In this document: positions 1-64,000 of the stretch, one piece after another
Position numbering within the stretch: position 1 is the stretch's first letter
Layout of the letters: the number at the start of each line of letters is the position of its first letter
Source: Sporomusa sphaeroides DSM 2875
Lineage (GTDB): Bacteria; Bacillota; Negativicutes; Sporomusales; Sporomusaceae
Direction of reading: 5' to 3'
Assembly (NCBI RefSeq): GCF_001941975.2
Contig: NZ_CP146991.1
Coordinates: 2,758,501-2,822,500 of the forward strand
Length of the DNA stretch: 64,000 nucleotides
Position numbers and translations under genes: made by a program
Notes under the pieces: model-generated
Databases searched by the model: none
What the model saw: only the letters and a program-made list of their open reading frames with translations
What the model was told of the DNA's origin: nothing

Positions 1-428
1 GCGGCGTCACGAATAACGGTAGGCTCCTGTATTTCCAGCAGCCAGCCGTTTTCGTAAGCGCGGACAATTTCCGATGGATAGAACTGATAGCGTACTTCCT
101 TTGCGTCATGGCCATCCTCTGATAAGACTGGCAGGATAGAGCCAAGCACATCCGATTTATCCATATCCGCAAAGCAAGTGATCTTGGTGTAGGGTAGGCC
201 AAAGTCAGCCGAGAGCGCCTTTGCCAGCTGCGTCTTGCCTGATCCGGCATCCCCCTCCAATAAAATGTTGGTAATCCGCATTTCTCCCCGCTGCCAGTTC
301 CGCTTCACTTCAGCGCAAATCCGGCGTTCTGCTTCACTCTCGATATGCGACGGCGTTTTTTTCCAGACAAGCATTTTCTCTGCCTCTGTCAACTGTCTGT
401 GCGGAGACAGAAGCCATTGATTTTCCAT
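1..428 (-). CDS. AAA/MoxR-type ATPase, C-terminus outside window
   Basis: The reading frame begins at ATG 428 and runs off the left edge, giving about 142 N-terminal residues. A Walker A motif (GDAGSGKT) sits near residue 60 and is followed by an AKALS helix and a DMDKSDVLGS segment, as in MoxR-like or CbxX-like AAA ATPases that hydrolyse ATP to remodel partner proteins. Walker B and the sensor motifs lie outside the window. The start follows a GGAG that overlaps the stop of the upstream gene by design: only 8 nt separate the two genes, so it is the third gene of a leftward operon with the DUF6530-like and GIY-YIG genes. The ATPase class is well supported; the substrate cannot be inferred. 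Confidence 0.8.
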   Translation of the reverse strand, partial: MENQWLLSPHRQLTEAEKMLVWKKTPSHIESEAERRICAEVKRNWQRGEMRITNILLEGDAGSGKTQLAKALSADFGLPYTKITCFADMDKSDVLGSILPVLSEDGHDAKEVRYQFYPSEIVRAYENGWLLEIQEPTVIRDA

Positions 429-436
429 GTCTAATG

Positions 437-895
437 CTACTCCATTTCCTGCAAAATCCGGGTGAGCACACGCAGGCGCTCACCGTTTATTTCGCCCAAA
501 TCGTTAAGCGCCTGGGAAAAAGTCTGAATAGCCTCGTTAATATTCGGATTATCCGTACAGACAGCCACCGGCATAACGCCGCCCTGTACACCGATACGCT
601 CTACCGTGGGCTTGTCCGGATCATATAACAGCGGCAGCCGGTAGGCTTCCCGGAAATACAATAAGGTACGGCTGAGAAAAATCATCAGATCAAGTATTTG
701 ATGAATGGGTAATTCCATATGAATTTCCGGCTGGCCGTCAGCGTTTGCTTTCCAGATTTGCGCGGCAATCTGCATCTTTTTATTTTCTTCCAGCAGGGGC
801 GCACCCAGAGTCAATCTTTTAATGTCAGACCGGTAGGCGTTTCTGCCGTCAATGCGGTCATAGCCGTCCACAGTCATGACAATGTTTTCATTCAT
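437..895 (-). CDS. DUF6530-like conserved protein
   Basis: This encodes about 152 residues. The pattern YDRIDGRNA, then SDIKRLTLG, then a conserved LPIHQILDLMIFLSRTL helix matches what I remember of the DUF6530 family, for which no function is established. No signal peptide or membrane segment is visible. ATG 895 is preferred over an upstream TTG because an AGGAGG lies 8 nt upstream of it. The start overlaps the stop of the GIY-YIG gene as ATGA, so the two are probably translationally coupled, and the downstream AAA ATPase follows after 8 nt. The partnership with an ATPase suggests a joint role, but this is inference. Confidence 0.72.
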   Translation of the reverse strand: MNENIVMTVDGYDRIDGRNAYRSDIKRLTLGAPLLEENKKMQIAAQIWKANADGQPEIHMELPIHQILDLMIFLSRTLLYFREAYRLPLLYDPDKPTVERIGVQGGVMPVAVCTDNPNINEAIQTFSQALNDLGEINGERLRVLTRILQEME

Positions 896-1236
896 CGCCA
901 AATCCTCCTTGCTCCTTTATCTGCCGCCAGACACTGTTCGCATAATGCTTCCAGCTCGTCTGTATGATCCGCGGCGGGGTCTTCATATTTCAAAACCTTT
1001 AATACTGAAAATTCAAAACTTTTTTCACCGTATTGGTTCCAAAGCTCTTGCAGACGTTTATTCGGATGCCAGCTGGTCGCCAGTTTACAACGAGTGCTGT
1101 TGAAATCCGTCTTAGTATCTTTAGAAATGCCCAAGAAGGCTTCTCCAGTCATAATACAACGAACTGAAATTACACCCATTTCGGGTTTTCTGTTTTTATA
1201 CTCCTCAAGGAGTTGTTTCTTTCTTGCTGTATCCAT
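892..1236 (-). CDS. Small GIY-YIG-like nuclease family protein
   Basis: About 114 residues. The core MGVISVRCIMTGEAFLGIS resembles the GIY-YIG strand pair in a degenerate form, followed by a basic region (RCKLATSWHPNKRLQ) and YGEKSFEFSVLKVL, which matches the helix and strand order of short stand-alone GIY-YIG proteins of Firmicutes. The canonical tyrosines are partly replaced, so catalytic activity is uncertain. ATG 1236 is chosen because AGGTGA lies about 7 nt upstream; an in-frame GTG at 1245 is less likely. It is the first gene of the leftward operon with the DUF6530-like and AAA genes and overlaps the next start by ATGA. Confidence 0.7.
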   Translation of the reverse strand: MDTARKKQLLEEYKNRKPEMGVISVRCIMTGEAFLGISKDTKTDFNSTRCKLATSWHPNKRLQELWNQYGEKSFEFSVLKVLKYEDPAADHTDELEALCEQCLAADKGARRIWR

Positions 1237-1493
1237 TTCATTCACCTCACTTTCTCATTGTAGGAGCAAACCATACTTTCCGCAATCCACGCTCCGTAGA
1301 CAGAAAGTGATTACGCTATTATTTTCAAAAGCACTCTCATCATTCATTGTTAACTCCGGACAAAAAAGAGCAAGAATCGTGATTTTATTATATACACTTA
1401 CCCAGTCAATTATGAAGACTTGTCAGGATTACCGTAAGCGTCAAAGCAGCCCCACTCGTTTGCCATAGGTCGCTGCCTCCTTTCCCGCCCATA

Positions 1494-1536
1494 AAAAAAG
1501 AAGCAGAAAACGATTAACTTTTTTCTGCTTCTTTTT
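1494..1536 (-). terminator. Intrinsic terminator of the 1514-2041 gene
   Basis: A stem of AAAAAGAAGCAGAAAA with its complement lies around a short loop and overlaps the last codons of the leftward gene. A and T runs on both sides would let it act in both directions. The stem is perfect by eye over at least 14 bp. Confidence 0.6.
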
Positions 1537-2041
1537 GAATTGCCGCCACTAAAGTATCCACATTTACTTTTTCAGGTAATGTTGGGCTGTCTTTGTAGTA
1601 AATGTCAAACCGGTCCAGATTACTTAACACGCCGTTCATCAGGCCATATAAAGTGAGTTCTGTTATATGATTGAGATCACACACAATCGAATTGTATTTA
1701 GGCATCCAAATCCACTTATTTTCACCAACCGGACGAAAAAGCACCTGAAACGGCATCCCTGCCTTACCAATCTCCTGAATGGTATCTGTAGTTGCCGTCC
1801 TTATAGCATAGGAAATTTGATCTTCGGTTGGGGTATCAAAAGTAAAGGAACTACAGTTTTCATAGAATATATCGAAATGATCCATTGTCCAAATTAAATT
1901 ATGGGTTATCGCATTGCCGAGGAATTCAAACAGCAAATTCTTATCGCAGATAATATCTCCTTGGAACAACTTCTGCCATTTGAACACACCGCACACATCC
2001 CGAAAATACAAACGAAATGAGTCTTGTGGAATCTCAATCAT
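1514..2041 (-). CDS. Conserved hypothetical protein, 175 residues
   Basis: A soluble-looking protein rich in aromatic residues, with no signal peptide and no membrane segment. Two similar stretches, each ending in a FDIFYEN/FDIYYKD motif (around residues 56 and 147), suggest an internal duplication of an 80-90 residue unit. ATG 2041 follows a G-rich ribosome binding site (seven G, 6 nt spacing). It stands alone between the GIY-YIG operon and a small membrane protein and ends in its own terminator. I do not recognise the family. Confidence 0.62.
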   Translation of the reverse strand: MIEIPQDSFRLYFRDVCGVFKWQKLFQGDIICDKNLLFEFLGNAITHNLIWTMDHFDIFYENCSSFTFDTPTEDQISYAIRTATTDTIQEIGKAGMPFQVLFRPVGENKWIWMPKYNSIVCDLNHITELTLYGLMNGVLSNLDRFDIYYKDSPTLPEKVNVDTLVAAIQKEAEKS

Positions 2042-2177
2042 AAAGTTCCCCCCCTACAATCTTAAAAATCTGTCTAATATTTGCTTCTGTACAGAAATCT
2101 ATATTGTTAAAACTACATTTAAATAAATTTACTGATTGGGCAGTTTTATATAGTACAGTTCATTTTATGCACTCATT

Positions 2178-2372
2178 TTAAAATTTAAACATTGCTATCA
2201 TCATTGTACCCTTTGGATATACCCCCAACGCGGTCAGCGTCCGTAGTTTCCATACTGTTTGCGGCACCATTTTATACGTCCATTTTACAATCCACGGCGG
2301 ACGCTTTTTAGCAAAACATGTCGACACAATAAAAAACAATAACACTCCGTAAATTCTTTCGATTGATAGCAA
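2178..2372 (-). CDS. Small putative membrane protein
   Basis: About 64 residues from TTG 2372, which has AAGGAG 6 nt upstream. One hydrophobic segment (VLLFFIVSTCF, residues ~10-20) is followed by a basic, aromatic tail (KKRPPWIVKWTYK) and a LGVYPKGTMMIAMF motif that looks structured and conserved. It directly follows the hydrolase remnant on the same strand, so it may once have been its operon partner. The function is unknown; small size limits confidence. Confidence 0.42.
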   Translation of the reverse strand: MLSIERIYGVLLFFIVSTCFAKKRPPWIVKWTYKMVPQTVWKLRTLTALGVYPKGTMMIAMFKF

Positions 2373-2385
2373 TAAATTCTCCTTA

Positions 2386-2589
2386 TCAATTGATTTTATT
2401 GATAAATTCAAATATTGCTTGATTTACAGCTTTAGGATTATCAAAGTTTGTTCCGTGATGAGCATTGGCAATAATTTTCATTTTTGAATTAGGTATATAT
2501 GCTTATGCATATACGGTTGCTGATAATTAGTCATATTATCATGATCACCAATTAGCAATAAGGTTGGGCATTTAACTTTGTGAAGATCA
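2386..2589 (-). pseudogene. C-terminal remnant of an alpha/beta hydrolase
   Basis: Read leftward, one frame gives CPTLLLIGDHDNMTNYQQ, the strand and acid segment of an alpha/beta hydrolase; after a frameshift near 2500 another frame gives IIANAHHGTNFDNP with the catalytic histidine, ending at a TGA at 2386. The N-terminal two thirds, including the nucleophile elbow, are missing. The upstream end stops where the glg-derived repeat begins near 2600, so truncation and repeat insertion are probably one event or closely linked. The identity of the fold is clear, the substrate is not. Confidence 0.62.
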
Positions 2590-2642
2590 TTTTTACTTTC
2601 CATTCGTGTGACAGCGAACCATACTCGAAGAAGCAAATGGAC

Positions 2643-2988
2643 GAAGCAAAGGGACGTAGATTTTGCTTCTCAAAATGCAATGGAAACAAAGTTCGTGTTC
2701 CTCAGACCGAGGCTTTGCCGCCGGATTCCTGCAGATTCCACCTTCACGAGGGACACCCTTACCTTTAGCTAACGTCTGGTACTTATCAACCCGTACCGAA
2801 CTTTCACCGACTAGTAAGCGCTCATGCCGGGCACACAAGTATAAGAGGCTGTGTGAAAGCACAGCCCCTTGGTCCAATTAGCTCTTTACTAGTGTTGTCT
2901 CAAACACGGCGGTCGCTCTGCAAGATCCCATACAGATAGCGCATATTCGGCAAACGCCCGGTCACCAGCAAAAATGCCGGAATGAACT
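2643..2988. repeat. Copy of REP plus glgP 3' end (partner at 8980-9325)
   Basis: This stretch matches 8980-9325 nearly base for base, starting at a REP-like sequence with a GGGACGTA core and continuing through the glgP terminator region and roughly the last 100 bp of glgP. It carries a glgP stop codon and C-terminal codons but no gene. It is the left half of an internally deleted copy of the glycogen locus. Confidence 0.88.
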
Positions 2989-3214
2989 AATTTATCTTTT
3001 AAGATATACTTCCAAAGCTGCCAATAGTGACCACAATCCGATCTTTAATTAAGGTGCAATTTTAGCTTTCGATTTGCAATACTACCTGAAGCTGTAAATG
3101 TAGTATTATCTCGTGTTTAAAAAATATTCTGACCAATAATAGGAACAATGGGGTATACCTATTACAATATATATAGTTGCCACTACGGCTATAATTAAAA
3201 AATATTTATTTAGG
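2989..3214. repeat. Copy of glgC upstream flank (partner at 13167-13394)
   Basis: It matches 13167-13394 with a handful of substitutions and small gaps, starting at AATTTATCTTTTAAGATA. In the intact locus this lies upstream of glgC, 3.8 kb away from the sequence that is adjacent to it here. The junction at 2985-2990 shows no long microhomology. Confidence 0.88.
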
Positions 3215-3328
3215 ACAGAAGCGTAGGGACGGACAGAAGCGCGGGGAAGCGTGGGGACGTACATTTTGCTTCGCAAAACGCAAAAAGGAGCAAAAAGAAC
3301 GTCCCCACGCTTCTCTCCAAAACTAAAA
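3215..3328. repeat. REP-like element
   Basis: It contains GGGGACGTAC, the inner hairpin ATTTTGC-TTC-GCAAAAC and, 30 nt on, AACGTCCCC, so the outer ends are also complementary. The same arrangement occurs at 15467-15540 and in part at 8980-9030, 13561-13589 and 17153-17190. The element supplies the first ~25 in-frame codons read into the transposase fragment that follows. Confidence 0.78.
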
Positions 3329-3330
3329 AA

Positions 3331-3865
3331 ATGCAATGCCAATGATTACAAGCGCTTCATTGCTACGTTCTCTTCTACCATTGACGGCGAAATGGCTGAC
3401 AAAGAGGTCTATGATATTGACAATGATTTAATTGAAAAAAAAGCTATTTATGATGGTTTTTATGCCGTATGCACCAATCTGCAAGAGGATGCCTCTAGTA
3501 TTATTAATATTAATAGACGACGCTGGGAAATTGAAGAATCTTTCCGTATTATGAAGGCAGAGTTCAAAGCAAGACCCGTATTTTTGCAGAGAGATGATAG
3601 GATTAAGGCTCATTTTGCAACATGCTTTATTTCTTTGATGATTTACCGCCTGCTGGAAAAAAAGCTTTCAGATCAATATACCGTGAGCGAGATTGTATCT
3701 GGACTTAGAGGCATGAATTTTTTTGAAGTCAATGGGGAAGGATACATTCCCACTTACACTAGAACTGATTTTACTGATGATCTTCATGATAATTTTGCCT
3801 TTCGCACTGACTATCAGATTGTCCATTTGAAACAAATGAAAAAAATTTTTAAAGATTCCAAATGA
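3331..3865 (+). pseudogene. IS1634/IS4-type transposase, 3' fragment
   Basis: About 178 residues of a DDE transposase C-terminus. The RRRWEIEESFRIMKAEF segment carries the conserved Y/W-x2-R/E-x3-E-type signature of IS4/IS1634 enzymes with the third catalytic acid, and the following FATCFISLMIYRLLEKKL helix is typical. The first two catalytic acids and the DNA-binding domain are absent because the gene joins the REP-like element at about 3330. An apparent ATG at 3251 lies inside the REP and is not the native start. It is a dead insertion sequence remnant, followed by a terminator-like hairpin. Confidence 0.78.
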
Positions 3866-3900
3866 CTCAAAACATTACTCACTTTTTTCGAAAATATAAA

Positions 3901-3946
3901 AGGCCTACCGAGCCTTGATTTTTTTTCAAGGCTTGATAGGCTCTTT
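3901..3946 (+). terminator. Terminator-like hairpin after the transposase fragment
   Basis: The stem pairs GAGCCTTGA with TCAAGGCTT around a T-rich loop, with outer GCCTA/TAGGC pairs, and is followed by CTTTTTGTC. It probably ended the original transposase transcript. Confidence 0.55.
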
Positions 3947-4154
3947 TTGTCTTAATATCTGTCAAAGATGAGAGTATACTTGTCAAATCCTAAACTTTCA
4001 ATTACACTCAACAAGACTATTGGTTCCAAGCAATTAATGGTATACTTAACTTGTAAACTTTGACAAGCCAACAATCCATCTTATCCGGTCTGCCTGCTGC
4101 GGCAAGTGGCGGCAACCGCTATAAAAACTACCGAAAGGAGCTAGTTTTATTGAT

Positions 4155-4367
4155 ATGATGAACCGTAATCCGATGCTTGCCGGAATGGACGCCTGCCCTC
4201 CGTCAATCCGGGTGATGGAAAAACTGCTCAAGGTTGTACAGCAGCTCTCCGCCACACACGATTTGCAATCTGTTATGGATATTGTCCGTCATTCGGTACG
4301 CCAACTTACCGGCTCCGACGGAGCGACTTTCGTTTTGCGCGACGGCAATCCTTCTCTTTTTTCATGA
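4155..4367 (+). pseudogene. Truncated GAF-domain signalling protein
   Basis: A 70-residue frame with a MEKLLKVVQQLSATHDL helix followed by SVMDIVRHSVRQLTGSD and GATFVLRDG. This is the opening helix and first two strands of a GAF domain as found at the head of histidine kinases and diguanylate cyclases. The frame then diverges into PSLFS and stops, so at least 80% of the original protein is lost. An AAAGGAG lies 14 nt upstream. The truncation lies immediately before the sigma-54 activator gene. Confidence 0.55.
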
Positions 4368-4466
4368 ACATGCCCTGATCCTAGTATTGTAATAATATAG
4401 AACAAAATGTATATTTATGTTAAACTTGAATTATGCGAATATTCTTTAAGAAAAGGGTGGACAAAA

Positions 4467-6023
4467 ATGCGCATTAAAATTCCCAATATTGACCGCGTGG
4501 GGCTGGTGTTTGATATTGCCCGGGTACTTGCTGCTCAGCACATCAACATTATCTCCATGGAGGTCGACTTAGAAATAGTTTATTTGGAAACCGCGCCGTT
4601 GTCAGAAGAAAATATCTTGACTCTTTTTGACAAGCTTCGCACAATTCCCGACATTTTGGATATTGTTCCGGTTGATCTGATGCCCCACCAGGAAAAAGCC
4701 GAGCAACTTGCCGCAGTACTTGCTGCCGCCAATGACGGAATTTTGGCTATTGACCGTCATGGACGAATTACCCAGTATAACCCCGCCGCCGCAAAAATCA
4801 TGCATATTCCCTGTGCTGAGGCTCTTGGCCGGGAGCTGCTTACTGTATTCCCCTACTGCCACTCGCTGATGGAATCAATGAAAAAAGGATTAAGTTATAC
4901 CAACCGTGAAATGTTTGTCGAAGAAACCAACAGCCATTATCTGGTCAGCAGCCGCCCCCTGCTTGATCAATCCGGTGAGATAACCGGGGCAATGGCAATC
5001 CTGAAAGACATCCGGGATGTACGCAAGCTCTTTCAGCAGCTTACCGAACAGCCGGCCATGACTTTTCAGGAAATACTCCATCGCAGTAAATCGATGCGGC
5101 AGGTGATCGCGCTGGCCAAAGCTTACGCCCGGGGCGGTTCAACTGTATTAATCCGGGGGGAAACCGGTACAGGCAAGGAGCTGTTCGCCCGGGCACTGCA
5201 CGCGGCCTCGCCGCGGGCCGATAATATATTCGTACCGGTAAACTGCGCTGCCATCCCGGACACGCTGCTCGAAAGCGAGTTGTTCGGTTATGAGGAAGGT
5301 GCCTTTACCGGGGCTGTCAAGGGTGGCAAACAAGGGCTGTTTGAACTCGCCAACAGCGGAACGCTGTTTCTGGACGAGATCGGCGAAACCTCTTCGCATT
5401 TGCAAGCCAAACTGCTGCGCGTACTCCAGGATCGCAAAGTAAGACGGATTGGCAGCAGCCGGGAAATAGCGGTCGATGTCCGCATCCTGGCGGCAACCAA
5501 CCGCAATCTGGAGGATATGATCGCCGGAGGCACCTTCCGTGAAGATTTATATTACCGCCTTAATGTTATTCCTTTGTTTTTACCGCCGCTGCGTGAGCGC
5601 CGGGAGGATATTCCCCTGCTTGTTGATTTTTTCCTGCGCCGCTTCTCGACCAAGCTGCATAAGCAGGTGGATACGGTAAGCGAAACAGCCCTGCAAAAAT
5701 TATGTGCCTACACCTGGCCCGGCAACATTCGCGAACTGGAAAACGTAATTGAGCGCGCCGTTAATATTGTTACCGGCCCGACGCTGCTGACTGATCATAT
5801 TATTTTGCAGCACAGTGCACCTGCCGCCAAAGTACACTTGCCGGTCCTGCACCATACGCTGGAGGAGGCGCTGGAGGAAACGGAGCGCGAACTATTGTGC
5901 CGGGCGATGCGGCAGTTCCACACCTCCCGCCAAATTGGTAAAATGCTGGGACTGTCTCATACCACAGTACTCAAAAAACTGCGTAAGCACGGCCTGTCAC
6001 TCAATCATTTCACCCCAGCTTAA
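4467..6023 (+). CDS. TyrR-like sigma-54-dependent transcriptional activator
   Basis: 518 residues from ATG 4467, chosen for the AAAGGGTGG 6 nt upstream. Domains in order: an ACT-like effector domain (~1-75), a PAS domain (~80-185, NDGILAIDRHGRI), a sigma-54 AAA+ domain (~205-430) with Walker A GETGTGKE, the sigma-54 contact loop GAFTGA, Walker B LFLDEIGE and the R-finger region FREDLYYRL, and a C-terminal HTH (TSRQIGKMLGLSHTTV). There is no receiver domain, so it senses a small ligand directly, as TyrR does with amino acids. It faces an amino acid permease and alanine dehydrogenase, and the ald promoter is of sigma-54 type, so these are its likely targets. The GAFTGA loop is intact, unlike in E. 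coli TyrR. Its 3' end overlaps the permease 3' end by 4 nt. Confidence 0.93.
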   Translation: MRIKIPNIDRVGLVFDIARVLAAQHINIISMEVDLEIVYLETAPLSEENILTLFDKLRTIPDILDIVPVDLMPHQEKAEQLAAVLAAANDGILAIDRHGRITQYNPAAAKIMHIPCAEALGRELLTVFPYCHSLMESMKKGLSYTNREMFVEETNSHYLVSSRPLLDQSGEITGAMAILKDIRDVRKLFQQLTEQPAMTFQEILHRSKSMRQVIALAKAYARGGSTVLIRGETGTGKELFARALHAASPRADNIFVPVNCAAIPDTLLESELFGYEEGAFTGAVKGGKQGLFELANSGTLFLDEIGETSSHLQAKLLRVLQDRKVRRIGSSREIAVDVRILAATNRNLEDMIAGGTFREDLYYRLNVIPLFLPPLRERREDIPLLVDFFLRRFSTKLHKQVDTVSETALQKLCAYTWPGNIRELENVIERAVNIVTGPTLLTDHIILQHSAPAAKVHLPVLHHTLEEALEETERELLCRAMRQFHTSRQIGKMLGLSHTTVLKKLRKHGLSLNHFTPA

Positions 6024-7420
6024 TCTTCGGCATGCGCAGCTTCATCCTTATTCAATGTACTGTTTTTATAACTGTAGCCAAAGTATACCGCAAAACCAAC
6101 CAGACACCAGACAACAAAGCGAATCCAGGTATCCAGCGGCAGGTTATACATCAGAAAACCGCAGGATAACACTGCCAGCGGCGCTACGACAATCAGAGCC
6201 GGACATCTGAACGTGCGCGGAATATCCGGCTTGGTGTACCTGAGTACCAGCACACCAACAGAAGCAATGAGAAAGGCGCTTAACGTCCCAATATTGGCCA
6301 TTTCAGCAATTAAGCCGATCGGCGCAAAGCCGGCAATAGCTGCAACCAGAATGGCGCCAACAATAGTGACCATATACGGTGTTTTATAAACCGGGTGAAT
6401 CTTACAGACGGATGCCGGAACCATACCATCCCGGGACATCGCAAAGAACACGCGGGCCTGCCCGTACAACAGCACCAGCAATACAGTGGTAATGCCGCAA
6501 ATAGCGCCAACCCCCACCAGGGCTGATCCGATATTATAACCGATATAGCGCAGAGCATAGGCCACCGGTTCCGGGTTGTTGAGCTGGGCATAAGGAACAA
6601 CACCGGTCAGCACAGCGGAAACGGCTACATATAAAATGGTGCAGATAAGCAGCGAACCGACAATCCCGATGGGCAGATCCCGGCCCGGATTACGGCATTC
6701 TTCCGCTGATGTAGCGACTGCATCAAAGCCGATGTAGGCAAAGAAGACAATAGCCGCCCCGCCGGCCACCCCGGCGAAACCAAAAGGCATGAACGGTTCC
6801 CAGTTCATCGGGTTGACTTTAGGCCCGGCCAGGAACAGGAAGATGAATACGGCAGCCAGCTTAATGATAACCAGAACCTTATTCAATGTGACGCTTTCCT
6901 TGGTGCCGCGCACCAGCAGAAAACTTAAAAACATAACGATTAAAATTGCCGGGATATTGATGATGCCGCCGTCTGCCGGCACCAGTGTATATGCTGTGGG
7001 TAAATCAATACCGCCGGCTTTTAATAACCCGACCACATAACCCGACCAGCCGGCCGCTACCGCGCTGGATGTTACGGTATATTCCAGAATCAGGTTCCAC
7101 CCGACAATAAACGCCACAAACTCACCAAGCGAAGCATAAGTATAGGTATAAGCACTGCCGGCTGATGGAACGATCGATGCAAATTCCGCATAGGCCAGCG
7201 CGGCAAACGTGCAAGCCAGACCGGAAAGCACAAAGGATAACATAACCGCCGGCCCGGCGTACTTGGCAGCAGCAACTCCCGTAAGTACGAAAATGCCGGT
7301 TCCAATGACACAGCCGATACCTAGAAGCACCAGATCAGTTGCGCCCAGGCTTTTTTTCATCCCGGACACTTCAGCCATCGACCTTAACGTTTCAATACTT
7401 TTTGTTCTGAATAAGTCCAT
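6020..7420 (-). CDS. APC-family amino acid permease
   Basis: 466 residues with 12 predicted hydrophobic segments. The N-terminal GIGCVIGTGIFVLTG motif in the first membrane helix and the PSAGSAYTYTYASLGEF segment are signatures of the APC superfamily cationic/neutral amino acid transporters (YfnA/CAT-like), which import amino acids with protons at the cytoplasmic membrane. ATG 7420 is preferred because GAGGAG lies 7 nt upstream; two earlier ATGs overlap the ribosome binding site. It lies downstream of ald on the same strand with a 240-nt gap containing a strong inverted repeat, and next to a TyrR-like activator, so uptake of an amino acid such as alanine for catabolism is likely (inference). 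Confidence 0.92.
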   Translation of the reverse strand: MDLFRTKSIETLRSMAEVSGMKKSLGATDLVLLGIGCVIGTGIFVLTGVAAAKYAGPAVMLSFVLSGLACTFAALAYAEFASIVPSAGSAYTYTYASLGEFVAFIVGWNLILEYTVTSSAVAAGWSGYVVGLLKAGGIDLPTAYTLVPADGGIINIPAILIVMFLSFLLVRGTKESVTLNKVLVIIKLAAVFIFLFLAGPKVNPMNWEPFMPFGFAGVAGGAAIVFFAYIGFDAVATSAEECRNPGRDLPIGIVGSLLICTILYVAVSAVLTGVVPYAQLNNPEPVAYALRYIGYNIGSALVGVGAICGITTVLLVLLYGQARVFFAMSRDGMVPASVCKIHPVYKTPYMVTIVGAILVAAIAGFAPIGLIAEMANIGTLSAFLIASVGVLVLRYTKPDIPRTFRCPALIVVAPLAVLSCGFLMYNLPLDTWIRFVVWCLVGFAVYFGYSYKNSTLNKDEAAHAED

Positions 7421-7461
7421 ACACATTCTCCTCATTATTTAGTTTTAATTTAACCGGGCCG

Positions 7462-7506
7462 GTACCGCAGCAGCCATGCCGGCCATAGCTGCCACTGCTG
7501 CGGTAC
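7462..7506. repeat. Inverted repeat between ald and the permease gene
   Basis: Perfect 12-bp arms GTACCGCAGCAG / CTGCTGCGGTAC are separated by 21 nt that can pair further (CAGCCATG/CATAGCTG). It sits about 40 nt upstream of the permease start and has no T-run on the minus strand, so it looks more like an mRNA processing or attenuation hairpin than a terminator. Confidence 0.6.
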
Positions 7507-7661
7507 AGCGCCGGCGAGTCTCAGCCCTAAAACAGTTTAATCGATCGTGCAGACTCTCCCTTAATTATTTAAGACTAAATTTCATCCTATGTCAATCGAC
7601 AGATCAGCGTTCTTTCCACTGACACAGGACTTTGCCATAAATAGACGCCCCTGCCGCGTAC

Positions 7662-8777
7662 TTATAACAGTTCATACAATGGATAGTAGGATGTGTTCAG
7701 TGCATCGGCAACACTTTTATAAGTGATTTTCCCATCAAAAACGTTGACCCCTTTATCCAGGCCCGGATTGTCCAGAATAGCCTTTTTCCAACCCTTATTG
7801 GCGATTTGCAGCGCATAGTTCAAGGTGGCATTAGTCAGGCCGAAGGTTGACGTACGGGCCACAGCGCCAGGCATATTGGCCACCGAATAGTGGATAACGC
7901 CATGCCGGGTATAAGTGGGTTCACTGTGAGTGGTGACCCGGTCAACTGTTTCGATGGAGCCGCCCTGATCAATGGCTACATCCACAATCACCGAGCCGTC
8001 CTCCATGCTCCGGACCATATCTTCGCTTACCAGCTTAGGCGCCTTGGCGCCGGGTATCAGTACCGCACCGATCAGCAGATCTGCTTTGCGTACCCAGTGG
8101 GCGATATTATAGCTGTTGGACATCACGGTTACCACGCTGCTGCCAAAAATATCATCCAAATACCGCAGACGTTCCAGTGAACAATCAATAATGGTTACTC
8201 TAGCCCGCAGGCCGATGGCCATCTTAGCTGCATTGGTGCCAACAATTCCACCGCCGATAATGACCACCTGCGCAGCCTCAACGCCCGGAATACCGCCCAG
8301 CAGGGAGCCTTTCCCGCCATAAGGCTTTTCAAGAAATTGCGCGCCGATTTGCACCGCCATACGGCCGGCAACTTCACTCATTGGTGACAACAGCGGCAGC
8401 GAATGGTTGGGGCCTTCAATCGTTTCATAGGCAATGCCGATTACCTTTTTATCCAGTAATGCTTTAGCCAGCGCCGGTTCCGGAGCCAAATGGAGATAAG
8501 TATATAGGATCTGGCCTTCGTGAAATAAATCATACTCCTCCGGCAAAGGTTCTTTGACCTTGATAATCATATCGGCTTCGGCAAACAGCGCTTTTTTATC
8601 ACTCACAATCAGACCGCCAACTTTGCGATAATCCTCATCAGCAAAGCCGCTGCCAATACCGGCGCTTTTTTCAACCAGCACGGTGTGACCGGCTTTACAC
8701 AAAGCGTCGGTTCCCGCCGGAGTAAGTCCCACCCTGTTTTCGTTATTCTTAATTTCTTTTACCACTCCAATAATCAT
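7662..8777 (-). CDS. ald: Alanine dehydrogenase
   Basis: 371 residues, the usual length. The N-terminus [20 protein letters not shown] is the classic Ald opening, with substrate-binding Arg15 and Lys near residue 75 (IKVKEP), His96 in YLHLAPE, and the Rossmann motif [13 protein letters not shown] around residue 175. The enzyme converts L-alanine, NAD and water to pyruvate, ammonia and NADH in the cytoplasm. ATG 8777 has GGAGGGG 7 nt upstream. A sigma-54 promoter lies 46 nt upstream of the start and a TyrR-like activator gene is two genes away. Together with the permease this forms an alanine uptake and catabolism module. Confidence 0.97.
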
Positions 8778-8822
8778 GCATTATCCCCTCCAGAATTAAA
8801 TTAAGCTTCTGTCCTTTATCAT

Positions 8823-8838
8823 TGCAAAATCTATGCCA
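8823..8838 (-). promoter_or_regulatory. Sigma-54 promoter of ald
   Basis: On the minus strand the sequence is TGGCATAGATTTTGCA. It matches the consensus TGGCAC-N5-TTGCA with one change, has GG and GC exactly 10 nt apart, and would start transcription near 8812, 35 nt before the ald ATG. Confidence 0.78.
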
Positions 8839-8879
8839 AAAGCACGAGCACTTAATTTTCAGCAGGATTATTATTTTCC

Positions 8880-8895
8880 GGAAACTACGGTTTAC
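8880..8895. promoter_or_regulatory. Possible activator site upstream of the ald promoter
   Basis: GGAAAC-TACG-GTTTAC is a 6-4-6 dyad with one mismatch, located about 70-80 bp upstream of the predicted start. Its form recalls TyrR boxes and its position suits a sigma-54 enhancer, but a single occurrence is weak evidence. Confidence 0.28.
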
Positions 8896-8945
8896 GCATT
8901 GCGGAATGCTGGGTTTCCAACTGGAAACCCAGCATTCCGCAATGC
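8896..8945. repeat. 50-bp palindrome with perfect 24-bp arms
   Basis: The arms begin GCATTGCGGAATGCTGGG and are perfect inverted copies around a 2-nt centre (8920-8921). It lies upstream of the ald promoter, next to the possible activator site, and before the REP-like element. It would form a very stable hairpin or cruciform. Confidence 0.85.
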
Positions 8946-8979
8946 AAAAGCACAGGCCAAATGAAAAAAGCCACCAACA

Positions 8980-9325
8980 GAAGCAAAGGGACGTATATTT
9001 TGCTTCTCAAAATGCAATAAAACAAAGTTCGTGTTCCTCAGACCGAGGCTTTGCCGCCGGATTCCTGCAGATCCCACCTTCACGAAGGATACTCTTGCCT
9101 TCAGCTAACGGCTGGTACTTATCAATCCGTACCGAACTTTCACCGACTAGTAAGCACTCATGCCGGGCACACAAGTATAAGAGGCTGTGTGAAAGCACAG
9201 CCCCTTGGTCCAATTAGCTCTTTACTAGTGTTGTCTCAAACACGGCGGTCGCTCTGCAAGATCCCATACAGATAGCGCATATTCGGCAAACGCCCGGTCA
9301 CCGGCAAAAATGCCGGAATGAGCTA
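8980..9325. repeat. REP plus glgP 3' end, left boundary of the glg cassette
   Basis: This is the partner of 2643-2988. It starts with GAAGCAAAGGGACGTA and an ATTTTGCTTCTCAAAAT hairpin, passes through the intergenic stretch and ends within glgP about 100 bp from its 3' end. Confidence 0.88.
9183..9202 (-). terminator. Possible glgP terminator hairpin
   Basis: GGCTGTG/CACAGCC forms a 7-bp stem 23 nt after the glgP stop codon; the following minus-strand bases (TCTTATACTT) are only moderately T-rich. The same hairpin is present in the deleted copy at 2643-2988. Confidence 0.42.
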
Positions 9326-11714
9326 CATTGGCAATGCACTTTTTTTGCCACAGTTCGGTGTTGATGAATTCATTGGCCAGCTTATTCTGCACTTCCACAT
9401 ATTGCGCGAAATCCTTCAGGACGAAGTAATGATCGCCCTGATTGAGAAATGCGTCATAGTGCGCCCGAAATTCCTCAGGGTAAGGGAAAAAGCCATTGAC
9501 TAGTTGCTCCATCACGGTCTTCACCCGCAAGTCCTGATGATAGATGTCCCAAGGATTATAACCGCCGTTGCGGTAATATGCCAGCACTTGATCAGCCGTC
9601 AGGCCGAAAGTGAAAATATTGTCGTCGCCGACCGCTTCCCATATCGCTATATTAGCACCGTCCAACGTACCAATCGTCACTGCCCCGTTCATCATGAACT
9701 TCATGTTGCCTGTCCCGCAGGCTTCCATGCTGGCGGTCGGGATTTGCTCGCTGACATCGCTGCCGGGAATGATCAATTCGGCATGGGATACATTATAGTT
9801 TTGCAGAAAGACAACCTTGATTCTGTTCTTTACCAACGGATCATGATTAATCTTTTCCGCCAGGGCATGGATTAGTTTGATAGTCTGCTTCGCCTTATAG
9901 TATCCCGGTGCCGCCTTGCCTGCAAAAATAAACGTTCGCGGTACGATATCGGCATGGGGGTTGTCCAGGATGCGGTTGTACAAGTCCATGATATGCAGGA
10001 CATTCATCGACTGCCGTTTATAGGCATGAATCCGCTTGATGTGTGAATCAATGAGCGAACAAGTATCTATCGCAATGCCGTACTTGGCTTGAATGTACTT
10101 TGCCAATCGCAGCTTGTTGGCAAACTTAACCTTTGCCATAGCGCAACAAAATGAATTATCATGAGCAAAATTCAACAAATGCTGCAGTTCGTCAGGGTTG
10201 GCGATCCAGCGGTCGCCAATCGCCTCACAGATGAGCTGCGCCAGATCCGGGTTAGCCAGCAGCATCCAGCGGCGGTGGGTTACTCCATTGGTGATATTGA
10301 GAAACTTTTGCGGCGTCAGCTGGTAGAAATCGCTCATCGTCTTCTGTTTGAGAATCTGCGTATGAATCGCTGATACGCCGTTTACACGATGGCTGCCGGC
10401 AATAGCCAACGCCGCCATATGAACAGTGCCGTCGGCAATAATCGCCATGGCTTTAATCTTCTGCCAGTCGCCAGGGTACATGTCCCATAACTCGCGGCAA
10501 AACCGCTCATTGATTTCCTGAACAATCATGTAAATGCGCGGCAACAGGGTTTGAAACAGATCTATCGGCCACTTTTCAAGCGCTTCGGGCAAAACAGTAT
10601 GATTCGTGTAACTAATTGTCCTGGTTGTAATGTCCCAGCTCTCCGCCCAGCCAAGCCCGTATTCGTCAAGTAATAGACGCATCAATTCCGCTACCGCCAG
10701 AGACGGATGAGTGTCATTGATGTGAATCGACAGCTTTTCCGGCAACAATCGCAAATCGGCTTTGTTGACAACGTGTTTGCGCAAGATACTCTGCAGGCTG
10801 GCTGAAACAAGGAAATACTGCTGTTTTAGCCTGAGAAGCTTCCCTTCGTACACGCTGTCATCCGGGTAGAGGGTATCGGTAAGCGATTCTGTTGCATGCT
10901 TATCGGCGATAACATTAATGCAGCCTTTGCCATGCCTGTCAAATGTGCACGCCTGGTATGTGACATCAACTTCCGCACTCCATAGCCGCAGGGTATTGAC
11001 AATCTCATTTTGATAGCCGGCAATCGGTATGTCATAAGGAACGGCGGAGATTTGCTGATAGTTTTCATGGATGAAATGCAGCTTGCCGTTGGCGATTGTT
11101 CTTACCCGGCCGCCAAACCGGACGTTCATCGTTTCCTCTGGACGGCGATACTCCCATTCATTCCGGCCTTCCTTTAGCCAATTATCCGGAAACTCGCGCT
11201 GATAACCGTCGGTCACCCTTTGCTCAAATAATCCGTAACGGTAACGAATCCCGCAGCCGTGACCCGCCAGGCCCAGCGAAGCCATAGAATCTAAATAGCA
11301 GGCAGCTAACCGCCCTAATCCGCCGTTGCCGAGCGCCGGATCTTCTTCCTGGTCAATTAATTCGGCAAGGTTGATGTTCAGGCGGCGCAAGCCTTGCTCG
11401 CAAACTTGCTGCAAGCCGAGGTTTAGCAGATTGGCTGCCAACAGTCTGCCAGGCAAAAACTCTAGCGAAAGATAGTAAACCTGCTTTTTTTGTTCCTGCC
11501 GATAGGCTGCTTCAGTATCGGCCAGCCGTTTGCTGAGAAAAGTGCGCACTAAATCGGCGAGAGCGAGATATTTCTCGCGGTTGCTTGCTGAATCCAGCGA
11601 TTTGCCGTGCAGTTTCATCACATTAGCCGTAAAAGCTATTGCAAAGTCTTCTTCTCCTGACATCGCATCAACAAAATCGAAATTAGTACCGGTTATCTGA
11701 CTTTCTCTCTGCAT
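9225..11714 (-). CDS. glgP: Glycogen/alpha-glucan phosphorylase
   Basis: 829 residues, normal for the family. The pyridoxal phosphate site motif GTGNMKFMMNGAVTIGT (lysine at about residue 670) and the N-terminal LEFLPGRLLAANLLNLG and EEDPALGNGGLGRLAACYLDS segments are diagnostic. The enzyme releases glucose-1-phosphate from the non-reducing ends of alpha-1,4-glucans with phosphate. ATG 11714 is preferred because GGGAGAGGTG lies just upstream; an in-frame TTG at 11735 overlaps the glgC stop. It follows glgC by 17 nt in one operon; no glgA, glgB or debranching gene is nearby. The last ~100 bp are duplicated at 2.9 kb. Confidence 0.97.
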   Translation of the reverse strand: MQRESQITGTNFDFVDAMSGEEDFAIAFTANVMKLHGKSLDSASNREKYLALADLVRTFLSKRLADTEAAYRQEQKKQVYYLSLEFLPGRLLAANLLNLGLQQVCEQGLRRLNINLAELIDQEEDPALGNGGLGRLAACYLDSMASLGLAGHGCGIRYRYGLFEQRVTDGYQREFPDNWLKEGRNEWEYRRPEETMNVRFGGRVRTIANGKLHFIHENYQQISAVPYDIPIAGYQNEIVNTLRLWSAEVDVTYQACTFDRHGKGCINVIADKHATESLTDTLYPDDSVYEGKLLRLKQQYFLVSASLQSILRKHVVNKADLRLLPEKLSIHINDTHPSLAVAELMRLLLDEYGLGWAESWDITTRTISYTNHTVLPEALEKWPIDLFQTLLPRIYMIVQEINERFCRELWDMYPGDWQKIKAMAIIADGTVHMAALAIAGSHRVNGVSAIHTQILKQKTMSDFYQLTPQKFLNITNGVTHRRWMLLANPDLAQLICEAIGDRWIANPDELQHLLNFAHDNSFCCAMAKVKFANKLRLAKYIQAKYGIAIDTCSLIDSHIKRIHAYKRQSMNVLHIMDLYNRILDNPHADIVPRTFIFAGKAAPGYYKAKQTIKLIHALAEKINHDPLVKNRIKVVFLQNYNVSHAELIIPGSDVSEQIPTASMEACGTGNMKFMMNGAVTIGTLDGANIAIWEAVGDDNIFTFGLTADQVLAYYRNGGYNPWDIYHQDLRVKTVMEQLVNGFFPYPEEFRAHYDAFLNQGDHYFVLKDFAQYVEVQNKLANEFINTELWQKKCIANVAHSGIFAGDRAFAEYALSVWDLAERPPCLRQH

Positions 11715-11731
11715 GTTTGCACCTCTCCCGT

Positions 11732-12820
11732 TCAATAACTATGGACCATGTTTGCTGAAACAACCAGGTTTTCTCCGATAACTGCAACCGGCGGATATCC
11801 GGGTTCTCCGCCACGGACAATACTGCCGGTTTCGAGAACAGCGTAGGGTCCAATAATTGCCCGTTCAACGAAGCTTCCCGGCCCAATACGGGCTCCAGTC
11901 ATGACTATAGCGTCTTTAATCGTTGCTTGTGAACTAATATGCGCGCCGGCAAAGATTATTGAACGGTTGACATTACTATATACCGATGATTTGTTAGTCG
12001 GTGCGGTTTCGAGAGAATATATCGGCCATTGTGGATCTTGCAGAGATAACAATTCCGGATTTTGCAGCAAATCCATCTGGGCTGAATACAGTGCCTCGAC
12101 TGTGCCGACATCCCGCCAATAGCCGGAAAACGAATAAACGAACAGACGCTTTGCTTGACTCATCATAGCGGGGATGATATTTCTGCCAAAGTCATGGCAG
12201 GAATTTCCGTCTACCGCGTCAGCCTCAAGCTGTTGCTTTAATTGAGGCCAGGAAAATACATAGACTCCCATGGAAGCCAGGTTGCTGCCTGCATGAAGCG
12301 GCTTCTCATTAAATTCCTTGATCGCTCCATCGGCGGCGGCGGATACAATGCCGAAACGAGAGGTCTGAGACCAGGGCACGGGAGAAACCGCGATGGTTGC
12401 ATCCGCATTTCGCTCACGGTGAAACAACAGCAAGTTCCGGTAGTCCATTTTGTAGACATGATCGCCTGATGTGATTAAAACATAGTCCGGATTGAATTGT
12501 TCGATAAATGGGATGTTCGCATACACTGCGTTTGCCGTTCCGCTATAGCCGCCCTGTTCCCAAGAAACGGGATGCAAAGGATATATCTGGGCCTGAAACG
12601 TCGACTGTCCGATGGTGTCAGGCAAGGAAAATGGGTTACGCGGCATTAGCACGCCAATTGTATCAAGCTGCGAATTGCAACAGTTGCTTAAGGTAAAATC
12701 AATTAAGCGATAACTACCGGCGAACGGTACCGCCGGTTTGGCAATGCTCTTTGTTAATTGCGCTAGGCGAGTACCCGCACCGCCTGCTAAAACCAAGGCA
12801 ATAATTTGTGCTCGCTTCAT
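11732..12820 (-). CDS. glgC: Glucose-1-phosphate adenylyltransferase
   Basis: 362 residues. The N-terminal LAGGAGTRLAQLTKSIAKPA and VPFAGSYRLIDFTLSNC motifs bind the nucleotide, SGDHVYKMDY holds the catalytic aspartate, and FNEKPLHAGSNLASMGVYVF matches the sugar phosphate site with the EKP lysine. The C-terminal third has the left-handed beta-helix pattern (hexapeptide repeats near residues 290-340). It makes ADP-glucose for glycogen synthesis. ATG 12820 has AGGAG 8 nt upstream. The pairing with phosphorylase in one operon puts synthesis and breakdown under common control. A GlgD-type paralogue is a less likely alternative because the substrate-binding residues appear intact. Confidence 0.92.
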   Translation of the reverse strand: MKRAQIIALVLAGGAGTRLAQLTKSIAKPAVPFAGSYRLIDFTLSNCCNSQLDTIGVLMPRNPFSLPDTIGQSTFQAQIYPLHPVSWEQGGYSGTANAVYANIPFIEQFNPDYVLITSGDHVYKMDYRNLLLFHRERNADATIAVSPVPWSQTSRFGIVSAAADGAIKEFNEKPLHAGSNLASMGVYVFSWPQLKQQLEADAVDGNSCHDFGRNIIPAMMSQAKRLFVYSFSGYWRDVGTVEALYSAQMDLLQNPELLSLQDPQWPIYSLETAPTNKSSVYSNVNRSIIFAGAHISSQATIKDAIVMTGARIGPGSFVERAIIGPYAVLETGSIVRGGEPGYPPVAVIGENLVVSANMVHSY

Positions 12821-12997
12821 AATCACGTCTCCTAATGTAGTAATCCCGCAGCCAGTTGCTTACATGCGAGCTTTGGAACAAACCATGTAAGTGCCAGTGC
12901 TATGGAAGCGTATTAGTTAATCCATAATACCCCATGCCTTCGCCAAGCCTGGATGTAGGAATGATATCAGCCGCTGTAGTAAATCACTTATACAGCA

Positions 12998-13029
12998 ACA
13001 ATCATAATTGTCATGACAATTATGATTGT
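12998..13029. promoter_or_regulatory. 32-bp perfect palindrome upstream of glgC (candidate operator)
   Basis: The half is ACAATCATAATTGTCA and the other half is its exact inverse complement. A further half site (TTGACAATTATGAT) lies at 13080-13095. On the minus strand it overlaps ATGACA, 16 nt from TATAAG, a possible -35/-10 pair. Operator function is inference. Confidence 0.62.
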
Positions 13030-13166
13030 AAAAGTCAATTATTTGATACTACCCTAATACAATGCTCACCTGTTTAAGTATTGACAATTATGATGCCAAC
13101 CGGAACCGATCTCTTAACATGGTTCAACCCCAATGACTTTGACGTTCGGCTTTTATTCCCAATACC

Positions 13167-13394
13167 AATTTATCTTTTAAGATATACTTCCAAAGCTGCC
13201 AATAGTGACCACAATCCGCTCTTTAATTAAGGTGCAATTTTAGCTTTCGATTTGCAATACTACCTGAAGCTGTAAATGTAGTATTATCTCGTGTTTAAAA
13301 AATATTCTGACCAATAATAGGAACAATGGGATATGCCTATTTACAATAACTATATAGTTGTCACGACGACTGATAATTAAAAAATGCCTATTTA
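13167..13394. repeat. glgC upstream flank, right part of the glg cassette
   Basis: This is the partner of 2989-3214. It holds no gene and is AT-rich. It is followed by 165 bp that are not found in the deleted copy and then by the REP interrupted by the group II intron. Confidence 0.86.
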
Positions 13395-13522
13395 TTATTG
13401 CAAATTTGATTTAACATATCTTTTTTTCTATCGTTTTATGTTTCTTCTATTCCAATTGTTGCTTTATCTAGCAATAAATATCCAAAGCTACAGGAACCAT
13501 AATCTTGCCGGATATAAAAGAA

Positions 13523-13551
13523 GGTGCCGTGTTATCGATTAACACAGCACC
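13523..13551. repeat. Short inverted repeat
   Basis: GGTGC-C-GTGTTA pairs with TAACAC-A-GCACC around TCGAT. It is terminator-like in shape but without a T-run. The nearest gene ends are the intron and the glg flank. Confidence 0.4.
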
Positions 13552-13560
13552 CTGTTATCC

Positions 13561-13589
13561 GTCCGCGGAAGCAAAGGGACGGAAGCATA
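13561..13589. repeat. REP-like element, left piece, split by the intron
   Basis: It carries GCAAAGGGACGGAAGCATA. Joined to 15467 it reads GAAGCATA followed by GGGACGTACATTTTGC, which aligns with GAAGCGTG followed by GGGACGTACATTTTGC at 3232-3262. Confidence 0.75.
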
Positions 13590-15466
13590 GTCGAGTAGAA
13601 GCGCGCCTCGCGGCACGCCCCCCTCACAGAACCGGACGTGCCCTATTAAGGCATCCGGCTCTTCATAGCAGCATTTACTTACGTTTAGCCATAGATATTT
13701 ACATAGATCCTCGCTTTAGCTAGCGGGAATCTATCTTTGAGTTTTGCAAATCCTTCCCAGGTCAAGCTCTTCTTTTGGCTTCTTCGATTAAGTACTTCAA
13801 ACAATTTACGCCGTATATAGTATCCAAATGTATTGATAGCGCTGCTGTTGTCGGTTACTCCATAGTAGCGGAAGTGACCAACCAGCTTGATGTTTATCTG
13901 CTTAATCAATTTTCCTATCTCTGTATGCATATTTTGATAGAGCCATCCAGCGAAATGTTTTAGCTTTGCTCTCAATTTCTTCCGGCTGGTTTTCCTTTTG
14001 ACGCGGAATTTTCCCTTCTTGCTCTTGCTACAGTAGTGCGTGAACCCAAGAAAGTCGAATGTCTCCGGTTTGCTGGCCCCTTGGTTATTCCGTCTTTCCT
14101 CAGCAAAGCGCCCGAATTCGATAGTCTTTGTTTTCTCCTCTGCTATTTCTAGGTTGAATTTCCTCAATCGTTCTATCAACTTACCGTAGAAATCTTCGGC
14201 ATCTTCTTGGTATTGAAAGAAGCATACAAAGTCGTCACAGTACCGAATTAAATAGGCCTCGCCTCTGCATTCCCGCTTTATCTTTACCATAAACCACAGG
14301 TCGAGCACATAGTGCAGGTATATGTTCGCCAGGGTTGGGGATATGATTCCCCCTTGCGGCGTTCCGGTGTCCGCCTCTTCTAGTTTCCCCTGTTCCATGA
14401 CACCTGCTTTAAGAAATCGTACTATCAGTCTCAATAGATTCGGGTCTTGGATTCGTTCTTGTAGAAACTTCACCATCCACCCGTGTTCTACGTTGTCAAA
14501 GAATCCTTTAATGTCCGCATCCACTACATAGCTGACCTTCTTGCTTTCGAGAATCTTGGTGATTTCCTTCAGCGCTTCATGGCAATTTCTCTCTGGTCTG
14601 AAACCGTAGGAGCAGTCCAGAAATTCCGGTTCGTAGATGGCTGTCAGGACTTCATTAAGTACTTTCTGCACCAGTTTGTCCTCATAGGCAGGTATCCCTA
14701 GTGGGCGTTTCTTCTTATCCGTTTTGGGGATGTAGACTCTCTTTACTGGCTGCGGCTTGTACGCTTGCCGCTTCATTCTTTCCAGGAGATTCTTGATGTT
14801 TTCCTGTAGCTTTTCACCGTATTCTTCTTTGGTTACACCATCAACGCCTACTGCCTTGTCTGCTGACAGAATACTATGGGCCGCGTTCAGGCTTTCCTCG
14901 TCAATAGCATGGATAAGGGTTTGCAACTTGACTCTCGGTCTTTGTTTGGCTAATTCAGCTATCCTTGTCAGCTTTGTTTCCAATGGGTTCTCTGCCTCCA
15001 GTGCAGCATTGTTTCTTTTTCCAAGGCCACTACTATGTTACGTCCTTCCCTCCGCTGGCATTACCCGGCTTCTTCGGTACTACGACGTAATCCGACTCCC
15101 TGTCGCTTATTTGGCTTCCTCATCTTCGACTTGTCCGCCATACTCCTTTGAGAGCGGCAGGGTCTCCCAAGTTCACACGGAGTAACAGTGTGTAGCATGC
15201 CAAGACCTACGATCCCGGGCTGCCGCGATTAGCTCGCCTGTATCGCTAACTGCGGTGTTGTCTTCTGCTCGTCCCATGCATCGACCTTGACCATTGATGA
15301 TTTCGGGATTCTACATCTTCAGCTTGTGCTTTCGGCCTACTACCTTTCCTGCCTACGCTTAGACCTGGCGTTACCGCTTCAGTCCCAAGGCTGGATACTG
15401 GGTGGTTGGCTAGACCTTCCCAGACGGGATTTCCACCCGCTTTACTCCGTGCGCTTCTTGGCGCAC
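13590..15466 (-). mobile_element. Complete group II intron (1877 bp)
   Basis: On the minus strand the intron begins GTGCGCCAAGAAGCGCAC at 15466, the bacterial group II 5' consensus, and ends CTACTCGAC at 13590. Domain V lies at 13629-13661 (GAGCCGGATGCC, loop, GGCACGTCCGGTTC) and domain VI follows (TGTGAGGGGGGCG). Removing it restores a continuous REP-like repeat that matches the uninterrupted copy at 3232-3262, which fixes both ends. The maturase lies in domain IV (13685-14983). The intron is in the same orientation as glgC but outside any coding gene, so its insertion is silent. Confidence 0.92.
13685..14983 (-). CDS. ltrA: Group II intron reverse transcriptase/maturase
   Basis: 432 residues. 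Reverse transcriptase motifs run from GVDGVTKEEY (~45) through PLGIPAYEDKLVQ, VDADIKGFFDNV and GTPQGGIISPTLANIYLHYV to the catalytic RYCDDFV (YxDD, ~250). The GIIM maturase domain follows (FDFLGFTHY, then GKLIKQINIKLVGHFRYYG). There is no C-terminal HNH endonuclease, so mobility would rely on reverse splicing at replication forks. The protein splices its host intron and copies it into DNA. The visible frame opens at a stop 54 nt upstream with only TTG or CTG starts; TTG 14983 with a distant GGAGG is a guess. Codon content appears intact and functional. Confidence 0.93.
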   Translation of the reverse strand: METKLTRIAELAKQRPRVKLQTLIHAIDEESLNAAHSILSADKAVGVDGVTKEEYGEKLQENIKNLLERMKRQAYKPQPVKRVYIPKTDKKKRPLGIPAYEDKLVQKVLNEVLTAIYEPEFLDCSYGFRPERNCHEALKEITKILESKKVSYVVDADIKGFFDNVEHGWMVKFLQERIQDPNLLRLIVRFLKAGVMEQGKLEEADTGTPQGGIISPTLANIYLHYVLDLWFMVKIKRECRGEAYLIRYCDDFVCFFQYQEDAEDFYGKLIERLRKFNLEIAEEKTKTIEFGRFAEERRNNQGASKPETFDFLGFTHYCSKSKKGKFRVKRKTSRKKLRAKLKHFAGWLYQNMHTEIGKLIKQINIKLVGHFRYYGVTDNSSAINTFGYYIRRKLFEVLNRRSQKKSLTWEGFAKLKDRFPLAKARIYVNIYG

Positions 15467-15540
15467 GGGACGTACATTTTGCTTCGCAAAATGCAATAAA
15501 AAAAGAAGCAAAAAGAACGTCCCCGCGCTTCCCGCCCCAC
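15467..15540. repeat. REP-like element, right piece
   Basis: It contains GGGACGTAC, the ATTTTGC-TTC-GCAAAAT hairpin, AAAAGAAGCAAAAAG and ACGTCCCC, so the ends pair. It is the best preserved copy in the window apart from the intron insertion in its first base pairs. Confidence 0.82.
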
Positions 15541-15545
15541 TCTTA

Positions 15546-15914
15546 TCAGCTAGCCAATATTAGTTTTTCAACAGCTTCTTTTTCATTGAACATGAAGAAT
15601 ATAGCTTTCCCTTTATTACTTTCGTAAATGAAATCTTTCAAACTCTTACTCGAATACATAGAAAAATCACCCACTATCGCAAGTTTCATGCGATAATTAA
15701 TGAACTTTTGTAAAATTTCTCCTGCCAGTCGTGTTTTCAAGTGAAAGAAATCCTCACAGATTGCCGATTTATTCAAAATTATAGAATTGCAACCTGTTTC
15801 AAAATTTACTGTTGCAATAAAGTCTAGTGCTGACTGCACATCAGTTATAAGTATCTCGTTACTATTTACAATGGCAATTTCTACATCATTCTTTTTTATT
15901 GTTTTTATTTCCAT
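15546..15914 (-). CDS. DUF4180 family protein
   Basis: 122 residues from ATG 15914, with GGAGGG 5 nt upstream (an ATG at 15947 would overlap poorly). The order SALDFIATVNFETGCNSII, NKSAICEDFFHLKTRLAGEI and MKLAIVGDFS matches DUF4180, a small alpha/beta family of unknown function often found near stress or resistance genes in Firmicutes. No membrane segment is seen. It is a single-gene unit lying directly downstream of a REP-like element and next to a macrolide phosphotransferase-like gene. Confidence 0.85.
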   Translation of the reverse strand: MEIKTIKKNDVEIAIVNSNEILITDVQSALDFIATVNFETGCNSIILNKSAICEDFFHLKTRLAGEILQKFINYRMKLAIVGDFSMYSSKSLKDFIYESNKGKAIFFMFNEKEAVEKLILAS

Positions 15915-16172
15915 ATTTCCCTCCAATTCACTTTCTTGCTGCTTCATGGATTCTTCCGAATTTCATTATATCAGGCAATCGTATCAAGCATATTCGCCAA
16001 CGGCCAATCAGGATTTGTCAATATGGCCTATTCAATTAATAGCTTATTCATCTATATATTTCTTCGTTTCGGTTTACAATATACACACATCTAAGCCCCA
16101 CAAAAAAATCAGAGTTATGTCAAACTGCGTCTCAGCATAACCCTTTTTACATGCATCATCTTAACTTTGTTA

Positions 16173-17072
16173 TTATTCAAATAATACTTTTCTTGCCATT
16201 TGCTCATATTCATCGAGCCCCGATATTGCAGCAAACTCAGCGATCGCAACTGGGTAAGCGGTTGCAAGCTCAAGGATATGTTCTTTCATCCTGGGCCAAA
16301 CATATCCACCTGATTGCTTATATGCCTCAATAAGCGAATCAAGCCCCTCTTCACCAAATGTCCTGTAATGAGCAACAAAGTCATTCGATATATCGGTTAC
16401 TTTTGCTTCTGTCCAATCTATCAATCCCGTTACCCTTGCCTTTTTATCAATCAAAATATGACCAGCATGAACATCTCCATGAATAAAACCGGTTTCTTTA
16501 GGCCAAACCTCATGATCATTCAGCCAAGTCTGCCATCGATGCCACAAGGCTTCACCCACTCCATACTTTTCTTTCACGGTATCCATACGCATTTTCATTG
16601 ATTGACGCGCTTCTGCCGGTGTATGAACAACCAATCCCGCTTCAATGGCTCTTTCCTTGGGAATGCGGTGTAAAGCTGCCAGTGCTTTTCCCAGTGTCTG
16701 ATGGAAAACCGCTGGAACATTATTTATATCAATCTCCCATACATATGCCTGCTTTTCAGTATCTATTGTGCCTGCGGGAACACCCTTTAACTTCTTGTAG
16801 GCAATTAGTTCCTCTGTATAAATCGACCAGTGTGGAGACTGAAAAATACTGATACATTGATTTACAATATCTAATACCTTCTTCTCTATCTTGGTCCGTG
16901 GAATGACATCCTGCCGCCTGGGAAAGCGTAATACCCACTCATCTCCGAGATGGTCAGTGGCAAACACAACCTGAAAATCAAGACCTGATTCGTTAAATAC
17001 CAGCGTGTCATCTTTTAGTTTTATTTTATAGTTCTCCATGATATCCATTACTCGTTCTTTGGTTTTCCCCAT
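16173..17072 (-). CDS. mph: Macrolide 2'-phosphotransferase-like kinase
   Basis: 299 residues. It aligns along its length with Mph enzymes: [22 protein letters not shown] with the ATP lysine/arginine region, [23 protein letters not shown], the catalytic loop [14 protein letters not shown] and the metal motif [12 protein letters not shown], then [18 protein letters not shown]. The enzyme would transfer phosphate from GTP or ATP to the 2'-hydroxyl of macrolides in the cytoplasm. ATG 17072 is used; an internal ATG at residue 12 is possible because spacing from AAGGCGG is short. It lies alone, 125 nt from a rifampin phosphotransferase-like gene, with a REP fragment between. Specificity cannot be read from the sequence; it may be an intrinsic enzyme. 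Confidence 0.87.
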
Positions 17073-17152
17073 CCGCCTTCACATCCTCAAATATCTAAAT
17101 AGAGTTGTCCTAATATAGGTTCTATTGTGACTTTGTATTATGCATCTATTCA

Positions 17153-17190
17153 AGCAAAAAAACGTCCCCATGCTTCCAGCCGCAGGAAAA
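17153..17190. repeat. REP-like fragment
   Basis: AAGCAAAAAAACGTCCCCATGCTTCC matches in two pieces the right end of the REP-like elements at 3215-3328 and 15467-15540. It sits between mph and rph, just past the rph stop codon. Confidence 0.5.
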
Positions 17191-17197
17191 TGCCTTG

Positions 17198-19834
17198 TTA
17201 CAGAATTTCTACATACCCGTCCGTTCCGTTCACCCGGATTTTTTGACCGTCTTTAATCAGCTTAGTAGCATTTTCCACGCCTACGACTGCCGGAAGACCG
17301 TATTCTCTGGCTACTACAGCACCATGGGTCATAAGCCCGCCGATTTCCGTAACCAAACCGCTGGCCGAAACGAATAAGGGTGTCCACCCGGGATCGGTGA
17401 AAGGGGCTACCAGAATATCGCCTTTTTCTAAGACGGCTTCTTCCAGCTTGGTGACAACCCGTGCCCGTCCTTCCACAACCCCGGCTGAAACAGGAGCTCC
17501 CGCCAGGGCTCCTTCAGGTAAGTCACGCTGAGCGTACGAGCCGACAATCGCCTCACCCTCGCTGGTCAGTACTCGCGGCGGCTTCAGTTTCTCATATTTT
17601 GCATACTTCTCCTTCAACGCGGTGATCTTATCCCGATCAGCCCGACCGGTGGCTACCGCAGCCGTCAGTTCCTCCAGCGTCAGGTAGAAAACATCCTCTG
17701 CCCGGTCCACCGTGCCTCGCTCTACCAGCCTTGCCGCTTCTTCCATGATGACCCGCTTATACTCATCGAGCAGACTTACCATCAGATATTTGGGGTATTC
17801 CCTAAGACCGATGAACTCGCGATACGTTCTGACGAGTTTCCCCATAAGCCGGGCCTTGAAGCTGCCCCCCAGCTTCCGTTGCAGCCGCAGCAGCAACGTT
17901 TGCGCTGCCTGTTCGGCTTCCACCCTTCCTTGAGCAAACTTGAGTCGATGTTCGCCCGGCTCTGTGCTCTGGATATGACTTATGATGGATGGCACCAATT
18001 GGGTTGGCTTTTCCCGCCATCTGGGCCGGGTGATGTCAATTTCACCCGGACAACGCATGCCGTATTTAGCTAAAAAGGCTGTGAATGCCGGCCGGATCGC
18101 CGCGCCCCCCTCGACTCGCTCCAGGCCGTCCAGGAAAGTGGCGTCATCCGCTCCCTTCATGTACTCCAGCGCGGCCGGATAAGGCCGGATAACATCAGCC
18201 AGGTCACCCAGTTCCAGGCCCATTTCTGTCGACACGTTGCCCGGCGCCGACTTGGTCAGTTCGTCCAGTACTGAGGATTCACCCAGCCAGCGGCGCGCCA
18301 GCCGGCCGATCAATAGCGACGCCAGCCAGGCCACAAACACCGGCTTGCCTATCGTGTCCATAAAGACCATAAAAACCTTGCCGAAATGATTGGCAAGAAA
18401 CTCCAGCCTATCCCGGCCCGAGCGCCGGGATAGCTCACTCTGCAACTCGCTGAGGATTTGGCTGCTGATTGCCGTCACGTCAGGAGCTTCGAGCTTCTCC
18501 CTGAACAGCATCTCATACATTCCTCCGGCCATCGTACCCATGCTTTTTCTCATATACGACTTCGTACCTGCGGCCCGTTTGCGCGGCTTTAGTGTGGCGA
18601 TGAAATCGCGACGGCGGATGACCTCGGCGATAGCGCTGCTGAGTAGCACGTCCGACTTGCTATACAGGGCCGGCGCTGTCTTCCGCCCTAGCCACGAGGC
18701 CAGCGTATCGGTTATATCGAAGTACAGATGTCCCCCTGCCGGCACTATACTGTACTGGCTGTCGATCGTCGCCATCGTTTTCGCCCAAATAGACATCCCT
18801 AACGGTTTGATCGGGTCGGTCATCATCTGCACGTGCCCAAAGGAAACGTATACTCCCGACGTTGCGTCGGGCAATTCCGGCAAAGGATATAAGGTGGTTA
18901 TCGGACGACTCTGAACGACATAAATCCTACCGTCAGTATAGCCCCACTCGATATCTTGCGGCCTGCCGAAATGCTCCTCGATTCGCCTTCCAACCTGGGC
19001 CAGCGCCAGAATGGCCTCATCTGGCAATGCTTGCTTGCTTTGCTCTTGCGAAGGGATGTCCCGCTCTTCCGTACCGCCACCGGCTAAAGGATAGATGGCC
19101 AGTTTTTTGACGGCAATCTGTCTTTTAACAATCCGCTCGGCCCGCACTTTGTAAAGGTCGGCATTGACCAGCCCCGATACCAATGCCTCTCCCAAACCAA
19201 AAGCGGCGTCGATGGAAATCACCTTGCGATTGCCTGTCACCGGATCAGCGGTAAACATAATGCCGGACACCTCGGGAAAAACCATCTGCTGCACGACTAC
19301 CGACAGCAGCACCTTGCGATGATCGAAGCCGTTTTTCGCCCGGTAGGTGATGGCCCGGTCGGTAAATAGTGATGCCCAGCATTTGCGGACATGGACAAGC
19401 AGCTCATTTTCTCCCTTGATGTTCAGATAGGTATCTTGCTGCCCGGCAAAGGATGCTCCCGGCAGGTCTTCCGCTGTCGCGCTGGAGCGGACGGCATAGG
19501 CATGCTGACTGCCCGTTTTCTGCCAAGCTTGAATAATCTCCTGGCTGATAGGGGAAGGAATATCAAGGTTTTCCAGATACGTCCTTATACGCCGGCCTGC
19601 TTCCTTGATGGTTTCCAGCGCTTCAGCCTCTATGTCCCGCAAAGCCTCTAGTAGTCTGGCGAACTCCTCGCTTCGGTTCACAAAATCGGTATAAGCCTGA
19701 GTAGTAATGCAAAAGCCTGTAGGCACATTAACCCCTGGAATATGGCACAATTCACCAAGATTGGCTCCCTTTCCGCCAACCAGGGCAAGACTTGATTTAT
19801 CCGTTTCCGAGAAATAAAGCACATACTGATTCAT
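17198..19834 (-). CDS. rph: Rifampin phosphotransferase-like (PEP synthase superfamily)
   Basis: 878 residues, close to the 867 of Listeria Rph. The N-terminal ATP-grasp domain (1-~310) shows VGGKGANLGEL, AVRSSATAEDLPGASFAGQQ and IEWGYTDGRIYVVQSRP. The middle (~320-750) is helical, as in the rifampin-binding domain. The swivelling domain holds TEIGGLMTHGAVVAREYGLP with the catalytic histidine at residue 837, 41 from the end as in Rph (42). Rph converts rifampin, ATP and water to 21-phosphorifampin, AMP and phosphate. A PEP synthase would carry a CH motif (GGxTCHAA) and a PEP-binding barrel, which are absent. ATG 19834 follows AAGGAG. No rifampin-associated element was recognised upstream. Confidence 0.87.
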   Translation of the reverse strand: MNQYVLYFSETDKSSLALVGGKGANLGELCHIPGVNVPTGFCITTQAYTDFVNRSEEFARLLEALRDIEAEALETIKEAGRRIRTYLENLDIPSPISQEIIQAWQKTGSQHAYAVRSSATAEDLPGASFAGQQDTYLNIKGENELLVHVRKCWASLFTDRAITYRAKNGFDHRKVLLSVVVQQMVFPEVSGIMFTADPVTGNRKVISIDAAFGLGEALVSGLVNADLYKVRAERIVKRQIAVKKLAIYPLAGGGTEERDIPSQEQSKQALPDEAILALAQVGRRIEEHFGRPQDIEWGYTDGRIYVVQSRPITTLYPLPELPDATSGVYVSFGHVQMMTDPIKPLGMSIWAKTMATIDSQYSIVPAGGHLYFDITDTLASWLGRKTAPALYSKSDVLLSSAIAEVIRRRDFIATLKPRKRAAGTKSYMRKSMGTMAGGMYEMLFREKLEAPDVTAISSQILSELQSELSRRSGRDRLEFLANHFGKVFMVFMDTIGKPVFVAWLASLLIGRLARRWLGESSVLDELTKSAPGNVSTEMGLELGDLADVIRPYPAALEYMKGADDATFLDGLERVEGGAAIRPAFTAFLAKYGMRCPGEIDITRPRWREKPTQLVPSIISHIQSTEPGEHRLKFAQGRVEAEQAAQTLLLRLQRKLGGSFKARLMGKLVRTYREFIGLREYPKYLMVSLLDEYKRVIMEEAARLVERGTVDRAEDVFYLTLEELTAAVATGRADRDKITALKEKYAKYEKLKPPRVLTSEGEAIVGSYAQRDLPEGALAGAPVSAGVVEGRARVVTKLEEAVLEKGDILVAPFTDPGWTPLFVSASGLVTEIGGLMTHGAVVAREYGLPAVVGVENATKLIKDGQKIRVNGTDGYVEIL

Positions 19835-20168
19835 GCTAGCACTCCTTTCTTACAATAGTGGACTTAAAAATTAATATCTTAAAAGAATTATAAGGCATCT
19901 TGTTTCACAAGAATAGCCACACCCTCTATTCTGTAAAGGTTGACTATTCTCACTGTAATACTATTCTCCTATTAGTAATCCTGGATACCTAAATAAAATG
20001 TATAAATTTGAGCCGGTCAAGATGATTTTCATCCACCAACCGGCTCAAATTTATATTGCTTCAATTCTATGAACCTGGTTCTGCAAAGAGAGGTCAAACT
20101 GTTCAGTCCAAGCTCTTTACAATACACTGGGTAGAATAGACCAATCCATTGCAATCGCTATTGTCATC
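19835..20168. other. Intergenic region upstream of rph
   Basis: This 334-nt stretch holds no gene. A TATAAT lies on the minus strand near 19893 without a clear -35 element, and the inverted repeat at 20003-20053 dominates the rest. Confidence 0.5.
20003..20053. repeat. Inverted repeat with perfect 15-bp arms
   Basis: TAAATTTGAGCCGGT and its inverse complement are separated by 21 nt. It lies about 170 nt upstream of rph. With AT-rich ends it could act as a terminator in either direction or as an attenuator. Confidence 0.65.
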
Positions 20169-20193
20169 AAAAAACCCGCGAACTTCGCGGGTT
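20169..20193 (-). terminator. Terminator of the DUF362 gene
   Basis: AACCCGCG/CGCGGGTT with a 5-nt loop is followed on the minus strand by TTTTTTGATG. A second hairpin (GGCACAC/GCGTGCC) at 20198-20227 lies between it and the stop codon. Confidence 0.8.
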
Positions 20194-20248
20194 GAAAGGC
20201 ACGCAGGACAAATTCCCGTGTGCCTGTTTGTTTTTTTATATATTCAAT

Positions 20249-21382
20249 TCACTTAACAACAATCAGCTCATAGTCCCGAGTACCCAAACCGATTTTCTCC
20301 GCATGCTCCAAACAGGTACGCCATTCGGACTCAGGTGAAGAGTTATTGAAATGGTTATGCCGGTCAACAAAGCCTGGTTTTGTTATGTTATCGCTCAATT
20401 GGCTACCCGGAAGCGGTTCAGACTTCAGACAAGCATCTACACAGGCTTGATCCAATGCCAGCGGGTCAAAAGAGGCAAACATCCCCAGATTAGGCAGAAT
20501 CGGTGCATCGTTCTCCCCGTGGCAATCGCAATTGGGAGACACATCCACCACCAAAGAAATATGGAAGCAAGGACGTCCGTCCACTACCGCCTTAGTATAC
20601 TCTGCCATGCGGCAGTTTAAGAGTTCGTTGGCATTGTCGAGATTGAACCTGATGGCATCAAAATTACACGACCCCAGGCAGCGGGCACAGCCAACACAGT
20701 TTTCTGGATTAACTGTCATCTTTTTGCTGGAGGTGTCAAACAGCAGACCTGAGTTGGCACACTCCTTATGACATTTATTGCAGCCCCGGCACAAATCCTC
20801 TTTTATGTAGGGTTTGCCGCTGCTGTGCTGTTCGGTTTTTCCGGCGCGGGAGCCGCTGCCCATGCCAATGTTTTTAATCGCACCGCCAAAACCGGTCATC
20901 TCATGGCCCTTGAAATGGGTCAGGCTGATGAACACATCTGCATCCATAACGGCCCGGCCAATTTTGGCCTCCTTCACGTATTCTCCCCCCACAACAGGTA
21001 CCGCGACATCATCAGTGCCTTTCAGCCCGTCTCCGATCAGAATAGGACAGCCTACTGTCAGCGGAGTAAACCCATTTTCCCATGCACATTCCAAATGCTC
21101 CAGGGCATTTTTTCGTTTGCCAGGGTACATAGTGTTGCAGTCAGTCAAAAATGGCTTGCCGCCCAACTCCTTTACTACGTCTGCCACGGCCTTGGCATAA
21201 TTGGGACGAAGATAGCTGATATTGCCCAGCTCGCCAAAATGCAGCTTGATAGCGGCAAACTTGCCCTCCATATCAATTTGTCCGATACCGGCTTGCTTGA
21301 TTAGCTTTTTTAGTTTGGCAGGCAGTCCGTCTCCGAAAGCCACTGTACGGAAATCGGTAAAATAAACCTGTGCTTTTTCCAT
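20249..21382 (-). CDS. DUF362 protein with two 4Fe-4S clusters
   Basis: 377 residues, with a DUF362 N-terminal part (KLHFGELGNISYLRP, MDADVFISLTHFKGHEMTGFGG and AIKNIGMG, residues ~45-180), then two ferredoxin motifs CRGCNKCHKEC (~198) and CVGCARCLGSC (~228), and a C-terminal segment with DPLALDQACVDAC. Such proteins are common in anaerobes and are assumed to pass electrons between cytoplasmic partners; no reaction is established for this subgroup. No signal peptide is present. The ATG at 21382 has AAAGGAGC just upstream. It forms a single transcription unit with a strong terminator. Confidence 0.9.
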   Translation of the reverse strand: MEKAQVYFTDFRTVAFGDGLPAKLKKLIKQAGIGQIDMEGKFAAIKLHFGELGNISYLRPNYAKAVADVVKELGGKPFLTDCNTMYPGKRKNALEHLECAWENGFTPLTVGCPILIGDGLKGTDDVAVPVVGGEYVKEAKIGRAVMDADVFISLTHFKGHEMTGFGGAIKNIGMGSGSRAGKTEQHSSGKPYIKEDLCRGCNKCHKECANSGLLFDTSSKKMTVNPENCVGCARCLGSCNFDAIRFNLDNANELLNCRMAEYTKAVVDGRPCFHISLVVDVSPNCDCHGENDAPILPNLGMFASFDPLALDQACVDACLKSEPLPGSQLSDNITKPGFVDRHNHFNNSSPESEWRTCLEHAEKIGLGTRDYELIVVK

Positions 21383-21457
21383 TTTAATTTGCTCCTTTTG
21401 CTACTTTCTTCTCATGCATTATTTTAATCCCTAGTGTTAACTCCATGTCAAGCTTTT

Positions 21458-21472
21458 ATCAGTAAATAGTTC
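21458..21472. repeat. 15-bp direct repeat, left of the IS30-like element
   Basis: ATCAGTAAATAGTTC recurs exactly at 23158-23172. It immediately borders the inverted repeat of the element and is best read as a target-site duplication. Confidence 0.78.
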
Positions 21473-21593
21473 GTAAAATGAAAAGGTAACTTCATGATTG
21501 TAAGGGTAAATTCGTGTTTCATGATGTTAGTCTTGCACTACTTTTTGGTACAATGAATAGGCAGTGGATTCCTCCTCAAGCTAGGAGGTCATT

Positions 21594-22922
21594 ATGGCTA
21601 AAACTAATTATGATGGCAAACATTTGACAACCACCCATCGCATTAAGATTGAGAAAGGGTTATTGGACGGTGAATCTCTAGCTTCTATTGCTAGAAAAAT
21701 CACTAAACATCCCAGTACTGTGGCTAAGGAAATCAAAAAATACCGCTACTTTCCCGAGAGGGAATGTTCTGCCAAAAAGCTTCCCTGCCTTTTTAAAAAA
21801 AGCTGTCAGCTTCGTTTTCTCTGTGACAAAAAGGACTGTGTTAAACTCTGCAAGACCTGTTATGATCCCTCGCGTGAGGCTGATTGTCATGAAATCTGCC
21901 CCGATTACGCAGCTACCGTCTGCTCTAAAATCCAGAAAGCACCTTATGTCTGTAATGCTTGCTCTAAGGTTAAACGCTGCTCGCTTCAGCATGCCTTCTA
22001 TTCCGCTCAGCAGGCAGATGAAGCAGCCCAGGATCTTCTGGTTTCCTGCCGCAGTGGAATTAACCAGTCTCCGGCCGACATCGCCCTGCTCAATGACCTC
22101 ATTTCACCTTTATTAAAGCAAGGGCAATCTCTGGCTCACATTTATGCCCATCACGGACATGAGATTCCTTGCTGCCGCAGAACACTTTACAATTACATCG
22201 ATCAAGGAGTCTTTACCGCAAGAAATATTGATTTAAGACGCCGCGTCCGTTATCAATGCAAAGAACGGAAGAAAGCAACCCGAGTGAGCCTCTCGGCCAG
22301 AGAATTCTGCATCAACCGTACGTATGACGATTTCTGTGCCCTATTGAAAAAAGCTCCTTCTTCTCTGGTGGTCGAGATGGACACTGTGGAGGGCGGACGC
22401 GGGAATAGTAAGCAGGCTTTTTTAACTTTATTTTTCCGGAACTGTTCCCTGATGCTTATCTTTGTTATCCCAGAAAAAACGCAGGAATGCGTCATCGAAG
22501 TCTTTGATACCCTTTCAGAAAAGCTGGGGATCCAAATCTTTCAGGAACTTTTCCCGCTCATCCTTACCGACAACGGAACTGAGTTTCAAAATCCGCAACG
22601 CTTAGAATGCGATCGTCACGGCGTAAGTCGGACAAGCATCTTTTACTGTAATCCAAACAGTTCCTGGCAGAAAGGGATGCTTGAGAAGAACCATGAATAC
22701 CTGCGCTATGTCATTCCCAAAGGGCAAAGCCTAGATACTTATAACCAGCGTGATGCTACTCGTTTAATGAACCACATCAACAGTGAAGCAAGAGACAGCC
22801 TGAACGGTTGCACTCCGTTCAGGCTGTCTCTTTTGCTGTTAAATCCAAAATTGCATGAACTTCTGAAACTAGTTGCAATTCCTCCGGACGAGGTTACTCT
22901 AAAACCCTCACTCTTAAAATAA
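21594..22922 (+). CDS. IS30-family transposase, intact
   Basis: 442 residues. An N-terminal HTH (LTTTHRIKIEKGLLDGESL, then SIARKITKHPSTVAKEIKKY) is followed by a cysteine-rich zinc-binding stretch (about 16 cysteines, residues 60-145) and a DDE catalytic core: D in VVEMDTVEGG (~263), D in ILTDNGTEF (~325) and E in SWQKGMLEKNHEYLR (~365). It catalyses cut-and-paste or circle-mediated movement of its element. ATG 21594 has AGGAGGTC upstream. No frameshift or stop is present. A perfect 15-bp hairpin lies within the coding sequence at 22792-22828. Confidence 0.92.
   Translation: MAKTNYDGKHLTTTHRIKIEKGLLDGESLASIARKITKHPSTVAKEIKKYRYFPERECSAKKLPCLFKKSCQLRFLCDKKDCVKLCKTCYDPSREADCHEICPDYAATVCSKIQKAPYVCNACSKVKRCSLQHAFYSAQQADEAAQDLLVSCRSGINQSPADIALLNDLISPLLKQGQSLAHIYAHHGHEIPCCRRTLYNYIDQGVFTARNIDLRRRVRYQCKERKKATRVSLSAREFCINRTYDDFCALLKKAPSSLVVEMDTVEGGRGNSKQAFLTLFFRNCSLMLIFVIPEKTQECVIEVFDTLSEKLGIQIFQELFPLILTDNGTEFQNPQRLECDRHGVSRTSIFYCNPNSSWQKGMLEKNHEYLRYVIPKGQSLDTYNQRDATRLMNHINSEARDSLNGCTPFRLSLLLLNPKLHELLKLVAIPPDEVTLKPSLLK
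22792..22828 (+). terminator. Hairpin inside the transposase gene
   Basis: AGACAGCCTGAACGG pairs perfectly with CCGTTCAGGCTGTCT around TTGCACT, and CTTTTGCTG follows. A coding stem this long is unusual; it may limit read-through transcription or transposase level. Confidence 0.5.
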
Positions 22923-23151
22923 CACTCATCATACAGGAAAATCCACTGCCGAATTTAGTCTTGCACGAAAACGACATGTGGAACTGAGTTTTGCACGCTG
23001 TTTCAGATGTCTGTTTTCCCTGTGTAAAAACAGGAAAATTAATCTCTTTAATGGCATTATACCAGATTTTTTTCTCTTTCGTAAATAAACTGAATTGACC
23101 TTAGCCTTGCATTCTCAATGCTTTGATCGATTCTTGAAGTTACCTTTTCAT

Positions 23152-23403
23152 TTAACCATCAGTAAATAGTTCTTTCCGAAACTGGCAAGATACTGAGAAT
23201 AAGATTCCCAAATGTTTATATAGCTCTTCGCCAATCTGCTGGTCACTTTTCGCTTCATAGAGCAGCTCAATTATCCTTACGGGAAAAATGATAAGTGCGG
23301 CATTGTAAATCAGATTATTTCTTCTCTTGCCGCCGTCAAAAAATATCGTAAAACTCTGAGCTCCATAAATCCGCCCCCAATAGTTCTTAGTAAGAGTATA
23401 CAA
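23152..23403 (-). pseudogene. Unknown gene interrupted near its 3' end by the insertion sequence
   Basis: The leftward frame is open from about 23450 and reads GLRLYTLTKNYWGRIYGAQS through to RKELFTDG at the direct repeat. If the insertion and one direct repeat are removed the frame continues from 21458 leftwards as KSLTWS and a stop (21437), so the native C-terminus was KELFTDKSLTWS. No ATG is present upstream, so the 5' part is also lost. The family is not recognised; the sequence is soluble and slightly basic. Confidence 0.45.
23158..23172. repeat. 15-bp direct repeat, right of the IS30-like element
   Basis: Exact copy of 21458-21472. Confidence 0.78.
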
Positions 23404-23534
23404 TCTTAATCCATTCCTAAAAACTATAGAAGTGTATTCTTTATAGGTATTTGTTATTTATATTCTGCCAACCTATAATAAATCAAAAGGAGTGATCGCA
23501 TCAAATTTATAACAGAATTGGATATATATATGCT

Positions 23535-24701
23535 GTGGATAAGCAAAATAATTTACTGATAATGATACTGATGTTAGGAGTTTTCAGTATTTTGAATACT
23601 GAGATGGGGATTATTGGGGTATTGCCTTTGGTTGCTGAACATTTTTATGTCAGTATATCCCAGGCAGGACTCCTGGTGAGTCTCTTTGCCCTTGCGGTTG
23701 CCATATCTGGCCCAACTTTGCCGTTGTTGTTTTCCGGTATAAACCGGAAACAGGTAATGCTGCTTGCGTTGGGGGGCTTCCTTATAGGCAACACCGTCTC
23801 AATATTTACATCGGATTTTACCATCGCAGTAATTGCCCGCGTGGTTCCGGCCTTTTTTCACCCAATCTATGTTTCCTTGGCTTTTACGGTAGCTGCTGCG
23901 TCAGTCAATAAAGAAGAAGCTCCTAAAGCTGTTTCCAAGGTGTTTATTGGCGTATCAGCAGGTATGGTGCTGGGAGTGCCGGTCAGCAGCTTTATTGCCA
24001 GTACAACTTCCTTGGGAATGGCGATGTTATTCTTTGCGGCTGTGAATGCTGTAGCATTCATTGCTACCCTTATTTTTGTACCGTCTATGCCTGTTCACGA
24101 AAGACTCTCTTACGGAGAACAAGTGCGTGTTTTAAGAAAATCAATTACCTGGGTTTCCATCGCCGCTGCCCTTTTGATGAATGGTGCAGTATTTGGGGTG
24201 TTTAGTTATCTTGCCGGGTATCTTGAAAGTGTTACGAAACTTTCCTGGAATATCATTAGTTTGCTGCTGCTAATATATGGCAGCTCAAATATTATTGGTA
24301 ATATTATCGCCGGAAAGCTGCTCGTAAAACGTGCTGCGAAAACGATAATGCTCATTCCTTTAGCCTTGGGAGCAGTTTACATCCTGTTATTAATGGGGAC
24401 GTTCACCGCTCTGCCTATGGGCGTAATTATCCTGGTTTGGGGAATTTTAGCCGGTATAAACGCCAATGTTACACAATATTTGATTATGTCGGCAGCACCG
24501 GAGGCTCCAGATTTTGCTAACGGCTTATTTTTAACAGCCGTTAACTTAGGAACAACCATTGGCGCGGCGGTATGCGGATTATTCATATCAGAAATGGGTA
24601 TGCAATACATCTTGTTGGGGGGACTTCTATTTTTACTGGTAGGCGCTGTATTCAGCTTCCTAAAAGTCCACATGAGTTCTGCAAAACCGCTTGCCGGTTA
24701 A
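23535..24701 (+). CDS. MFS transporter of the DHA1 type
   Basis: 388 residues with 12 hydrophobic segments. NTEMGIIGVLPLVAEHFYVS in helix 1 and VSLFALAVAISGPTLP in helix 2 are typical of the AraJ/YdhP/PbuE-like drug:H+ antiporter 1 branch, which exports small molecules. The GTG at 23535 lacks a close ribosome binding site; the nearest AAAGGAG lies 43 nt upstream, so the start is uncertain. A flavoprotein gene follows after 25 nt and is probably co-transcribed. The substrate is unknown. Confidence 0.88.
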   Translation: MDKQNNLLIMILMLGVFSILNTEMGIIGVLPLVAEHFYVSISQAGLLVSLFALAVAISGPTLPLLFSGINRKQVMLLALGGFLIGNTVSIFTSDFTIAVIARVVPAFFHPIYVSLAFTVAAASVNKEEAPKAVSKVFIGVSAGMVLGVPVSSFIASTTSLGMAMLFFAAVNAVAFIATLIFVPSMPVHERLSYGEQVRVLRKSITWVSIAAALLMNGAVFGVFSYLAGYLESVTKLSWNIISLLLLIYGSSNIIGNIIAGKLLVKRAAKTIMLIPLALGAVYILLLMGTFTALPMGVIILVWGILAGINANVTQYLIMSAAPEAPDFANGLFLTAVNLGTTIGAAVCGLFISEMGMQYILLGGLLFLLVGAVFSFLKVHMSSAKPLAG

Positions 24702-24726
24702 CAATAAAGATATGGGAGGAAAAACA

Positions 24727-25266
24727 GTGAGTAAAAAAGTTTTGATTATTTCAACAAGCCCCCGTAAGGGCGGCAATTCTGAAACCTTGGCAAAGGAGTT
24801 TGCCAACGGTGCCGAAGCAGCAGGACACAAGGTAGAGATAGTTTGCCTGCATGATAAAACTATTGGCTTTTGCATCGGCTGCTTTGCTTGCCAAAAAACA
24901 CAGCGTTGTGTCATCCATGACGATGCCGACATCATCGCACAAAAAATGCTGACCGCTGAGGTCATTGCCTTTGCCACACCCATTTATTTTTACGAAATGA
25001 GCGGGCAGATGAAAACCATGCTGGATCGCTCCAATCCGCTATTCCCCGCCGACTATGCTTTCCGTGATATCTATTTGCTGGCAACTGCGGCGGAGGATGA
25101 AGAAAGTGCAATGGACGGTGCCATTAAGGGCCTCACGGGTTGGATTGATTGCTTTGCAAAAACAAGCTTAAAAGGTGTTGTGCGCAGCATCGGAGTAACA
25201 GATGTCGGGGATATTGCCGAAAAACCGGCTCTCCAGGAAGCCTATGTATTAGGAACGGCACTTTAA
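24727..25266 (+). CDS. Flavodoxin-family NAD(P)H-dependent oxidoreductase
   Basis: 179 residues from GTG 24727, with GGGAGG 8 nt upstream. ISTSPRKGGNSETLAKEF is the FMN phosphate loop of the flavodoxin-like fold, CIGCFACQKTQRC resembles the cysteine pattern of iron-sulfur flavoproteins and related reductases, and ATPIYFYEMSGQMKTMLDRS is the second FMN contact. It would reduce quinones or other small electron acceptors in the cytoplasm. It follows the MFS gene by 25 nt and the lipoprotein gene comes 24 nt later, suggesting one operon. Confidence 0.9.
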   Translation: MSKKVLIISTSPRKGGNSETLAKEFANGAEAAGHKVEIVCLHDKTIGFCIGCFACQKTQRCVIHDDADIIAQKMLTAEVIAFATPIYFYEMSGQMKTMLDRSNPLFPADYAFRDIYLLATAAEDEESAMDGAIKGLTGWIDCFAKTSLKGVVRSIGVTDVGDIAEKPALQEAYVLGTAL

Positions 25267-25290
25267 TCTGTAAAGGAGTGGCTGAAGGAA

Positions 25291-25799
25291 ATGAAAAAAC
25301 AATATCTATATTGCTTTCCATTCTATGTGTGATTGCTTTGGCTGGCTGTTCAACCACTCCTTTAGCGCCCTCTTCTCCTCCGCCAGAACCGGGCATATTG
25401 AAAAACCCGCTGCCCTCCGGGCAGACTTCACAAGCAAAAGGTAATACCATGCGGACTATAACTATACGGGTTGGTAATAAAAATTTTAGAGCAACCCTAT
25501 ATGACAATGATTCTACACGGGCGCTCACGGCGAAGCTGCCCCTGACCTTGAACATGGACGAACTGAATGGCAATGAAAAATTCTACTTTTTTCCGGAAAA
25601 ATTTCCTACCAATAGCGAGCAAGGAGGAAGTATCAAAACCGGTGATTTAATGCTCTATGGTTCTGACTGTTTGGTGCTGTTCTATAAGAATTTTTCCACT
25701 TCGTACAGCTATACAAGGCTTGGGTATGTTGAAGATGCCAACGGGTTAGCGGCTGCGCTTGGCAGTGGGAGTGTACAGGTAACTTTTAGCGCACCGTAG
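25291..25799 (+). CDS. Cyclophilin-like-fold lipoprotein with a start-region frameshift
   Basis: The main frame encodes a lipoprotein signal ending LAGCS and a mature domain of about 120 residues (ITIRVGNKNFRATLYDND, LPLTLNMDELNGNEKFYFFP, GDLMLYGSDCLVLFYK, YTRLGYVEDANGLAAAL) that matches the cyclophilin-like (DUF-type) family of small secreted proteins. The natural ATG at 25291 is followed by six A and is one base out of frame; seven A would give MKKTISILLSILCVIALAGC, a perfect signal peptide. As written, only GTG 25278 is in frame, and it touches AAAGGA, leaving no spacing. This is a sequencing error, a real loss of function, or slippage-dependent expression. It lies in an operon with the flavoprotein and the secreted hydrolase. 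Confidence 0.72.
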
Positions 25800-25947
25800 A
25801 TGCCAGACTTAGTAGATATATTTTATATAGACAAGCAAAGGTTTGTCTTGAAAGGGGGGAATGCCTGTACATACCTTTTGTAAAAAATTATGTAATTCAG
25901 AAAAGCATAATTACAATCACAAAAACGTGGAAAGGGGTCCTATAAAA

Positions 25948-27012
25948 ATGAAAAAAATGATTACTCGTGGGTTCAAAATGCTCACAGCAATGACACTGGG
26001 CTTGGTTTTATCCACTGCCAGCATTGGCATTGCAGCTGCTGCAGACATGTTAAATGGCGCAGATAACTTTTACAAAAGCGACAAGGTGACTGTGCAAAAA
26101 GTTACATTTAAAAACCAATACAATATGAAGGTTGCAGGGAATCTTTTTATTCCTAAGGCTATGAGTAAGAACACCAAAAATCCTACAATCATTGTCGGCC
26201 ATCCCATGGGTGCAGTAAAAGAACAAAGCGCCAATCTATATGCCACGAAAATGGCTGAACAAGGTTTCGTTACTTTGTCCTTGGACTTGTCTTTCTGGGG
26301 AGAAAGTGCGGGACAGCCTCGCAATGTTGTTTCGCCAGACATCTATGCCGAAGATTTCAGTGCTGCGGTAGACTTCCTGGGCACCCAGCCGTTTGTTGAC
26401 AAAGAGCGAATTGGTGTTATCGGGATCTGCGGCAGTGGCAGCTTCGCTATCAGCGCAGCCAAGATCGACCCGCGCATGAAAGCCATTGCCACAGTCAGCA
26501 TGTATGATATGGGTTCTGCCAACCGTAATGCTCTTAACCATTCTTTAACCCTTGAACAGCGCAGAGCTATCATCGCCGAAGCAGCCGAGCAGCGCTATGT
26601 GGAATTCAAAGGCGGTGAAACCAAATACACCAGCGGCACTGTGCATGAACTGAACGAAGACACCCACCCCATCCAGCGAGAGTTTTTTGATTTCTACCGC
26701 ACCCCAAGGGGTGAGTTCACTCCCAAAGGCTCGTCACCTAAACTCACGACACACCCCACACTGACCAGCAACATCAAATTCATGAATTTCTATCCGTTCA
26801 ATGACATAGAAACCATTTCTCCCCGTCCGATGCTGTTCATCACCGGCGATCAGGCCCATTCCAAGGAGTTCAGCGAAGATGCTTACAAGCGTGCGGCTGA
26901 GCCCAAAGAATTATATTATGTTCCTGGCGCAGGTCATGTAGATTTGTACGACCGGGTGAATCTTATCCCCTTTGATAAGCTTACCTCCTTCTTTTCCCAG
27001 TATCTGAAATAA
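25948..27012 (+). CDS. Secreted alpha/beta hydrolase with a cysteine elbow
   Basis: 354 residues from ATG 25948 (AAAGGGG 10 nt upstream). A signal peptide with a cleavage site near IGIAAAADM precedes the hydrolase fold: FIPKAMSKNTKNPTIIVGHP with the oxyanion region, LDLSFWGESAG, the elbow GICGSGSFAISAA where cysteine takes the nucleophile position as in dienelactone hydrolases, the acid in FITGDQAHSKEF and the histidine in GAGHVDLYDR. It resembles YcjY-like proteins. A perfect terminator follows. The substrate is unknown; its operon mates suggest redox or ester detoxification. Confidence 0.9.
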   Translation: MKKMITRGFKMLTAMTLGLVLSTASIGIAAAADMLNGADNFYKSDKVTVQKVTFKNQYNMKVAGNLFIPKAMSKNTKNPTIIVGHPMGAVKEQSANLYATKMAEQGFVTLSLDLSFWGESAGQPRNVVSPDIYAEDFSAAVDFLGTQPFVDKERIGVIGICGSGSFAISAAKIDPRMKAIATVSMYDMGSANRNALNHSLTLEQRRAIIAEAAEQRYVEFKGGETKYTSGTVHELNEDTHPIQREFFDFYRTPRGEFTPKGSSPKLTTHPTLTSNIKFMNFYPFNDIETISPRPMLFITGDQAHSKEFSEDAYKRAAEPKELYYVPGAGHVDLYDRVNLIPFDKLTSFFSQYLK

Positions 27013-27015
27013 GAT

Positions 27016-27060
27016 GAATAAACAGGCACGCCGGATAAATTCCGGCGTGCCTGTTTATTC
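27016..27060 (+). terminator. Strong terminator after the secreted hydrolase gene
   Basis: Perfect 20-bp arms beginning GAATAAACAGGCACGCCGGA surround a 5-nt loop (27036-27040). The core GGCACGC/GCGTGCC recalls the hairpin at 20198-20227. Confidence 0.88.
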
Positions 27061-27416
27061 ATCTATTCAGTTCACTAAGATACATAAATTTACTAATACC
27101 TGTTAACGGGATGTATTTTCTTTTCATTTGTCCTTCAATTATCCCATGCCATCATACCCTTACAAGGTTTTGCCGAGTATCTACCTCCATTTCCACAATG
27201 CCAGAAAATATGTTCCGCATTGTGGAAATGCGTCAACGTATTTGGTAATTTCTTTTAACTTGAATAGTTCGATACAATTTGTGCCGAGTACTTAATTGAA
27301 TTGGTATTTTCTTATATTGTCAGTTCTAAACTATTAGCGTATAATTTTTAAATAGTAACATTCCTATTTATTAGCTGACAGATTTATAAAAAAACGATTG
27401 ATTGGAGACTACTTTA
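27061..27416. other. Intergenic region upstream of the DUF1007-NicO pair
   Basis: Non-coding, AT-rich and with an inverted repeat at 27189-27229 (13-bp arms ATTTCCACAATGC and its inverse). The dyad and the promoter-like TTGAAT...TATAAT pattern around 27295-27350 make a metal-responsive operator possible, but no known box was recognised. Confidence 0.45.
27189..27229. repeat. Inverted repeat upstream of the metal exporter genes
   Basis: ATTTCCACAATGC and its exact inverse complement are separated by 15 nt. Position about 190-230 bp before the DUF1007 gene. Confidence 0.6.
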
Positions 27417-27962
27417 TTGAAAGCATGGCTAATTGCTGTTTTTTTTACAATCTTATTCATTACTCCTCACGCCCAAGCCCACCCACACGTGTTCATTACC
27501 CCGAAAGCAACGTTGATCACAAATGATCATTTTGTTTCACAGATCAATGTGGAATGGGAGTTTGATGCTATGTCTTCATCACTGTTTTTAGAAAGTGTTG
27601 GTTCTAACACTACAGAAATATGGAATCTAGTCTTTCCCGAAACACAATTGCTGGCAAATGGCGGTCAAACGGCTCGAACCGGATATTATGCCTATGTCGA
27701 AATAGATGGGAGAATCATTGATAATTTAGTTCCGACTGGTTTTACAGCGGAATTTATCGATGAAGTTTTACGCTGTCGATTCACGCTCAACATAAACCAA
27801 ACGGTCGGGAATACAATGAAACTTGGTTTTAGCGATCCTACAAACTATAATGATTTCGATATACAAAGAGGAAATTTTCAGGTTCTTGCCCAAAATGGAG
27901 CCATTCCTGTGTTGGAAAAGCAGACTGAAAACTATATTGATAAAATTTTACTGTCATGGTAG
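27417..27962 (+). CDS. DUF1007 family exported protein
   Basis: 181 residues from TTG 27417, chosen for GGAG 9 nt upstream. A signal peptide (AWLIAVFFTILFITPHAQA) is followed by HPHVFITPKATLI, the histidine-containing hallmark of DUF1007, then SQINVEWEFDAMSSSLF and a C-terminal FGFSDPT-like segment (LGFSDPTNYNDF). Family members accompany NicO/RcnA-type nickel-cobalt exporters and may bind the metal outside the membrane. The NicO gene follows after 11 nt, supporting this role. Confidence 0.9.
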   Translation: MKAWLIAVFFTILFITPHAQAHPHVFITPKATLITNDHFVSQINVEWEFDAMSSSLFLESVGSNTTEIWNLVFPETQLLANGGQTARTGYYAYVEIDGRIIDNLVPTGFTAEFIDEVLRCRFTLNINQTVGNTMKLGFSDPTNYNDFDIQRGNFQVLAQNGAIPVLEKQTENYIDKILLSW

Positions 27963-27973
27963 CATGAGAAATT

Positions 27974-28876
27974 ATGAAACTACGAATAACCTCTATTCTT
28001 TTACTGGTTTTTTTTATCTATTGCCTGGTCATTGCAACGCCTGCGTTATTCTCCCAGGCGGAAGCCAAACCGCACGTCGACACAATTTCACAGCAAGTAA
28101 GCGATGTATTCCAGCATAACGCCTTGCTTGTTCAGCTTACCAAGTTACAACAGAGTTTAAATAAAGATATTGCCATGAAAATAAAGGAACTAAAACAGCA
28201 AGAAGATCCGTTGCTGCTTGTTTCCCTTTTATTCATGTCCTTTATCTACGGTATTGTTCATGCTATCGGCCCTGGTCATGGCAAATCCATTATTTCGAGC
28301 TGGATTATTGCACAGCAGCGAAAATTAAGTACGGTGATCTTTGTTTCGGGCTTGGCCGCTGCCGCGCATGCACTATCGGCCACTCTGATCGTGGGTGGCA
28401 CTTACGTACTATTGGGCAAATTTGCAACAGTAAGTACACAAAAGTTAAATGTCTATTTGCAAATCGCTGCAGCCATCCTGATAATTGGGATGGGTTTGGC
28501 AATGCTGATTCGCCTGGTTCATGGACGTTTCAGCCAAAGCCGGTCTGATCTGGGACAAGCATTGCCCAGCCCCTGGGAAAGTCCATCTGTTGTTGCTCTC
28601 TCTATTGGGGTTGTACCTTGCCCCGTTACAAGTGTAGTGCTAATATTCTGCCTGACGTTAGGTCTCATTTGGCAGGGGCTCTTACTAGTCCTTTCTTTCG
28701 CTGCCGGTATGGGAATAAGTCTTATCACCATTGCTTTTCTGGTATGGTCGTGTAAAGAAAAAATAACGCCAAAAAAGCTTTCCGGATTTCACCATGTGGT
28801 CACCCACGTCTTTCCTGCAATCGGAGGAATCTTCCTGGTTACGATTGGGTCGGCTATACTCTATTCCCTGTTATAA
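27974..28876 (+). CDS. NicO/RcnA-type nickel-cobalt transporter
   Basis: 300 residues with a signal-like first helix, an extracytoplasmic helical segment (~45-75) and six hydrophobic segments. FIYGIVHAIGPGHGKSIISS is the HX5-GHGK signature of the NicO/RcnA family, and IGVVPCPVTSVVLIF the second conserved loop. The protein would export nickel or cobalt across the cytoplasmic membrane with its DUF1007 partner. Spacing and the shared operon are conserved features of this pair. The ribosome binding site is weak, consistent with translational coupling. Confidence 0.92.
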   Translation: MKLRITSILLLVFFIYCLVIATPALFSQAEAKPHVDTISQQVSDVFQHNALLVQLTKLQQSLNKDIAMKIKELKQQEDPLLLVSLLFMSFIYGIVHAIGPGHGKSIISSWIIAQQRKLSTVIFVSGLAAAAHALSATLIVGGTYVLLGKFATVSTQKLNVYLQIAAAILIIGMGLAMLIRLVHGRFSQSRSDLGQALPSPWESPSVVALSIGVVPCPVTSVVLIFCLTLGLIWQGLLLVLSFAAGMGISLITIAFLVWSCKEKITPKKLSGFHHVVTHVFPAIGGIFLVTIGSAILYSLL

Positions 28877-28882
28877 CATTAC

Positions 28883-28941
28883 GAGCCAAGCAAAAGTCTT
28901 GTATCCGGTGTATCACCGGATACAAGACTTTTGCTTGGCTC
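28883..28941 (+). terminator. 28-bp perfect hairpin after the NicO gene
   Basis: The arms begin GAGCCAAGCAAAAGTCTTGT and are perfect inverse copies with a 3-nt loop (28911-28913). There is no T-run; a hairpin this long may stop transcription in both directions or stabilise the mRNA. Confidence 0.75.
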
Positions 28942-29018
28942 TACTATTGATGCTGATGTTTTCCCTCCTCATCCCTCTTCAGTTCTCTAGAAGCGCTTGT
29001 TGATACGCAGTTAATAAG

Positions 29019-29055
29019 AACGGGGGTGTCTCAATAACATTGATACACCCCCGTT
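29019..29055 (+). terminator. Second terminator after the NicO gene
   Basis: AACGGGGGTGT/ACACCCCCGTT with an inner partly paired loop is followed by TTACTTTATT. Confidence 0.75.
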
Positions 29056-29120
29056 TACTTTATTCAGAACAGGCTGACAATGCACGATACAAGTTCTTCA
29101 TTTCTTCTCCGTATGTAAAA

Positions 29121-29148
29121 TTAACCCAATTTTAATATTAAGATAACA
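29121..29148. promoter_or_regulatory. Candidate Pho box upstream of the alkaline phosphatase gene
   Basis: Three TTAACA-like hexamers (TTAACC, TTAATA, ATAACA) repeat with 5-nt spacers, an 11-bp period that matches Gram-positive PhoP sites. It lies about 70-95 bp upstream of the start codon. Confidence 0.5.
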
Positions 29149-29216
29149 ATAAACTGCGTTTTTTACTTGATAATGAATTTGTACATATTTAAAAATTGTA
29201 AGGAGGAATTGTTGAA

Positions 29217-30698
29217 GTGAGTAAGAAAAAGAGCTGGTATTTCCTGGCTGCAGTTGTTGGTGCTCTCGTTGTAGCAATGGTAAGTTTTGCAGTACCCAAT
29301 CCTACATCTGCAGTTGCCGGTGAAGAGAATGGCTACTATGGGAAAAAAGCAAAGTACGTATTTTATTTCATTGGTGATGGTATGGCGATGCCGCAGATTA
29401 ATTCAACTGAAATTTTCAAAGGTACTCTTTCCAGCAGTGACCCTATGTACAAAGAAAAACTGAGTTTTACTGTTTTTCCCCACCAGGGGATGCAGACAAC
29501 CCACTCTACCAGCAGTTTCATCACTGACTCTGCAGCTGCCGGCACCGCTCTGGCAAGTGGGCACAAAACAGCCAACGACGTGCTAGGTGTAGATCCTGCC
29601 AACAAAATAAAATATAAATCAATGGCTGAAATGGCGAAAGAAAAAGGCATGAAAGTTGGCATTGTTTCCAGTGTATCTCTCGACCATGCAACTCCTGCCG
29701 TATTCTATGCTCATGAAGCCAGTCGCAATAACTTTTACGAAATTGCATTATCAATGAGCGACAGCGGTTTCGATTATTTTGCCGGCGGCGGCTTATTAGC
29801 ACCTACCGGAAAGAAGAAAGACCGCCCGGATGCGTTGGAGATCGCTAAACAAAAAGGATATAAGGTAGTCAATAATCAAAATGAGATTATGAATCTCAGC
29901 CGCAATGATGGTAAAGTAATTGCTATTCAGCCTGGCTTGGCAAACGAGGAGGCTATGCAATATGAAATCGACCGCACCCACCAATTGTCGTTAGCAGACT
30001 TTACTAAAAAAGGGATTGAGCTGCTAGATAACCCTAACGGCTTTTTTATGATGGTCGAAGGCGGTAAAGTGGACTGGGCTTGCCATGCCAATGATGCTGC
30101 AACAACCATCCGGGATGTAATGGCTTTTGACAATGCCATTGCTGAAGCTCTTAAGTTCTATGCGAAACATCCAAATGAAACGCTTATTGTCGTTACCGGT
30201 GACCATGAAACAGGTGGTATGTCTGTAGGTTTCTCCGGTACAAAATATGAAACCTTTTATAATAAAATCAACAAGCAAACCATGTCTTTCGAAGAACTTG
30301 ACAAGAAAATCAAAGCCTATCGCGGAATTGTTGGCGAAAACGGCGCAAACCTTCAAGATTGGCTGCCGATTCTCGCTAAGGATTTTGGACTGACCGAATT
30401 GACTGCCTATGATCAGCAGCGCTTAGCCGATGCCCTTGCTCAAAGCATGCTGGACGCAAAAAAACGCACCAAAGACGAAAAAAGTTATCTCTTATATGGC
30501 GGCTATGAACCATTCTCGATGACCGTGACCCATATTCTTAACCAAAAAGCCGGCATTGGCTGGACGACTTATGCCCACACGGGCGTTGCGATTCCGGTTT
30601 TTGCTCAAGGCACTGGTGGAGAAATGTTCCAGGGATACTATGACAATACAGATATTGCAAAAAAAATGATGAGTATTATGGGTGTTAAATTCCAGTAA
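29217..30698 (+). CDS. phoA: Alkaline phosphatase, secreted
   Basis: 493 residues from GTG 29217 (AAGGAGG 10 nt upstream). A signal peptide (residues ~5-33) precedes the phosphatase: FYFIGDGMAMPQ with the first metal-binding aspartate, TDSAAAGTALASGHKT with the phosphorylated serine, VSSVSLDHATPAVFYAH, VEGGKVDWACHANDA, VVTGDHETGG and, near the end, YAHTGVAIPVFAQG with the last metal histidine. The enzyme hydrolyses phosphomonoesters outside the cell with zinc and magnesium. It is a single gene with its own terminator, and a Pho-box-like array upstream suggests induction by phosphate starvation. Confidence 0.95.
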   Translation: MSKKKSWYFLAAVVGALVVAMVSFAVPNPTSAVAGEENGYYGKKAKYVFYFIGDGMAMPQINSTEIFKGTLSSSDPMYKEKLSFTVFPHQGMQTTHSTSSFITDSAAAGTALASGHKTANDVLGVDPANKIKYKSMAEMAKEKGMKVGIVSSVSLDHATPAVFYAHEASRNNFYEIALSMSDSGFDYFAGGGLLAPTGKKKDRPDALEIAKQKGYKVVNNQNEIMNLSRNDGKVIAIQPGLANEEAMQYEIDRTHQLSLADFTKKGIELLDNPNGFFMMVEGGKVDWACHANDAATTIRDVMAFDNAIAEALKFYAKHPNETLIVVTGDHETGGMSVGFSGTKYETFYNKINKQTMSFEELDKKIKAYRGIVGENGANLQDWLPILAKDFGLTELTAYDQQRLADALAQSMLDAKKRTKDEKSYLLYGGYEPFSMTVTHILNQKAGIGWTTYAHTGVAIPVFAQGTGGEMFQGYYDNTDIAKKMMSIMGVKFQ

Positions 30699-30735
30699 TA
30701 ACAGTTTAAAATATTCAACTCTCACATTAGGTAAG

Positions 30736-30762
30736 GTAGAGCGGAAGATTGTTCCGCTCTAC
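30736..30762 (+). terminator. Terminator of the alkaline phosphatase gene
   Basis: GTAGAGCGGAA/TTCCGCTCTAC with a 5-nt loop, followed by TCTTATCTG. Confidence 0.78.
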
Positions 30763-30797
30763 TCTTATCTGTATAATAGGTCAGAAAGGAACTTGCC

Positions 30798-31931
30798 ATG
30801 ATACAGCAAACTGCGCGCGATAAAACTTTAGTTTTAGTGGTAACAATCCTTTCCATGCTCCTGTATTTTCTCCCCACCGGTTTTCCTGATCAGAATGACG
30901 ATTACGTCCGCAGTAAAGCCAGAGTACTGGCAGTGGATAATGCCAATGTCCATCAGCGCGGCGTAGTCAAAACCGGAGTACAGGTAGTACAATTGGTAGT
31001 AGTCAACGGACCGTTTCGTGATCAGCAGATTGAAACTACCAATCCCCTGCTTGGCAAACTTGAACTTGACAAAATCTTTCAAGCAGGTGATACAGCCTTA
31101 GTGGTAATAAAAGGACAGTCCGGACAAATTGAAGCTGCCAATCTTCTTGATCATTACCGTCTGGATATTGAGGCAATCCTGTTTGCGTTGTTTGCATTTT
31201 TGCTATTTTGGTATGCCGGCTGGACGGGCGTAAAATCATTATTGTCATTTATCTTTACCATCTTAGTACTGTGGAAAGTACTGTGGCCACTGTTTTTAAA
31301 AGGCTGGGACCCAATTATTGTTTCACTGCTTGCTGTGTGCGCAATTGTCGCTTGTGTTATCTTTCTTGTCACCGGACTTACACGGCAAGGGCTCGCCGCT
31401 TTTCTTGGCACGATGAGCGGCGCAATTACCGCATGTATTATGGCCGTCATATTCGGCAAACTGTTTAAGGTACACGGTGCGGTAGTTCCCTATGCGGAGA
31501 CACTGCTCCATGTAGGTTTTAGTCAAATCGACTTAACAAAGGTTTTCTTAGCCGGAATATTCCTGGCCTCTTCAGGCGCAATGATGGATGTGGCTGTGGA
31601 TATTGCTGTCTCGGTTGCCGAGCTGGTAGAAAAAAGACCGGATATTACCCGTAAAGAAGCTGTTGCTTCAGGTATGAATGTGGGCCGGGCAGTAGTCGGA
31701 ACCATGACGACAACATTGCTATTGGCGTATTCCGGATCATTTACTGCATTGATGATGGTATTCCTGGCTCAAGGAACACCGGTCATAAACATTTTAAATC
31801 TGACTTATATTGCAGCAGAGGTTCTCCACACTCTTGTCGGCAGCCTTGGAGTCGTGCTTGTTGCTCCATTTACTGCGTTACTATCTGGTTGGCTGCTGGT
31901 CCATCATGGTGACACCGGAGCTGAAATTTAA
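30798..31931 (+). CDS. YibE/F-family membrane protein
   Basis: 377 residues. One N-terminal membrane segment is followed by an external beta domain (~35-110: ARVLAVDNANVHQRGVVKTG) and seven or eight further helices. LTRQGLAAFLGTMSGAI, FLAGIFLASSGAMMDVAVDI and SGMNVGRAVVGTMTTTLLLAYSG are conserved in YibE/F proteins, whose transport or assembly role is not established. AGAAAGGAAC precedes ATG 30798. It stands alone after the alkaline phosphatase. Confidence 0.9.
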   Translation: MIQQTARDKTLVLVVTILSMLLYFLPTGFPDQNDDYVRSKARVLAVDNANVHQRGVVKTGVQVVQLVVVNGPFRDQQIETTNPLLGKLELDKIFQAGDTALVVIKGQSGQIEAANLLDHYRLDIEAILFALFAFLLFWYAGWTGVKSLLSFIFTILVLWKVLWPLFLKGWDPIIVSLLAVCAIVACVIFLVTGLTRQGLAAFLGTMSGAITACIMAVIFGKLFKVHGAVVPYAETLLHVGFSQIDLTKVFLAGIFLASSGAMMDVAVDIAVSVAELVEKRPDITRKEAVASGMNVGRAVVGTMTTTLLLAYSGSFTALMMVFLAQGTPVINILNLTYIAAEVLHTLVGSLGVVLVAPFTALLSGWLLVHHGDTGAEI

Positions 31932-32010
31932 AAATTGAGGTTCGAGCAAGCCAGCCCCTCCCTCGCAGCTATTCTATCCACTTGCTCAATATACACCTTT
32001 TAGGCCGAAT

Positions 32011-32035
32011 CCAACATGTTATGCAAACATGTTGG
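32011..32035. repeat. Inverted repeat
   Basis: CCAACATGTT-ATGCA-AACATGTTGG, perfect 10-bp arms. Confidence 0.6.
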
Positions 32036-32096
32036 CACATCTTTACGGCTGAGGCAATAAAAAAAACAGGCAAATGACTGCCTGCTGGCCAGTAAC

Positions 32097-32142
32097 AAAA
32101 GTGACATACCAGCTAAAAAAGCCTGGTATGTCGCTTTTGTTT
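32097..32142 (+). terminator. Terminator after the YibE/F gene
   Basis: AAAAGTGACATACCAG pairs with CTGGTATGTCGCTTTT (one mismatch) around a 10-nt loop and is followed by GTTTTATG. The A-rich upstream arm allows use in both directions. Confidence 0.75.
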
Positions 32143-32254
32143 TATGTAAATTCATATAACTCTAAGCTTATTGACACCGACAAACCGCGATTACTAGGTT
32201 AAAAAACCAGTATGCCAATAAAAGTCATATAGTTTGAGACCCCAGGATTTTTTC

Positions 32255-32281
32255 ATGTACACCTCACCTAGGTCTGTACAT
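32255..32281. promoter_or_regulatory. Dyad upstream of the antiporter gene (candidate operator)
   Basis: ATGTACA and TGTACAT are separated by 13 nt containing CCTAGG. Position is 54-80 nt before the start codon. Confidence 0.4.
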
Positions 32282-32334
32282 TGTTTTCTATAGTCTGGTA
32301 CAAACTAGGAATATTCTTATTTAGGGGGCACTAT

Positions 32335-33759
32335 ATGGAAATTATCCTAAGCCTTATGCCTTTTTTATTCATTATAGTTTTTGCCATTTTAACTAGATGG
32401 ATCATCCCTTCAATTATCATTGGACTAATGATCGGGGCGTTTTTAAGATCCGACAACAGTCTGTTGGAAGCACTTGACTTATTTAGTTCATATATTACCG
32501 GCGCTATTACGGATGAATCCAATGCCATTATTCTGGTCTTTTTATTCGGGTTTGGTGCTCTGTCGGAAATATTCAAGCTAGGCGGAGGAATTTCAGCCTT
32601 TGCCAGACTTGCAGAAAAACGACTGCAATCCGAGCGGAGCGCCTACCTCAGCGTTTGGCTGATAACTCCCCTCACCTTCCTCGACTGTTGTTTTCGCATA
32701 ATTTCCAGCGGCATTATTTCCAAGGCCGTCTTGGAAAGAACCAACGGTTCAAAAGACCGGCTGGCCTTCATCATCAACAGCTCGTCCCAGCTAATCCCGC
32801 TGATTCCGTTTGCCACTACGTATATTGGCTATATTTTGGGGTTGCTATTGCCAATGCTGCTGCAATTAAATGTGAACACCAGCCCTTATACACTGTATCT
32901 TCAGGCTATCCCCTATAATTTTTATTCCATCATTATGGTTCTTTTCAGCGGAATGCTGACTTTTACGGAGATTAAACCGCTGCAACTTTTTCGACCCGCC
33001 TATAAACCAATGCTGTCGGAACAAGGTAAACATACTCAAGGCGAAGCCGAGCATCAGCATACCTTTGAAGAAAAACTCCCACCGCGTCTTTTCAATCTCG
33101 TCCTGCCACTCCTGATTATGATTTCGGCCCTGTTTTACCTGGTATGGCGTTCCGGCGTTAGCCGGGGAGGCACCTCCTTAAGTCAAGCCCTGATATTTGC
33201 CGACTACGAACTGGCCGTCTTAAACGCCACAATAATCACCCTCAGCCTGACTATTTTATTGTATCTGATGCAAAAAGTCCCGGCAAAGTCGCTGCAAAAA
33301 GCCTTTTTTGCCGGCGGCGTGGAAATGCTGCCGCCAATCATTATCATCAGCCTGGCCTGGGCAATGATTCTGGTGTCCCGCGACTTGGAGTTTTATGATA
33401 TCGCCTCTAATTTGTTTAACTCTTATTTACCCCGCCAACTTCTACCTGTTTTATTCTTTTTGGCAACGGGGATCACATCGTATTTTATCGGTTCTTCATG
33501 GGCAACGTGGGCTCTCTTCTTACCGGTTGCACTGTCAACCGCAGTTGCCGCTGACGTTAATCTACCGTTAATACTTGGCTCCGTTATGGCCGGTGGTTCT
33601 GTGGGTGACAACATATCTCCTTTGGGGGAAGACCCTATCTTAGTGGCGAGCACGATCGATATTCCCGTGATCGATCATATACGCTACTGTGTTCCTTATG
33701 GAATGCTCGCATTTATTGTTTCAGCAGGCGGTTATCTGATCGCTGGCTATCTATTATGA
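32335..33759 (+). CDS. NhaC-family Na+/H+ antiporter
   Basis: 474 residues from ATG 32335, where AGGGGG lies 6 nt upstream; an upstream in-frame ATG has none. About 11 membrane helices. FGFGALSEIFKLGGGISAFA, the PLTFLDCCFRIISSGI segment, SSWATWALFLPVALS and AGGSVGDNISPLGEDPILVAS are the conserved NhaC features, the last with the ion-binding aspartate. It would expel sodium or exchange an organic acid (the NhaC superfamily includes malate-lactate antiporters) across the cytoplasmic membrane. It is a single gene between terminators. Confidence 0.9.
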   Translation: MEIILSLMPFLFIIVFAILTRWIIPSIIIGLMIGAFLRSDNSLLEALDLFSSYITGAITDESNAIILVFLFGFGALSEIFKLGGGISAFARLAEKRLQSERSAYLSVWLITPLTFLDCCFRIISSGIISKAVLERTNGSKDRLAFIINSSSQLIPLIPFATTYIGYILGLLLPMLLQLNVNTSPYTLYLQAIPYNFYSIIMVLFSGMLTFTEIKPLQLFRPAYKPMLSEQGKHTQGEAEHQHTFEEKLPPRLFNLVLPLLIMISALFYLVWRSGVSRGGTSLSQALIFADYELAVLNATIITLSLTILLYLMQKVPAKSLQKAFFAGGVEMLPPIIIISLAWAMILVSRDLEFYDIASNLFNSYLPRQLLPVLFFLATGITSYFIGSSWATWALFLPVALSTAVAADVNLPLILGSVMAGGSVGDNISPLGEDPILVASTIDIPVIDHIRYCVPYGMLAFIVSAGGYLIAGYLL

Positions 33760-33796
33760 CCAGCTTGTCACAAGTGCAATCTCCTCCTAATATAAT

Positions 33797-33836
33797 AAAA
33801 AAACAAGATGCGCTTTCGAGCAATTCTTGTTTTTTT
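33797..33836. terminator. Bidirectional terminator
   Basis: AAAAAAACAAGA/TCTTGTTTTTTT arms surround a 16-nt loop between the convergent antiporter and CobW-like genes. Confidence 0.75.
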
Positions 33837-33889
33837 ATACTTAATAGTAATCTTATTTAACATTTATCATGGAGGCCAACAGTTGCTTT

Positions 33890-34516
33890 TTATTTAAAGA
33901 TTAACAGGTAAATAATTAAATACACTACCACAGGGACAATAATACATAAGGCAAGCTCCTTTATGCTACTTTTAGGTCCCGCGTTTGCAACTTGATCGTA
34001 CCACTTAGTTAAGTCATCTCCAGTGCTTTGATGAGCCCCTGGGTTAATTGAGGCCAACCACTTACATATATTCTTATTGGCATGATTGATCCAAAAGCCA
34101 TCACTAGTTACTGCGGCTTGATAAAGAATATCTTTTAGAGATTCACCTAATAGATCATGTTTTCTCCCGTCAAAAACCGCCATCTTTGCGCCCAGACAAA
34201 TATGGCCCTCATGGGCTAGCTGCAGTAAAACATCAATGAGCTCATTCCCCGTAGCCAGTCTATTTACCTCAAAGATTATCCTTTGGTAGGATCCAGTTCT
34301 AACAATTTGCCGCACTGCGTCCGGAGAAAACCCTTTTTCATAATTCCATGAGTACGTCGTAATCCGTGAATCCATTTGGACCACCTGAGTGTTCCCCCAC
34401 TCAGTTAAAACAACAAGAATGCTCTCATTCGGAAAAACGTTTTCAATAAGACTGTTTATCAGTGAAGTTTTTCCCGATCCAATAAAGCCCTGAACAATAT
34501 CAACAACTTTTGGCAT
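33890..34516 (-). CDS. CobW/COG0523-like GTPase with a C-terminal membrane anchor
   Basis: About 208 residues. VVDIVQGFIGSGKTSLINSL is the Walker A of COG0523 GTPases and ILVVLTEWGNTQV stands in place of the usual ENE(Y/F)G segment. The metal-binding CxCC motif is missing (TTYSWNYEKGFS at that place), and the C-terminal CobW domain is replaced by KELALCIIVPVVVYLIIYLL, a single membrane helix. A truncated, membrane-anchored paralogue of its neighbour is the simplest reading. ATG 34516 overlaps the end of the upstream CobW gene by 17 nt; TTG 34528 is possible. It ends the operon. Confidence 0.75.
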   Translation of the reverse strand: MPKVVDIVQGFIGSGKTSLINSLIENVFPNESILVVLTEWGNTQVVQMDSRITTYSWNYEKGFSPDAVRQIVRTGSYQRIIFEVNRLATGNELIDVLLQLAHEGHICLGAKMAVFDGRKHDLLGESLKDILYQAAVTSDGFWINHANKNICKWLASINPGAHQSTGDDLTKWYDQVANAGPKSSIKELALCIIVPVVVYLIIYLLIFK

Positions 34517-35489
34517 TGGCCCCTTCAACCAGCTCCAATAGTTTCTCAGAAAGCAAATTTTGCCCTATGAACACCGCTTGGCCGAGCTTTAATGGTTCCG
34601 TAGTACTGCATTTCCATTGTCCATTCACATACTCAAAATGAATCCATTCTTTTTTTCCGGCAACGATCCCCTTGGCCCGCAAAATCTTACCATATTGTCC
34701 TGTGCTAACAGCCGAGAGCACGGCATTTAGCGAGGAAATAGAAAAAACGCGCAGCCCTTTCCATGAAACATTATCGAATATATCCGCTCCTGAATGGTGA
34801 TGGCAAGTTCGGGAAGATGCAGGTTGTTTTCTGGTGTAATTCAGTTTTTTAGGGGAAATAACATCCTCGTTCTTGCTTAGTTTCTCATATGGTTTGTCTT
34901 CTTGTAAAATCTCCTGGATATCTAACTGATCCCAGGGACTGGTTACTATCTTAGCCGTTGAATTATGTTCCCGAATCAAATTTACGATTTCTTGAATTTT
35001 AGGATATGGAAATTCCTGAGTTTTGCTAAGCACTATGATTTTGGCATGATAAATTTGGTCTTTATAAAACTCACCAAAATTTTTCAAATAATTATGTACT
35101 TCGTGTACATCCACTACGGTTATCACATGGTCAGTAACGATCGTTCCGTGAAAGCAAGGTTGTTGGACAATTTGCAATATCTCGGACAACTTGCCGATGC
35201 CGGTTGGCTCAATCAAAATTCTCCCTGGCTTTATGCTAGAAATAGCCTGCTTTAAAACCTGTGTAAATTCACCTTTTAATGAGCAGCATATGCATCCGGA
35301 ATAAATTTCTTTGATTTCGGCTTTGTTGCCGGACAGCAAACTCCCGTCAATGCCCGCCTTCCCATATTCATTTTCCAAAATGAATATTTTTTCATTCCCT
35401 TTACGTTCCTTTAACATTTTTAATATCAAAGTCGTTTTACCAGCTCCTAAAAATCCTGATACAATATCTAATGGTATTTTATGCCCCAT
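34500..35489 (-). CDS. CobW/COG0523 metallochaperone GTPase
   Basis: 329 residues from ATG 35489 (AGGAGG 6 nt upstream). Walker A GFLGAGKT (residue ~11), ILENEYGKAGID, the metal-binding GCICCSLKGEF motif (~70), ILIEPTGIGKLSEI, and the NKxD-like VLSKTQEF segment, then a C-terminal CobW domain (FSISSLNAVLSAV, ILRAKGIVAGKKEWIHF). A HHH cluster (TCHHHSGAD) near residue 230 fits metal binding. COG0523 proteins insert or deliver zinc, cobalt, iron or nickel using GTP. A long palindrome overlaps its leader. Confidence 0.9.
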   Translation of the reverse strand: MGHKIPLDIVSGFLGAGKTTLILKMLKERKGNEKIFILENEYGKAGIDGSLLSGNKAEIKEIYSGCICCSLKGEFTQVLKQAISSIKPGRILIEPTGIGKLSEILQIVQQPCFHGTIVTDHVITVVDVHEVHNYLKNFGEFYKDQIYHAKIIVLSKTQEFPYPKIQEIVNLIREHNSTAKIVTSPWDQLDIQEILQEDKPYEKLSKNEDVISPKKLNYTRKQPASSRTCHHHSGADIFDNVSWKGLRVFSISSLNAVLSAVSTGQYGKILRAKGIVAGKKEWIHFEYVNGQWKCSTTEPLKLGQAVFIGQNLLSEKLLELVEGANAKSC

Positions 35490-35504
35490 GGTTTTCCTCC
35501 TAAA

Positions 35505-35560
35505 AAATAACATTAAATAAGAAAAATACTAAATAGTATCATTCTTATTTAATGTTATTT
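35505..35560 (-). promoter_or_regulatory. Palindromic leader of the CobW operon
   Basis: Perfect 19-bp arms (AAATAACATTAAATAAGAA and inverse) enclose 18 nt that contain a further ATACT/AGTAT dyad. On the minus strand the second arm runs into a T-run and then the AGGAGG of the CobW gene, so it can be an operator or an intrinsic attenuator covering the ribosome binding site. Confidence 0.65.
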
Positions 35561-35737
35561 CCAAAGCTTGCTAATTATGACTAAAACAAATGACCTTTAA
35601 ACAAAAAGCTGCTATTCTAGCCGTACACATCCTGATCTAGTTTCAGAAGGATTGTATCACTTTAACTCTAATTAACGGCACACGGTCAATCGATACGGAA
35701 ACCATCTGTGTTTAACAACCCGGTCACAAAGCCGAGA

Positions 35738-36337
35738 TTAATCGCCATGTTCCTCCTGTAATACCTTGGTTCCTCGCGTATCCTGCTCACCGGCAACAAC
35801 CAGAAAAGGCGCGTCGAACTGGAACGATTCTTCATGCAGGCAGGTTGTAAAACCCTTCCACGAAATTAGAAACTCCTGCCGGTCTATTTCCTCAAACATC
35901 TGCGTAACACGCAGCAACGCCAGTTTTGTATAGGTGCTGCCTTTGGCCATAGCTTTTTTCAGCCCCTTCCAGGTGTAAAGATACTTCATCATTACCCCGG
36001 AGTATGCGAGCAGCATCTTTTCCCACTTGGGGTAAGGTATGAATAACGGCGTAACCCCTGTCAGCATATAACCAACGGCCCCCCCCCCGAAAAGGAAGGC
36101 GTATTCCTGTACGACAAAGGCACCCATGGACAGCCCGCACAGTAAATATTGCCCAGGCTTTTCTGAATTTATGATGGTATGAATATCCTCTGCCGCCAGT
36201 TTCACGCTAAATTCACTTGTGGGTCTTGAATTTCCATGGCCCCGCACATCAATGTTAATCACTGGGTAGTCACTGGTTGAAGCTCTGTGCAGCCCGCGCT
36301 GATGGCCTTTGAAAATGCGGCCATAGTGGGCCCTCAT
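35738..36337 (-). CDS. Alpha/beta hydrolase, truncated at both ends
   Basis: 199 residues. VINIDVRGHGNSRPTSEF, the elbow LCGLSMGAFVVQEYAFLFGG with the nucleophile serine, and FLVVAGEQDTRGT with the acid are typical of the alpha/beta hydrolase fold. The normal N-terminal HGG strand is replaced by MRAHYGRIFKGHQRGLH, and the C-terminus stops at QEEHGD before the catalytic histidine expected about 25 residues later. It starts as ATGA with the acyltransferase stop. It is likely inactive, but the frame is open. After it lies a 20-codon frame with AGGAGG (35675-35737), possibly the start of another lost gene. Confidence 0.6.
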   Translation of the reverse strand: MRAHYGRIFKGHQRGLHRASTSDYPVINIDVRGHGNSRPTSEFSVKLAAEDIHTIINSEKPGQYLLCGLSMGAFVVQEYAFLFGGGAVGYMLTGVTPLFIPYPKWEKMLLAYSGVMMKYLYTWKGLKKAMAKGSTYTKLALLRVTQMFEEIDRQEFLISWKGFTTCLHEESFQFDAPFLVVAGEQDTRGTKVLQEEHGD

Positions 36338-37404
36338 ATTCCCAATAAAAGATAGCGGATGACCGGTATTCTACTGATGATTTCATAGAAGAGTATAGTC
36401 GCAACGAAAGTGAACGGCAGCAAAATCAGATAAACTACCGCCATGGGCAGCTCGGCATAAGTCGTGATCCAATACGCCGCCGTGACCAGAAGCGGATAAT
36501 GGAACACATAAAGCGCGAAACTGCGTTTTTGCAGATACTTTGTTAAGGAATTGCTGAAATCAAGCCACCTCTGCGCACATCCCAGAACAGCGAGGATCAT
36601 CATCCACAGGTACAGGTTTGTGAACGGATGCTGCAGGCAGGCATCGGATGCATAGTTCTGCCCGAAGAAATACCAGACTTCAACGATTCCTAACCCGACA
36701 GCAATGATGAAGAAAAGAACGGCGTGTTGCTTAAGCTTCGCCAAAACGGTGTCATGGGAAAATACATAGTAACCGAGCAGGAACATCAGCCAGTAAATTC
36801 CGTTGCGGAAGACAACGACAACAGGTAGATTGAGCACAAACGAAGAACCCCATACCGGCAGGACGAGCAAAATGATAAGCGGCAGGCCGGCTTTCCCCGC
36901 CAGTGTCCAAAGCCTGTCCCGGCGGTCAATCCTGCGGATAAGCAGCAAAATCATGGAAATCACGAACAGCTCCAACAGAAACCACAGCGGGCCTATATTC
37001 AGGCTATACACCAGATATTTTACAAAACCCGGAACCACATGCCCGCCGAACATATCCACATAATGCGCCGTGACCCATCCGTTGAGCCAGCCGAGTAAAA
37101 ACGCGCCGCCTAAATACGGAACGATCAGTTTTTGCACCCTTTCCCGCGCAAATTGCCTGGTGCTGCGTGTCAGCAGGGAATACCTGGCGCTGATGCCGGC
37201 AACCACAAACAGCAGGCACATGAACCAGGGATAAAGAAAATAACATATACTGTCCAGCGCCTGGATTCCCTGTATGGGAATATTGCTGACAACCCCCGCG
37301 CTGTTAAAAATATAAATCACATGATAAATGATCACAAGTACAATTGTTGCGGAACGGATATTATCAAAGTATTTTTTCCTTGGCAGAGCGGTATTGCCGG
37401 ACAT
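36334..37404 (-). CDS. Acyltransferase 3 family membrane protein
   Basis: 356 residues, about ten membrane helices. The opening RKKYFDNIRSATIVLVIIYH carries the family R/H residues (N, R and H near residues 15 and 26), PLWFLLELFVISMIL is the conserved mid segment, and KRSFALYVFHYPLLVTAAYW the late helix pair. Family members O-acetylate sugars or other surface or small compounds at the membrane. GGGAGGAAG precedes ATG 37404. The downstream hydrolase overlaps by 4 nt, so the pair formed an operon. Confidence 0.88.
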   Translation of the reverse strand: MSGNTALPRKKYFDNIRSATIVLVIIYHVIYIFNSAGVVSNIPIQGIQALDSICYFLYPWFMCLLFVVAGISARYSLLTRSTRQFARERVQKLIVPYLGGAFLLGWLNGWVTAHYVDMFGGHVVPGFVKYLVYSLNIGPLWFLLELFVISMILLLIRRIDRRDRLWTLAGKAGLPLIILLVLPVWGSSFVLNLPVVVVFRNGIYWLMFLLGYYVFSHDTVLAKLKQHAVLFFIIAVGLGIVEVWYFFGQNYASDACLQHPFTNLYLWMMILAVLGCAQRWLDFSNSLTKYLQKRSFALYVFHYPLLVTAAYWITTYAELPMAVVYLILLPFTFVATILFYEIISRIPVIRYLLLGI

Positions 37405-37422
37405 TATTTCTCTTCCTCCCTT

Positions 37423-37482
37423 ATGGTTTCTAGTTTTTCGTCAGGAAACATATACTTTTTCCCACATCCCGGTTCAATGCAA
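37423..37482. repeat. Degenerate copy of the rlmD-tail repeat
   Basis: ATGGTTTCT...GGAAACATATACTTTTTCCCACATCCC resembles 37981-38035 in order and spacing but with many changes. Confidence 0.35.
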
Positions 37483-37691
37483 TAGTAACCACTCGGCTAA
37501 GTCGGCCTCCTCTTATATCACCTTGGCTTTTGAATACTTTTGCCCGCTCATAAAAGGGCGTTTATTGGCTTAGAGTTTATCTCAATTGCTTTCTTCTTTA
37601 CTGATTTTGAGCGGATGGCAATATATTCCGCCTGCTCTAGCAGTATTCGACGGTTGGTGGGAAGAGAATGTACGGACAGGGGTTCGTAATA

Positions 37692-37957
37692 TCAGATCTG
37701 CTGTTCGGCTGCATTTGCCCGGTCCATAATTTCGGCTTCCATTGACGCAATGGTGTTTTCTAAATAGGGATGCTCTGGTGGATAAATACGTTTGGCGGTA
37801 TCGGTTTCGTTCGTAATTCCTTCCATGCTGAAATTCTGGGCAAGTCCCCGATGGGCAAAAAGCATATCATGGGCGAAGACCAAACCCTTACGAATGTTTT
37901 TCTAACTTGCTCAAATGCTGTGTAATAACTCTTTCGCGATTGACAAGGTATTACCAT
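37692..37957 (-). pseudogene. Remnant of a glycerophosphodiester phosphodiesterase
   Basis: Leftward, FAHRGLAQNFSMEGITN, DTAKRIYPPEHPYLENTIAS and MEA are the start of a GDPD catalytic domain (the HRG histidine and arginine and the E of LENT). The upstream helix sits in another frame (FEQVRKTFVR), one base apart, and the sequence ends with EIMDRANAAEQQI where the metal-binding ELD segment should start. About 80% of the domain is gone. Confidence 0.65.
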
Positions 37958-37980
37958 ATTGTATTTTTAAGATTCTAACC

Positions 37981-38070
37981 TGATGGTTTCTTCCTTTGTC
38001 TGCGGAAAAAACATAAACCATTTTTTCCCACATCCCTTGAACCCAGACCCCGCCTGGTTCACGGGCTGAA
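37981..38070. repeat. Dispersed repeat shared with the rlmD 3' end
   Basis: It resembles 50957-51045: TTCTTCCTTTGTCTGCG, CCCACAGCCCTTGAACCCAG and CCCCGCCTGG occur in the same order (here as CCCACATCCCTTGAACCCAG). It lies downstream of the beta-lactamase gene. Confidence 0.7.
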
Positions 38071-38096
38071 TCGCCATGTTAACTCTGATATGGGCA

Positions 38097-38900
38097 TTAT
38101 AAAATTTCCAGGTCTCTTAAAATAGCTTTGGCGATTTCCCTGGCCTTACCACCGGTTGCACCATCGGGCGCTTGAATATTGATTGCAAAGAAATACCGGT
38201 TTTCTGGTTTTTCCACACAACCGACAAACCAGCCCAACTCCCATTTTCCATCTTCAAAACCCGATCCGGTCTTGCCCAGCAAGCGTATCTCCTTGTTGTC
38301 CGATACCGTGATATTTCTCTTGACAACCTCAATATGTTCCGGTAAAAAGGGCAATTCGCCAGCATACAATTTACGTAATAGCTCCACTTGCTCACGCGCT
38401 GAAATTTGAAGCGAGGAACGTAGCCAGAAGGTAGTCAGTCCGCCGGAAATATCCCGATTGCCATATTCAATCTTATCCAGATATTCCTGCATTCTTTGTT
38501 CGCCAATACGGGAGGCGAGCTCCTGGAAATACCAGACAACAGAATCTCGCGTGGCTGATGCAAGGGTTTGGTCACGGTTCCAGGAGGGAAAGGAATATTG
38601 CTTGCCATTCCAGGGAAACAAGGTGTATACATCTTCCATATCCAAGACACCCGTTTCCAGGCCAATCAAGGAATTGTAAATTTTGAAGGTGGAACACGGG
38701 GATAAGCGGACTGTGCTTTGCACTTGGTTAAACACGGTGTATTGGTCTTGCACTTCATCATACAGGATAAACGTACCGGTAAAGCCTGAAGCATACTTTT
38801 CAAAGTCGCGGCGCTCCACGAAATCAGCCGCATCCACACTGGCTACACCACTCATAAAAAAGAACGCCGTAATCATTAACGCCAGAAATATCTTTTTCAC
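38097..38900 (-). CDS. Class D beta-lactamase (OXA-type)
   Basis: 267 residues, normal length, with a signal peptide ending near VDAADF. All class D motifs are present in order: PCSTFKIYNSLIGLE (active serine and carbamylated lysine, ~70), DSVVWYFQE (S-x-V, ~118), YGNRDISGG (YGN, ~150) and LLGKTGSGF (KTG, ~210). It hydrolyses beta-lactams outside the cytoplasmic membrane. Start at ATG 38900. It is a lone gene downstream of a diguanylate cyclase and next to a GDPD remnant and a repeat, so a mobile past is possible; the spectrum cannot be read from the sequence. Confidence 0.93.
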   Translation of the reverse strand: MKKIFLALMITAFFFMSGVASVDAADFVERRDFEKYASGFTGTFILYDEVQDQYTVFNQVQSTVRLSPCSTFKIYNSLIGLETGVLDMEDVYTLFPWNGKQYSFPSWNRDQTLASATRDSVVWYFQELASRIGEQRMQEYLDKIEYGNRDISGGLTTFWLRSSLQISAREQVELLRKLYAGELPFLPEHIEVVKRNITVSDNKEIRLLGKTGSGFEDGKWELGWFVGCVEKPENRYFFAINIQAPDGATGGKAREIAKAILRDLEIL

Positions 38901-39393
38901 TCTAAATGCCTCCCCAAATTTGCTAATTAAGCTCAGTATAGCACTTCCTGGTATATTCTACTAGTTGAAGAGGGGTTACGCGTTAGGAGTACAGTCGGCG
39001 GCGCGGGTTCAGGCGCCGTGGCGGTGCACCTCCTTACTGACGCGAGCAAGCAGGACCGCTTACGCAGAGCAGCCGGCACCTTTGCCAAATCCTGGTCTGA
39101 TGTGTTTTCTTTCCCGTAAATATAAAAGCCTATAGCCCTTATAAATCAAGGGTCCATAGGCAAACTAACGACAGCATTTCCCCGGTGAGCTTTTCGTTTT
39201 GCAGCATTTGTCTAATAACCGACTCATCCTATCTAATTTGTATACTTTTCCTTTGTCAAGCGTCTAACTATTATGTTGAAAATAGAAATACATAGCCGAA
39301 AAGGTGATGCAGTCTTATCATCCTTGTGCCAGATTTCCGCCTGGGCAAACAATGAAGGGCCTTTTGTCTACAGTTGAAAGGACCAACCGACTC
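38901..39393. other. Intergenic region, 493 bp
   Basis: No gene was recognised. It contains the hairpin at 39124-39165 and a GC-rich stretch (38995-39080) that may be a remnant of decayed coding sequence. Confidence 0.4.
39124..39165 (-). terminator. Terminator-like hairpin
   Basis: GCCTAT...CCCTT pairs with AAGGG...ATAGGC with internal mismatches; TTTTATATTT follows on the minus strand. It may end transcripts from the diguanylate cyclase gene. Confidence 0.55.
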
Positions 39394-40770
39394 CTATTCG
39401 TCTTTGTAAAAAATCACTGCATTTCTTCCACTTTCTTTGGCAGTATATAGTGCCGAATCGGCAAGCTTTATTCCATTATCAAGATCATTTAACGTCGTGA
39501 CATCAGCAACTCCAAAGCTTGCAGAAATGTTTATATAGTTCCCCTCAATTTCCATCGGGTTTTCGCTTATACTGAGCCGAATGCGCTCTACAACATTTAA
39601 CAAAGCTTGTTTATCTAAATCCGAAATAAGCATGATAAATTCTTCGCCGCCATATCGGCCAATTAAATCATAGGGCCTGGTTAAATGTTTCATCCTTTGC
39701 GCAACGGTTTCTAAAACTTTATCTCCTGCTGTATGTCCGTATGTATCGTTTACTTTTTTGAAGTAATCAATGTCCATCATGACAATGAAACAGCTATTTT
39801 TCAGTCTCATTGATCTTTGCGCTTGTATAGCAGCAATATCCATAAAGTAGCGTCTATTATAAACCTGAGTTACTGCATCAATCCTTGACATATTTTCCAA
39901 TTCAGTACCCATCAGTTTTAATTCTACGTTTTGTTGCGAGGTAAGTGCTACTAAAAAACTAATACTGATTCCCGCAATAATCATTAACCATATTTCTGGA
40001 TAATCATACCATTGACGAGCCGGCGCAATACGAAAATACCATTGTGCATTCAGAATAGGCACATATTTCTCAATATAATGGATATGTTCACCGATGCTTC
40101 CTGCGCTCTTGGCGATGATTTGCTTGTCGTTCGTGTCGGCACTGATTCTCCATATTTCATACAAAAAACCCGCTGATTCAAACTCGCTTAAACGAACCTC
40201 GTCCAATAATTGGGGGTATCCCAATGTAACGGATACAAGTCCCCAAAAACGTTTATTGCCATCAGGTTCATCCAAATAGACTGGCAGCCTGCCCACCAAA
40301 GCTTGACCGCCCTGCATGAGATTAAATGGACCGCCGAATACGAGATTTCCGCTTTCCTTTGCCATGGTCGCTTCAATGTTACCTTCTCCTTCGCCAAACA
40401 GGTTATAACCAATCACGCCTTCGTTTCCTTTTTGTGGATATACGTCGCGCACTATCCCGTCTGGAGCAAGCAAGACGTTTACAAGCGCAGGACTGTCAAA
40501 AATGATAGCCGCAACTTTATCAAAATTTTGAGTGTTACCATCAGCCTGAACAACCAAGGCCGAAAGAGTTTCCGTTTTATACAATAGCCTCGTTATCACC
40601 GTATTTACCTGGTTGCTCTTTTCCTGTATCAGTTGATCCATTAGTATTTTGTCTGCGCTGTACCGGTTGTTGACCGAAATAATGATGATGGTCGAACAAA
40701 GCGTTACGGTAAGAAAAAACATCAACACTATCCGTTTGGATATTTTTTTAAGCTTCCATGTATTGTTCAA
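39394..40770 (-). CDS. Membrane diguanylate cyclase with CHASE sensor
   Basis: 458 residues. A helix (~12-32) leads to an extracellular CHASE domain (~45-250; VLLAPDGIVRDVYPQKGNEG, GGPFNLMQGGQALVGRLPVY), a second helix (~258-277) and a GGDEF domain with the active site GRYGGEEFIM. The inhibitory site RPYD lies five residues before GGEEF, so product feedback is likely. It makes cyclic di-GMP from two GTP. The start is TTG 40770 with AGGAGGGG 11 nt upstream. It follows the GGDEF-EAL gene in the same direction after a short decayed segment, so synthesis and breakdown genes are adjacent. Confidence 0.93.
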   Translation of the reverse strand: MNNTWKLKKISKRIVLMFFLTVTLCSTIIIISVNNRYSADKILMDQLIQEKSNQVNTVITRLLYKTETLSALVVQADGNTQNFDKVAAIIFDSPALVNVLLAPDGIVRDVYPQKGNEGVIGYNLFGEGEGNIEATMAKESGNLVFGGPFNLMQGGQALVGRLPVYLDEPDGNKRFWGLVSVTLGYPQLLDEVRLSEFESAGFLYEIWRISADTNDKQIIAKSAGSIGEHIHYIEKYVPILNAQWYFRIAPARQWYDYPEIWLMIIAGISISFLVALTSQQNVELKLMGTELENMSRIDAVTQVYNRRYFMDIAAIQAQRSMRLKNSCFIVMMDIDYFKKVNDTYGHTAGDKVLETVAQRMKHLTRPYDLIGRYGGEEFIMLISDLDKQALLNVVERIRLSISENPMEIEGNYINISASFGVADVTTLNDLDNGIKLADSALYTAKESGRNAVIFYKDE

Positions 40771-40808
40771 TAGGATAATCCCCTCCTTTCCTCAGATGCA
40801 CCACATCC

Positions 40809-40967
40809 TCATTCAGCGGCGTTTGGACCCTGCTTGGATTGTTTGAAATAGTTCCCCTCGCTATAATCCGTGATTTCAAGCCGCGTAAATTGCAGAAACA
40901 GCTCCTGCAATTTACGCATTTGAGCACTTAGAACCTGATGAGTAAGCTCCAACTGAGCGTTTGTCAA
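40809..40967 (-). CDS. Possible 52-residue coiled-coil peptide, perhaps relic
   Basis: TTG 40967 opens a 52-codon frame: LTNAQLELTHQVLSAQMRKL then QELFLQFTRLEITDYSEGNY. It is helical and heptad-like, as in C-terminal tails or linkers of signalling proteins. The copy at 44216-44445 contains the same frame broken by a short deletion and ended by TAG. The upstream codons (DKKELRE) are one base out of frame, so it may be the tail of a lost protein. It lies between the GGDEF-EAL and cyclase genes. Confidence 0.35.
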   Translation of the reverse strand: MTNAQLELTHQVLSAQMRKLQELFLQFTRLEITDYSEGNYFKQSKQGPNAAE

Positions 40968-41057
40968 AAGCAGGGTTCTCTCAGTTCTTTTTTATCTCCC
41001 AAAACCTACCTGCTTTTTTTCTTCCGTTTTAAGCCCTTTCTATCATCGGAGATATGT
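40823..41057. repeat. Duplicated segment, copy A (partner at 44216-44445)
   Basis: About 230 bp running from TTGGACCCTGCTTGGATTG to TATCATCGGAGATATGTA, including the 3' end of the GGDEF-EAL gene. Copy B has about 85-90% identity by eye. Confidence 0.85.
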
Positions 41058-42424
41058 ACCAGGTTTAGCCCTCGCTCTTTGTGTATCATTTCCATCAGCA
41101 CATAAGCTGGAACCGGCTTGTGATACAGATACCCCTGAATGTAATCTACCCCCATGTCTTTGCAGCTTGCCAGTTGATCCTCTTCCTCCACGCCTTCCAC
41201 GCAGACGGCGATTCCCAACTGGTGCCCCAGCATCGTGATCAACCGCATAAACAGATGCGTGTACTCGTCCGTCGCTACGTCGTTTGTAAATGTCTGATCT
41301 ATTTTTATAAGGTCGATAGGCATGGTGCGTATCATATTCAGAGAAGAATAACCGGTTCCGAAATCATCCAGGGCAATTTTCACGCCCTGCTCACGCAGCT
41401 TCCTACAGGCATCGTAAATCCGATTGATGTTGGTTGCGGCCATCCCCTCCGTAATTTCCAGGACAATGTTTTTACAGGGGACATTCACCTCGTCCAGAAT
41501 CCGCATAACTGCTTCATCAAAACCGGGCATTTTCCATTGGTGAATGGACACATTCACTGAGACACGGAAATCTGGATTCCCAGCCTCAATCATTTCCTTA
41601 CAGAACTGGGCGGAAGATCTCAATACAAATTCGCCAATGGGTATGATCAAGCCGGACCTTTCCGCAATCGGAATAAACTGAGCGGGCGAAATCATTCTCC
41701 CTTCTTCTGTGATATAACGCAGGAGGGCTTCCGAGGCAATCATACTATTTGCAACAGAACTGTAGATCGGCTGGTAGTGGACCACCAGCCCCTCAAAATT
41801 CTCTTTTACCGCAATGCGGAGCATTTTCTCAATTTCCCGGTTCTTCAAAACAATATGGGAAACATTTTCAATTTCCTCGCAATAAATCGTAAATCCATTT
41901 TTCCCGTTCTCTTTGGCCTGATAAAGGGCACTATCCAGGTTACGAAAAATATCCTCGGTTGATTTTCCGTCGACAGGATAATAGACGGCCGCGATGTTGA
42001 CGGAACAGTAAATGGCCCTGCCTTGAATTGCCCACAAAAACTGGAATCGCTTGATGATGGCCTCTATATCCTGATTGAGCTGTCCGGGATGATCCGGGTT
42101 ATGACACAGCACGATGAAATCATCGCTGTTCATGCGATATATGGAATAGTTTTCAGCAGAAAAATTGTGTATAAGAAACTGCGCGAGAGCAATGATCAGA
42201 TCATCTCCGGTTTCATATCCATATCCTTGATTAATCGCCCTAAAGTCTGCAATATCAACGAGAATAACATAACCGAAACATTCGGTTTCCGCTTCATATA
42301 ACGCTTTTTCCATCTCTCGCACAAAAGCGTAGCGATTGGGCAGGTTTGTCAGAAAGTCGATGGTCTGATTTTTCTCAACTTTGTACCCTACTGCTGCCTT
42401 GTGCTTTTCCTGTATGTTCTCCAC
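41006..42424 (-). CDS. GGDEF-EAL cyclic di-GMP phosphodiesterase
   Basis: 472 residues from GTG 42424, chosen for AAGGAG 9 nt upstream. The GGDEF half (~20-190) has a degenerate active site, RMNSDDFIVL, so it is probably regulatory. The EAL half (~205-450) keeps SEALLRY, VNVSIHQW, LEITEG, LDDFGTGYSSL, IKIDQTF and CVEGVE, the residues for metal and substrate binding, so it should hydrolyse cyclic di-GMP. No membrane segment is visible, so it is cytoplasmic. The last codons (KGLKRKKKSR) lie within the duplicated segment. Confidence 0.92.
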   Translation of the reverse strand: MENIQEKHKAAVGYKVEKNQTIDFLTNLPNRYAFVREMEKALYEAETECFGYVILVDIADFRAINQGYGYETGDDLIIALAQFLIHNFSAENYSIYRMNSDDFIVLCHNPDHPGQLNQDIEAIIKRFQFLWAIQGRAIYCSVNIAAVYYPVDGKSTEDIFRNLDSALYQAKENGKNGFTIYCEEIENVSHIVLKNREIEKMLRIAVKENFEGLVVHYQPIYSSVANSMIASEALLRYITEEGRMISPAQFIPIAERSGLIIPIGEFVLRSSAQFCKEMIEAGNPDFRVSVNVSIHQWKMPGFDEAVMRILDEVNVPCKNIVLEITEGMAATNINRIYDACRKLREQGVKIALDDFGTGYSSLNMIRTMPIDLIKIDQTFTNDVATDEYTHLFMRLITMLGHQLGIAVCVEGVEEEDQLASCKDMGVDYIQGYLYHKPVPAYVLMEMIHKERGLNLVHISDDRKGLKRKKKSR

Positions 42425-42769
42425 CTTACATTTCTCCTTACTCCTTGGTACGTGTCGCAATACTGTCTATGCTATAACGTGTAGCTCTTCATTTGTTACG
42501 AATCGGCGGAATATATCTGTATTTCCTGGTTCACGCTGATATATAGTGCCATATTTGGCTCTACTACCATAATCGGCAAAGGCTTAGGAATTTCAAAGAG
42601 TCGATTTCCAGTGTTAATATTATATTCCAATTTAACCCTCGGGCTGCTGGTCAGAGTACAATCGAGTGTGCTCACTCACCGCTATTCACCGCCACTTGCA
42701 CATTATCAGAACATATGTCCCGTGTAAATACCGATGGAAGCGGTAGTTTATTCCAATTGGAATGAAAAT

Positions 42770-42818
42770 AAAGCTGCCTAAGATGGTCAGAAAAACCACC
42801 TTAGGCGGCTTTTCTTTT
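42770..42818 (+). terminator. Terminator-like hairpin
   Basis: AAAGCTGCCTAAG/CTTAGGCGGCTTT with one G-T pair, then TCTTTTAC. No rightward gene now precedes it. Confidence 0.65.
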
Positions 42819-42908
42819 ACACTCAATCACCATCAAGCAAACTAATAATCACCTGCGTTTGCATTTAATTTGGCCGCACGTTGTTTTGATAAATTTCATT
42901 TGCCATTG

Positions 42909-43053
42909 TTAGAAAAAAAATCCATGTCAACTCCACTCCTTCATCTTCGTTGTCAAAACAATGAGTACATTTTACTTGCTGTATTTCAAGTTATATGACA
43001 GAGTTTCTAGTTGTTTTTTTATCATTAACCCTCCTTTATCAGACAGGCTCTGA
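42909..43053. repeat. Orphan copy of the chemotaxis receptor leader
   Basis: It matches 50286-50428 closely, including the start codon region (minus strand ATGGATTTTTTT versus ATGGGTTTTTTT), the ribosome binding site and the upstream promoter stretch. The frame stops after nine codons, so the gene body was lost. Confidence 0.85.
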
Positions 43054-43486
43054 ACAATTGTATACATCATAAAATCTATTTAGCCATTGTAATGAACAAT
43101 GCCCTAATTTACAATTTGCTGTCTGATATAAAATATATCGTTCAACCTACTATTCTTTGTGTTCAATTCTCTTTGTTCATTCGCTCTACTATCAGCTTAG
43201 TAAGCGCAAATATGTGAGCGTTGGTATTAACTCCGAAAACAAGAGGGCAAGATAGCTTGTGTACATAACCTCTTGATATAATTTTGAGCCTTCCACTTTA
43301 TACCAAATGATCAATTGAAAATAAGTAATTACTGAAATATAGTAAAATAAAGTTGTTTGTAATGTCTTGTTTGAAAAAATCAATTACTAAATGCTTTTCG
43401 TTAAAAGCGGTAATTGTTATTTTTATTCCCCTACGCTGATAGAAGAAGCATGATTAAATAAAATCAAGTAAAAAGGATGGTTTTCC

Positions 43487-44089
43487 ATGATTCCATATTT
43501 TAATGGTTTAAATTATCTGCTTAGAGTAGCACCCCAAAATACGTATCAGTCTGCTAATCAGGTAAAGGCGGAAAATACCACAGGCGTACAGCGGCAAGAT
43601 TACTATATGAAAACAAACGTGTCTTTGACCCCAGAATCCTGTTCTAATCAAAATGAAGAGGCAATCAGCCAGGCAGAATATGAAAAATATTGTGGAATTG
43701 CGACTTTGCCGGATGGAACAGATTTATATTTTCCGCCTCAAAGCGCTCCTTATGCGGTAAAGAAGGCGTGGATCGACGGGCTGAAGCAATTAGAGATCGA
43801 AGGTAAAGAAAGTGAAATACCTGGCCTAAAATGGAGCGTCATTCATCAAATGCGGGAACAAAATGGTCTTTCAATAGAGGATTTTACCAGCCTAGCACGG
43901 GCTTTCACTTCTTTTTCGGCTTCCGCGAGTTCTTGTCAGGATCTTTTGATTGAATTACTAGATGAGCAAAAAGAGATGCTACGCCAAGGAAACTCTAGCG
44001 GGATGGACCCGGAAAGATTCAGGAAACAACAGGAAGGGCATATCAATACTCTCCAGACTATGATAAATTCTTTTGCGAAGATAAAATAG
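43487..44089 (+). CDS. Hypothetical protein, 200 residues
   Basis: A hydrophilic protein with an N-terminal disordered stretch (to ~70), then a compact part (ATLPDGTDLYFPPQSAPYAV, KKAWIDGLKQLEIEGKES) and a helical C-terminus (LLIELLDEQKEMLRQG, INTLQTMINSFAK). There is no signal peptide and only two cysteines in the mature part. AAGGATGG lies 8 nt before ATG 43487. The family is not recognised. It is the only gene in a repeat-rich interval, and its rightward direction matches the LuxR gene. Confidence 0.62.
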   Translation: MIPYFNGLNYLLRVAPQNTYQSANQVKAENTTGVQRQDYYMKTNVSLTPESCSNQNEEAISQAEYEKYCGIATLPDGTDLYFPPQSAPYAVKKAWIDGLKQLEIEGKESEIPGLKWSVIHQMREQNGLSIEDFTSLARAFTSFSASASSCQDLLIELLDEQKEMLRQGNSSGMDPERFRKQQEGHINTLQTMINSFAKIK

Positions 44090-44164
44090 ATTAGGGAAAA
44101 CAAATCGGTTGTTACATAAGCACACAAAGCGGGGGTATGCTTCCAAAAATATTTAAAAAAGCCA

Positions 44165-44190
44165 GTGATGTTTTCTTCCTTTGTCTCCAC
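44165..44190. repeat. Fragment of the rlmD-tail repeat
   Basis: TGATGTTTTCTTCCTTTGTCT matches the first 21 bases of the repeat at 50957-51045. Confidence 0.45.
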
Positions 44191-44215
44191 GCACATTGAG
44201 ATTAAAGCATATCAA

Positions 44216-44445
44216 TTGGACCCTGCTTGGATTGTTTGAAATAGTCCCATCGCTATAATCTGTGATTCTAAGCTGCGTAAATTGCAGAAAGCTCCTGCAA
44301 ATTACGCATTTGAGCAATCAGAACCTGATGGGTAAGCTCCAACTGAGCGTTTGTCAAAAGCGGGGATCTCTCAGTTCTTTTTCATCTCCCAAAACCTGCC
44401 TATTTTATTTTCTTCCGTTTTAAGCCCTATCATCGAAGATATGTA
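44216..44445. repeat. Duplicated segment, copy B (partner at 40823-41057)
   Basis: Same order as copy A, ending with the equivalent of the GGDEF-EAL 3' end; no EAL gene lies beside it. It contains a 2-nt deletion relative to copy A that breaks the small frame. Confidence 0.85.
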
Positions 44446-44454
44446 TTGTGTCCA

Positions 44455-44662
44455 ATTCAAATTATTGCTTGAAAAATACTTGTCCTTAATATAAGGTATC
44501 GGTTTCTGTCGAAAAAAAGAATTCCCCATCGGGGGATATTTTGTTTTTTTTTTTATATGGGTAATTCTCTGAAATTCTTGATTGGAAATTATCCCACATA
44601 TAGTAACATCGAAGGGGTAACTTCGAAATTTCGAAATTAATTTCCACCGGAGGAGTCTATTA
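44455..44662 (+). promoter_or_regulatory. Leader of the LuxR gene (repeat family with 48209 and 50429)
   Basis: It contains ATTCCCCATCGGGGGATATT, a hairpin with a following T-run that looks like an intrinsic attenuator, then the dyad TTCGAAATTTCGAA and GGAGGAG. Two orphan copies lie at 48209-48300 and 50429-50625. The dyad is a candidate binding site for the regulator itself. Confidence 0.6.
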
Positions 44663-47320
44663 TTGGACTACATTACTTTAAAAGAAGCAGGACACAAATG
44701 GGGAATCAGCGACCGAATGGTAAGCTATTATTGCCAGGCAAGCAAAATCAAAGGCGCATTCAAAAAGGGAAACCTATGGCTGATTCCCGCTGACGCTGAA
44801 CCGCCGTCTGGGATGAGGCGCAAGTTGCAGACAACCGTCAGGCAGCCGATAAAAAAGGCGCAGGAGACGCTCCACATCCCCACCGCACTGAAAAAGCAGT
44901 TGCAGGCAATCACAATGTATCCACTCACCATCGTTACCGGCCCTTCCGGGATTGGAAAGACGACCGCAGTCGAGGAATACTGCAAGACGATCACACCCAA
45001 GGCCAATATCTATTGGTATACCTGCCTAGGCGAGCCTTTTACACAGTTCTGGCAGGGGCTATGTCATATGTATAAGCAGTTCAACGAGAAAACGGCTGAA
45101 CGATTAGCGAAGCTGGGGCCTCCTGAAATGGATAATCTTGGGGAGATCGCCTGTATTTTCAAGGATTGTGTATGTAAAAAAGAAACCTTTATGATTATCG
45201 ATAACTACCAATATGTGATCAGAGAAATATCCGGTAAGGTCATAGATATGATTTCCCTATATCACCCCACCAATTTGCATACAATTATCATCAGCCAGGA
45301 TGATGTTATACCGAACCGTACCCCGCAAAATGAAAAAATATATTTTATCCCGGAGAATTATTTTTCATTCAACAAGAATGACATCAATCTATACTTTCAA
45401 AAGATAGATATAAAGCTCAGGGATGAGCAGCTGGAGTATCTGCTCCACACCTCAAAGGGCTGGATTTCCGCGCTAAAGCTTGAGCGAATCCACTATTCGG
45501 AAACGAGAGAACTGCTGGGAACAAAAGCCGTAGGCCCCCTGATCCAATCCATGATCTGGAGCCGGATTGATTCTCAGCAGCAGGAATTTTTGATGGCGGC
45601 TTCTTTGATGGAGGGCTTTACCTCCAGCCAAGCGAAGATTTTATCCGGCTGTGACACGCTTCCCGACAAAATCCAAACAATGCTCCGGGAAAATAGCTTC
45701 ATCCGGTATATGTCCGATGCGGATACCTATGTGATGCATCATTTGCTATGCAACTTCATCCAAAGCGTTTTTGCGGAACAGTCCTCCAATTTGACCGATA
45801 GGTTGTGGAAGCGGGCTGGCGCTGCTTTCGCACAGGAAAAAAAGTTCTTCCGTGCAGCACAATGCTTTTTCCGCATACCGGATTATCCCTCTATTCTCGC
45901 CTTGCCCTTTGAAAAAGACGATCTCAATCTCTACAGCAGTACTGAAACGGGCGATCTGATTCGGGAGATCATCATCGGCTGTCCGGAAGAAATATTGTCA
46001 GAGAAACCTCTGCTGGTGCTTTCAATTTCATTTCATTTGTTGGTCAGCAGAAATTTTCGTAAGATAGCGGACAAAATATTTCGTGTGATAGACTTGGCGC
46101 TTCAAAACACCGCCCGGTGGAATGACGATGCTCCGGATACGAATGAAATCAAAGCCGTGACCGCAGTGCTGCGGGCATACATGGGTTTCAATGACATCTA
46201 TAAGATTGGAGAGGGGTATAAAAAAGCCTATGAGCTTTTGAAGGGACCTTTGCCACTGAAGTACGTCGAACAGTTGGGGGTCTTCAAGCAGCCCTCGGTG
46301 CTGTATCTGTATTGGGCAAAACCTGGAGAGCTTCAGCATACGCTGAGAGGCTATGAGTGTGCAAACCCTGCCATTCAAAATTTGCTGCCCCACAGGGCTT
46401 TGGGCGCAAACTTTGCAATACAGGCCGAAGCTCAACTATTGTTTGGAAATGACGTCGATGCAGAAATCCTCTGTCACAGATGTTTTTATTATGCAGGTTC
46501 TACCGACAGCAGCTACGTTTATTATGCGGCCGAGCTGACCTTGTCACGGATCGCCATATTAAGGGGAGATTACGCCATGCTGACTCAATCTCTGAAAAAT
46601 ATGGAGAAGTATCAGCTTGCACATGACACACAGAAGCATAAGGTTGTTTATAGAATGGCTCATTCTTTTATTATGACATTGCTCGGAGACGACGAGGTCA
46701 TTCGGCGTCTCATGTCTGTTGAGGAAATAAAGGCTAATGTATCTGCTATTTCCATTCCCTTTGCGTTTGTCATCTATTCTAAATGGATGCTCTTACAGAA
46801 AAGATATACCGAGCTGCTTGGCCTGCTGGATATCTTTAGCGAGGCAGCCACCAGGCCGGATCGTTTTCAGCTCGCAAACATCTACTTCGCTATTTTCCGG
46901 GCAGTATCCCTGAATCGGCTGAATCGGAGAGCGGAGGCGAAAGATGCTTTGCAGAAAGCGCTGGCTCTAGCAGTCCCCGATAAAGTATACATGCCTTTTG
47001 CCGAGCATGGGGATGTTATAACCCCTCTGCTGACGGAGGGAATTGAGGCGATCTACAAAGAGGATATCCAAAAAATACGAACTCTCTCCCAGACACTTGG
47101 AAGTGGAATCGCTACAATCAAAAAACTCTCCCTTGAAAGCTTCCCGGAGCTCACCAAAAGAGAACGGGAGGTTGCATTATTGGCAAAGGAAGGGTTATCC
47201 AACCACCAGATAGCGGAACTGCTATCCATTGGTGATGAAACTGTAAAAAAGTTTATGAAACATATATTTACTAAGCTTAATCTGACATCGCGCATTCAGC
47301 TACAATACATCGATTTTTAG
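44663..47320 (+). CDS. LuxR/MalT-like STAND regulator with an additional N-terminal HTH
   Basis: 885 residues from TTG 44663 (GGAGGAG 7 nt upstream). An N-terminal HTH of MerR/excisionase type (ITLKEAGHKWGISDRMVSYY, then NLWLIPADAE) precedes a STAND P-loop ATPase domain (TIVTGPSGIGKTTAVEEY at ~95, Walker B-like MIIDNYQYVIREI at ~170), a long helical repeat section (~400-790) and a C-terminal LuxR HTH (LTKREREVALLAKEGLSNHQ, then IAELLSIGDETVKK). MalT-type regulators bind ATP and an inducer and oligomerise on DNA. A DNA-binding domain at both ends is uncommon. The preceding leader is duplicated elsewhere, and a terminator follows. Confidence 0.92.
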   Translation: MDYITLKEAGHKWGISDRMVSYYCQASKIKGAFKKGNLWLIPADAEPPSGMRRKLQTTVRQPIKKAQETLHIPTALKKQLQAITMYPLTIVTGPSGIGKTTAVEEYCKTITPKANIYWYTCLGEPFTQFWQGLCHMYKQFNEKTAERLAKLGPPEMDNLGEIACIFKDCVCKKETFMIIDNYQYVIREISGKVIDMISLYHPTNLHTIIISQDDVIPNRTPQNEKIYFIPENYFSFNKNDINLYFQKIDIKLRDEQLEYLLHTSKGWISALKLERIHYSETRELLGTKAVGPLIQSMIWSRIDSQQQEFLMAASLMEGFTSSQAKILSGCDTLPDKIQTMLRENSFIRYMSDADTYVMHHLLCNFIQSVFAEQSSNLTDRLWKRAGAAFAQEKKFFRAAQCFFRIPDYPSILALPFEKDDLNLYSSTETGDLIREIIIGCPEEILSEKPLLVLSISFHLLVSRNFRKIADKIFRVIDLALQNTARWNDDAPDTNEIKAVTAVLRAYMGFNDIYKIGEGYKKAYELLKGPLPLKYVEQLGVFKQPSVLYLYWAKPGELQHTLRGYECANPAIQNLLPHRALGANFAIQAEAQLLFGNDVDAEILCHRCFYYAGSTDSSYVYYAAELTLSRIAILRGDYAMLTQSLKNMEKYQLAHDTQKHKVVYRMAHSFIMTLLGDDEVIRRLMSVEEIKANVSAISIPFAFVIYSKWMLLQKRYTELLGLLDIFSEAATRPDRFQLANIYFAIFRAVSLNRLNRRAEAKDALQKALALAVPDKVYMPFAEHGDVITPLLTEGIEAIYKEDIQKIRTLSQTLGSGIATIKKLSLESFPELTKREREVALLAKEGLSNHQIAELLSIGDETVKKFMKHIFTKLNLTSRIQLQYIDF

Positions 47321-47720
47321 TTCTGTCCCACACTGGATGATCCCAAAGAAAAGAACTGGCCATGTGGTTTTCACAGGCCGGTTCTTTTCCTTGCTCTGAT
47401 ATTGAGTTAATCTATAGTCACGCTGCCAATGATGCAGCCAATGACCGCACGGTTTTTCGTCTTTAGCTTGTGGTAGAACGCGCCCGCCGTAAAGACCAAC
47501 GAACTACCCCCATCAGGAAATTTGCCAACTTGCCTATTCTGCCTATACTTGTGGATATGGCTTGCAGGGCATTTTGACCGCCTCAACCATCACACCGGCG
47601 AGCGTTCTTATTCTGCCATAGAGGGTTTCCAGCAATAATCAGGATTTTTATCGGATACCTCTTTGTGTGAGAACAAAAATATCATGTGTTTATCGACTGG
47701 CATACCAAGTTTGATAATCA
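47321..47720. other. Intergenic region with a decayed reading frame
   Basis: After the terminator at 47349-47388, the minus strand at about 47412-47530 reads KFPDGGSSLVFTAGAF, then YHKLKTKNRAVIGCIIGSVT and a stop. It is coding-like but unrecognised and lacks an N-terminus. Confidence 0.4.
47349..47388 (+). terminator. Terminator of the LuxR gene
   Basis: AAAAGAACTGGCC/GGCCGGTTCTTTT, one G-T pair, 14-nt loop, then CCTTGCTC. It lies 29 nt after the stop codon. Confidence 0.75.
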
Positions 47721-48017
47721 TTAGTCTTTATCAAACGCCTCAATTGCGACAGATAATGCGGTTGTGACAATATTGCCCAAAGCAGGTAACCCGACAAGAA
47801 CCGCCGAAATGACTTCATCTCTGGTAGCTCCGTGCATTTTAGCCATCTTTACATGAAAGGGAATTCTATTCTCCAAGTGAAATGCCGATAACACCGAAAG
47901 ATATACAAGATTCTGTGTTTTTTCATCTAAGGCACTGGCTTTCAGCAGAAATTGCTGCCATACTTCACTTACCTCTGGAGCCTCTTTTTGCAATACCTCA
48001 AATGCTTTATTATTCAT
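47721..48017 (-). CDS. Carboxymuconolactone decarboxylase-like protein
   Basis: 98 residues. LDEKTQNLVYLSVLSAFHLE, then IPFHVKMAKMHGATRDEVIS and AVLVGLPALGNIV follow the helical pattern of the CMD/AhpD family. The catalytic CxxC of AhpD is absent (AFHLEN at that position), so it is closer to CMD-like proteins without peroxidase cysteines; its reaction is unknown. AGGAGA precedes ATG 48017. It is a single gene. Confidence 0.85.
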   Translation of the reverse strand: MNNKAFEVLQKEAPEVSEVWQQFLLKASALDEKTQNLVYLSVLSAFHLENRIPFHVKMAKMHGATRDEVISAVLVGLPALGNIVTTALSVAIEAFDKD

Positions 48018-48589
48018 GAGACACTCTCCTAAATAAAATTTAGACTATAGTTTATACTCCATTTTTCTCTCCTGATTCTAAATTCATCATCCAATAGACT
48101 ACAAACCCATCCAGTTTTTTATAAAATCGAAAATTCTTATAAAAGGCTTCTTTCCCAAAGCCGGAAAAAAGCTCAACACAGACTTTTACATCATCCTCAC
48201 TGTTTTTGCTCCGTAAAAATACTTATCCCCACTATAAAGTATCGGCTTCTGTCGAAAAAAGATATTCCCCATCGGGGAATATCTTAGAGTTTTTTTACAT
48301 GTGCAAAGGCATAGGCTATTCCACTTTATTTCTTTCAAGTCACATGATCGTGCTGATGAGAGTCAGGCAATCGGTCCTTTTTACATCATTCACTTTTCCT
48401 TTTATGTCCGCCCACATAATCCACCCGTTCAAGGAAGGTTCCACCAGCCACAGAAATCCAGCTTGGCGGAATGACGCCGGAAGATGCCAGGACGGTTCCT
48501 CCGTCTTTGGTGTACTCTCGTAACTTTCTTGTTGAGCTATGTTTTCAGAGCAGCCCCTTATTTTTTAATATGTATGTATCTGCGTTTCG
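48018..48589. other. Intergenic region with leader copy and coding-like remnant
   Basis: It holds the orphan leader at 48209-48300. The minus strand at 48345-48545 has two open frames (DGGTVLASSGVIPPSWISVA in one, WIMWADIKGKVNDVKRTDCL in the other) that look like decayed coding sequence, unrecognised. Confidence 0.4.
48209..48300. repeat. Orphan copy of the attenuator-like leader
   Basis: It contains ATACTTATCC...AAGTATCGGCTTCTGTC, then AAGATATTCCCC-ATC-GGGGAATATCTT, a perfect 12-bp hairpin followed by GAGTTTTTTT. No gene follows in the matching position. Confidence 0.8.
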
Positions 48590-50302
48590 CTACAAAATAA
48601 ACTTTTGCACAATTGCCTGCAATTCTTCTGCGCGTTTGGCCAGTGCCTGACTAGCAGCAGCAATTTCCTGCATGGATGCCAATTGTTGTTCAGTCGCCGC
48701 TGAAACGCTCTGCGTCTGGCCGGCTGTCTCTTGGATGACGGTGTTCACGATTTCTGCTCCAACGACAATTTCCTGACTGCCTGTCGCCATCGCCCTAATC
48801 AGTACGGAGATTTCCCTGACCTGACTTGAGGTCTGACCGACAAGTTCCGCAATTTCTCTAAAGGCAGATCCGGCACTGCCCACCAGTTCCGCTCCTACCG
48901 TTACTTCTCTTGTACCGGCTTGCATCGCCTGTACCGCCTTATTGGTGTCTTGTTGAATATCGCCCACCAAAGTTGCTATTTGCTTAGCAGCTTCTTGCGA
49001 TTGCTCGGCCAATTTCCGCACTTCTTCGGCAACTACGGCAAAACCGCGCCCTTGTTCTCCGGCTCTGGCCGCTTCGATGGCGGCATTCAATGCCAGTAAG
49101 TTAGTCTGGCCGGCAATGCCGGAAATGGTTTCGACAATCTGGCCGATTTCATTGGAACGTACACCCAAACCGGTAATTTCGTGTTCCAGGTTTTTGACTG
49201 TCTTTTGAATGGAAGTCATTTGGTTTGTAGCTGTCTCTACCGCTTTCAAGCCTTCTTTTGTGGACTGTGCCGTCTTATCTGAAGTTGCTTCAACCGACTT
49301 GGCGTTGGCGGCGATTTGATTCGCTTCCGCCGATATTTTTTGTGCAGTGTCAACCGAATCGCCAACAATGCTGCGTTGTCTTTCCATGCCCTGCGCGACA
49401 TCTATGATGGAAACGGCAATACTGTTGGCAGTTTGTGAAGACTGATCCGCGCTGGCGGTGAGTTCTTCCGAGGAAGCCGCTACATTATCAGCACCGTTTT
49501 GCACGCCAAGAATTACGGTACGCAAGTTGGTCAACATGTTGCCTACTGCTGTTTCCAATTCGCCGATTTCATCCTGCCGTTTGACGATAAGTTGACCGGA
49601 AAGGTCTCCCTTAGCGATGCGGTTGGATACCTTGACCAAATCCCCCAATGGTTTGACGATAGAACGAGTGATGAGAATGGCTGCCAGAATTGCCAGTACA
49701 AGACTGACACCCATTAGGACGAACAGTTCCAATCGTGCATTTTCATAGTCCTTTTTACAGGTTTCGATATATTGCCTGCCTGTACGATCATTCCATTCAA
49801 CCATTTTGTGCGTGTGGGTCGACAATTCGCCGATAGTCGGCAGCACGTTGTTTTGATAGAATTGGTTCGCCATTACGTAGTCACCGCTTACAGCCGCGTC
49901 AATGGCTTGCACGCGCACTTTGCGATAGTCGCCCAAAATTTGTTTGAGCGTTTGAAACATCGCCCGGTCATCCGGATCTGTCATCGCACTTTCATACGCT
50001 ATAAGCAATTGATTGGCGCGTTCTGCACGTTTGTCAACATCAGCAATTAGTGTGGAAATCTGATCTTTGTATTCTGGCAGGACAATCCGCTGCAATGCCA
50101 AGCGCACTTCTACTATTTCAGTAACAAGATCTTTCAAATTGCTAATTCCCAATAAAGAATCATCATACAGCGCATTCGTGTTGGTGACCATATTGTCTAT
50201 TTTGCGCAAGCCCATGGTTCCGATGCCGACCAACAATAAACATAAAATTAAATAGCCAATCGCTAGTTTCGTGCTGATTTTTATTTTAGAAAAAAAACCC
50301 AT
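48590..50302 (-). CDS. Methyl-accepting chemotaxis protein
   Basis: 570 residues. Helix 1 (~10-32) and helix 2 (~190-210) bound a four-helix-bundle periplasmic sensor (4HB_MCP type, ~35-185). A HAMP domain (~212-265: [20 protein letters not shown]) leads to the signalling domain with the invariant hairpin tip [20 protein letters not shown] and [18 protein letters not shown] (~400-440). It senses an unknown ligand and controls CheA. ATG 50302 follows GGAGTGAAGTTGAC; the leader has an orphan copy at 42909-43053. No other chemotaxis gene is nearby. Confidence 0.95.
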
Positions 50303-50428
50303 GTCAACTTCACTCCTTCATCTTCGTTGTCAAAACAATGGTACATTTACTTGCTGCATTTCAAGTTATGTGGCAGAGTTTCTAGTTGTTTTTTATCGTT
50401 AGCCCTCCTTTATCAAACATGCTCTGTA
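50286..50428. repeat. Leader of the chemotaxis gene, functional copy
   Basis: This is the partner of 42909-43053: it spans the first codons and about 125 bp upstream. Confidence 0.85.
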
Positions 50429-50958
50429 AAATACTTATCCTTTTCTATAAAGTATCGGCTTCTGTCAAAAAAAAAGATATTCCCCATCAGGGAATATCTT
50501 AGAATTTTTTTACATGTGCAATTCTCTGAAATTTGATTGGAAGATATTATATGTTATGGGTGGTATCCAGCAAGGGTAACTTCGAGATTTCGAAATTAAT
50601 TTCTACGGAGGAGCGGATATTAAAAAGAGAGAAAACCTGACTTTATTTAATGTGGATTGCAAACAATTTTGCGAAACTATCTTGACGGTACCAAACGACA
50701 GGGTTCCCGCGAATCTCTTGAATAAATAGCCTCATTTAGTTTCTCTTTTTCCGCACGTACAGTCATGCACCTACCGTTTTATATCATAATAAAATTCATC
50801 TGAACACTTTCGATTTCTACCGTTATGATAGGCAAAAAGTATTTGCGGTTTTATTACGAAGACCCAATCATCAAACATATCAAATTTTCTACTGGAAGTT
50901 GTGATATGTGCTTTGGTAATCGTACCGTAGGTTTTCCCCAACGCCTATATTTGCATTT
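50303..50958. other. Intergenic region between the chemotaxis gene and rlmD
   Basis: It contains the leader of the chemotaxis gene, then the orphan LuxR-type leader (50429-50625). The rest (50626-50956) shows no gene and no clear structure. Confidence 0.5.
50429..50625. repeat. Orphan copy of the LuxR-gene leader
   Basis: Full length match to 44455-44662: the AAGATATTCCCC/GGGAATATCTT hairpin with one mismatch, the T-run, CTTCGAGATTTCGAAATTAATTTC and CGGAGGAG are all present in order. After the ribosome binding site only a few codons remain before stops, so the regulator gene is missing. Confidence 0.82.
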
Positions 50959-51045
50959 TTATGATGTTTTCTTCCTTTGTCTGCGAGAATATATTCCATA
51001 ATTCCCCACAGCCCTTGAACCCAGTCCCCGCCTGGCTTCATCAAG
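50957..51045. repeat. Dispersed repeat forming the rlmD 3' end
   Basis: It is the counterpart of 37981-38070 with fragments at 37423 and 44165. It covers the last ~27 codons of rlmD. Confidence 0.68.
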
Positions 51046-52437
51046 GCTGGGTTTTCTTTTCAGCCAAACGCAACACTCCACGTGACTCGTCTGTGCAAAC
51101 ATATCCACCGGCTGAATCTCCTGCGTTATATACCCCAAGCCGTCCAGAACAGCCAAGTCACGCGCTAAGGAAGCCGGGTTGCATGATACATACACAATAC
51201 GCTGAGGCTCCATCTTTACAAAAGTCTCCAGCACTTTTTGCTCGCAGCCGGCGCGAGGGGGATCGACCACGATGACATCAGGCCGTATGCCTTGTTTAAA
51301 CAGGTCTGGCATAATATCGACGGCATCGCCAACAAGGAATTCTACATTGTCCACCTTGTTATTAACAGCATTTTGCCGGGCGTCGATGATGGCAGGCTTG
51401 ACAATCTCGATGCCATACACTTTGGCTGCCTGCCGGGCCAGGAATAAGGTTATGGTACCTGTGCCGCAATAGGCGTCAATGACGGTTTCGCTGCCTGTCA
51501 GCTGGGCGTATTTAACGGCTTGGCTGTATAAGACTTCAGCCTGAGCGGTATTTACCTGGAAAAACGACCTGGCCGATATGGCAAAAGTAAATTCACCCAG
51601 CTTATCGGTTATGGTATCCTGCCCCCATAGGGTAATTGTCTTATCCCCCATGATGATATTGGTTCGCCGGGGGTTAACATTTTGAACAATGCTGACAAGT
51701 CCGGGAATTTTGCTTTTGAGGCGTTCAATCAATGCACCGCGCTGCGGCAGACGCTCGGTTGCCGTTATTAATACCACCATAACCTCGCCGGTGGCTGTGC
51801 CAACCCGCCCCAGGACATGCCGAAGTACGCCTTGTCCGGTCTGTTCCTCATAGGCGGCAATACCGAGTTCATCAACAACACCCCTGACTGCACGGACAAT
51901 ATCGTTATTAGTCTGATGCTGGATTAGACAATTATCGGTATCGACAATATCATGACTTCCCTGTGAGTAACAGCCAATGACCACTTTGCCGTTCTTGCGG
52001 CCCACCGGAAACTGCATTTTATTGCGATAATACCAGGGATTTTCCGCGCCGATAGTAGGGTGGACGATAACGTCAGGCAATTTACCGATACGGGTTACGG
52101 CATCAACGACCTGACTGCGCTTGACCTTTAGCTGTTCCTGATAGCTCAGATGCTGTAATTGACAGCCGCCGCACTCCCGGTATATCCCGCAGTCAGGGGT
52201 TGTCCGGTGCGGTGACGTGATTTGTACGGCATCAAGGCGGCCAACAGCATATGTTTTTTTGACGGTGGTAATAACTGCCGTTATTTTCTCTCCCGGCAGG
52301 GCATTGGGTACAAATACAGTAAAGTCCTGATACCGCCCTACGCCTTCGCCGCTATGCCCCAGACCGGTAATATCAATGGTGTAGGTTTTGCCAGTCTCTA
52401 CCGGCGGCTTATGAATCTGTTTCGGCACATGTTTCAC
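50959..52437 (-). CDS. rlmD: 23S rRNA (uracil-5-)-methyltransferase RlmD-like
   Basis: 492 residues. An N-terminal TRAM domain (~15-75), an iron-sulfur cysteine set (CGIYRECGGCQ around residue 83-93 and DNCLIQH at ~168), and a Rossmann methyltransferase domain with SFFQVNTAQAE, DAYCGTGTITLFLA (SAM), VVDPPRAGCEQKVLE and the catalytic cysteine in YVSCNPASLARD. It methylates a uracil C5 of 23S rRNA; RlmCD-type dual specificity in Firmicutes is possible. The native end was probably near VWLKRK; the last residues (EARRGLGSRAVGNYG, then SRRQRKKTS) come from a dispersed repeat. ATG 52437 has AAAAGGTG upstream. It follows the Lon-like gene on the same strand, separated by a terminator. Confidence 0.92.
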   Translation of the reverse strand: MKHVPKQIHKPPVETGKTYTIDITGLGHSGEGVGRYQDFTVFVPNALPGEKITAVITTVKKTYAVGRLDAVQITSPHRTTPDCGIYRECGGCQLQHLSYQEQLKVKRSQVVDAVTRIGKLPDVIVHPTIGAENPWYYRNKMQFPVGRKNGKVVIGCYSQGSHDIVDTDNCLIQHQTNNDIVRAVRGVVDELGIAAYEEQTGQGVLRHVLGRVGTATGEVMVVLITATERLPQRGALIERLKSKIPGLVSIVQNVNPRRTNIIMGDKTITLWGQDTITDKLGEFTFAISARSFFQVNTAQAEVLYSQAVKYAQLTGSETVIDAYCGTGTITLFLARQAAKVYGIEIVKPAIIDARQNAVNNKVDNVEFLVGDAVDIMPDLFKQGIRPDVIVVDPPRAGCEQKVLETFVKMEPQRIVYVSCNPASLARDLAVLDGLGYITQEIQPVDMFAQTSHVECCVWLKRKPSLDEARRGLGSRAVGNYGIYSRRQRKKTS

Positions 52438-52455
52438 CTTTTCTTTACATTAAAT

Positions 52456-52479
52456 AGAGGGCGGAATTATCCGCCCTCT
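52456..52479 (-). terminator. Terminator of the Lon-like protease gene
   Basis: AGAGGGCGGA-ATTA-TCCGCCCTCT, perfect 10-bp arms, 4 nt after the stop codon. Confidence 0.82.
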
Positions 52480-52483
52480 TTGC

Positions 52484-54895
52484 TCAATCGTTCTTATCCT
52501 CAGAAGACTTACTCAGCTTGATTAGCGTATCGGTATATTCTTTCAGTTTTTGACTGACAAGGGCATTCACCGTACCGGCCGGATAGCTGCCGTCGGCACC
52601 AGGCTCACCGGCTGGTGTGCCTGTCAGAATTTCAATCCCCTGATCGATGGTCTTAACCGGATAGATATGGAACTTTCCTCGACGCACGGCTTCGATAACT
52701 TCATCACTTAGCGCCAAATTGCTGACATTTTGATGAGGAATCATTACCCCTTGCTTGCCAGTCAGCCCTTTTAGCTTACAAACTGCGAAAAAGCCTTCGA
52801 TTTTTTCGGTTGCGCCACCGATCGGCTGAACCTCGCCCTTTTGGTTAACTGACCCGGTAATGGCAATATATTGCTTAATCGGCAAACCGGATAAGCTTGA
52901 TAAAATCGCATACAGTTCGGTGCTGGAGGCGCTGTCGCCGTCAACACCGTCATACAATTGCTCAAAGGTCAGACTGGCAGTCAGGGTCAGCGGGTGCTTC
53001 TGGGCATATTTCTGGCCAAGATAACCGCTTAGAATCAGCACGCCTTTGGTATGGCTGGTGCCGCTGGTCTTGGTTTCGCGTTCGATATTGACTACACCGC
53101 TTTTGCCAAGATAGGTATTGGCAGTAATACGGGAAGGTTTGCCAAACATGTATTCGCCGACAGACAGTACCGCCAGGCCGTTTACCTGACCGACCTTTTC
53201 CCCTTCGGTGTCAATCAGGAGCTGGCCTTCGGCAAACATCTCCTGCAGGCGTTCTTCGTATTTGTTGGCACGATAGCGTTTTTCTTCAATGGCTTTCTTG
53301 ATATGCCCGGTGGTAACTACCTGGCTGTTATCCAGAGTAGCCCAGACATCGGCTTCGCACAGTAGTTCGACAACCTCGTTGAACCGGGTGGTAAGTTTGG
53401 TTTGGGTGCCGGTCAGGCGTGAACTGTATTCAACTACCCGGGCCACCGCTGCTTTATCAAAATGCTTGAGTTTTTCCCGGCTTACCGTTGAACTGATAAA
53501 ACCGGCAAGCTTTTGAATATTGACCGGATTATTCTCCATCACTACGTCAAAATCGGCGTGGGCTTTAAACAATTTCCGGAAGTCTTCGTCATAGTTGTAT
53601 AGCAGCTGATAAATGTAGGGATTGCCAATCAGTATGACTTTTACATTGATGGGAATGGGTTCCGGTTTGAGCGAAGCCATGGCCAGCACCCCATACTGCT
53701 CTCCCAAATTCTCGATTTGCAGCTTCTTGGTTTTGAGCACCCGTTTCAGTGCTTCCCAGGCGCCAATATTGGTCAATACATCGCGGGCGTTTAAAATCAG
53801 ATAACCGCCATTGGCCCTATGCAGGGCTCCCGGTTTAATCATCGTAAAATCAGTGCTGACAACACCCATGCGGGTTTCGTATTCAGCCCGGCCCACCAGA
53901 TTATAGTATGTCGGATTAATCTCAACAATCACCGGCGCACCCTGGGTTTCACGATTATCTACCAGCAGGTTAACATTATATTTATCTTTGGCATCCTGGG
54001 CCGGCCGCTTAAATAACATGAGCGGATTATTTTCTTCCTCGGCCTGGGGTTTAAATTCATTGATATTTTTGGACACATCCTGTTTAATGGCTTCCAAAAA
54101 GTCGACAACAGGCTGATAATCCCGGTACTTTTCTTTGAATTCCTCAATAAGGTGACCGGCGGCAAACAGGCCAATTTTGATATCAAGCTGCTTCAGCTGT
54201 TCGCGAACACTCCGCTCCAAAAGCTGCACCCGCCGGACAACATCCATTCCTTTTTCGTGTACGGCCAGCATGTTTTTTTCAATAATATCCCGTTGCTGCT
54301 TGTCGAGTTTCTGGTAGTCTTCCGGACCTACCGCTTTGCCATCCACCATCGGCAGCCCGACAAACCCGGTCGAACTCCATTGCGGCGAAATGCCCTGGGT
54401 TTCGGCATACTGGGTGAATTCCTCCACCATGACTGACCGCTGTTCCTGGTATTGTTTGACCAATTCGGACTTGGCCTGTTCATAATCTTCACTGCTAAAC
54501 ACTTTAGGAATGTCGGTTTTCAGGTTTTCCACCAGTTCCTGCATATCCTGTTTAAAACTATAGCCCATCCCGGCAGGTAATGCCAGGGCAATAGGCTGTC
54601 CGGGAGTTTCTAAATTATTTACATAACACCAATCATTGGGGACTTCCTGATTACCGGCAACCTTTTTAACAGCCGTTTCCGCATAAGTAATTTTGCCAGT
54701 ACCAACTAAGCCTGAAATAAAGATATTATAGCCGGGGTTTTTGGTAAACAAACCAAATTCGACAGCTTTTACCGCCCGTTCCTGACCGATCATTACTTCA
54801 AGCGGCGGCACCGTTTCGGTTGTGTCAAAGTCAAAAACATTTTCATCACAGGTAAAGCGGAGCTTTTCGGCCGTTAATCCTTGGCTTATGGTCAT
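52484..54895 (-). CDS. Lon-like ATP-dependent protease (LonB/YcbZ type)
   Basis: 803 residues from ATG 54895 (GGGAGG 9 nt upstream). The AAA-like N-terminal part has FISGLVGTGKITYAETAVKK, a Walker A with isoleucine in place of serine or threonine, then a long helical insertion (~120-320), a second AAA segment (VILIGNPYIYQLLYNYDEDF, ~445) and the S16 protease domain (~580-780) with the catalytic serine in DGVDGDSASSTELYAILSSL and the lysine in GSVNQKGEVQPIGGATEKIE. There is no long substrate-binding N domain of LonA. It degrades damaged or regulatory proteins. The variant Walker A may lower ATP turnover; a second P-loop is not obvious. Confidence 0.93.
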   Translation of the reverse strand: MTISQGLTAEKLRFTCDENVFDFDTTETVPPLEVMIGQERAVKAVEFGLFTKNPGYNIFISGLVGTGKITYAETAVKKVAGNQEVPNDWCYVNNLETPGQPIALALPAGMGYSFKQDMQELVENLKTDIPKVFSSEDYEQAKSELVKQYQEQRSVMVEEFTQYAETQGISPQWSSTGFVGLPMVDGKAVGPEDYQKLDKQQRDIIEKNMLAVHEKGMDVVRRVQLLERSVREQLKQLDIKIGLFAAGHLIEEFKEKYRDYQPVVDFLEAIKQDVSKNINEFKPQAEEENNPLMLFKRPAQDAKDKYNVNLLVDNRETQGAPVIVEINPTYYNLVGRAEYETRMGVVSTDFTMIKPGALHRANGGYLILNARDVLTNIGAWEALKRVLKTKKLQIENLGEQYGVLAMASLKPEPIPINVKVILIGNPYIYQLLYNYDEDFRKLFKAHADFDVVMENNPVNIQKLAGFISSTVSREKLKHFDKAAVARVVEYSSRLTGTQTKLTTRFNEVVELLCEADVWATLDNSQVVTTGHIKKAIEEKRYRANKYEERLQEMFAEGQLLIDTEGEKVGQVNGLAVLSVGEYMFGKPSRITANTYLGKSGVVNIERETKTSGTSHTKGVLILSGYLGQKYAQKHPLTLTASLTFEQLYDGVDGDSASSTELYAILSSLSGLPIKQYIAITGSVNQKGEVQPIGGATEKIEGFFAVCKLKGLTGKQGVMIPHQNVSNLALSDEVIEAVRRGKFHIYPVKTIDQGIEILTGTPAGEPGADGSYPAGTVNALVSQKLKEYTDTLIKLSKSSEDKND

Positions 54896-54918
54896 GAAAA
54901 AAGTCCTCCCTTGGGTGA

Positions 54919-55077
54919 CTAGTTTTTTACAAGCTGGGCCATACAGTTTGTCGGGCTGCCAGCGCTGCGGTGAGCTGTTACGCACTTACAGCACTGGGAA
55001 TGATTGTCGCATTCGGTTTTGGGGCACGGACAGTTCACCTCAGGCTTAAGACAGCTCACTGCTTGTTGGTCACTCAT
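54919..55077 (-). CDS. Small Cys-rich protein, DUF6485-like
   Basis: 52 residues: MSDQQAVSCLKPEVNCPCPK and TECDNHSQCCKCVTAHRSAG, then SPTNCM. Eight cysteines fall in CPCP, C-x6-CCKC and a final NC, which resembles the small DUF6485 family (CPCPKTxC-x5-CCxCVxxHR) as I recall it, common in strict anaerobes and probably metal or Fe-S binding. ATG 55077 has GGAGTGA 6 nt upstream. It lies 23 nt upstream of the Lon-like gene, in the same direction, and could be co-transcribed. Confidence 0.75.
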   Translation of the reverse strand: MSDQQAVSCLKPEVNCPCPKTECDNHSQCCKCVTAHRSAGSPTNCMAQLVKN

Positions 55078-55145
55078 TTGTTATCACTCCATCTATGCAA
55101 ATTTTTCCACACAGATGAATTCTATTGTCCAAGGAAAAATTCCTG

Positions 55146-55820
55146 CTACAAAAGCGGCACACCCAGATACATCATGACAATTTTGCTGGTGTTAATAAAA
55201 GAATGCGCCGTGATGGAGGTGATTAATGACCCGGTCCAAAAATACAGCAGTGCAAAGCCGATGCCGACAATGATCATTTCTGCCAGCCAGTAGGCATTAA
55301 AATGAAAAAGAGCAAATATGCCGGCACTGATTAACGCGCCCCCCCAGAGCCCCCATTTATCTTTGCACGGCAAAAAAGTAAACATCCGGTACAGCACTTC
55401 TTCGGTAACCGGTGCGGCCACCCCGGCCAGAAACAGCGGGATTAGAAGCTGCTCCCAGGATATGGCGGCCTGCACTTCCAGCACTATCGGATGCTGGGTG
55501 GGCGATACTAATAAGACTGTGGTATACAACCGCTCGCTATAGAGACTGATAAATAACAGCACCAGCCCGCCTGCCAGCCCTTTCACTACATTGCGCGGCC
55601 AATTGGCCAGCGACAAGCCTAAGGCTGCCAAATCACCCCGGGTATTGCGGATTGCCCACAGCACGAGTACCAGTACAAGGGTCCGGTCTGTCAGTTCAAT
55701 AACCAACGGACTGGCTTCAAAAAACAACGGATACACCAAGCGCACAACAACGATTCCGGCAGCCAGCCGCAAAACATGGACAGCCAAGACGGCTTTCAAA
55801 TTCCAGGTAGCTTTTAACAT
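55146..55820 (-). CDS. CPBP-family intramembrane protease
   Basis: 224 residues, about seven membrane helices. VAAPVTEEVLYRMFTFLPC holds the glutamate pair and arginine (EExxxR), AGIFALFHFNAYWLAEMI the FxxxH motif and ITAHSFINT the last histidine of the CPBP (Abi, PF02517) family, which cleave or process membrane substrates such as CAAX-like or bacteriocin targets. ATG 55820 follows a GGTTATGCC leader without a strong ribosome binding site. It is a single gene; substrate unknown. Confidence 0.9.
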   Translation of the reverse strand: MLKATWNLKAVLAVHVLRLAAGIVVVRLVYPLFFEASPLVIELTDRTLVLVLVLWAIRNTRGDLAALGLSLANWPRNVVKGLAGGLVLLFISLYSERLYTTVLLVSPTQHPIVLEVQAAISWEQLLIPLFLAGVAAPVTEEVLYRMFTFLPCKDKWGLWGGALISAGIFALFHFNAYWLAEMIIVGIGFALLYFWTGSLITSITAHSFINTSKIVMMYLGVPLL

Positions 55821-55982
55821 GGCATAACCTCTTTTTTTGGCGTATCAATACCATTATGCGCGCTGATACCGGCTTTAATTCAAGAAAACTTTTCCGATAA
55901 AGAAAACACGGCTTACGCCGAGCCCAGCGAAGGCGAAAGCCGATGTTGCCCTTATCCAGGCGAAAGTTATACTTTCTATCAG

Positions 55983-56022
55983 GAAAAAAAATGCCGCCAC
56001 CTTGACAGTAGTCAATCGGCAG
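55983..56022 (-). terminator. Terminator of the TrsS operon
   Basis: GCTGCC..TTGAC/GTCAA..GGCGGC, followed on the minus strand by ATTTTTTTTCC (eight T). It lies 32 nt after the TrsS stop codon. Confidence 0.82.
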
Positions 56023-56053
56023 CAGCTTTCCCCCCTGACAGCAATCGGTAATA

Positions 56054-57454
56054 TTAATCATTCTCTGTTCCCTTACCGCGGTATAAAGTCTGGCCGGCGC
56101 GGGAAGTCAAATTATAGGCGCAAAATGGTATAACCCGGCGGTCGGGGCTTACGATACCAATATGACACTCCCGTAACCGGTCTAAATCCAAATTCCAGGC
56201 ATCCTGAAACGCCATGCCGGAAATACTGAGCGTATACGTGTTTACCCGTTCCAAAAAATCATCCAGGCTGCTTACATTGATTACCGGTTTGCTTTTTGTG
56301 ACCGCGGTAAGGCGCTCAACTGACTTTGACGGCGCCTGCGGAGCCCGCCACTGTCTATTCATGAAATCCCGGGCATATACCGCCCCTGCACTGCGGGGTT
56401 CTTTGACGCAATAATAATCGGAACGATCAAGGGTCCACGGTAGTAAACTGCCATCCGGCATTAAAATAAAGTTGCCGTGAAAGGAGCAATGCGCGTTTTC
56501 ACCAGCCGGCGGCAAAAAATTAGCCGCCTTTACTTTACCGCCGGTCTGAGCTTCCAGAGCCCGGATGACCTCCGGGATGGTAAAACGGTCTTCATTCCGC
56601 GGCGCCTTAGGATAACGCCCCAGATACCCTATGGGCTGGAAGTGCACTGCCCGAACGTGAGGCACTTTTTGTAACGCATAATGTATCAATTCACCAATAT
56701 TACCGGTATTAATCCCCGGTACCAGAGTGGAAACAAGCACCACCCCAATTTCATTGTCAGCGCAATGGCTGATTGCAGCTTCCTTCAGTTCCAGCAAGGC
56801 CGCCCCCCGGATATGTTCATATATCGTATCATTAGTACCGTCAAACTGTAGAAATACGCAATTGAGTCCGGCTGCTTTCAGCTTTTTAACATATTCCGGC
56901 TCTGTGCCCAGCCGTACCCCGTTGGTGTTAAGCTGAATAAAAGGAAAGCCCAGTTTATGCCCCAGGGCGACAATGTCCGGCAAATCATCGCGCACCGTCG
57001 GCTCGCCGCCCGATAATTGAATATTACAGGGTCCGCTGCTGGCAAACAAGGTGCGGTACCAGCCTTCGATGACTGATATATCAGGATCTTCGCCGGCAGT
57101 TTCCGCGTCACTGCCGGCGAAGCAAACCGGACAACCCAGATTGCAGCGGGATGTTGCCTCCAGGAGTACCCCGCAAGGCGGTTGCTGATGGTCTGAACAC
57201 ACACCGCAGTCAAACGGACAGCCCCGGTTCATTCCTGTCGCGCAAACCGGCGGCGGGGCAGCTTTTTGGGGATAAGCCCAGCTTTCATAAGCCGGTTCCC
57301 CCCGCCAGACTACCGTGCTGAACCGTCCATGGTCCGGACATTCCTTAATAAGATAAACATCATTACCGCGTTTTACATTTTGGGCCGGAATTCGTTTAAG
57401 ACATTCGGGGCACACACTTTCCGTATGCTTTAAAAGCTTTTCATCTGGTGCCAC
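56054..57454 (-). CDS. trsS: Radical SAM protein, TrsS type
   Basis: About 466 residues from GTG 57454; an earlier TTG at 57475 and GTG at 57463 are alternatives. An N-terminal zinc-ribbon-like part (CPECLKRIPAQ, CPDHG) is followed by CPFDCGVCSDHQQPPCG, the radical SAM cluster motif EATSRCNLGCPVCFAG (CX3CX2C, ~115), then QLSGGEPTVRDD and LNTNGVRLG. A C-terminal part carries a further Cys (HCSFHGNFILMPDG) and FCAYNL. The order matches what I recall as TrsS, a (seleno)protein family; here the position after CPVC is encoded by TTC (Phe) and no in-frame TGA exists. The product and substrate are not established. It is the last gene of a five-gene operon. Confidence 0.82.
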   Translation of the reverse strand: MAPDEKLLKHTESVCPECLKRIPAQNVKRGNDVYLIKECPDHGRFSTVVWRGEPAYESWAYPQKAAPPPVCATGMNRGCPFDCGVCSDHQQPPCGVLLEATSRCNLGCPVCFAGSDAETAGEDPDISVIEGWYRTLFASSGPCNIQLSGGEPTVRDDLPDIVALGHKLGFPFIQLNTNGVRLGTEPEYVKKLKAAGLNCVFLQFDGTNDTIYEHIRGAALLELKEAAISHCADNEIGVVLVSTLVPGINTGNIGELIHYALQKVPHVRAVHFQPIGYLGRYPKAPRNEDRFTIPEVIRALEAQTGGKVKAANFLPPAGENAHCSFHGNFILMPDGSLLPWTLDRSDYYCVKEPRSAGAVYARDFMNRQWRAPQAPSKSVERLTAVTKSKPVINVSSLDDFLERVNTYTLSISGMAFQDAWNLDLDRLRECHIGIVSPDRRVIPFCAYNLTSRAGQTLYRGKGTEND

Positions 57455-57486
57455 AAAATACACCCTTTCCCGCAAGCTATCATCAA

Positions 57487-57792
57487 CTATGAGTTTCTTG
57501 CATTTATGATTAGCCGCAAAAGTTGTTCAAAGGCTTCTTTACTTAGCACTGCATCGGTTTCCGGATACACCGCCTTTAAAACGATATCGCCAATTACTCC
57601 TTTAACCTGAGTGCCGTCAGCCAAAGTCGCGTTAAAATACGGCCGGGGAAAATCACGCCGGCATTTGAAGGTGGCACTTATTTTTTCCAGCCGGGTTAAA
57701 AATTCATCATCTACTTTAAAACCCAGTCGGTATTGGAAACTGGCGCTGTTGACAAAACAGTTTTCAACTTTTTTGCACTCAAAAGAACTCAT
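57487..57792 (-). CDS. Unrecognised ~101-residue protein of the TrsS operon
   Basis: From ATG 57792 the product starts MSSFECKKVENCFVNSASFQ and continues FKVDDEFLTRLEKISATFKC, RRDFPRPYFNATLADGTQVK and GVIGDIVLKAVYPETDAVLS, ending in a helix (EAFEQLLRLIINARNS). It is mostly beta with one terminal helix; three or four cysteines are not clustered. TTG 57804 overlaps the upstream stop and is less likely. It lies between the C-GCAxxG-C-C gene and TrsS with tight spacing, so it belongs to the module. No family is recognised. Confidence 0.75.
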   Translation of the reverse strand: MSSFECKKVENCFVNSASFQYRLGFKVDDEFLTRLEKISATFKCRRDFPRPYFNATLADGTQVKGVIGDIVLKAVYPETDAVLSKEAFEQLLRLIINARNS

Positions 57793-57800
57793 CCAGCTGT

Positions 57801-58280
57801 TCAAGCCTCCAGTTTGCCAGATAATAAGTCATAACCATTGGCGATAAGAATTTCTTTCACCTTTTGATTGGTTTTCAGAAGAATCTGCGGACATCGCTGG
57901 ATACGGTTCTGGAGATTCTCTTCCAAAATAATACTGCAGTCCGTACCGCCGTATTGGGAACCGACCTCCTGCTCAAACCACTTCACCAGCTCTTCAATCA
58001 TGGCATTAAGCCGGCTGTCCTCCACTTCCTCGGCCGAACCCTTTCCCGCGTACAAAGCCAACAAACAGGCTCCGCTGGTTAACGCCCCGCAGATTTTTCC
58101 GCAATACCCCAGGCCGCCGACCAATCCGGCCATAGCCCGGATTAATTCCGGAATTTCCTTACCCTGCTCGTCAAGTCTCATCTGCAATAAAATCTGACTA
58201 CAGGAAAATTCCTGATGAGCCAGTTCTAATAAGTGAAAATAGTCTTCCGTATGTATATTCATCCGGCTGTCTCCCCTCAT
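57801..58280 (-). CDS. C-GCAxxG-C-C family protein
   Basis: 159 residues. The family pattern is complete: FSCSQILLQMR (~27), GGLGYCGKICGALTSGACLL (the GxxCGALTxG core, ~70), GGTDCSIILEEN and RIQRCPQILL (~135). The C-terminal helix is NQKVKEILIANG. Proteins of this type bind redox cofactors or metals and often sit with oxidoreductases; in the Desulfovibrio locus DVU_1555 is the counterpart as I recall it. ATG 58280 overlaps the previous stop as ATGA and has GGAGG; ATG 58262 is an alternative with GGGGAG upstream. Confidence 0.85.
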   Translation of the reverse strand: MRGDSRMNIHTEDYFHLLELAHQEFSCSQILLQMRLDEQGKEIPELIRAMAGLVGGLGYCGKICGALTSGACLLALYAGKGSAEEVEDSRLNAMIEELVKWFEQEVGSQYGGTDCSIILEENLQNRIQRCPQILLKTNQKVKEILIANGYDLLSGKLEA

Positions 58281-58492
58281 TTATCCTCCAGGGCCTTCTC
58301 AACCTGTAACATTTTACCGCGCGCCAAGCCCGGCGGGATATAAGTCAACCCGCATTCCGGACATTTAAAAAGTTCAACCGGAAAGGTATGGCCCAAATAC
58401 CCGAGAGTAACATACCCCACAGTAAGCGGAATATCACATTTTGCACAAATGACATCTTCACCATTGCCTAGCATCACGTCTTCTTTGCTCAT
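58277..58492 (-). CDS. Small zinc-ribbon redox protein, DVU_1557 type
   Basis: 71 residues with two CxxC knuckles, VICAKCDIPLTVGYV and LFKCPECGLTYIP, as in rubredoxin- or zinc-ribbon-like electron carriers, followed by a PPGLARGKMLQVEKALEDK helix. The companions match the small redox protein named after DVU_1557 in TrsS loci (from memory). ATG 58492 lies 9 nt after the stop of the large oxidoreductase. It may carry electrons from that enzyme to TrsS or its substrate. Confidence 0.82.
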   Translation of the reverse strand: MSKEDVMLGNGEDVICAKCDIPLTVGYVTLGYLGHTFPVELFKCPECGLTYIPPGLARGKMLQVEKALEDK

Positions 58493-58501
58493 AAAAACCC
58501 C

Positions 58502-60826
58502 TCACTTGTCAAGTATTTCCATACGGTGACTGTACGCATCATGAATGACAAAACCGGTTTCACCAACTGAATATTCTGCCCAGTACGTCACATACGCCGG
58601 CTTATAGCAAGCAAGAAAATGACCGTTAGTACTGTTTCGGAACTTATTGCCGGTGCGTTCCGCATATTCGATTACCTGCTGCAAATCGGCAGTCAATATC
58701 AGACTGTCTTCCATAAGCGCTCTTACCTCGTCGGCAATAACCAAGTTTACCAGCGCCGGTTTATCCTGTACGGCTTCACCCCAGATCTCCCGCAGCACAG
58801 TGGTTTTTAACCGGGCGCGCTCCTCGTGCCGCTGTGAATACCCAACCGGCGGGCGGGCAGTCATTTTCCCGTTTTTATCACCAAAAATCAAATCCAGCAA
58901 ATGATAGGTCGTTTTCCCCCGGTTGGTAAAATTATCACGGCACATGGCACAATAAGTCACATAGTCTTTGTCACTTTCGTCAATCCGCCGGTCCACAACC
59001 ATACGGGCCAACTCTCGATTGGCAATTTGCATTAACCCCCCGAAGCCACAGCACTCGGTAAATTCCCGGCTGGTTTTTAATTCTTCCACACGATGTCCCA
59101 GTTGCCGTAAAATATTTCGGACACTGTCGTGAATTTCCCGCTCATGCCGGGTGGTGCAGGAGTCGTGCACTGCCAGAGTATACGACCCGGCCGACGGTAC
59201 CTCCGGCAGGCCAATTTGGTCCATAAAGGTCCACAAAAACTCAACCGGAATATCCGGCAGATTATTTTTAAAGATCATAAAACAAGTCGGACAGCCTAGT
59301 ATTACTTTGGGGGTTCCCATACGCTCCCACTCGGACTTTATCGACTGGATTGCAGCAATAAATTTTTCCTTTTCACCGGCCCAGTCTGCCGGAGCTCCAC
59401 AGCAGCCAAGCATAAGTCCGACGCCGTCTTTGATTTTTTCCCGCAGATAATTATAAGTCTGTATAACCTGCCCGGGTGCGGAGCCGCTTAATTGACACCC
59501 GGGATAAAACATAACCTGACTTTGAGAAAACCCGGGCTCATGTCTGGTCAGGGCAGCTAGATCACTGTTACTGTATTTTAACTCCTGCAAGGCAAAACCG
59601 AACGCCGAGGGCGGCATTTTCCCGGTGCTGACCATGGTCTCCCGCGCCTCGCGGCAGAGATCCGCCATGCTGAAATTATCCTGGCACACTTCCTCACACA
59701 GCCGGCACATACTGCAGGAATTGATCATCTGATTAGATTTACGGACCACACTGGTCATATTCTTATAAATCTGCCGCGCATAGCTGAGGGGATAAGCCCG
59801 GTAATGCTTCAGATACTCACATAGCTTTACACATTCCATACACTGGCAATCAAGACAGCGTTCGGCTTCTGCCGTTGCTTCTTCCCTGGTATAGCCCAGG
59901 CCGGAATCAGCCATGACCACCACCGGCCGCGGTTCGACGCCTTCCGTGCTGGTAAAAAGCCTGGTCGGCTGCGGACCTTCATGAGAACGGCTGAAGGTAA
60001 GCGCTACCCCCTGCAAGGCCCGGTCAATGGAAATCGCTGCCGACTGACCGGCGGCAACCGAATGGATCAAAGACAGCTTGCCCTGCTCCTGACGATAACT
60101 GCCGCCGGCAAATACTTTCGGATTGCTGGTGCCAAAGGTTACCGGATCAATACATATACAGCCATCACTATCCATTTCCAGTCCCAGGGCGAAATCGGCC
60201 GCCTTGATCTGCCCCAGACCGAGATATACGGCATCGAATTCCGCTAACAGATCGTTAAACAATACCCCGGCACCGGCATGATTACCTACGGTAACCCCAA
60301 GCTTGGCCTGCACGCCCAGCTTAGCCAGTATCGCAAAATCATCGGCCATCATTTGCCTGGGCAGCTTAGCCTCCGGAAATTCCAGCAGACGGCCGCCAAA
60401 TTCGGTCCCGGTATCAAATACTGTCAGCTTATAGCCTTTCTTCGCCAAGTTCAAAGCAACCGTCAGACCGCTGATGCCGGCCCCCACCACCGCTACTTTT
60501 TTATTTTTGTTCGGAATCAGGTTATTTTTAAGCAGCGGCTGGGTATTGAAGTTCCGGCAAGCCTGCTCCAACGCATTAATTGCCAGCCCGTCTCCCGCTT
60601 CCACCCGTTTGCAAGCCTCCTGACAGGGCTGATCGCAAACCCGGCTTATGATGCCCGGAAACGGCGCCATTTTGGCAAATAAGTCGTAGCCCGCCGAAAA
60701 ATCCCCCTTGCGAATGGCCGCCATCATTCCCCGTACATCAACATGAAGCGGACAGGCAGCGGTGCAACGAGGCAGGTTTTCCTGCGTACAGTTGGCTTCC
60801 ATGGCATGTAATTGCTGTAAATCCAT
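58502..60826 (-). CDS. FAD oxidoreductase fused to a CCG-domain Fe-S protein
   Basis: 774 residues. N-terminal GltD-like Fe-S segment (CTQENLPRCTAACPLHVDVR and CDQPCQEACKRVEAG), then an FAD Rossmann fold (VVGAGISGLTVALNLAKKGY, ~112; NPKVFAGGSYRQ near 240), then ferredoxin motifs (CLDCQCMECVKLCEYL at ~327, CSMCRLCEEVC at ~374) and two CCG-type segments (FYPGCQLSG...LGCCGAPADWAGE and ECCGFGGLMQIANREL), as in heterodisulfide-reductase-like proteins. It would pass electrons from NAD(P)H through FAD to Fe-S clusters. GGGAGGGG lies just before ATG 60826. It heads the TrsS operon; the usual TrsM methyltransferase and CoA ligase partners are not in the window. Confidence 0.9.
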   Translation of the reverse strand: MDLQQLHAMEANCTQENLPRCTAACPLHVDVRGMMAAIRKGDFSAGYDLFAKMAPFPGIISRVCDQPCQEACKRVEAGDGLAINALEQACRNFNTQPLLKNNLIPNKNKKVAVVGAGISGLTVALNLAKKGYKLTVFDTGTEFGGRLLEFPEAKLPRQMMADDFAILAKLGVQAKLGVTVGNHAGAGVLFNDLLAEFDAVYLGLGQIKAADFALGLEMDSDGCICIDPVTFGTSNPKVFAGGSYRQEQGKLSLIHSVAAGQSAAISIDRALQGVALTFSRSHEGPQPTRLFTSTEGVEPRPVVVMADSGLGYTREEATAEAERCLDCQCMECVKLCEYLKHYRAYPLSYARQIYKNMTSVVRKSNQMINSCSMCRLCEEVCQDNFSMADLCREARETMVSTGKMPPSAFGFALQELKYSNSDLAALTRHEPGFSQSQVMFYPGCQLSGSAPGQVIQTYNYLREKIKDGVGLMLGCCGAPADWAGEKEKFIAAIQSIKSEWERMGTPKVILGCPTCFMIFKNNLPDIPVEFLWTFMDQIGLPEVPSAGSYTLAVHDSCTTRHEREIHDSVRNILRQLGHRVEELKTSREFTECCGFGGLMQIANRELARMVVDRRIDESDKDYVTYCAMCRDNFTNRGKTTYHLLDLIFGDKNGKMTARPPVGYSQRHEERARLKTTVLREIWGEAVQDKPALVNLVIADEVRALMEDSLILTADLQQVIEYAERTGNKFRNSTNGHFLACYKPAYVTYWAEYSVGETGFVIHDAYSHRMEILDK

Positions 60827-61172
60827 TTTCCCCTCCCGTTTCGTTAGAATTGTGAATAGTAAAAATCAGTAATTCTATATAAGCAGAACACTCTCTATAT
60901 GACTAACACTACTAGTAGACCTTGCAAATACTATGCCAAAGACAAGCCTCCCTGTTTCCCCTGCTGCTTTACACCCTAACTGGCAGCATTCTGCACTATT
61001 GAGAAAACCGCTTCAAAATATCCAACAGTCACAGAATTCACTCAGCAGATACAGGTGTGTATCAAACTGCCTCATTCCCGGTACACTTTGGTACAATAGT
61101 AACCGAAGCTATGAAAACAGGGAGCTGTCGCACCAATTGGTGCGACAGCTCCCTGTCAGGCTTATCTTAACC
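60827..61172. other. Intergenic region between gatB and the TrsS operon
   Basis: It holds the promoter side of the TrsS operon and a 40-bp palindromic terminator (61117-61156) for gatB. No gene is seen. Confidence 0.5.
61117..61156 (-). terminator. Terminator of gatA-gatB
   Basis: The half ACAGGGAGCTGTCGCACCAA is followed at once by its exact inverse complement. TTTTCATAG follows on the minus strand, 17 nt after the gatB stop codon. Confidence 0.85.
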
Positions 61173-62609
61173 TCAAGTCAGACGTTCTTTTAACAGCTTG
61201 TTAACAAGTTCAGGATTGGCACGGCCTTTGCTTTGTTTCATAACCTGACCGACTAAGAAGCCGATGGCTTTTTCCTTGCCGGCGTTAAAATCAGCGACCG
61301 ATTGCGGGTTAGCGGCAATAACACCGTCAACAATGGCAACAATGGCGCCTTCATCACTGATTTGCACCAGTCCTTGCTCTTTGACGATAGTCTCAGCGTC
61401 TTTACCGCTTTCCCACATGCTTTCAAACACGGTTTTGGCAATTTTGCCGGATATTGTGCCTTTGTCAATTAAGGCAATGAGCCCTGCAAGCTTTGCCGCG
61501 GTAACCGGGCAAGCTTCCACAGGTATATTGGCGGCATTAAGATGCTTGGATACATCGCCCATCAGCCAGTTGGCCGCTGCTTTGGCCTCGGCTCCGGCCT
61601 TGACGGCAGCATCAAAATAATCAGCCATGGCGCGGCTGGCGGTAATGGTTTCGGCATCATAGGCCGACAGGCCGTGATCGGCCATCATCCTGGCTTTGCG
61701 CGCATCAGGAAGCTCCGGCAATTGAGCGCGGATGCTTTCTACTTTAGCCGGATCAACCATAATCGGAACCAGTTCCGGTTCGGGGAAATAGCGGTAGTCA
61801 TGGGCCTGTTCTTTGCTGCGCATAGACCGGGTCACACCTTTGGCTTCATCCCAGGAACGGGTTTCCTGGATAATCCGTCCGCCATCTTCCAGCACGTCGG
61901 TCTGGCGCTCCACTTCATACTCCAGGCCGCGCTGCACCGACCGGAAGGAGTTGAGGTTCTTGAGTTCGGCTTTGGTGCCAAACGGCTGGGTACCTGCCGG
62001 GCGGAGCGAAATGTTGGCATCACAACGCAGGCTGCCTTCTTCCATTTTGCAGTCGGAAACATCGATATATTGAAGAATGCTTCTCATTTTTTCCAGATAG
62101 GCTTTGGCCTCTTCCGGCGAGCGGAGATCCGGCTCGGATACAATCTCAATCAGCGGCACGCCGGTACGGTTGTAATCCACCAAAGCATACTCGCTATTAC
62201 TGATTGTGCCTGAATGCACCAGTTTGCCGGCATCTTCTTCCATATGGACACGGGTAATGCCGATACGTTTGGTTTCGCCATTGACTTCGATATCCAGGTA
62301 GCCATTAACGGCAATCGGCAGATCATACTGGGAGGTCTGGTAGTTCTTCGGCAGATCAGGGTAATAGTAGTTTTTGCGGTCAAATTTGCTAAACGGCAGT
62401 ATTTGGCAGTTAAGAGCCAAGCCGGCCCGCACGGCAAATTCCACAACTTTTTCATTAATGACAGGCAATACACCAGGCAAGCCGAGGCAGACCGGACACA
62501 CGTTGGTATTTTGATCGGCACCGAATTTGGTGCTGCAGCCGCAGAATATTTTCGATTCGGTTTTAAGCTCACAATGGACCTCAAGTCCAATGACTGTTTC
62601 GTATTTCAT
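61173..62609 (-). CDS. gatB: Asp/Glu-tRNA amidotransferase subunit B
   Basis: 478 residues from ATG 62609 (GGGAGG 9 nt upstream), the typical length. [20 protein letters not shown], then [20 protein letters not shown] (zinc cysteines), [20 protein letters not shown], and the [19 protein letters not shown] motif are GatB signatures; the C-terminal helical GatB/Yqey domain runs from ~330. It activates the aspartate or glutamate on misacylated tRNA for amidation. It follows gatA by 4 nt. Confidence 0.97.
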
Positions 62610-62613
62610 GGCA

Positions 62614-64000
62614 TTAACCCTCCCCCAGCGGCGCAAAACGCGTATGATAATCGTTGGCCTGTTCGAAGGCGTAAGCAGCTTGAATAATGGTGGCCTCGGC
62701 CAACGGTTTGCCGATGATCTGCATGCCGACAGGCAAGCCCTGAGCAAAACCGCAGGGTATTGAGATCCCGGGCAAACCGGCAAGGTTGACGGGAATGGTG
62801 CAAATATCCTGCAGATACATGGCCAGCGGGTCACTGAGTTCGCCGATTTTGAAGGCGGTAGTCGGTGCTGTCGGGGCAATAAGTACATCGACTTCGGCAA
62901 AAGCTTTATCAAAATCCTGCTTCACTAAGGTGCGCACCTGCAATGCTTTAAGATAATAAGCATCATAATAGCCTGAACTTAAGGCATAGGTTCCCAGCAT
63001 GACCCGGCGCTTGACTTCGGGGCCAAAGCCTTCACTCCGGCTTTTTTTGTACATATCGATAATATCACTGCCAGAAGCGCGATGACCAAAGCCGACACCG
63101 TCATAGCGGGCCAGATTGGAGCTGGCTTCCGCCGGAGCAATGAGATAATAGGCAGGCAGGGCATACTCGGTATGCGGCAGGGAAACCTCCCTGACTTCCG
63201 CCCCCATGGCGACAAGCTGGTCAACAGCCTTTTGAATAGCGGCCGCCACTTCCGGCTGGATACCGGCAGCGAAATACTCTTTCGGCAGGCCAATTTTGAG
63301 ACCTTTGACATCCTGTACCAGCGCCTTGGTATAGTCCGGCGCCGCGGCATTGATGGAGGTGGAATCCTTGGCGTCATGCCCGGCAATGGCATTAAGCACC
63401 AGGGCACAATCGGTAACGTCTTTGGCAAAAGGGCCGATTTGATCCAAGGACGAGGCATAGGCTACCAACCCATAGCGGGATACACGGCCATAGGTTGGCT
63501 TAAGGCCGACATTGCCGCAATACGCTGCCGGCTGGCGGATAGAACCGCCGGTATCTGAGCCAAGCGCCCAGATGGCTTGTCCGGCCGTTACTGCCGCCGC
63601 AGAACCGCCGCTGGAACCGCCGGGAACCCGGTCTGTGTCCCAGGGATTACGGGTAATGAAAAAGCCCGAGTTTTCCGTTGAACCGCCCATGGCAAATTCG
63701 TCGCAGTTGGTTTTACCCACAAGCACAGCATCCTGTGCTGCCAGCTTGTCTACAACGGTGGCATCATAGGGCGGCACAAAATTGGCCAGAATCCTGGAGG
63801 CGCAGGTAGTCTTAACGCCTTTGGTGCAAATATTGTCTTTCAGCGCGCCGGGAATACCGGCCAGTGGCGCAATTTGCTCGCCCCGTGCAATCTTGTTGTC
63901 AACGGCGGCGGCCTGAGCCAGCGCTTGTTCCCTGGTTTCTGTTATGTAAGAGCGCAGCTTGGGCTCGACAGCATCGGTGCGGGCGAATACGGCATTGGTC
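62614..64000 (-). CDS. gatA: Asp/Glu-tRNA amidotransferase subunit A, start outside window
   Basis: About 462 residues of GatA are visible; the N-terminus lies beyond position 64000. [21 protein letters not shown] holds the catalytic lysine, [19 protein letters not shown] the cis-serine and [19 protein letters not shown] the nucleophile serine of the amidase triad. It releases ammonia from glutamine for GatB. It and gatB are one operon, with gatC expected upstream. Confidence 0.96.

Follow-up and report, generated by a model that had tools for sequence, protein, structure and literature searches.

A reduced paralogue of the aldehyde oxidoreductase-linked TrsS locus in Sporomusa sphaeroides DSM 2875

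What does a TrsS-type radical SAM operon do when its usual partner genes are not beside it? The question is raised by five genes in a 64 kb stretch of Sporomusa sphaeroides DSM 2875 (contig NZ_CP146991.1, positions 2,758,501-2,822,500; hereafter the window, whose own numbering is used below). These genes, read as a leftward operon in an earlier note, are indeed adjacent and co-directional on the minus strand, from 60826 to 56054, in the order DIC-RDX-CGA-U104-TrsS. The gene for DIC, a flavo-iron-sulfur protein of 774 aa (58502-60826), is separated by 9 nt from that of RDX, a small zinc-ribbon/rubredoxin-like protein of the DVU_1557 type (58277-58492, 71 aa, CxxC...CxxC). An ATGA overlap (58280-58277) joins the latter to the gene of CGA, a C-GCAxxG-C-C protein of the DVU_1555 type (57801-58280, up to 159 aa). 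U104 follows (57487-57792, 101 aa, ATG at 57792) and, after 11 nt, the Tes-like radical SAM protein TrsS (56054-57475, up to 473 aa). All five genes are intact, without stops or frameshifts, and four of the five proteins exceeded curated family cut-offs in profile searches.

A sigma-54-type promoter match, TTGGCATAGTATTTGCA, was detected on the minus strand at 60923-60939, 97 nt upstream of DIC. It was the single match in the 349 nt scanned, for a background of about 0.005 per 660 nt. Downstream of TrsS, a terminator-like stem-loop with a T-run (55985-56008, minus strand) was picked up by pattern scan only. The Rfam scan revealed no riboswitch at the operon, its only matches being to group II introns elsewhere in the window.

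The identity of the radical SAM protein as TrsS was confirmed, with 658.8 bits on NF045646 (curated cut-off 490) over residues 17-466, together with matches to PF04055 and PF23545. The GTG start of a paralogue described below suggests that translation begins at 57463, giving a protein shorter than 473 aa. The radical SAM CxxxCxxC motif (C111, C115, C118) and the N-terminal metal-ribbon cysteines C22, C25 and C46, all invariant across the family, are present. As had been claimed, the gene contains no in-frame TGA, from which the note took TrsS to be the cysteine/phenylalanine form; no selenocysteine form of TrsS was found by TGA read-through in the sampled loci. Four substitutions, P249S, G276A, S283G and C355Y, mark this TrsS, which is altered at near-invariant sites and at positions conserved as far as archaeal Tes. 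The last of the four lies in a CC motif preceding the ARxFVARQW segment. In clade II the first cysteine of this motif, at aligned position 355, is 91% conserved, a common feature not known to be required; the adjoining Cys356 is retained.

Could TrsS then be a lipid-coupling enzyme like Tes, producing membrane-spanning lipids? Tes (MJ0619; PDB 7tol, 7tom) is its nearest relative both in fold, the predicted model aligning with 7tom over 407 residues (Z 42.8), and in sequence (39% identity over 311 aa), and the two share the N-terminal metal-ribbon domain and the radical SAM motif. However, the protein scored only 338 bits on the Tes model NF045702, below the curated cut-off of 450, against 659 on the TrsS model; its central region differs, and its operon partners are redox and molybdenum-enzyme genes rather than lipid genes. 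We therefore regard a lipid-coupling role as very improbable.

RDX and CGA also belong to curated families, with 88.5 bits for RDX (DVU_1557, NF045645, cut-off 60; PF24292, 91 bits) and 169.8 bits for CGA (DVU_1555, NF045669, cut-off 103; PF09719, 84.5 bits), and the conserved cysteines of RDX and the four of CGA are kept. The proposal that a small redox protein works with TrsS is supported by the position of the DVU_1557 domain. In archaeal and Chloroflexota lineages devoid of the aldehyde oxidoreductase (AOR) discussed below, this domain still remains next to TrsS, either fused to the DIC C-terminal domain or following it. U104 gave no match in family searches. A function was sought from its predicted fold (pLDDT 87) and not retained, the matches being TBP-like/helix-grip folds (best Z 9.2, mostly below 15% identity) with no functional evidence.

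The remaining protein, DIC, scored 1023 bits on NF045663 (pyridine nucleotide-disulfide oxidoreductase/dicluster protein, cut-off 530). It comprises a GltD-like FAD domain, N-terminal and dicluster [4Fe-4S] cysteines, two HdrB-like CCG motifs and a C-terminal domain of ~85 aa, and all 25 family-conserved cysteines are present. NAD(P)H had been proposed as the electron source of the module. This was not borne out, since of the GltD-like domain DIC has the FAD half alone. Aligned with 9bov and 9n5u, it lacks the NAD(P)-binding insert between the two FAD-domain segments, where ~125 residues of 9bov are unmatched, and of 77 family members 74 likewise lack the NAD(P) motif. DIC thus resembles HdrABC/NfnL-type proteins in its GltD/NfnL-like FAD domain, dicluster and CCG motifs, but differs from them by the lack of an NAD(P)-binding domain, by its single 774-aa chain and by its own C-terminal domain. 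No sequence match to residues 301-774 was found among solved structures.

If not NAD(P)H, what could feed this module? A refutation test set beforehand asked whether the genes share a locus in other anaerobes. They do, and the survey brought out a partner overlooked by the earlier note, the D. gigas-type molybdenum AOR. Among Bacillota, AOR was present in 13 of 13 TrsS genomes (p 6e-17). Among Desulfovibrionales, AOR was found in 128 genomes, TrsS in 125 and both in 122 (p 5e-42), and in 109 of these genomes the two genes lie within 12 kb. In both groups the pair usually shares an operon. On inspection, most of the AOR genomes that seemed to lack TrsS proved not to be true exceptions: among six, two do have an adjoining TrsS and three are cases of small contigs. 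DIC follows AOR with a median gap of 93 nt (62 loci), and complete loci also carry XdhC, MocA-like, MoeA-like and molybdate-transport-like genes. In clade I of TrsS (Methanomassiliicoccales and some Chloroflexota), AOR was found in none of 11 genomes, so that TrsS chemistry must do without AOR in some lineages at least.

The D. gigas aldehyde oxidoreductase provided the first structure of the xanthine oxidase family. This enzyme (MOP; PDB 1sij, 1vlb) is orthologous to the AOR of complete TrsS loci, and D. gigas itself carries a TrsS operon downstream of AOR (100% AOR match). The operon is not mentioned in a 2023 review of the enzyme, in which the physiological flavin partner is only a putative flavodoxin (PMC10223205). 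DIC is an obvious candidate for this role, being near-constantly downstream of AOR, a flavo-iron-sulfur protein and without an NAD(P)H domain, and the TrsS, TrsM and CoA ligase genes beside AOR point to a dedicated pathway. Alternatively, TrsS, TrsM and the CoA ligase could be maturation factors for AOR that modify either the protein itself or its Mo cofactor, which we consider unlikely. The near-perfect co-occurrence and adjacency of TrsS with AOR, the molybdenum-related genes of the same loci and the ranking of MoaA as second-best structural match of TrsS are in its favour. Nevertheless, D. gigas has the full operon, yet the cytosine dinucleotide cofactor seen at 1.28 A in its purified AOR is an ordinary one, and no modification of the enzyme is reported in the review (PMC10223205); moreover, clade I TrsS exists without AOR, and AOR paralogues occur that have no neighbouring TrsS genes.

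In the window, no convincing score was obtained anywhere with TrsM, CoA ligase, NTP transferase, XdhC or AOR profiles, and a CoA-ligase remnant considered downstream of TrsS was discarded, with zero matches to the CoA-ligase profile. Compared with Desulfovibrio-type TrsS loci (NF045646/45663/45645/45669/45667/45666/45665/45664), the operon keeps four of five genes above cut-offs in the same DIC-RDX-CGA-TrsS order, adds U104 and lacks the other components. The earlier description of an operon without its usual partners (TrsM, CoA ligase, NTP transferase) thus holds for this copy but not for the genome: the full set lies 1.38 Mb away in the same chromosome (about C1:1421458-1436600), so that the partners are missing from this copy, hereafter copy B, only. 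The complete locus, in the order (MoeA-like)-AOR-DIC-RDX-TrsM-CGA-TrsS-CoA ligase-XdhC-NTP transferase-phosphatase, holds the single D. gigas-type AOR of the genome and the only TrsM and CoA ligase above cut-off genome-wide; a cysteine desulfurase and U104, the latter directly preceding TrsS, are additions seen in Sporomusa. Homologues of all five window genes are found there, with identities, for the four compared, of 57% (TrsS), 52% (DIC), 60% (CGA) and about 43% (U104). No sigma-54-type site was found upstream of its AOR.

Copy B is shared with Sporomusa sp. KB1: the window TrsS groups with the second copy of KB1 (SH-aLRT 100), adjoining the complete-locus TrsS of Sporomusa (96), and the B substitutions, including Tyr355, occur in both species. 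Copy B is under purifying selection, with dN/dS well below 1 (0.12-0.29 across comparisons). Between the same two genomes, dS is 0.37-0.49 for copy B, whereas the complete copy reaches 1.0-2.1 and gatB 1.54; copy B was therefore probably exchanged horizontally. One could suppose that copy B is what is left of a duplicated operon in decay, given the loss of TrsM, CoA ligase, XdhC, NTP transferase and desulfurase, the altered near-invariant TrsS sites and a dN/dS somewhat above that of the complete copy (TrsS 0.26 versus 0.12). The intact reading frames under selection, the retained cysteines of DIC, CGA and RDX, the promoter match, the substitutions common to two species and the horizontal exchange make this improbable. 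The results instead support copy B as a reduced, selected and horizontally exchanged version of the AOR-linked TrsS locus.

Judging from sequence, the most probable account, which we hold with modest confidence, is a Tes-like radical SAM module fed by the Hdr-like DIC, copy B being its reduced AOR-linked paralogue. As their families suggest, the last steps in making AOR's cytosine-dinucleotide Mo cofactor would fall to XdhC, the MoeA-like protein and the MocA-like NTP transferase. To judge by gene order and domain content, electrons from aldehyde oxidation by AOR, which has no flavin domain, probably pass to the FAD of DIC. DIC would distribute them, by way of its [4Fe-4S] centres and HdrB-like CCG centres, to RDX/CGA, and from there they would reach TrsS. 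TrsS may in turn carry out radical chemistry of the Tes kind, C-C or C-methylation, with a small molecule as substrate; TrsM and the CoA ligase would act on that molecule as well. Against this path stands flavodoxin, which participated in electron transfer from D. gigas AOR in an in vitro chain (PMC10223205).

Copy B, which would retain just the electron-delivery and radical SAM parts, could draw in trans on the TrsM and CoA ligase encoded at the complete locus, or it could use a related substrate, as the altered TrsS residues suggest. The CoA ligase, kept in KB1 copy B and absent from the window copy, speaks against this account. That copy B does no more than add to the dosage of the complete locus, as an accessory electron/radical module with the same product, is possible though doubtful: the protein families are the same five and partners are obtainable in trans, but the B-specific changes at sites conserved to archaeal Tes suggest another specificity and the sigma-54-type match at B has no counterpart upstream of the complete-locus AOR. 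About as tentative is a bolder version of the favoured account, in which aldehyde oxidation drives the radical SAM chemistry, DIC being the missing flavin partner and Hdr-like relay to TrsS, and copy B a mobile, neofunctionalised derivative of the radical SAM half with a new substrate.

A literature search on TrsS, DVU1553-1559 and AOR-radical SAM links brought up no work on the locus, TrsS itself appearing only as an entry in a table. With its 39% identity over 311 aa, TrsS appears to pass the thresholds given for calling bacterial Tes homologues (PMC8941075), and homology surveys of membrane-spanning-lipid producers may therefore count TrsS operons.

The tight, leftward five-gene operon of the earlier note was borne out: genes for DIC, RDX, CGA, U104 and TrsS run in this order from 60826 to 56054 on the minus strand of the window, and four of them score above curated cut-offs. 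These are the flavo-iron-sulfur (dicluster) protein DIC (774 aa; NF045663, 1023 bits, cut-off 530), the DVU_1557-type zinc-ribbon protein RDX (71 aa; NF045645, 88.5 bits, cut-off 60), the DVU_1555-type C-GCAxxG-C-C protein CGA (NF045669, 169.8 bits, cut-off 103) and the radical SAM protein TrsS (NF045646, 658.8 bits, cut-off 490); U104 (101 aa) gave no family match in Pfam or NCBIfam. The operon is preceded, at a distance of 97 nt, by a match to a sigma-54-type promoter, TTGGCATAGTATTTGCA (background about 0.005 per 660 nt), and a terminator-like hairpin follows TrsS. The same window encodes a sigma-54-dependent regulator homologue (4407-6023, plus strand), and related regulators stand at the end of TrsS loci of Acetobacterium and Clostridium (L040, L041 and L046). 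Three group II intron structural matches lie inside 13 kb on the minus strand (2588-2753, 13590-13663 and 15203-15433; Rfam RF02001, RF00029 and RF02005).

Profile searches of the 64 kb window revealed no convincing methyltransferase TrsM, CoA ligase, NTP transferase, XdhC or Desulfovibrio gigas-type aldehyde oxidoreductase (AOR). The claim that the operon lacks its usual partners is thus correct for the window but wrong for the organism, since the full set sits in a second locus of the same chromosome (C1). This complete locus carries a second TrsS (C1:1433261-1434604, 704 bits) with DIC, RDX, TrsM (NF045667), CGA and a U104 homologue, together with split and whole XdhC-type genes, a cysteine desulfurase, a CoA ligase (NF045666), a CobC-like phosphatase and a MocA-like NTP transferase carrying an HD domain (NF045665). 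The split XdhC-type protein occupies two genes (3953-5031 of L009, the complete locus), besides the whole one. Directly upstream lies the sole D. gigas-type AOR of the genome (C1:1421458-1424175), and in a genome search TrsM and CoA ligase reached their cut-offs only here. TrsS of the window is 57% identical to its counterpart in the complete locus, DIC 52%, CGA 60% and U104 43%. The window copy (copy B) is a reduced paralogue, a new form of a TrsS system already named but uncharacterised.

Among eighty loci from an 84,980-species collection, the usual order is, with variations, (MoeA-like)-AOR-DIC-RDX-TrsM-CGA-TrsS-CoA ligase-XdhC-NTP transferase-phosphatase, DIC following AOR at a median gap of 93 nt. 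With p-values that overstate independence because the counted genomes share ancestry, D. gigas-type AOR occurred in 13/13 TrsS genomes of a 149-genome Bacillota sample (Fisher p 6e-17); of 199 Desulfovibrionales genomes, 122 contained the two together, against 6 with AOR alone and 3 with TrsS alone (p 5e-42); and of the two clades of the TrsS tree, clade II, which holds both host copies, had AOR in 55/58 genomes versus 0/11 for clade I (p 2e-10). AOR without TrsS was seen in only two genomes of the Bacillota sample, both fragmented assemblies. Of the six AOR-only Desulfovibrionales, two have TrsS beside AOR after all, three have their AOR on a small broken contig and one is a real exception; 109 AOR-TrsS pairs of the Desulfovibrionales lie within 12 kb. 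Lone TrsS genes without operon partners were also found (L064, L072, L075, L085 and L088), and several such genomes carry only a more distant AOR (about 42-47% identity).

The D. gigas genome, recognised by a 100% match to the PDB 1sij sequence, has the order MoeA-like-AOR-nitroreductase-like-DIC-RDX-TrsM-CGA-TrsS-CoA ligase-XdhC-phosphatase, the nitroreductase-like gene being at 9918-10571 of this locus (L173). Such an operon could be read as maturation machinery of AOR, and cofactor maturation does suit XdhC, the NTP transferase and the MoeA-like gene; the XdhC-type protein is already named aldehyde oxidoreductase maturation factor in NCBIfam, so that the AOR link was known in part to annotators. 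However, the 1.28 A structure of D. gigas AOR shows an ordinary cytosine dinucleotide cofactor although its source carries the whole operon, a review of the enzyme reports no modification (PMC10223205), and clade I TrsS (Methanomassiliicoccales, some Chloroflexota and others) exists without AOR. The same review names flavodoxin as putative missing flavin partner of the enzyme (PMC10223205). The larger value of the results lies in the TrsS-AOR-DIC link, through which the pathway of D. gigas-type AOR and its physiological partner become testable.

The predicted TrsS structure (pLDDT 81) shares the fold of tetraether lipid synthase Tes (7tom, Z 42.8 across 407 residues, with MoaA second at Z 22). 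Besides a GltD/NfnL-like FAD domain, DIC has the cysteines of a dicluster and a pair of HdrB-like CCG motifs. Overall, the earlier interpretation was supported in part; its NAD(P)H electron source was not, since DIC lacks the NAD(P)-binding insert, whose motif is absent in 74/77 DICs. Even in AOR-free clade I, RDX and the C-terminal domain of DIC stay beside TrsS or TrsM, as a fusion in archaea; they therefore belong with TrsS, not AOR. Electrons from aldehyde oxidation would pass from AOR to DIC, which would supply RDX/CGA and TrsS; TrsS may then act by radical chemistry, as C-C bond formation or methylation, on a small molecule activated by the CoA ligase and methylated by TrsM in this scheme. 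In five Methanomassiliicoccales loci (L096, L097, L099, L100 and L104), from genomes where AOR is absent, a URO-D-family gene (possibly MtaA-like) and the fused DIC-C-terminal/RDX gene precede TrsS, a possible methyl-transfer context.

Of the genomes searched, U104 was found in 9/9 of the same genus and in one from Oscillospiraceae; it mostly stands directly after an EF2568-like cysteine desulfurase and ahead of TrsS. Its conserved core includes ENCF, with one invariant cysteine, and its fold matches are weak. Our guess is that U104 works with the desulfurase; copy B has U104 without it.

The nearest named relatives are from Sporomusa. In a 92-sequence tree, window TrsS pairs with the TrsS of a second copy in Sporomusa sp. 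KB1 (SH-aLRT 100), and the complete-locus TrsS group of Sporomusa is the sister of these two (support 96); DIC and CGA trees recovered the same pairing. The KB1 copy (DIC-RDX-CGA-TrsS-CoA ligase) lacks TrsM and apparently U104, and its gene neighbourhood differs. Between host and KB1, dS is 0.37-0.49 for copy B, far below the complete copy (1.0-2.1) and gatB, which adjoins the window operon (1.54), so the simplest explanation would be that copy B was exchanged horizontally once the species had separated. Its dN/dS of 0.12-0.29 (RDX 0.39 with an alternative start) indicates that copy B is under selection. It retains every one of the 25 cysteines conserved in the DIC family, along with four in CGA and four in RDX. 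TrsS of copy B departs from the family at P249S, G276A, S283G and C355Y, in host and KB1 alike; position 283 is Ser in every other AOR-clade sequence, and the replaced Pro, Gly and Ser (P249, G276 and S283) are also found in archaeal Tes. These changes look like altered specificity rather than decay. In S. acidovorans (L150, 9323-10732), TrsM and CoA ligase accompany a second TrsS that belongs to another clade, where its sister is Peptococcaceae L066; Sporomusa has thus acquired TrsS modules more than once.
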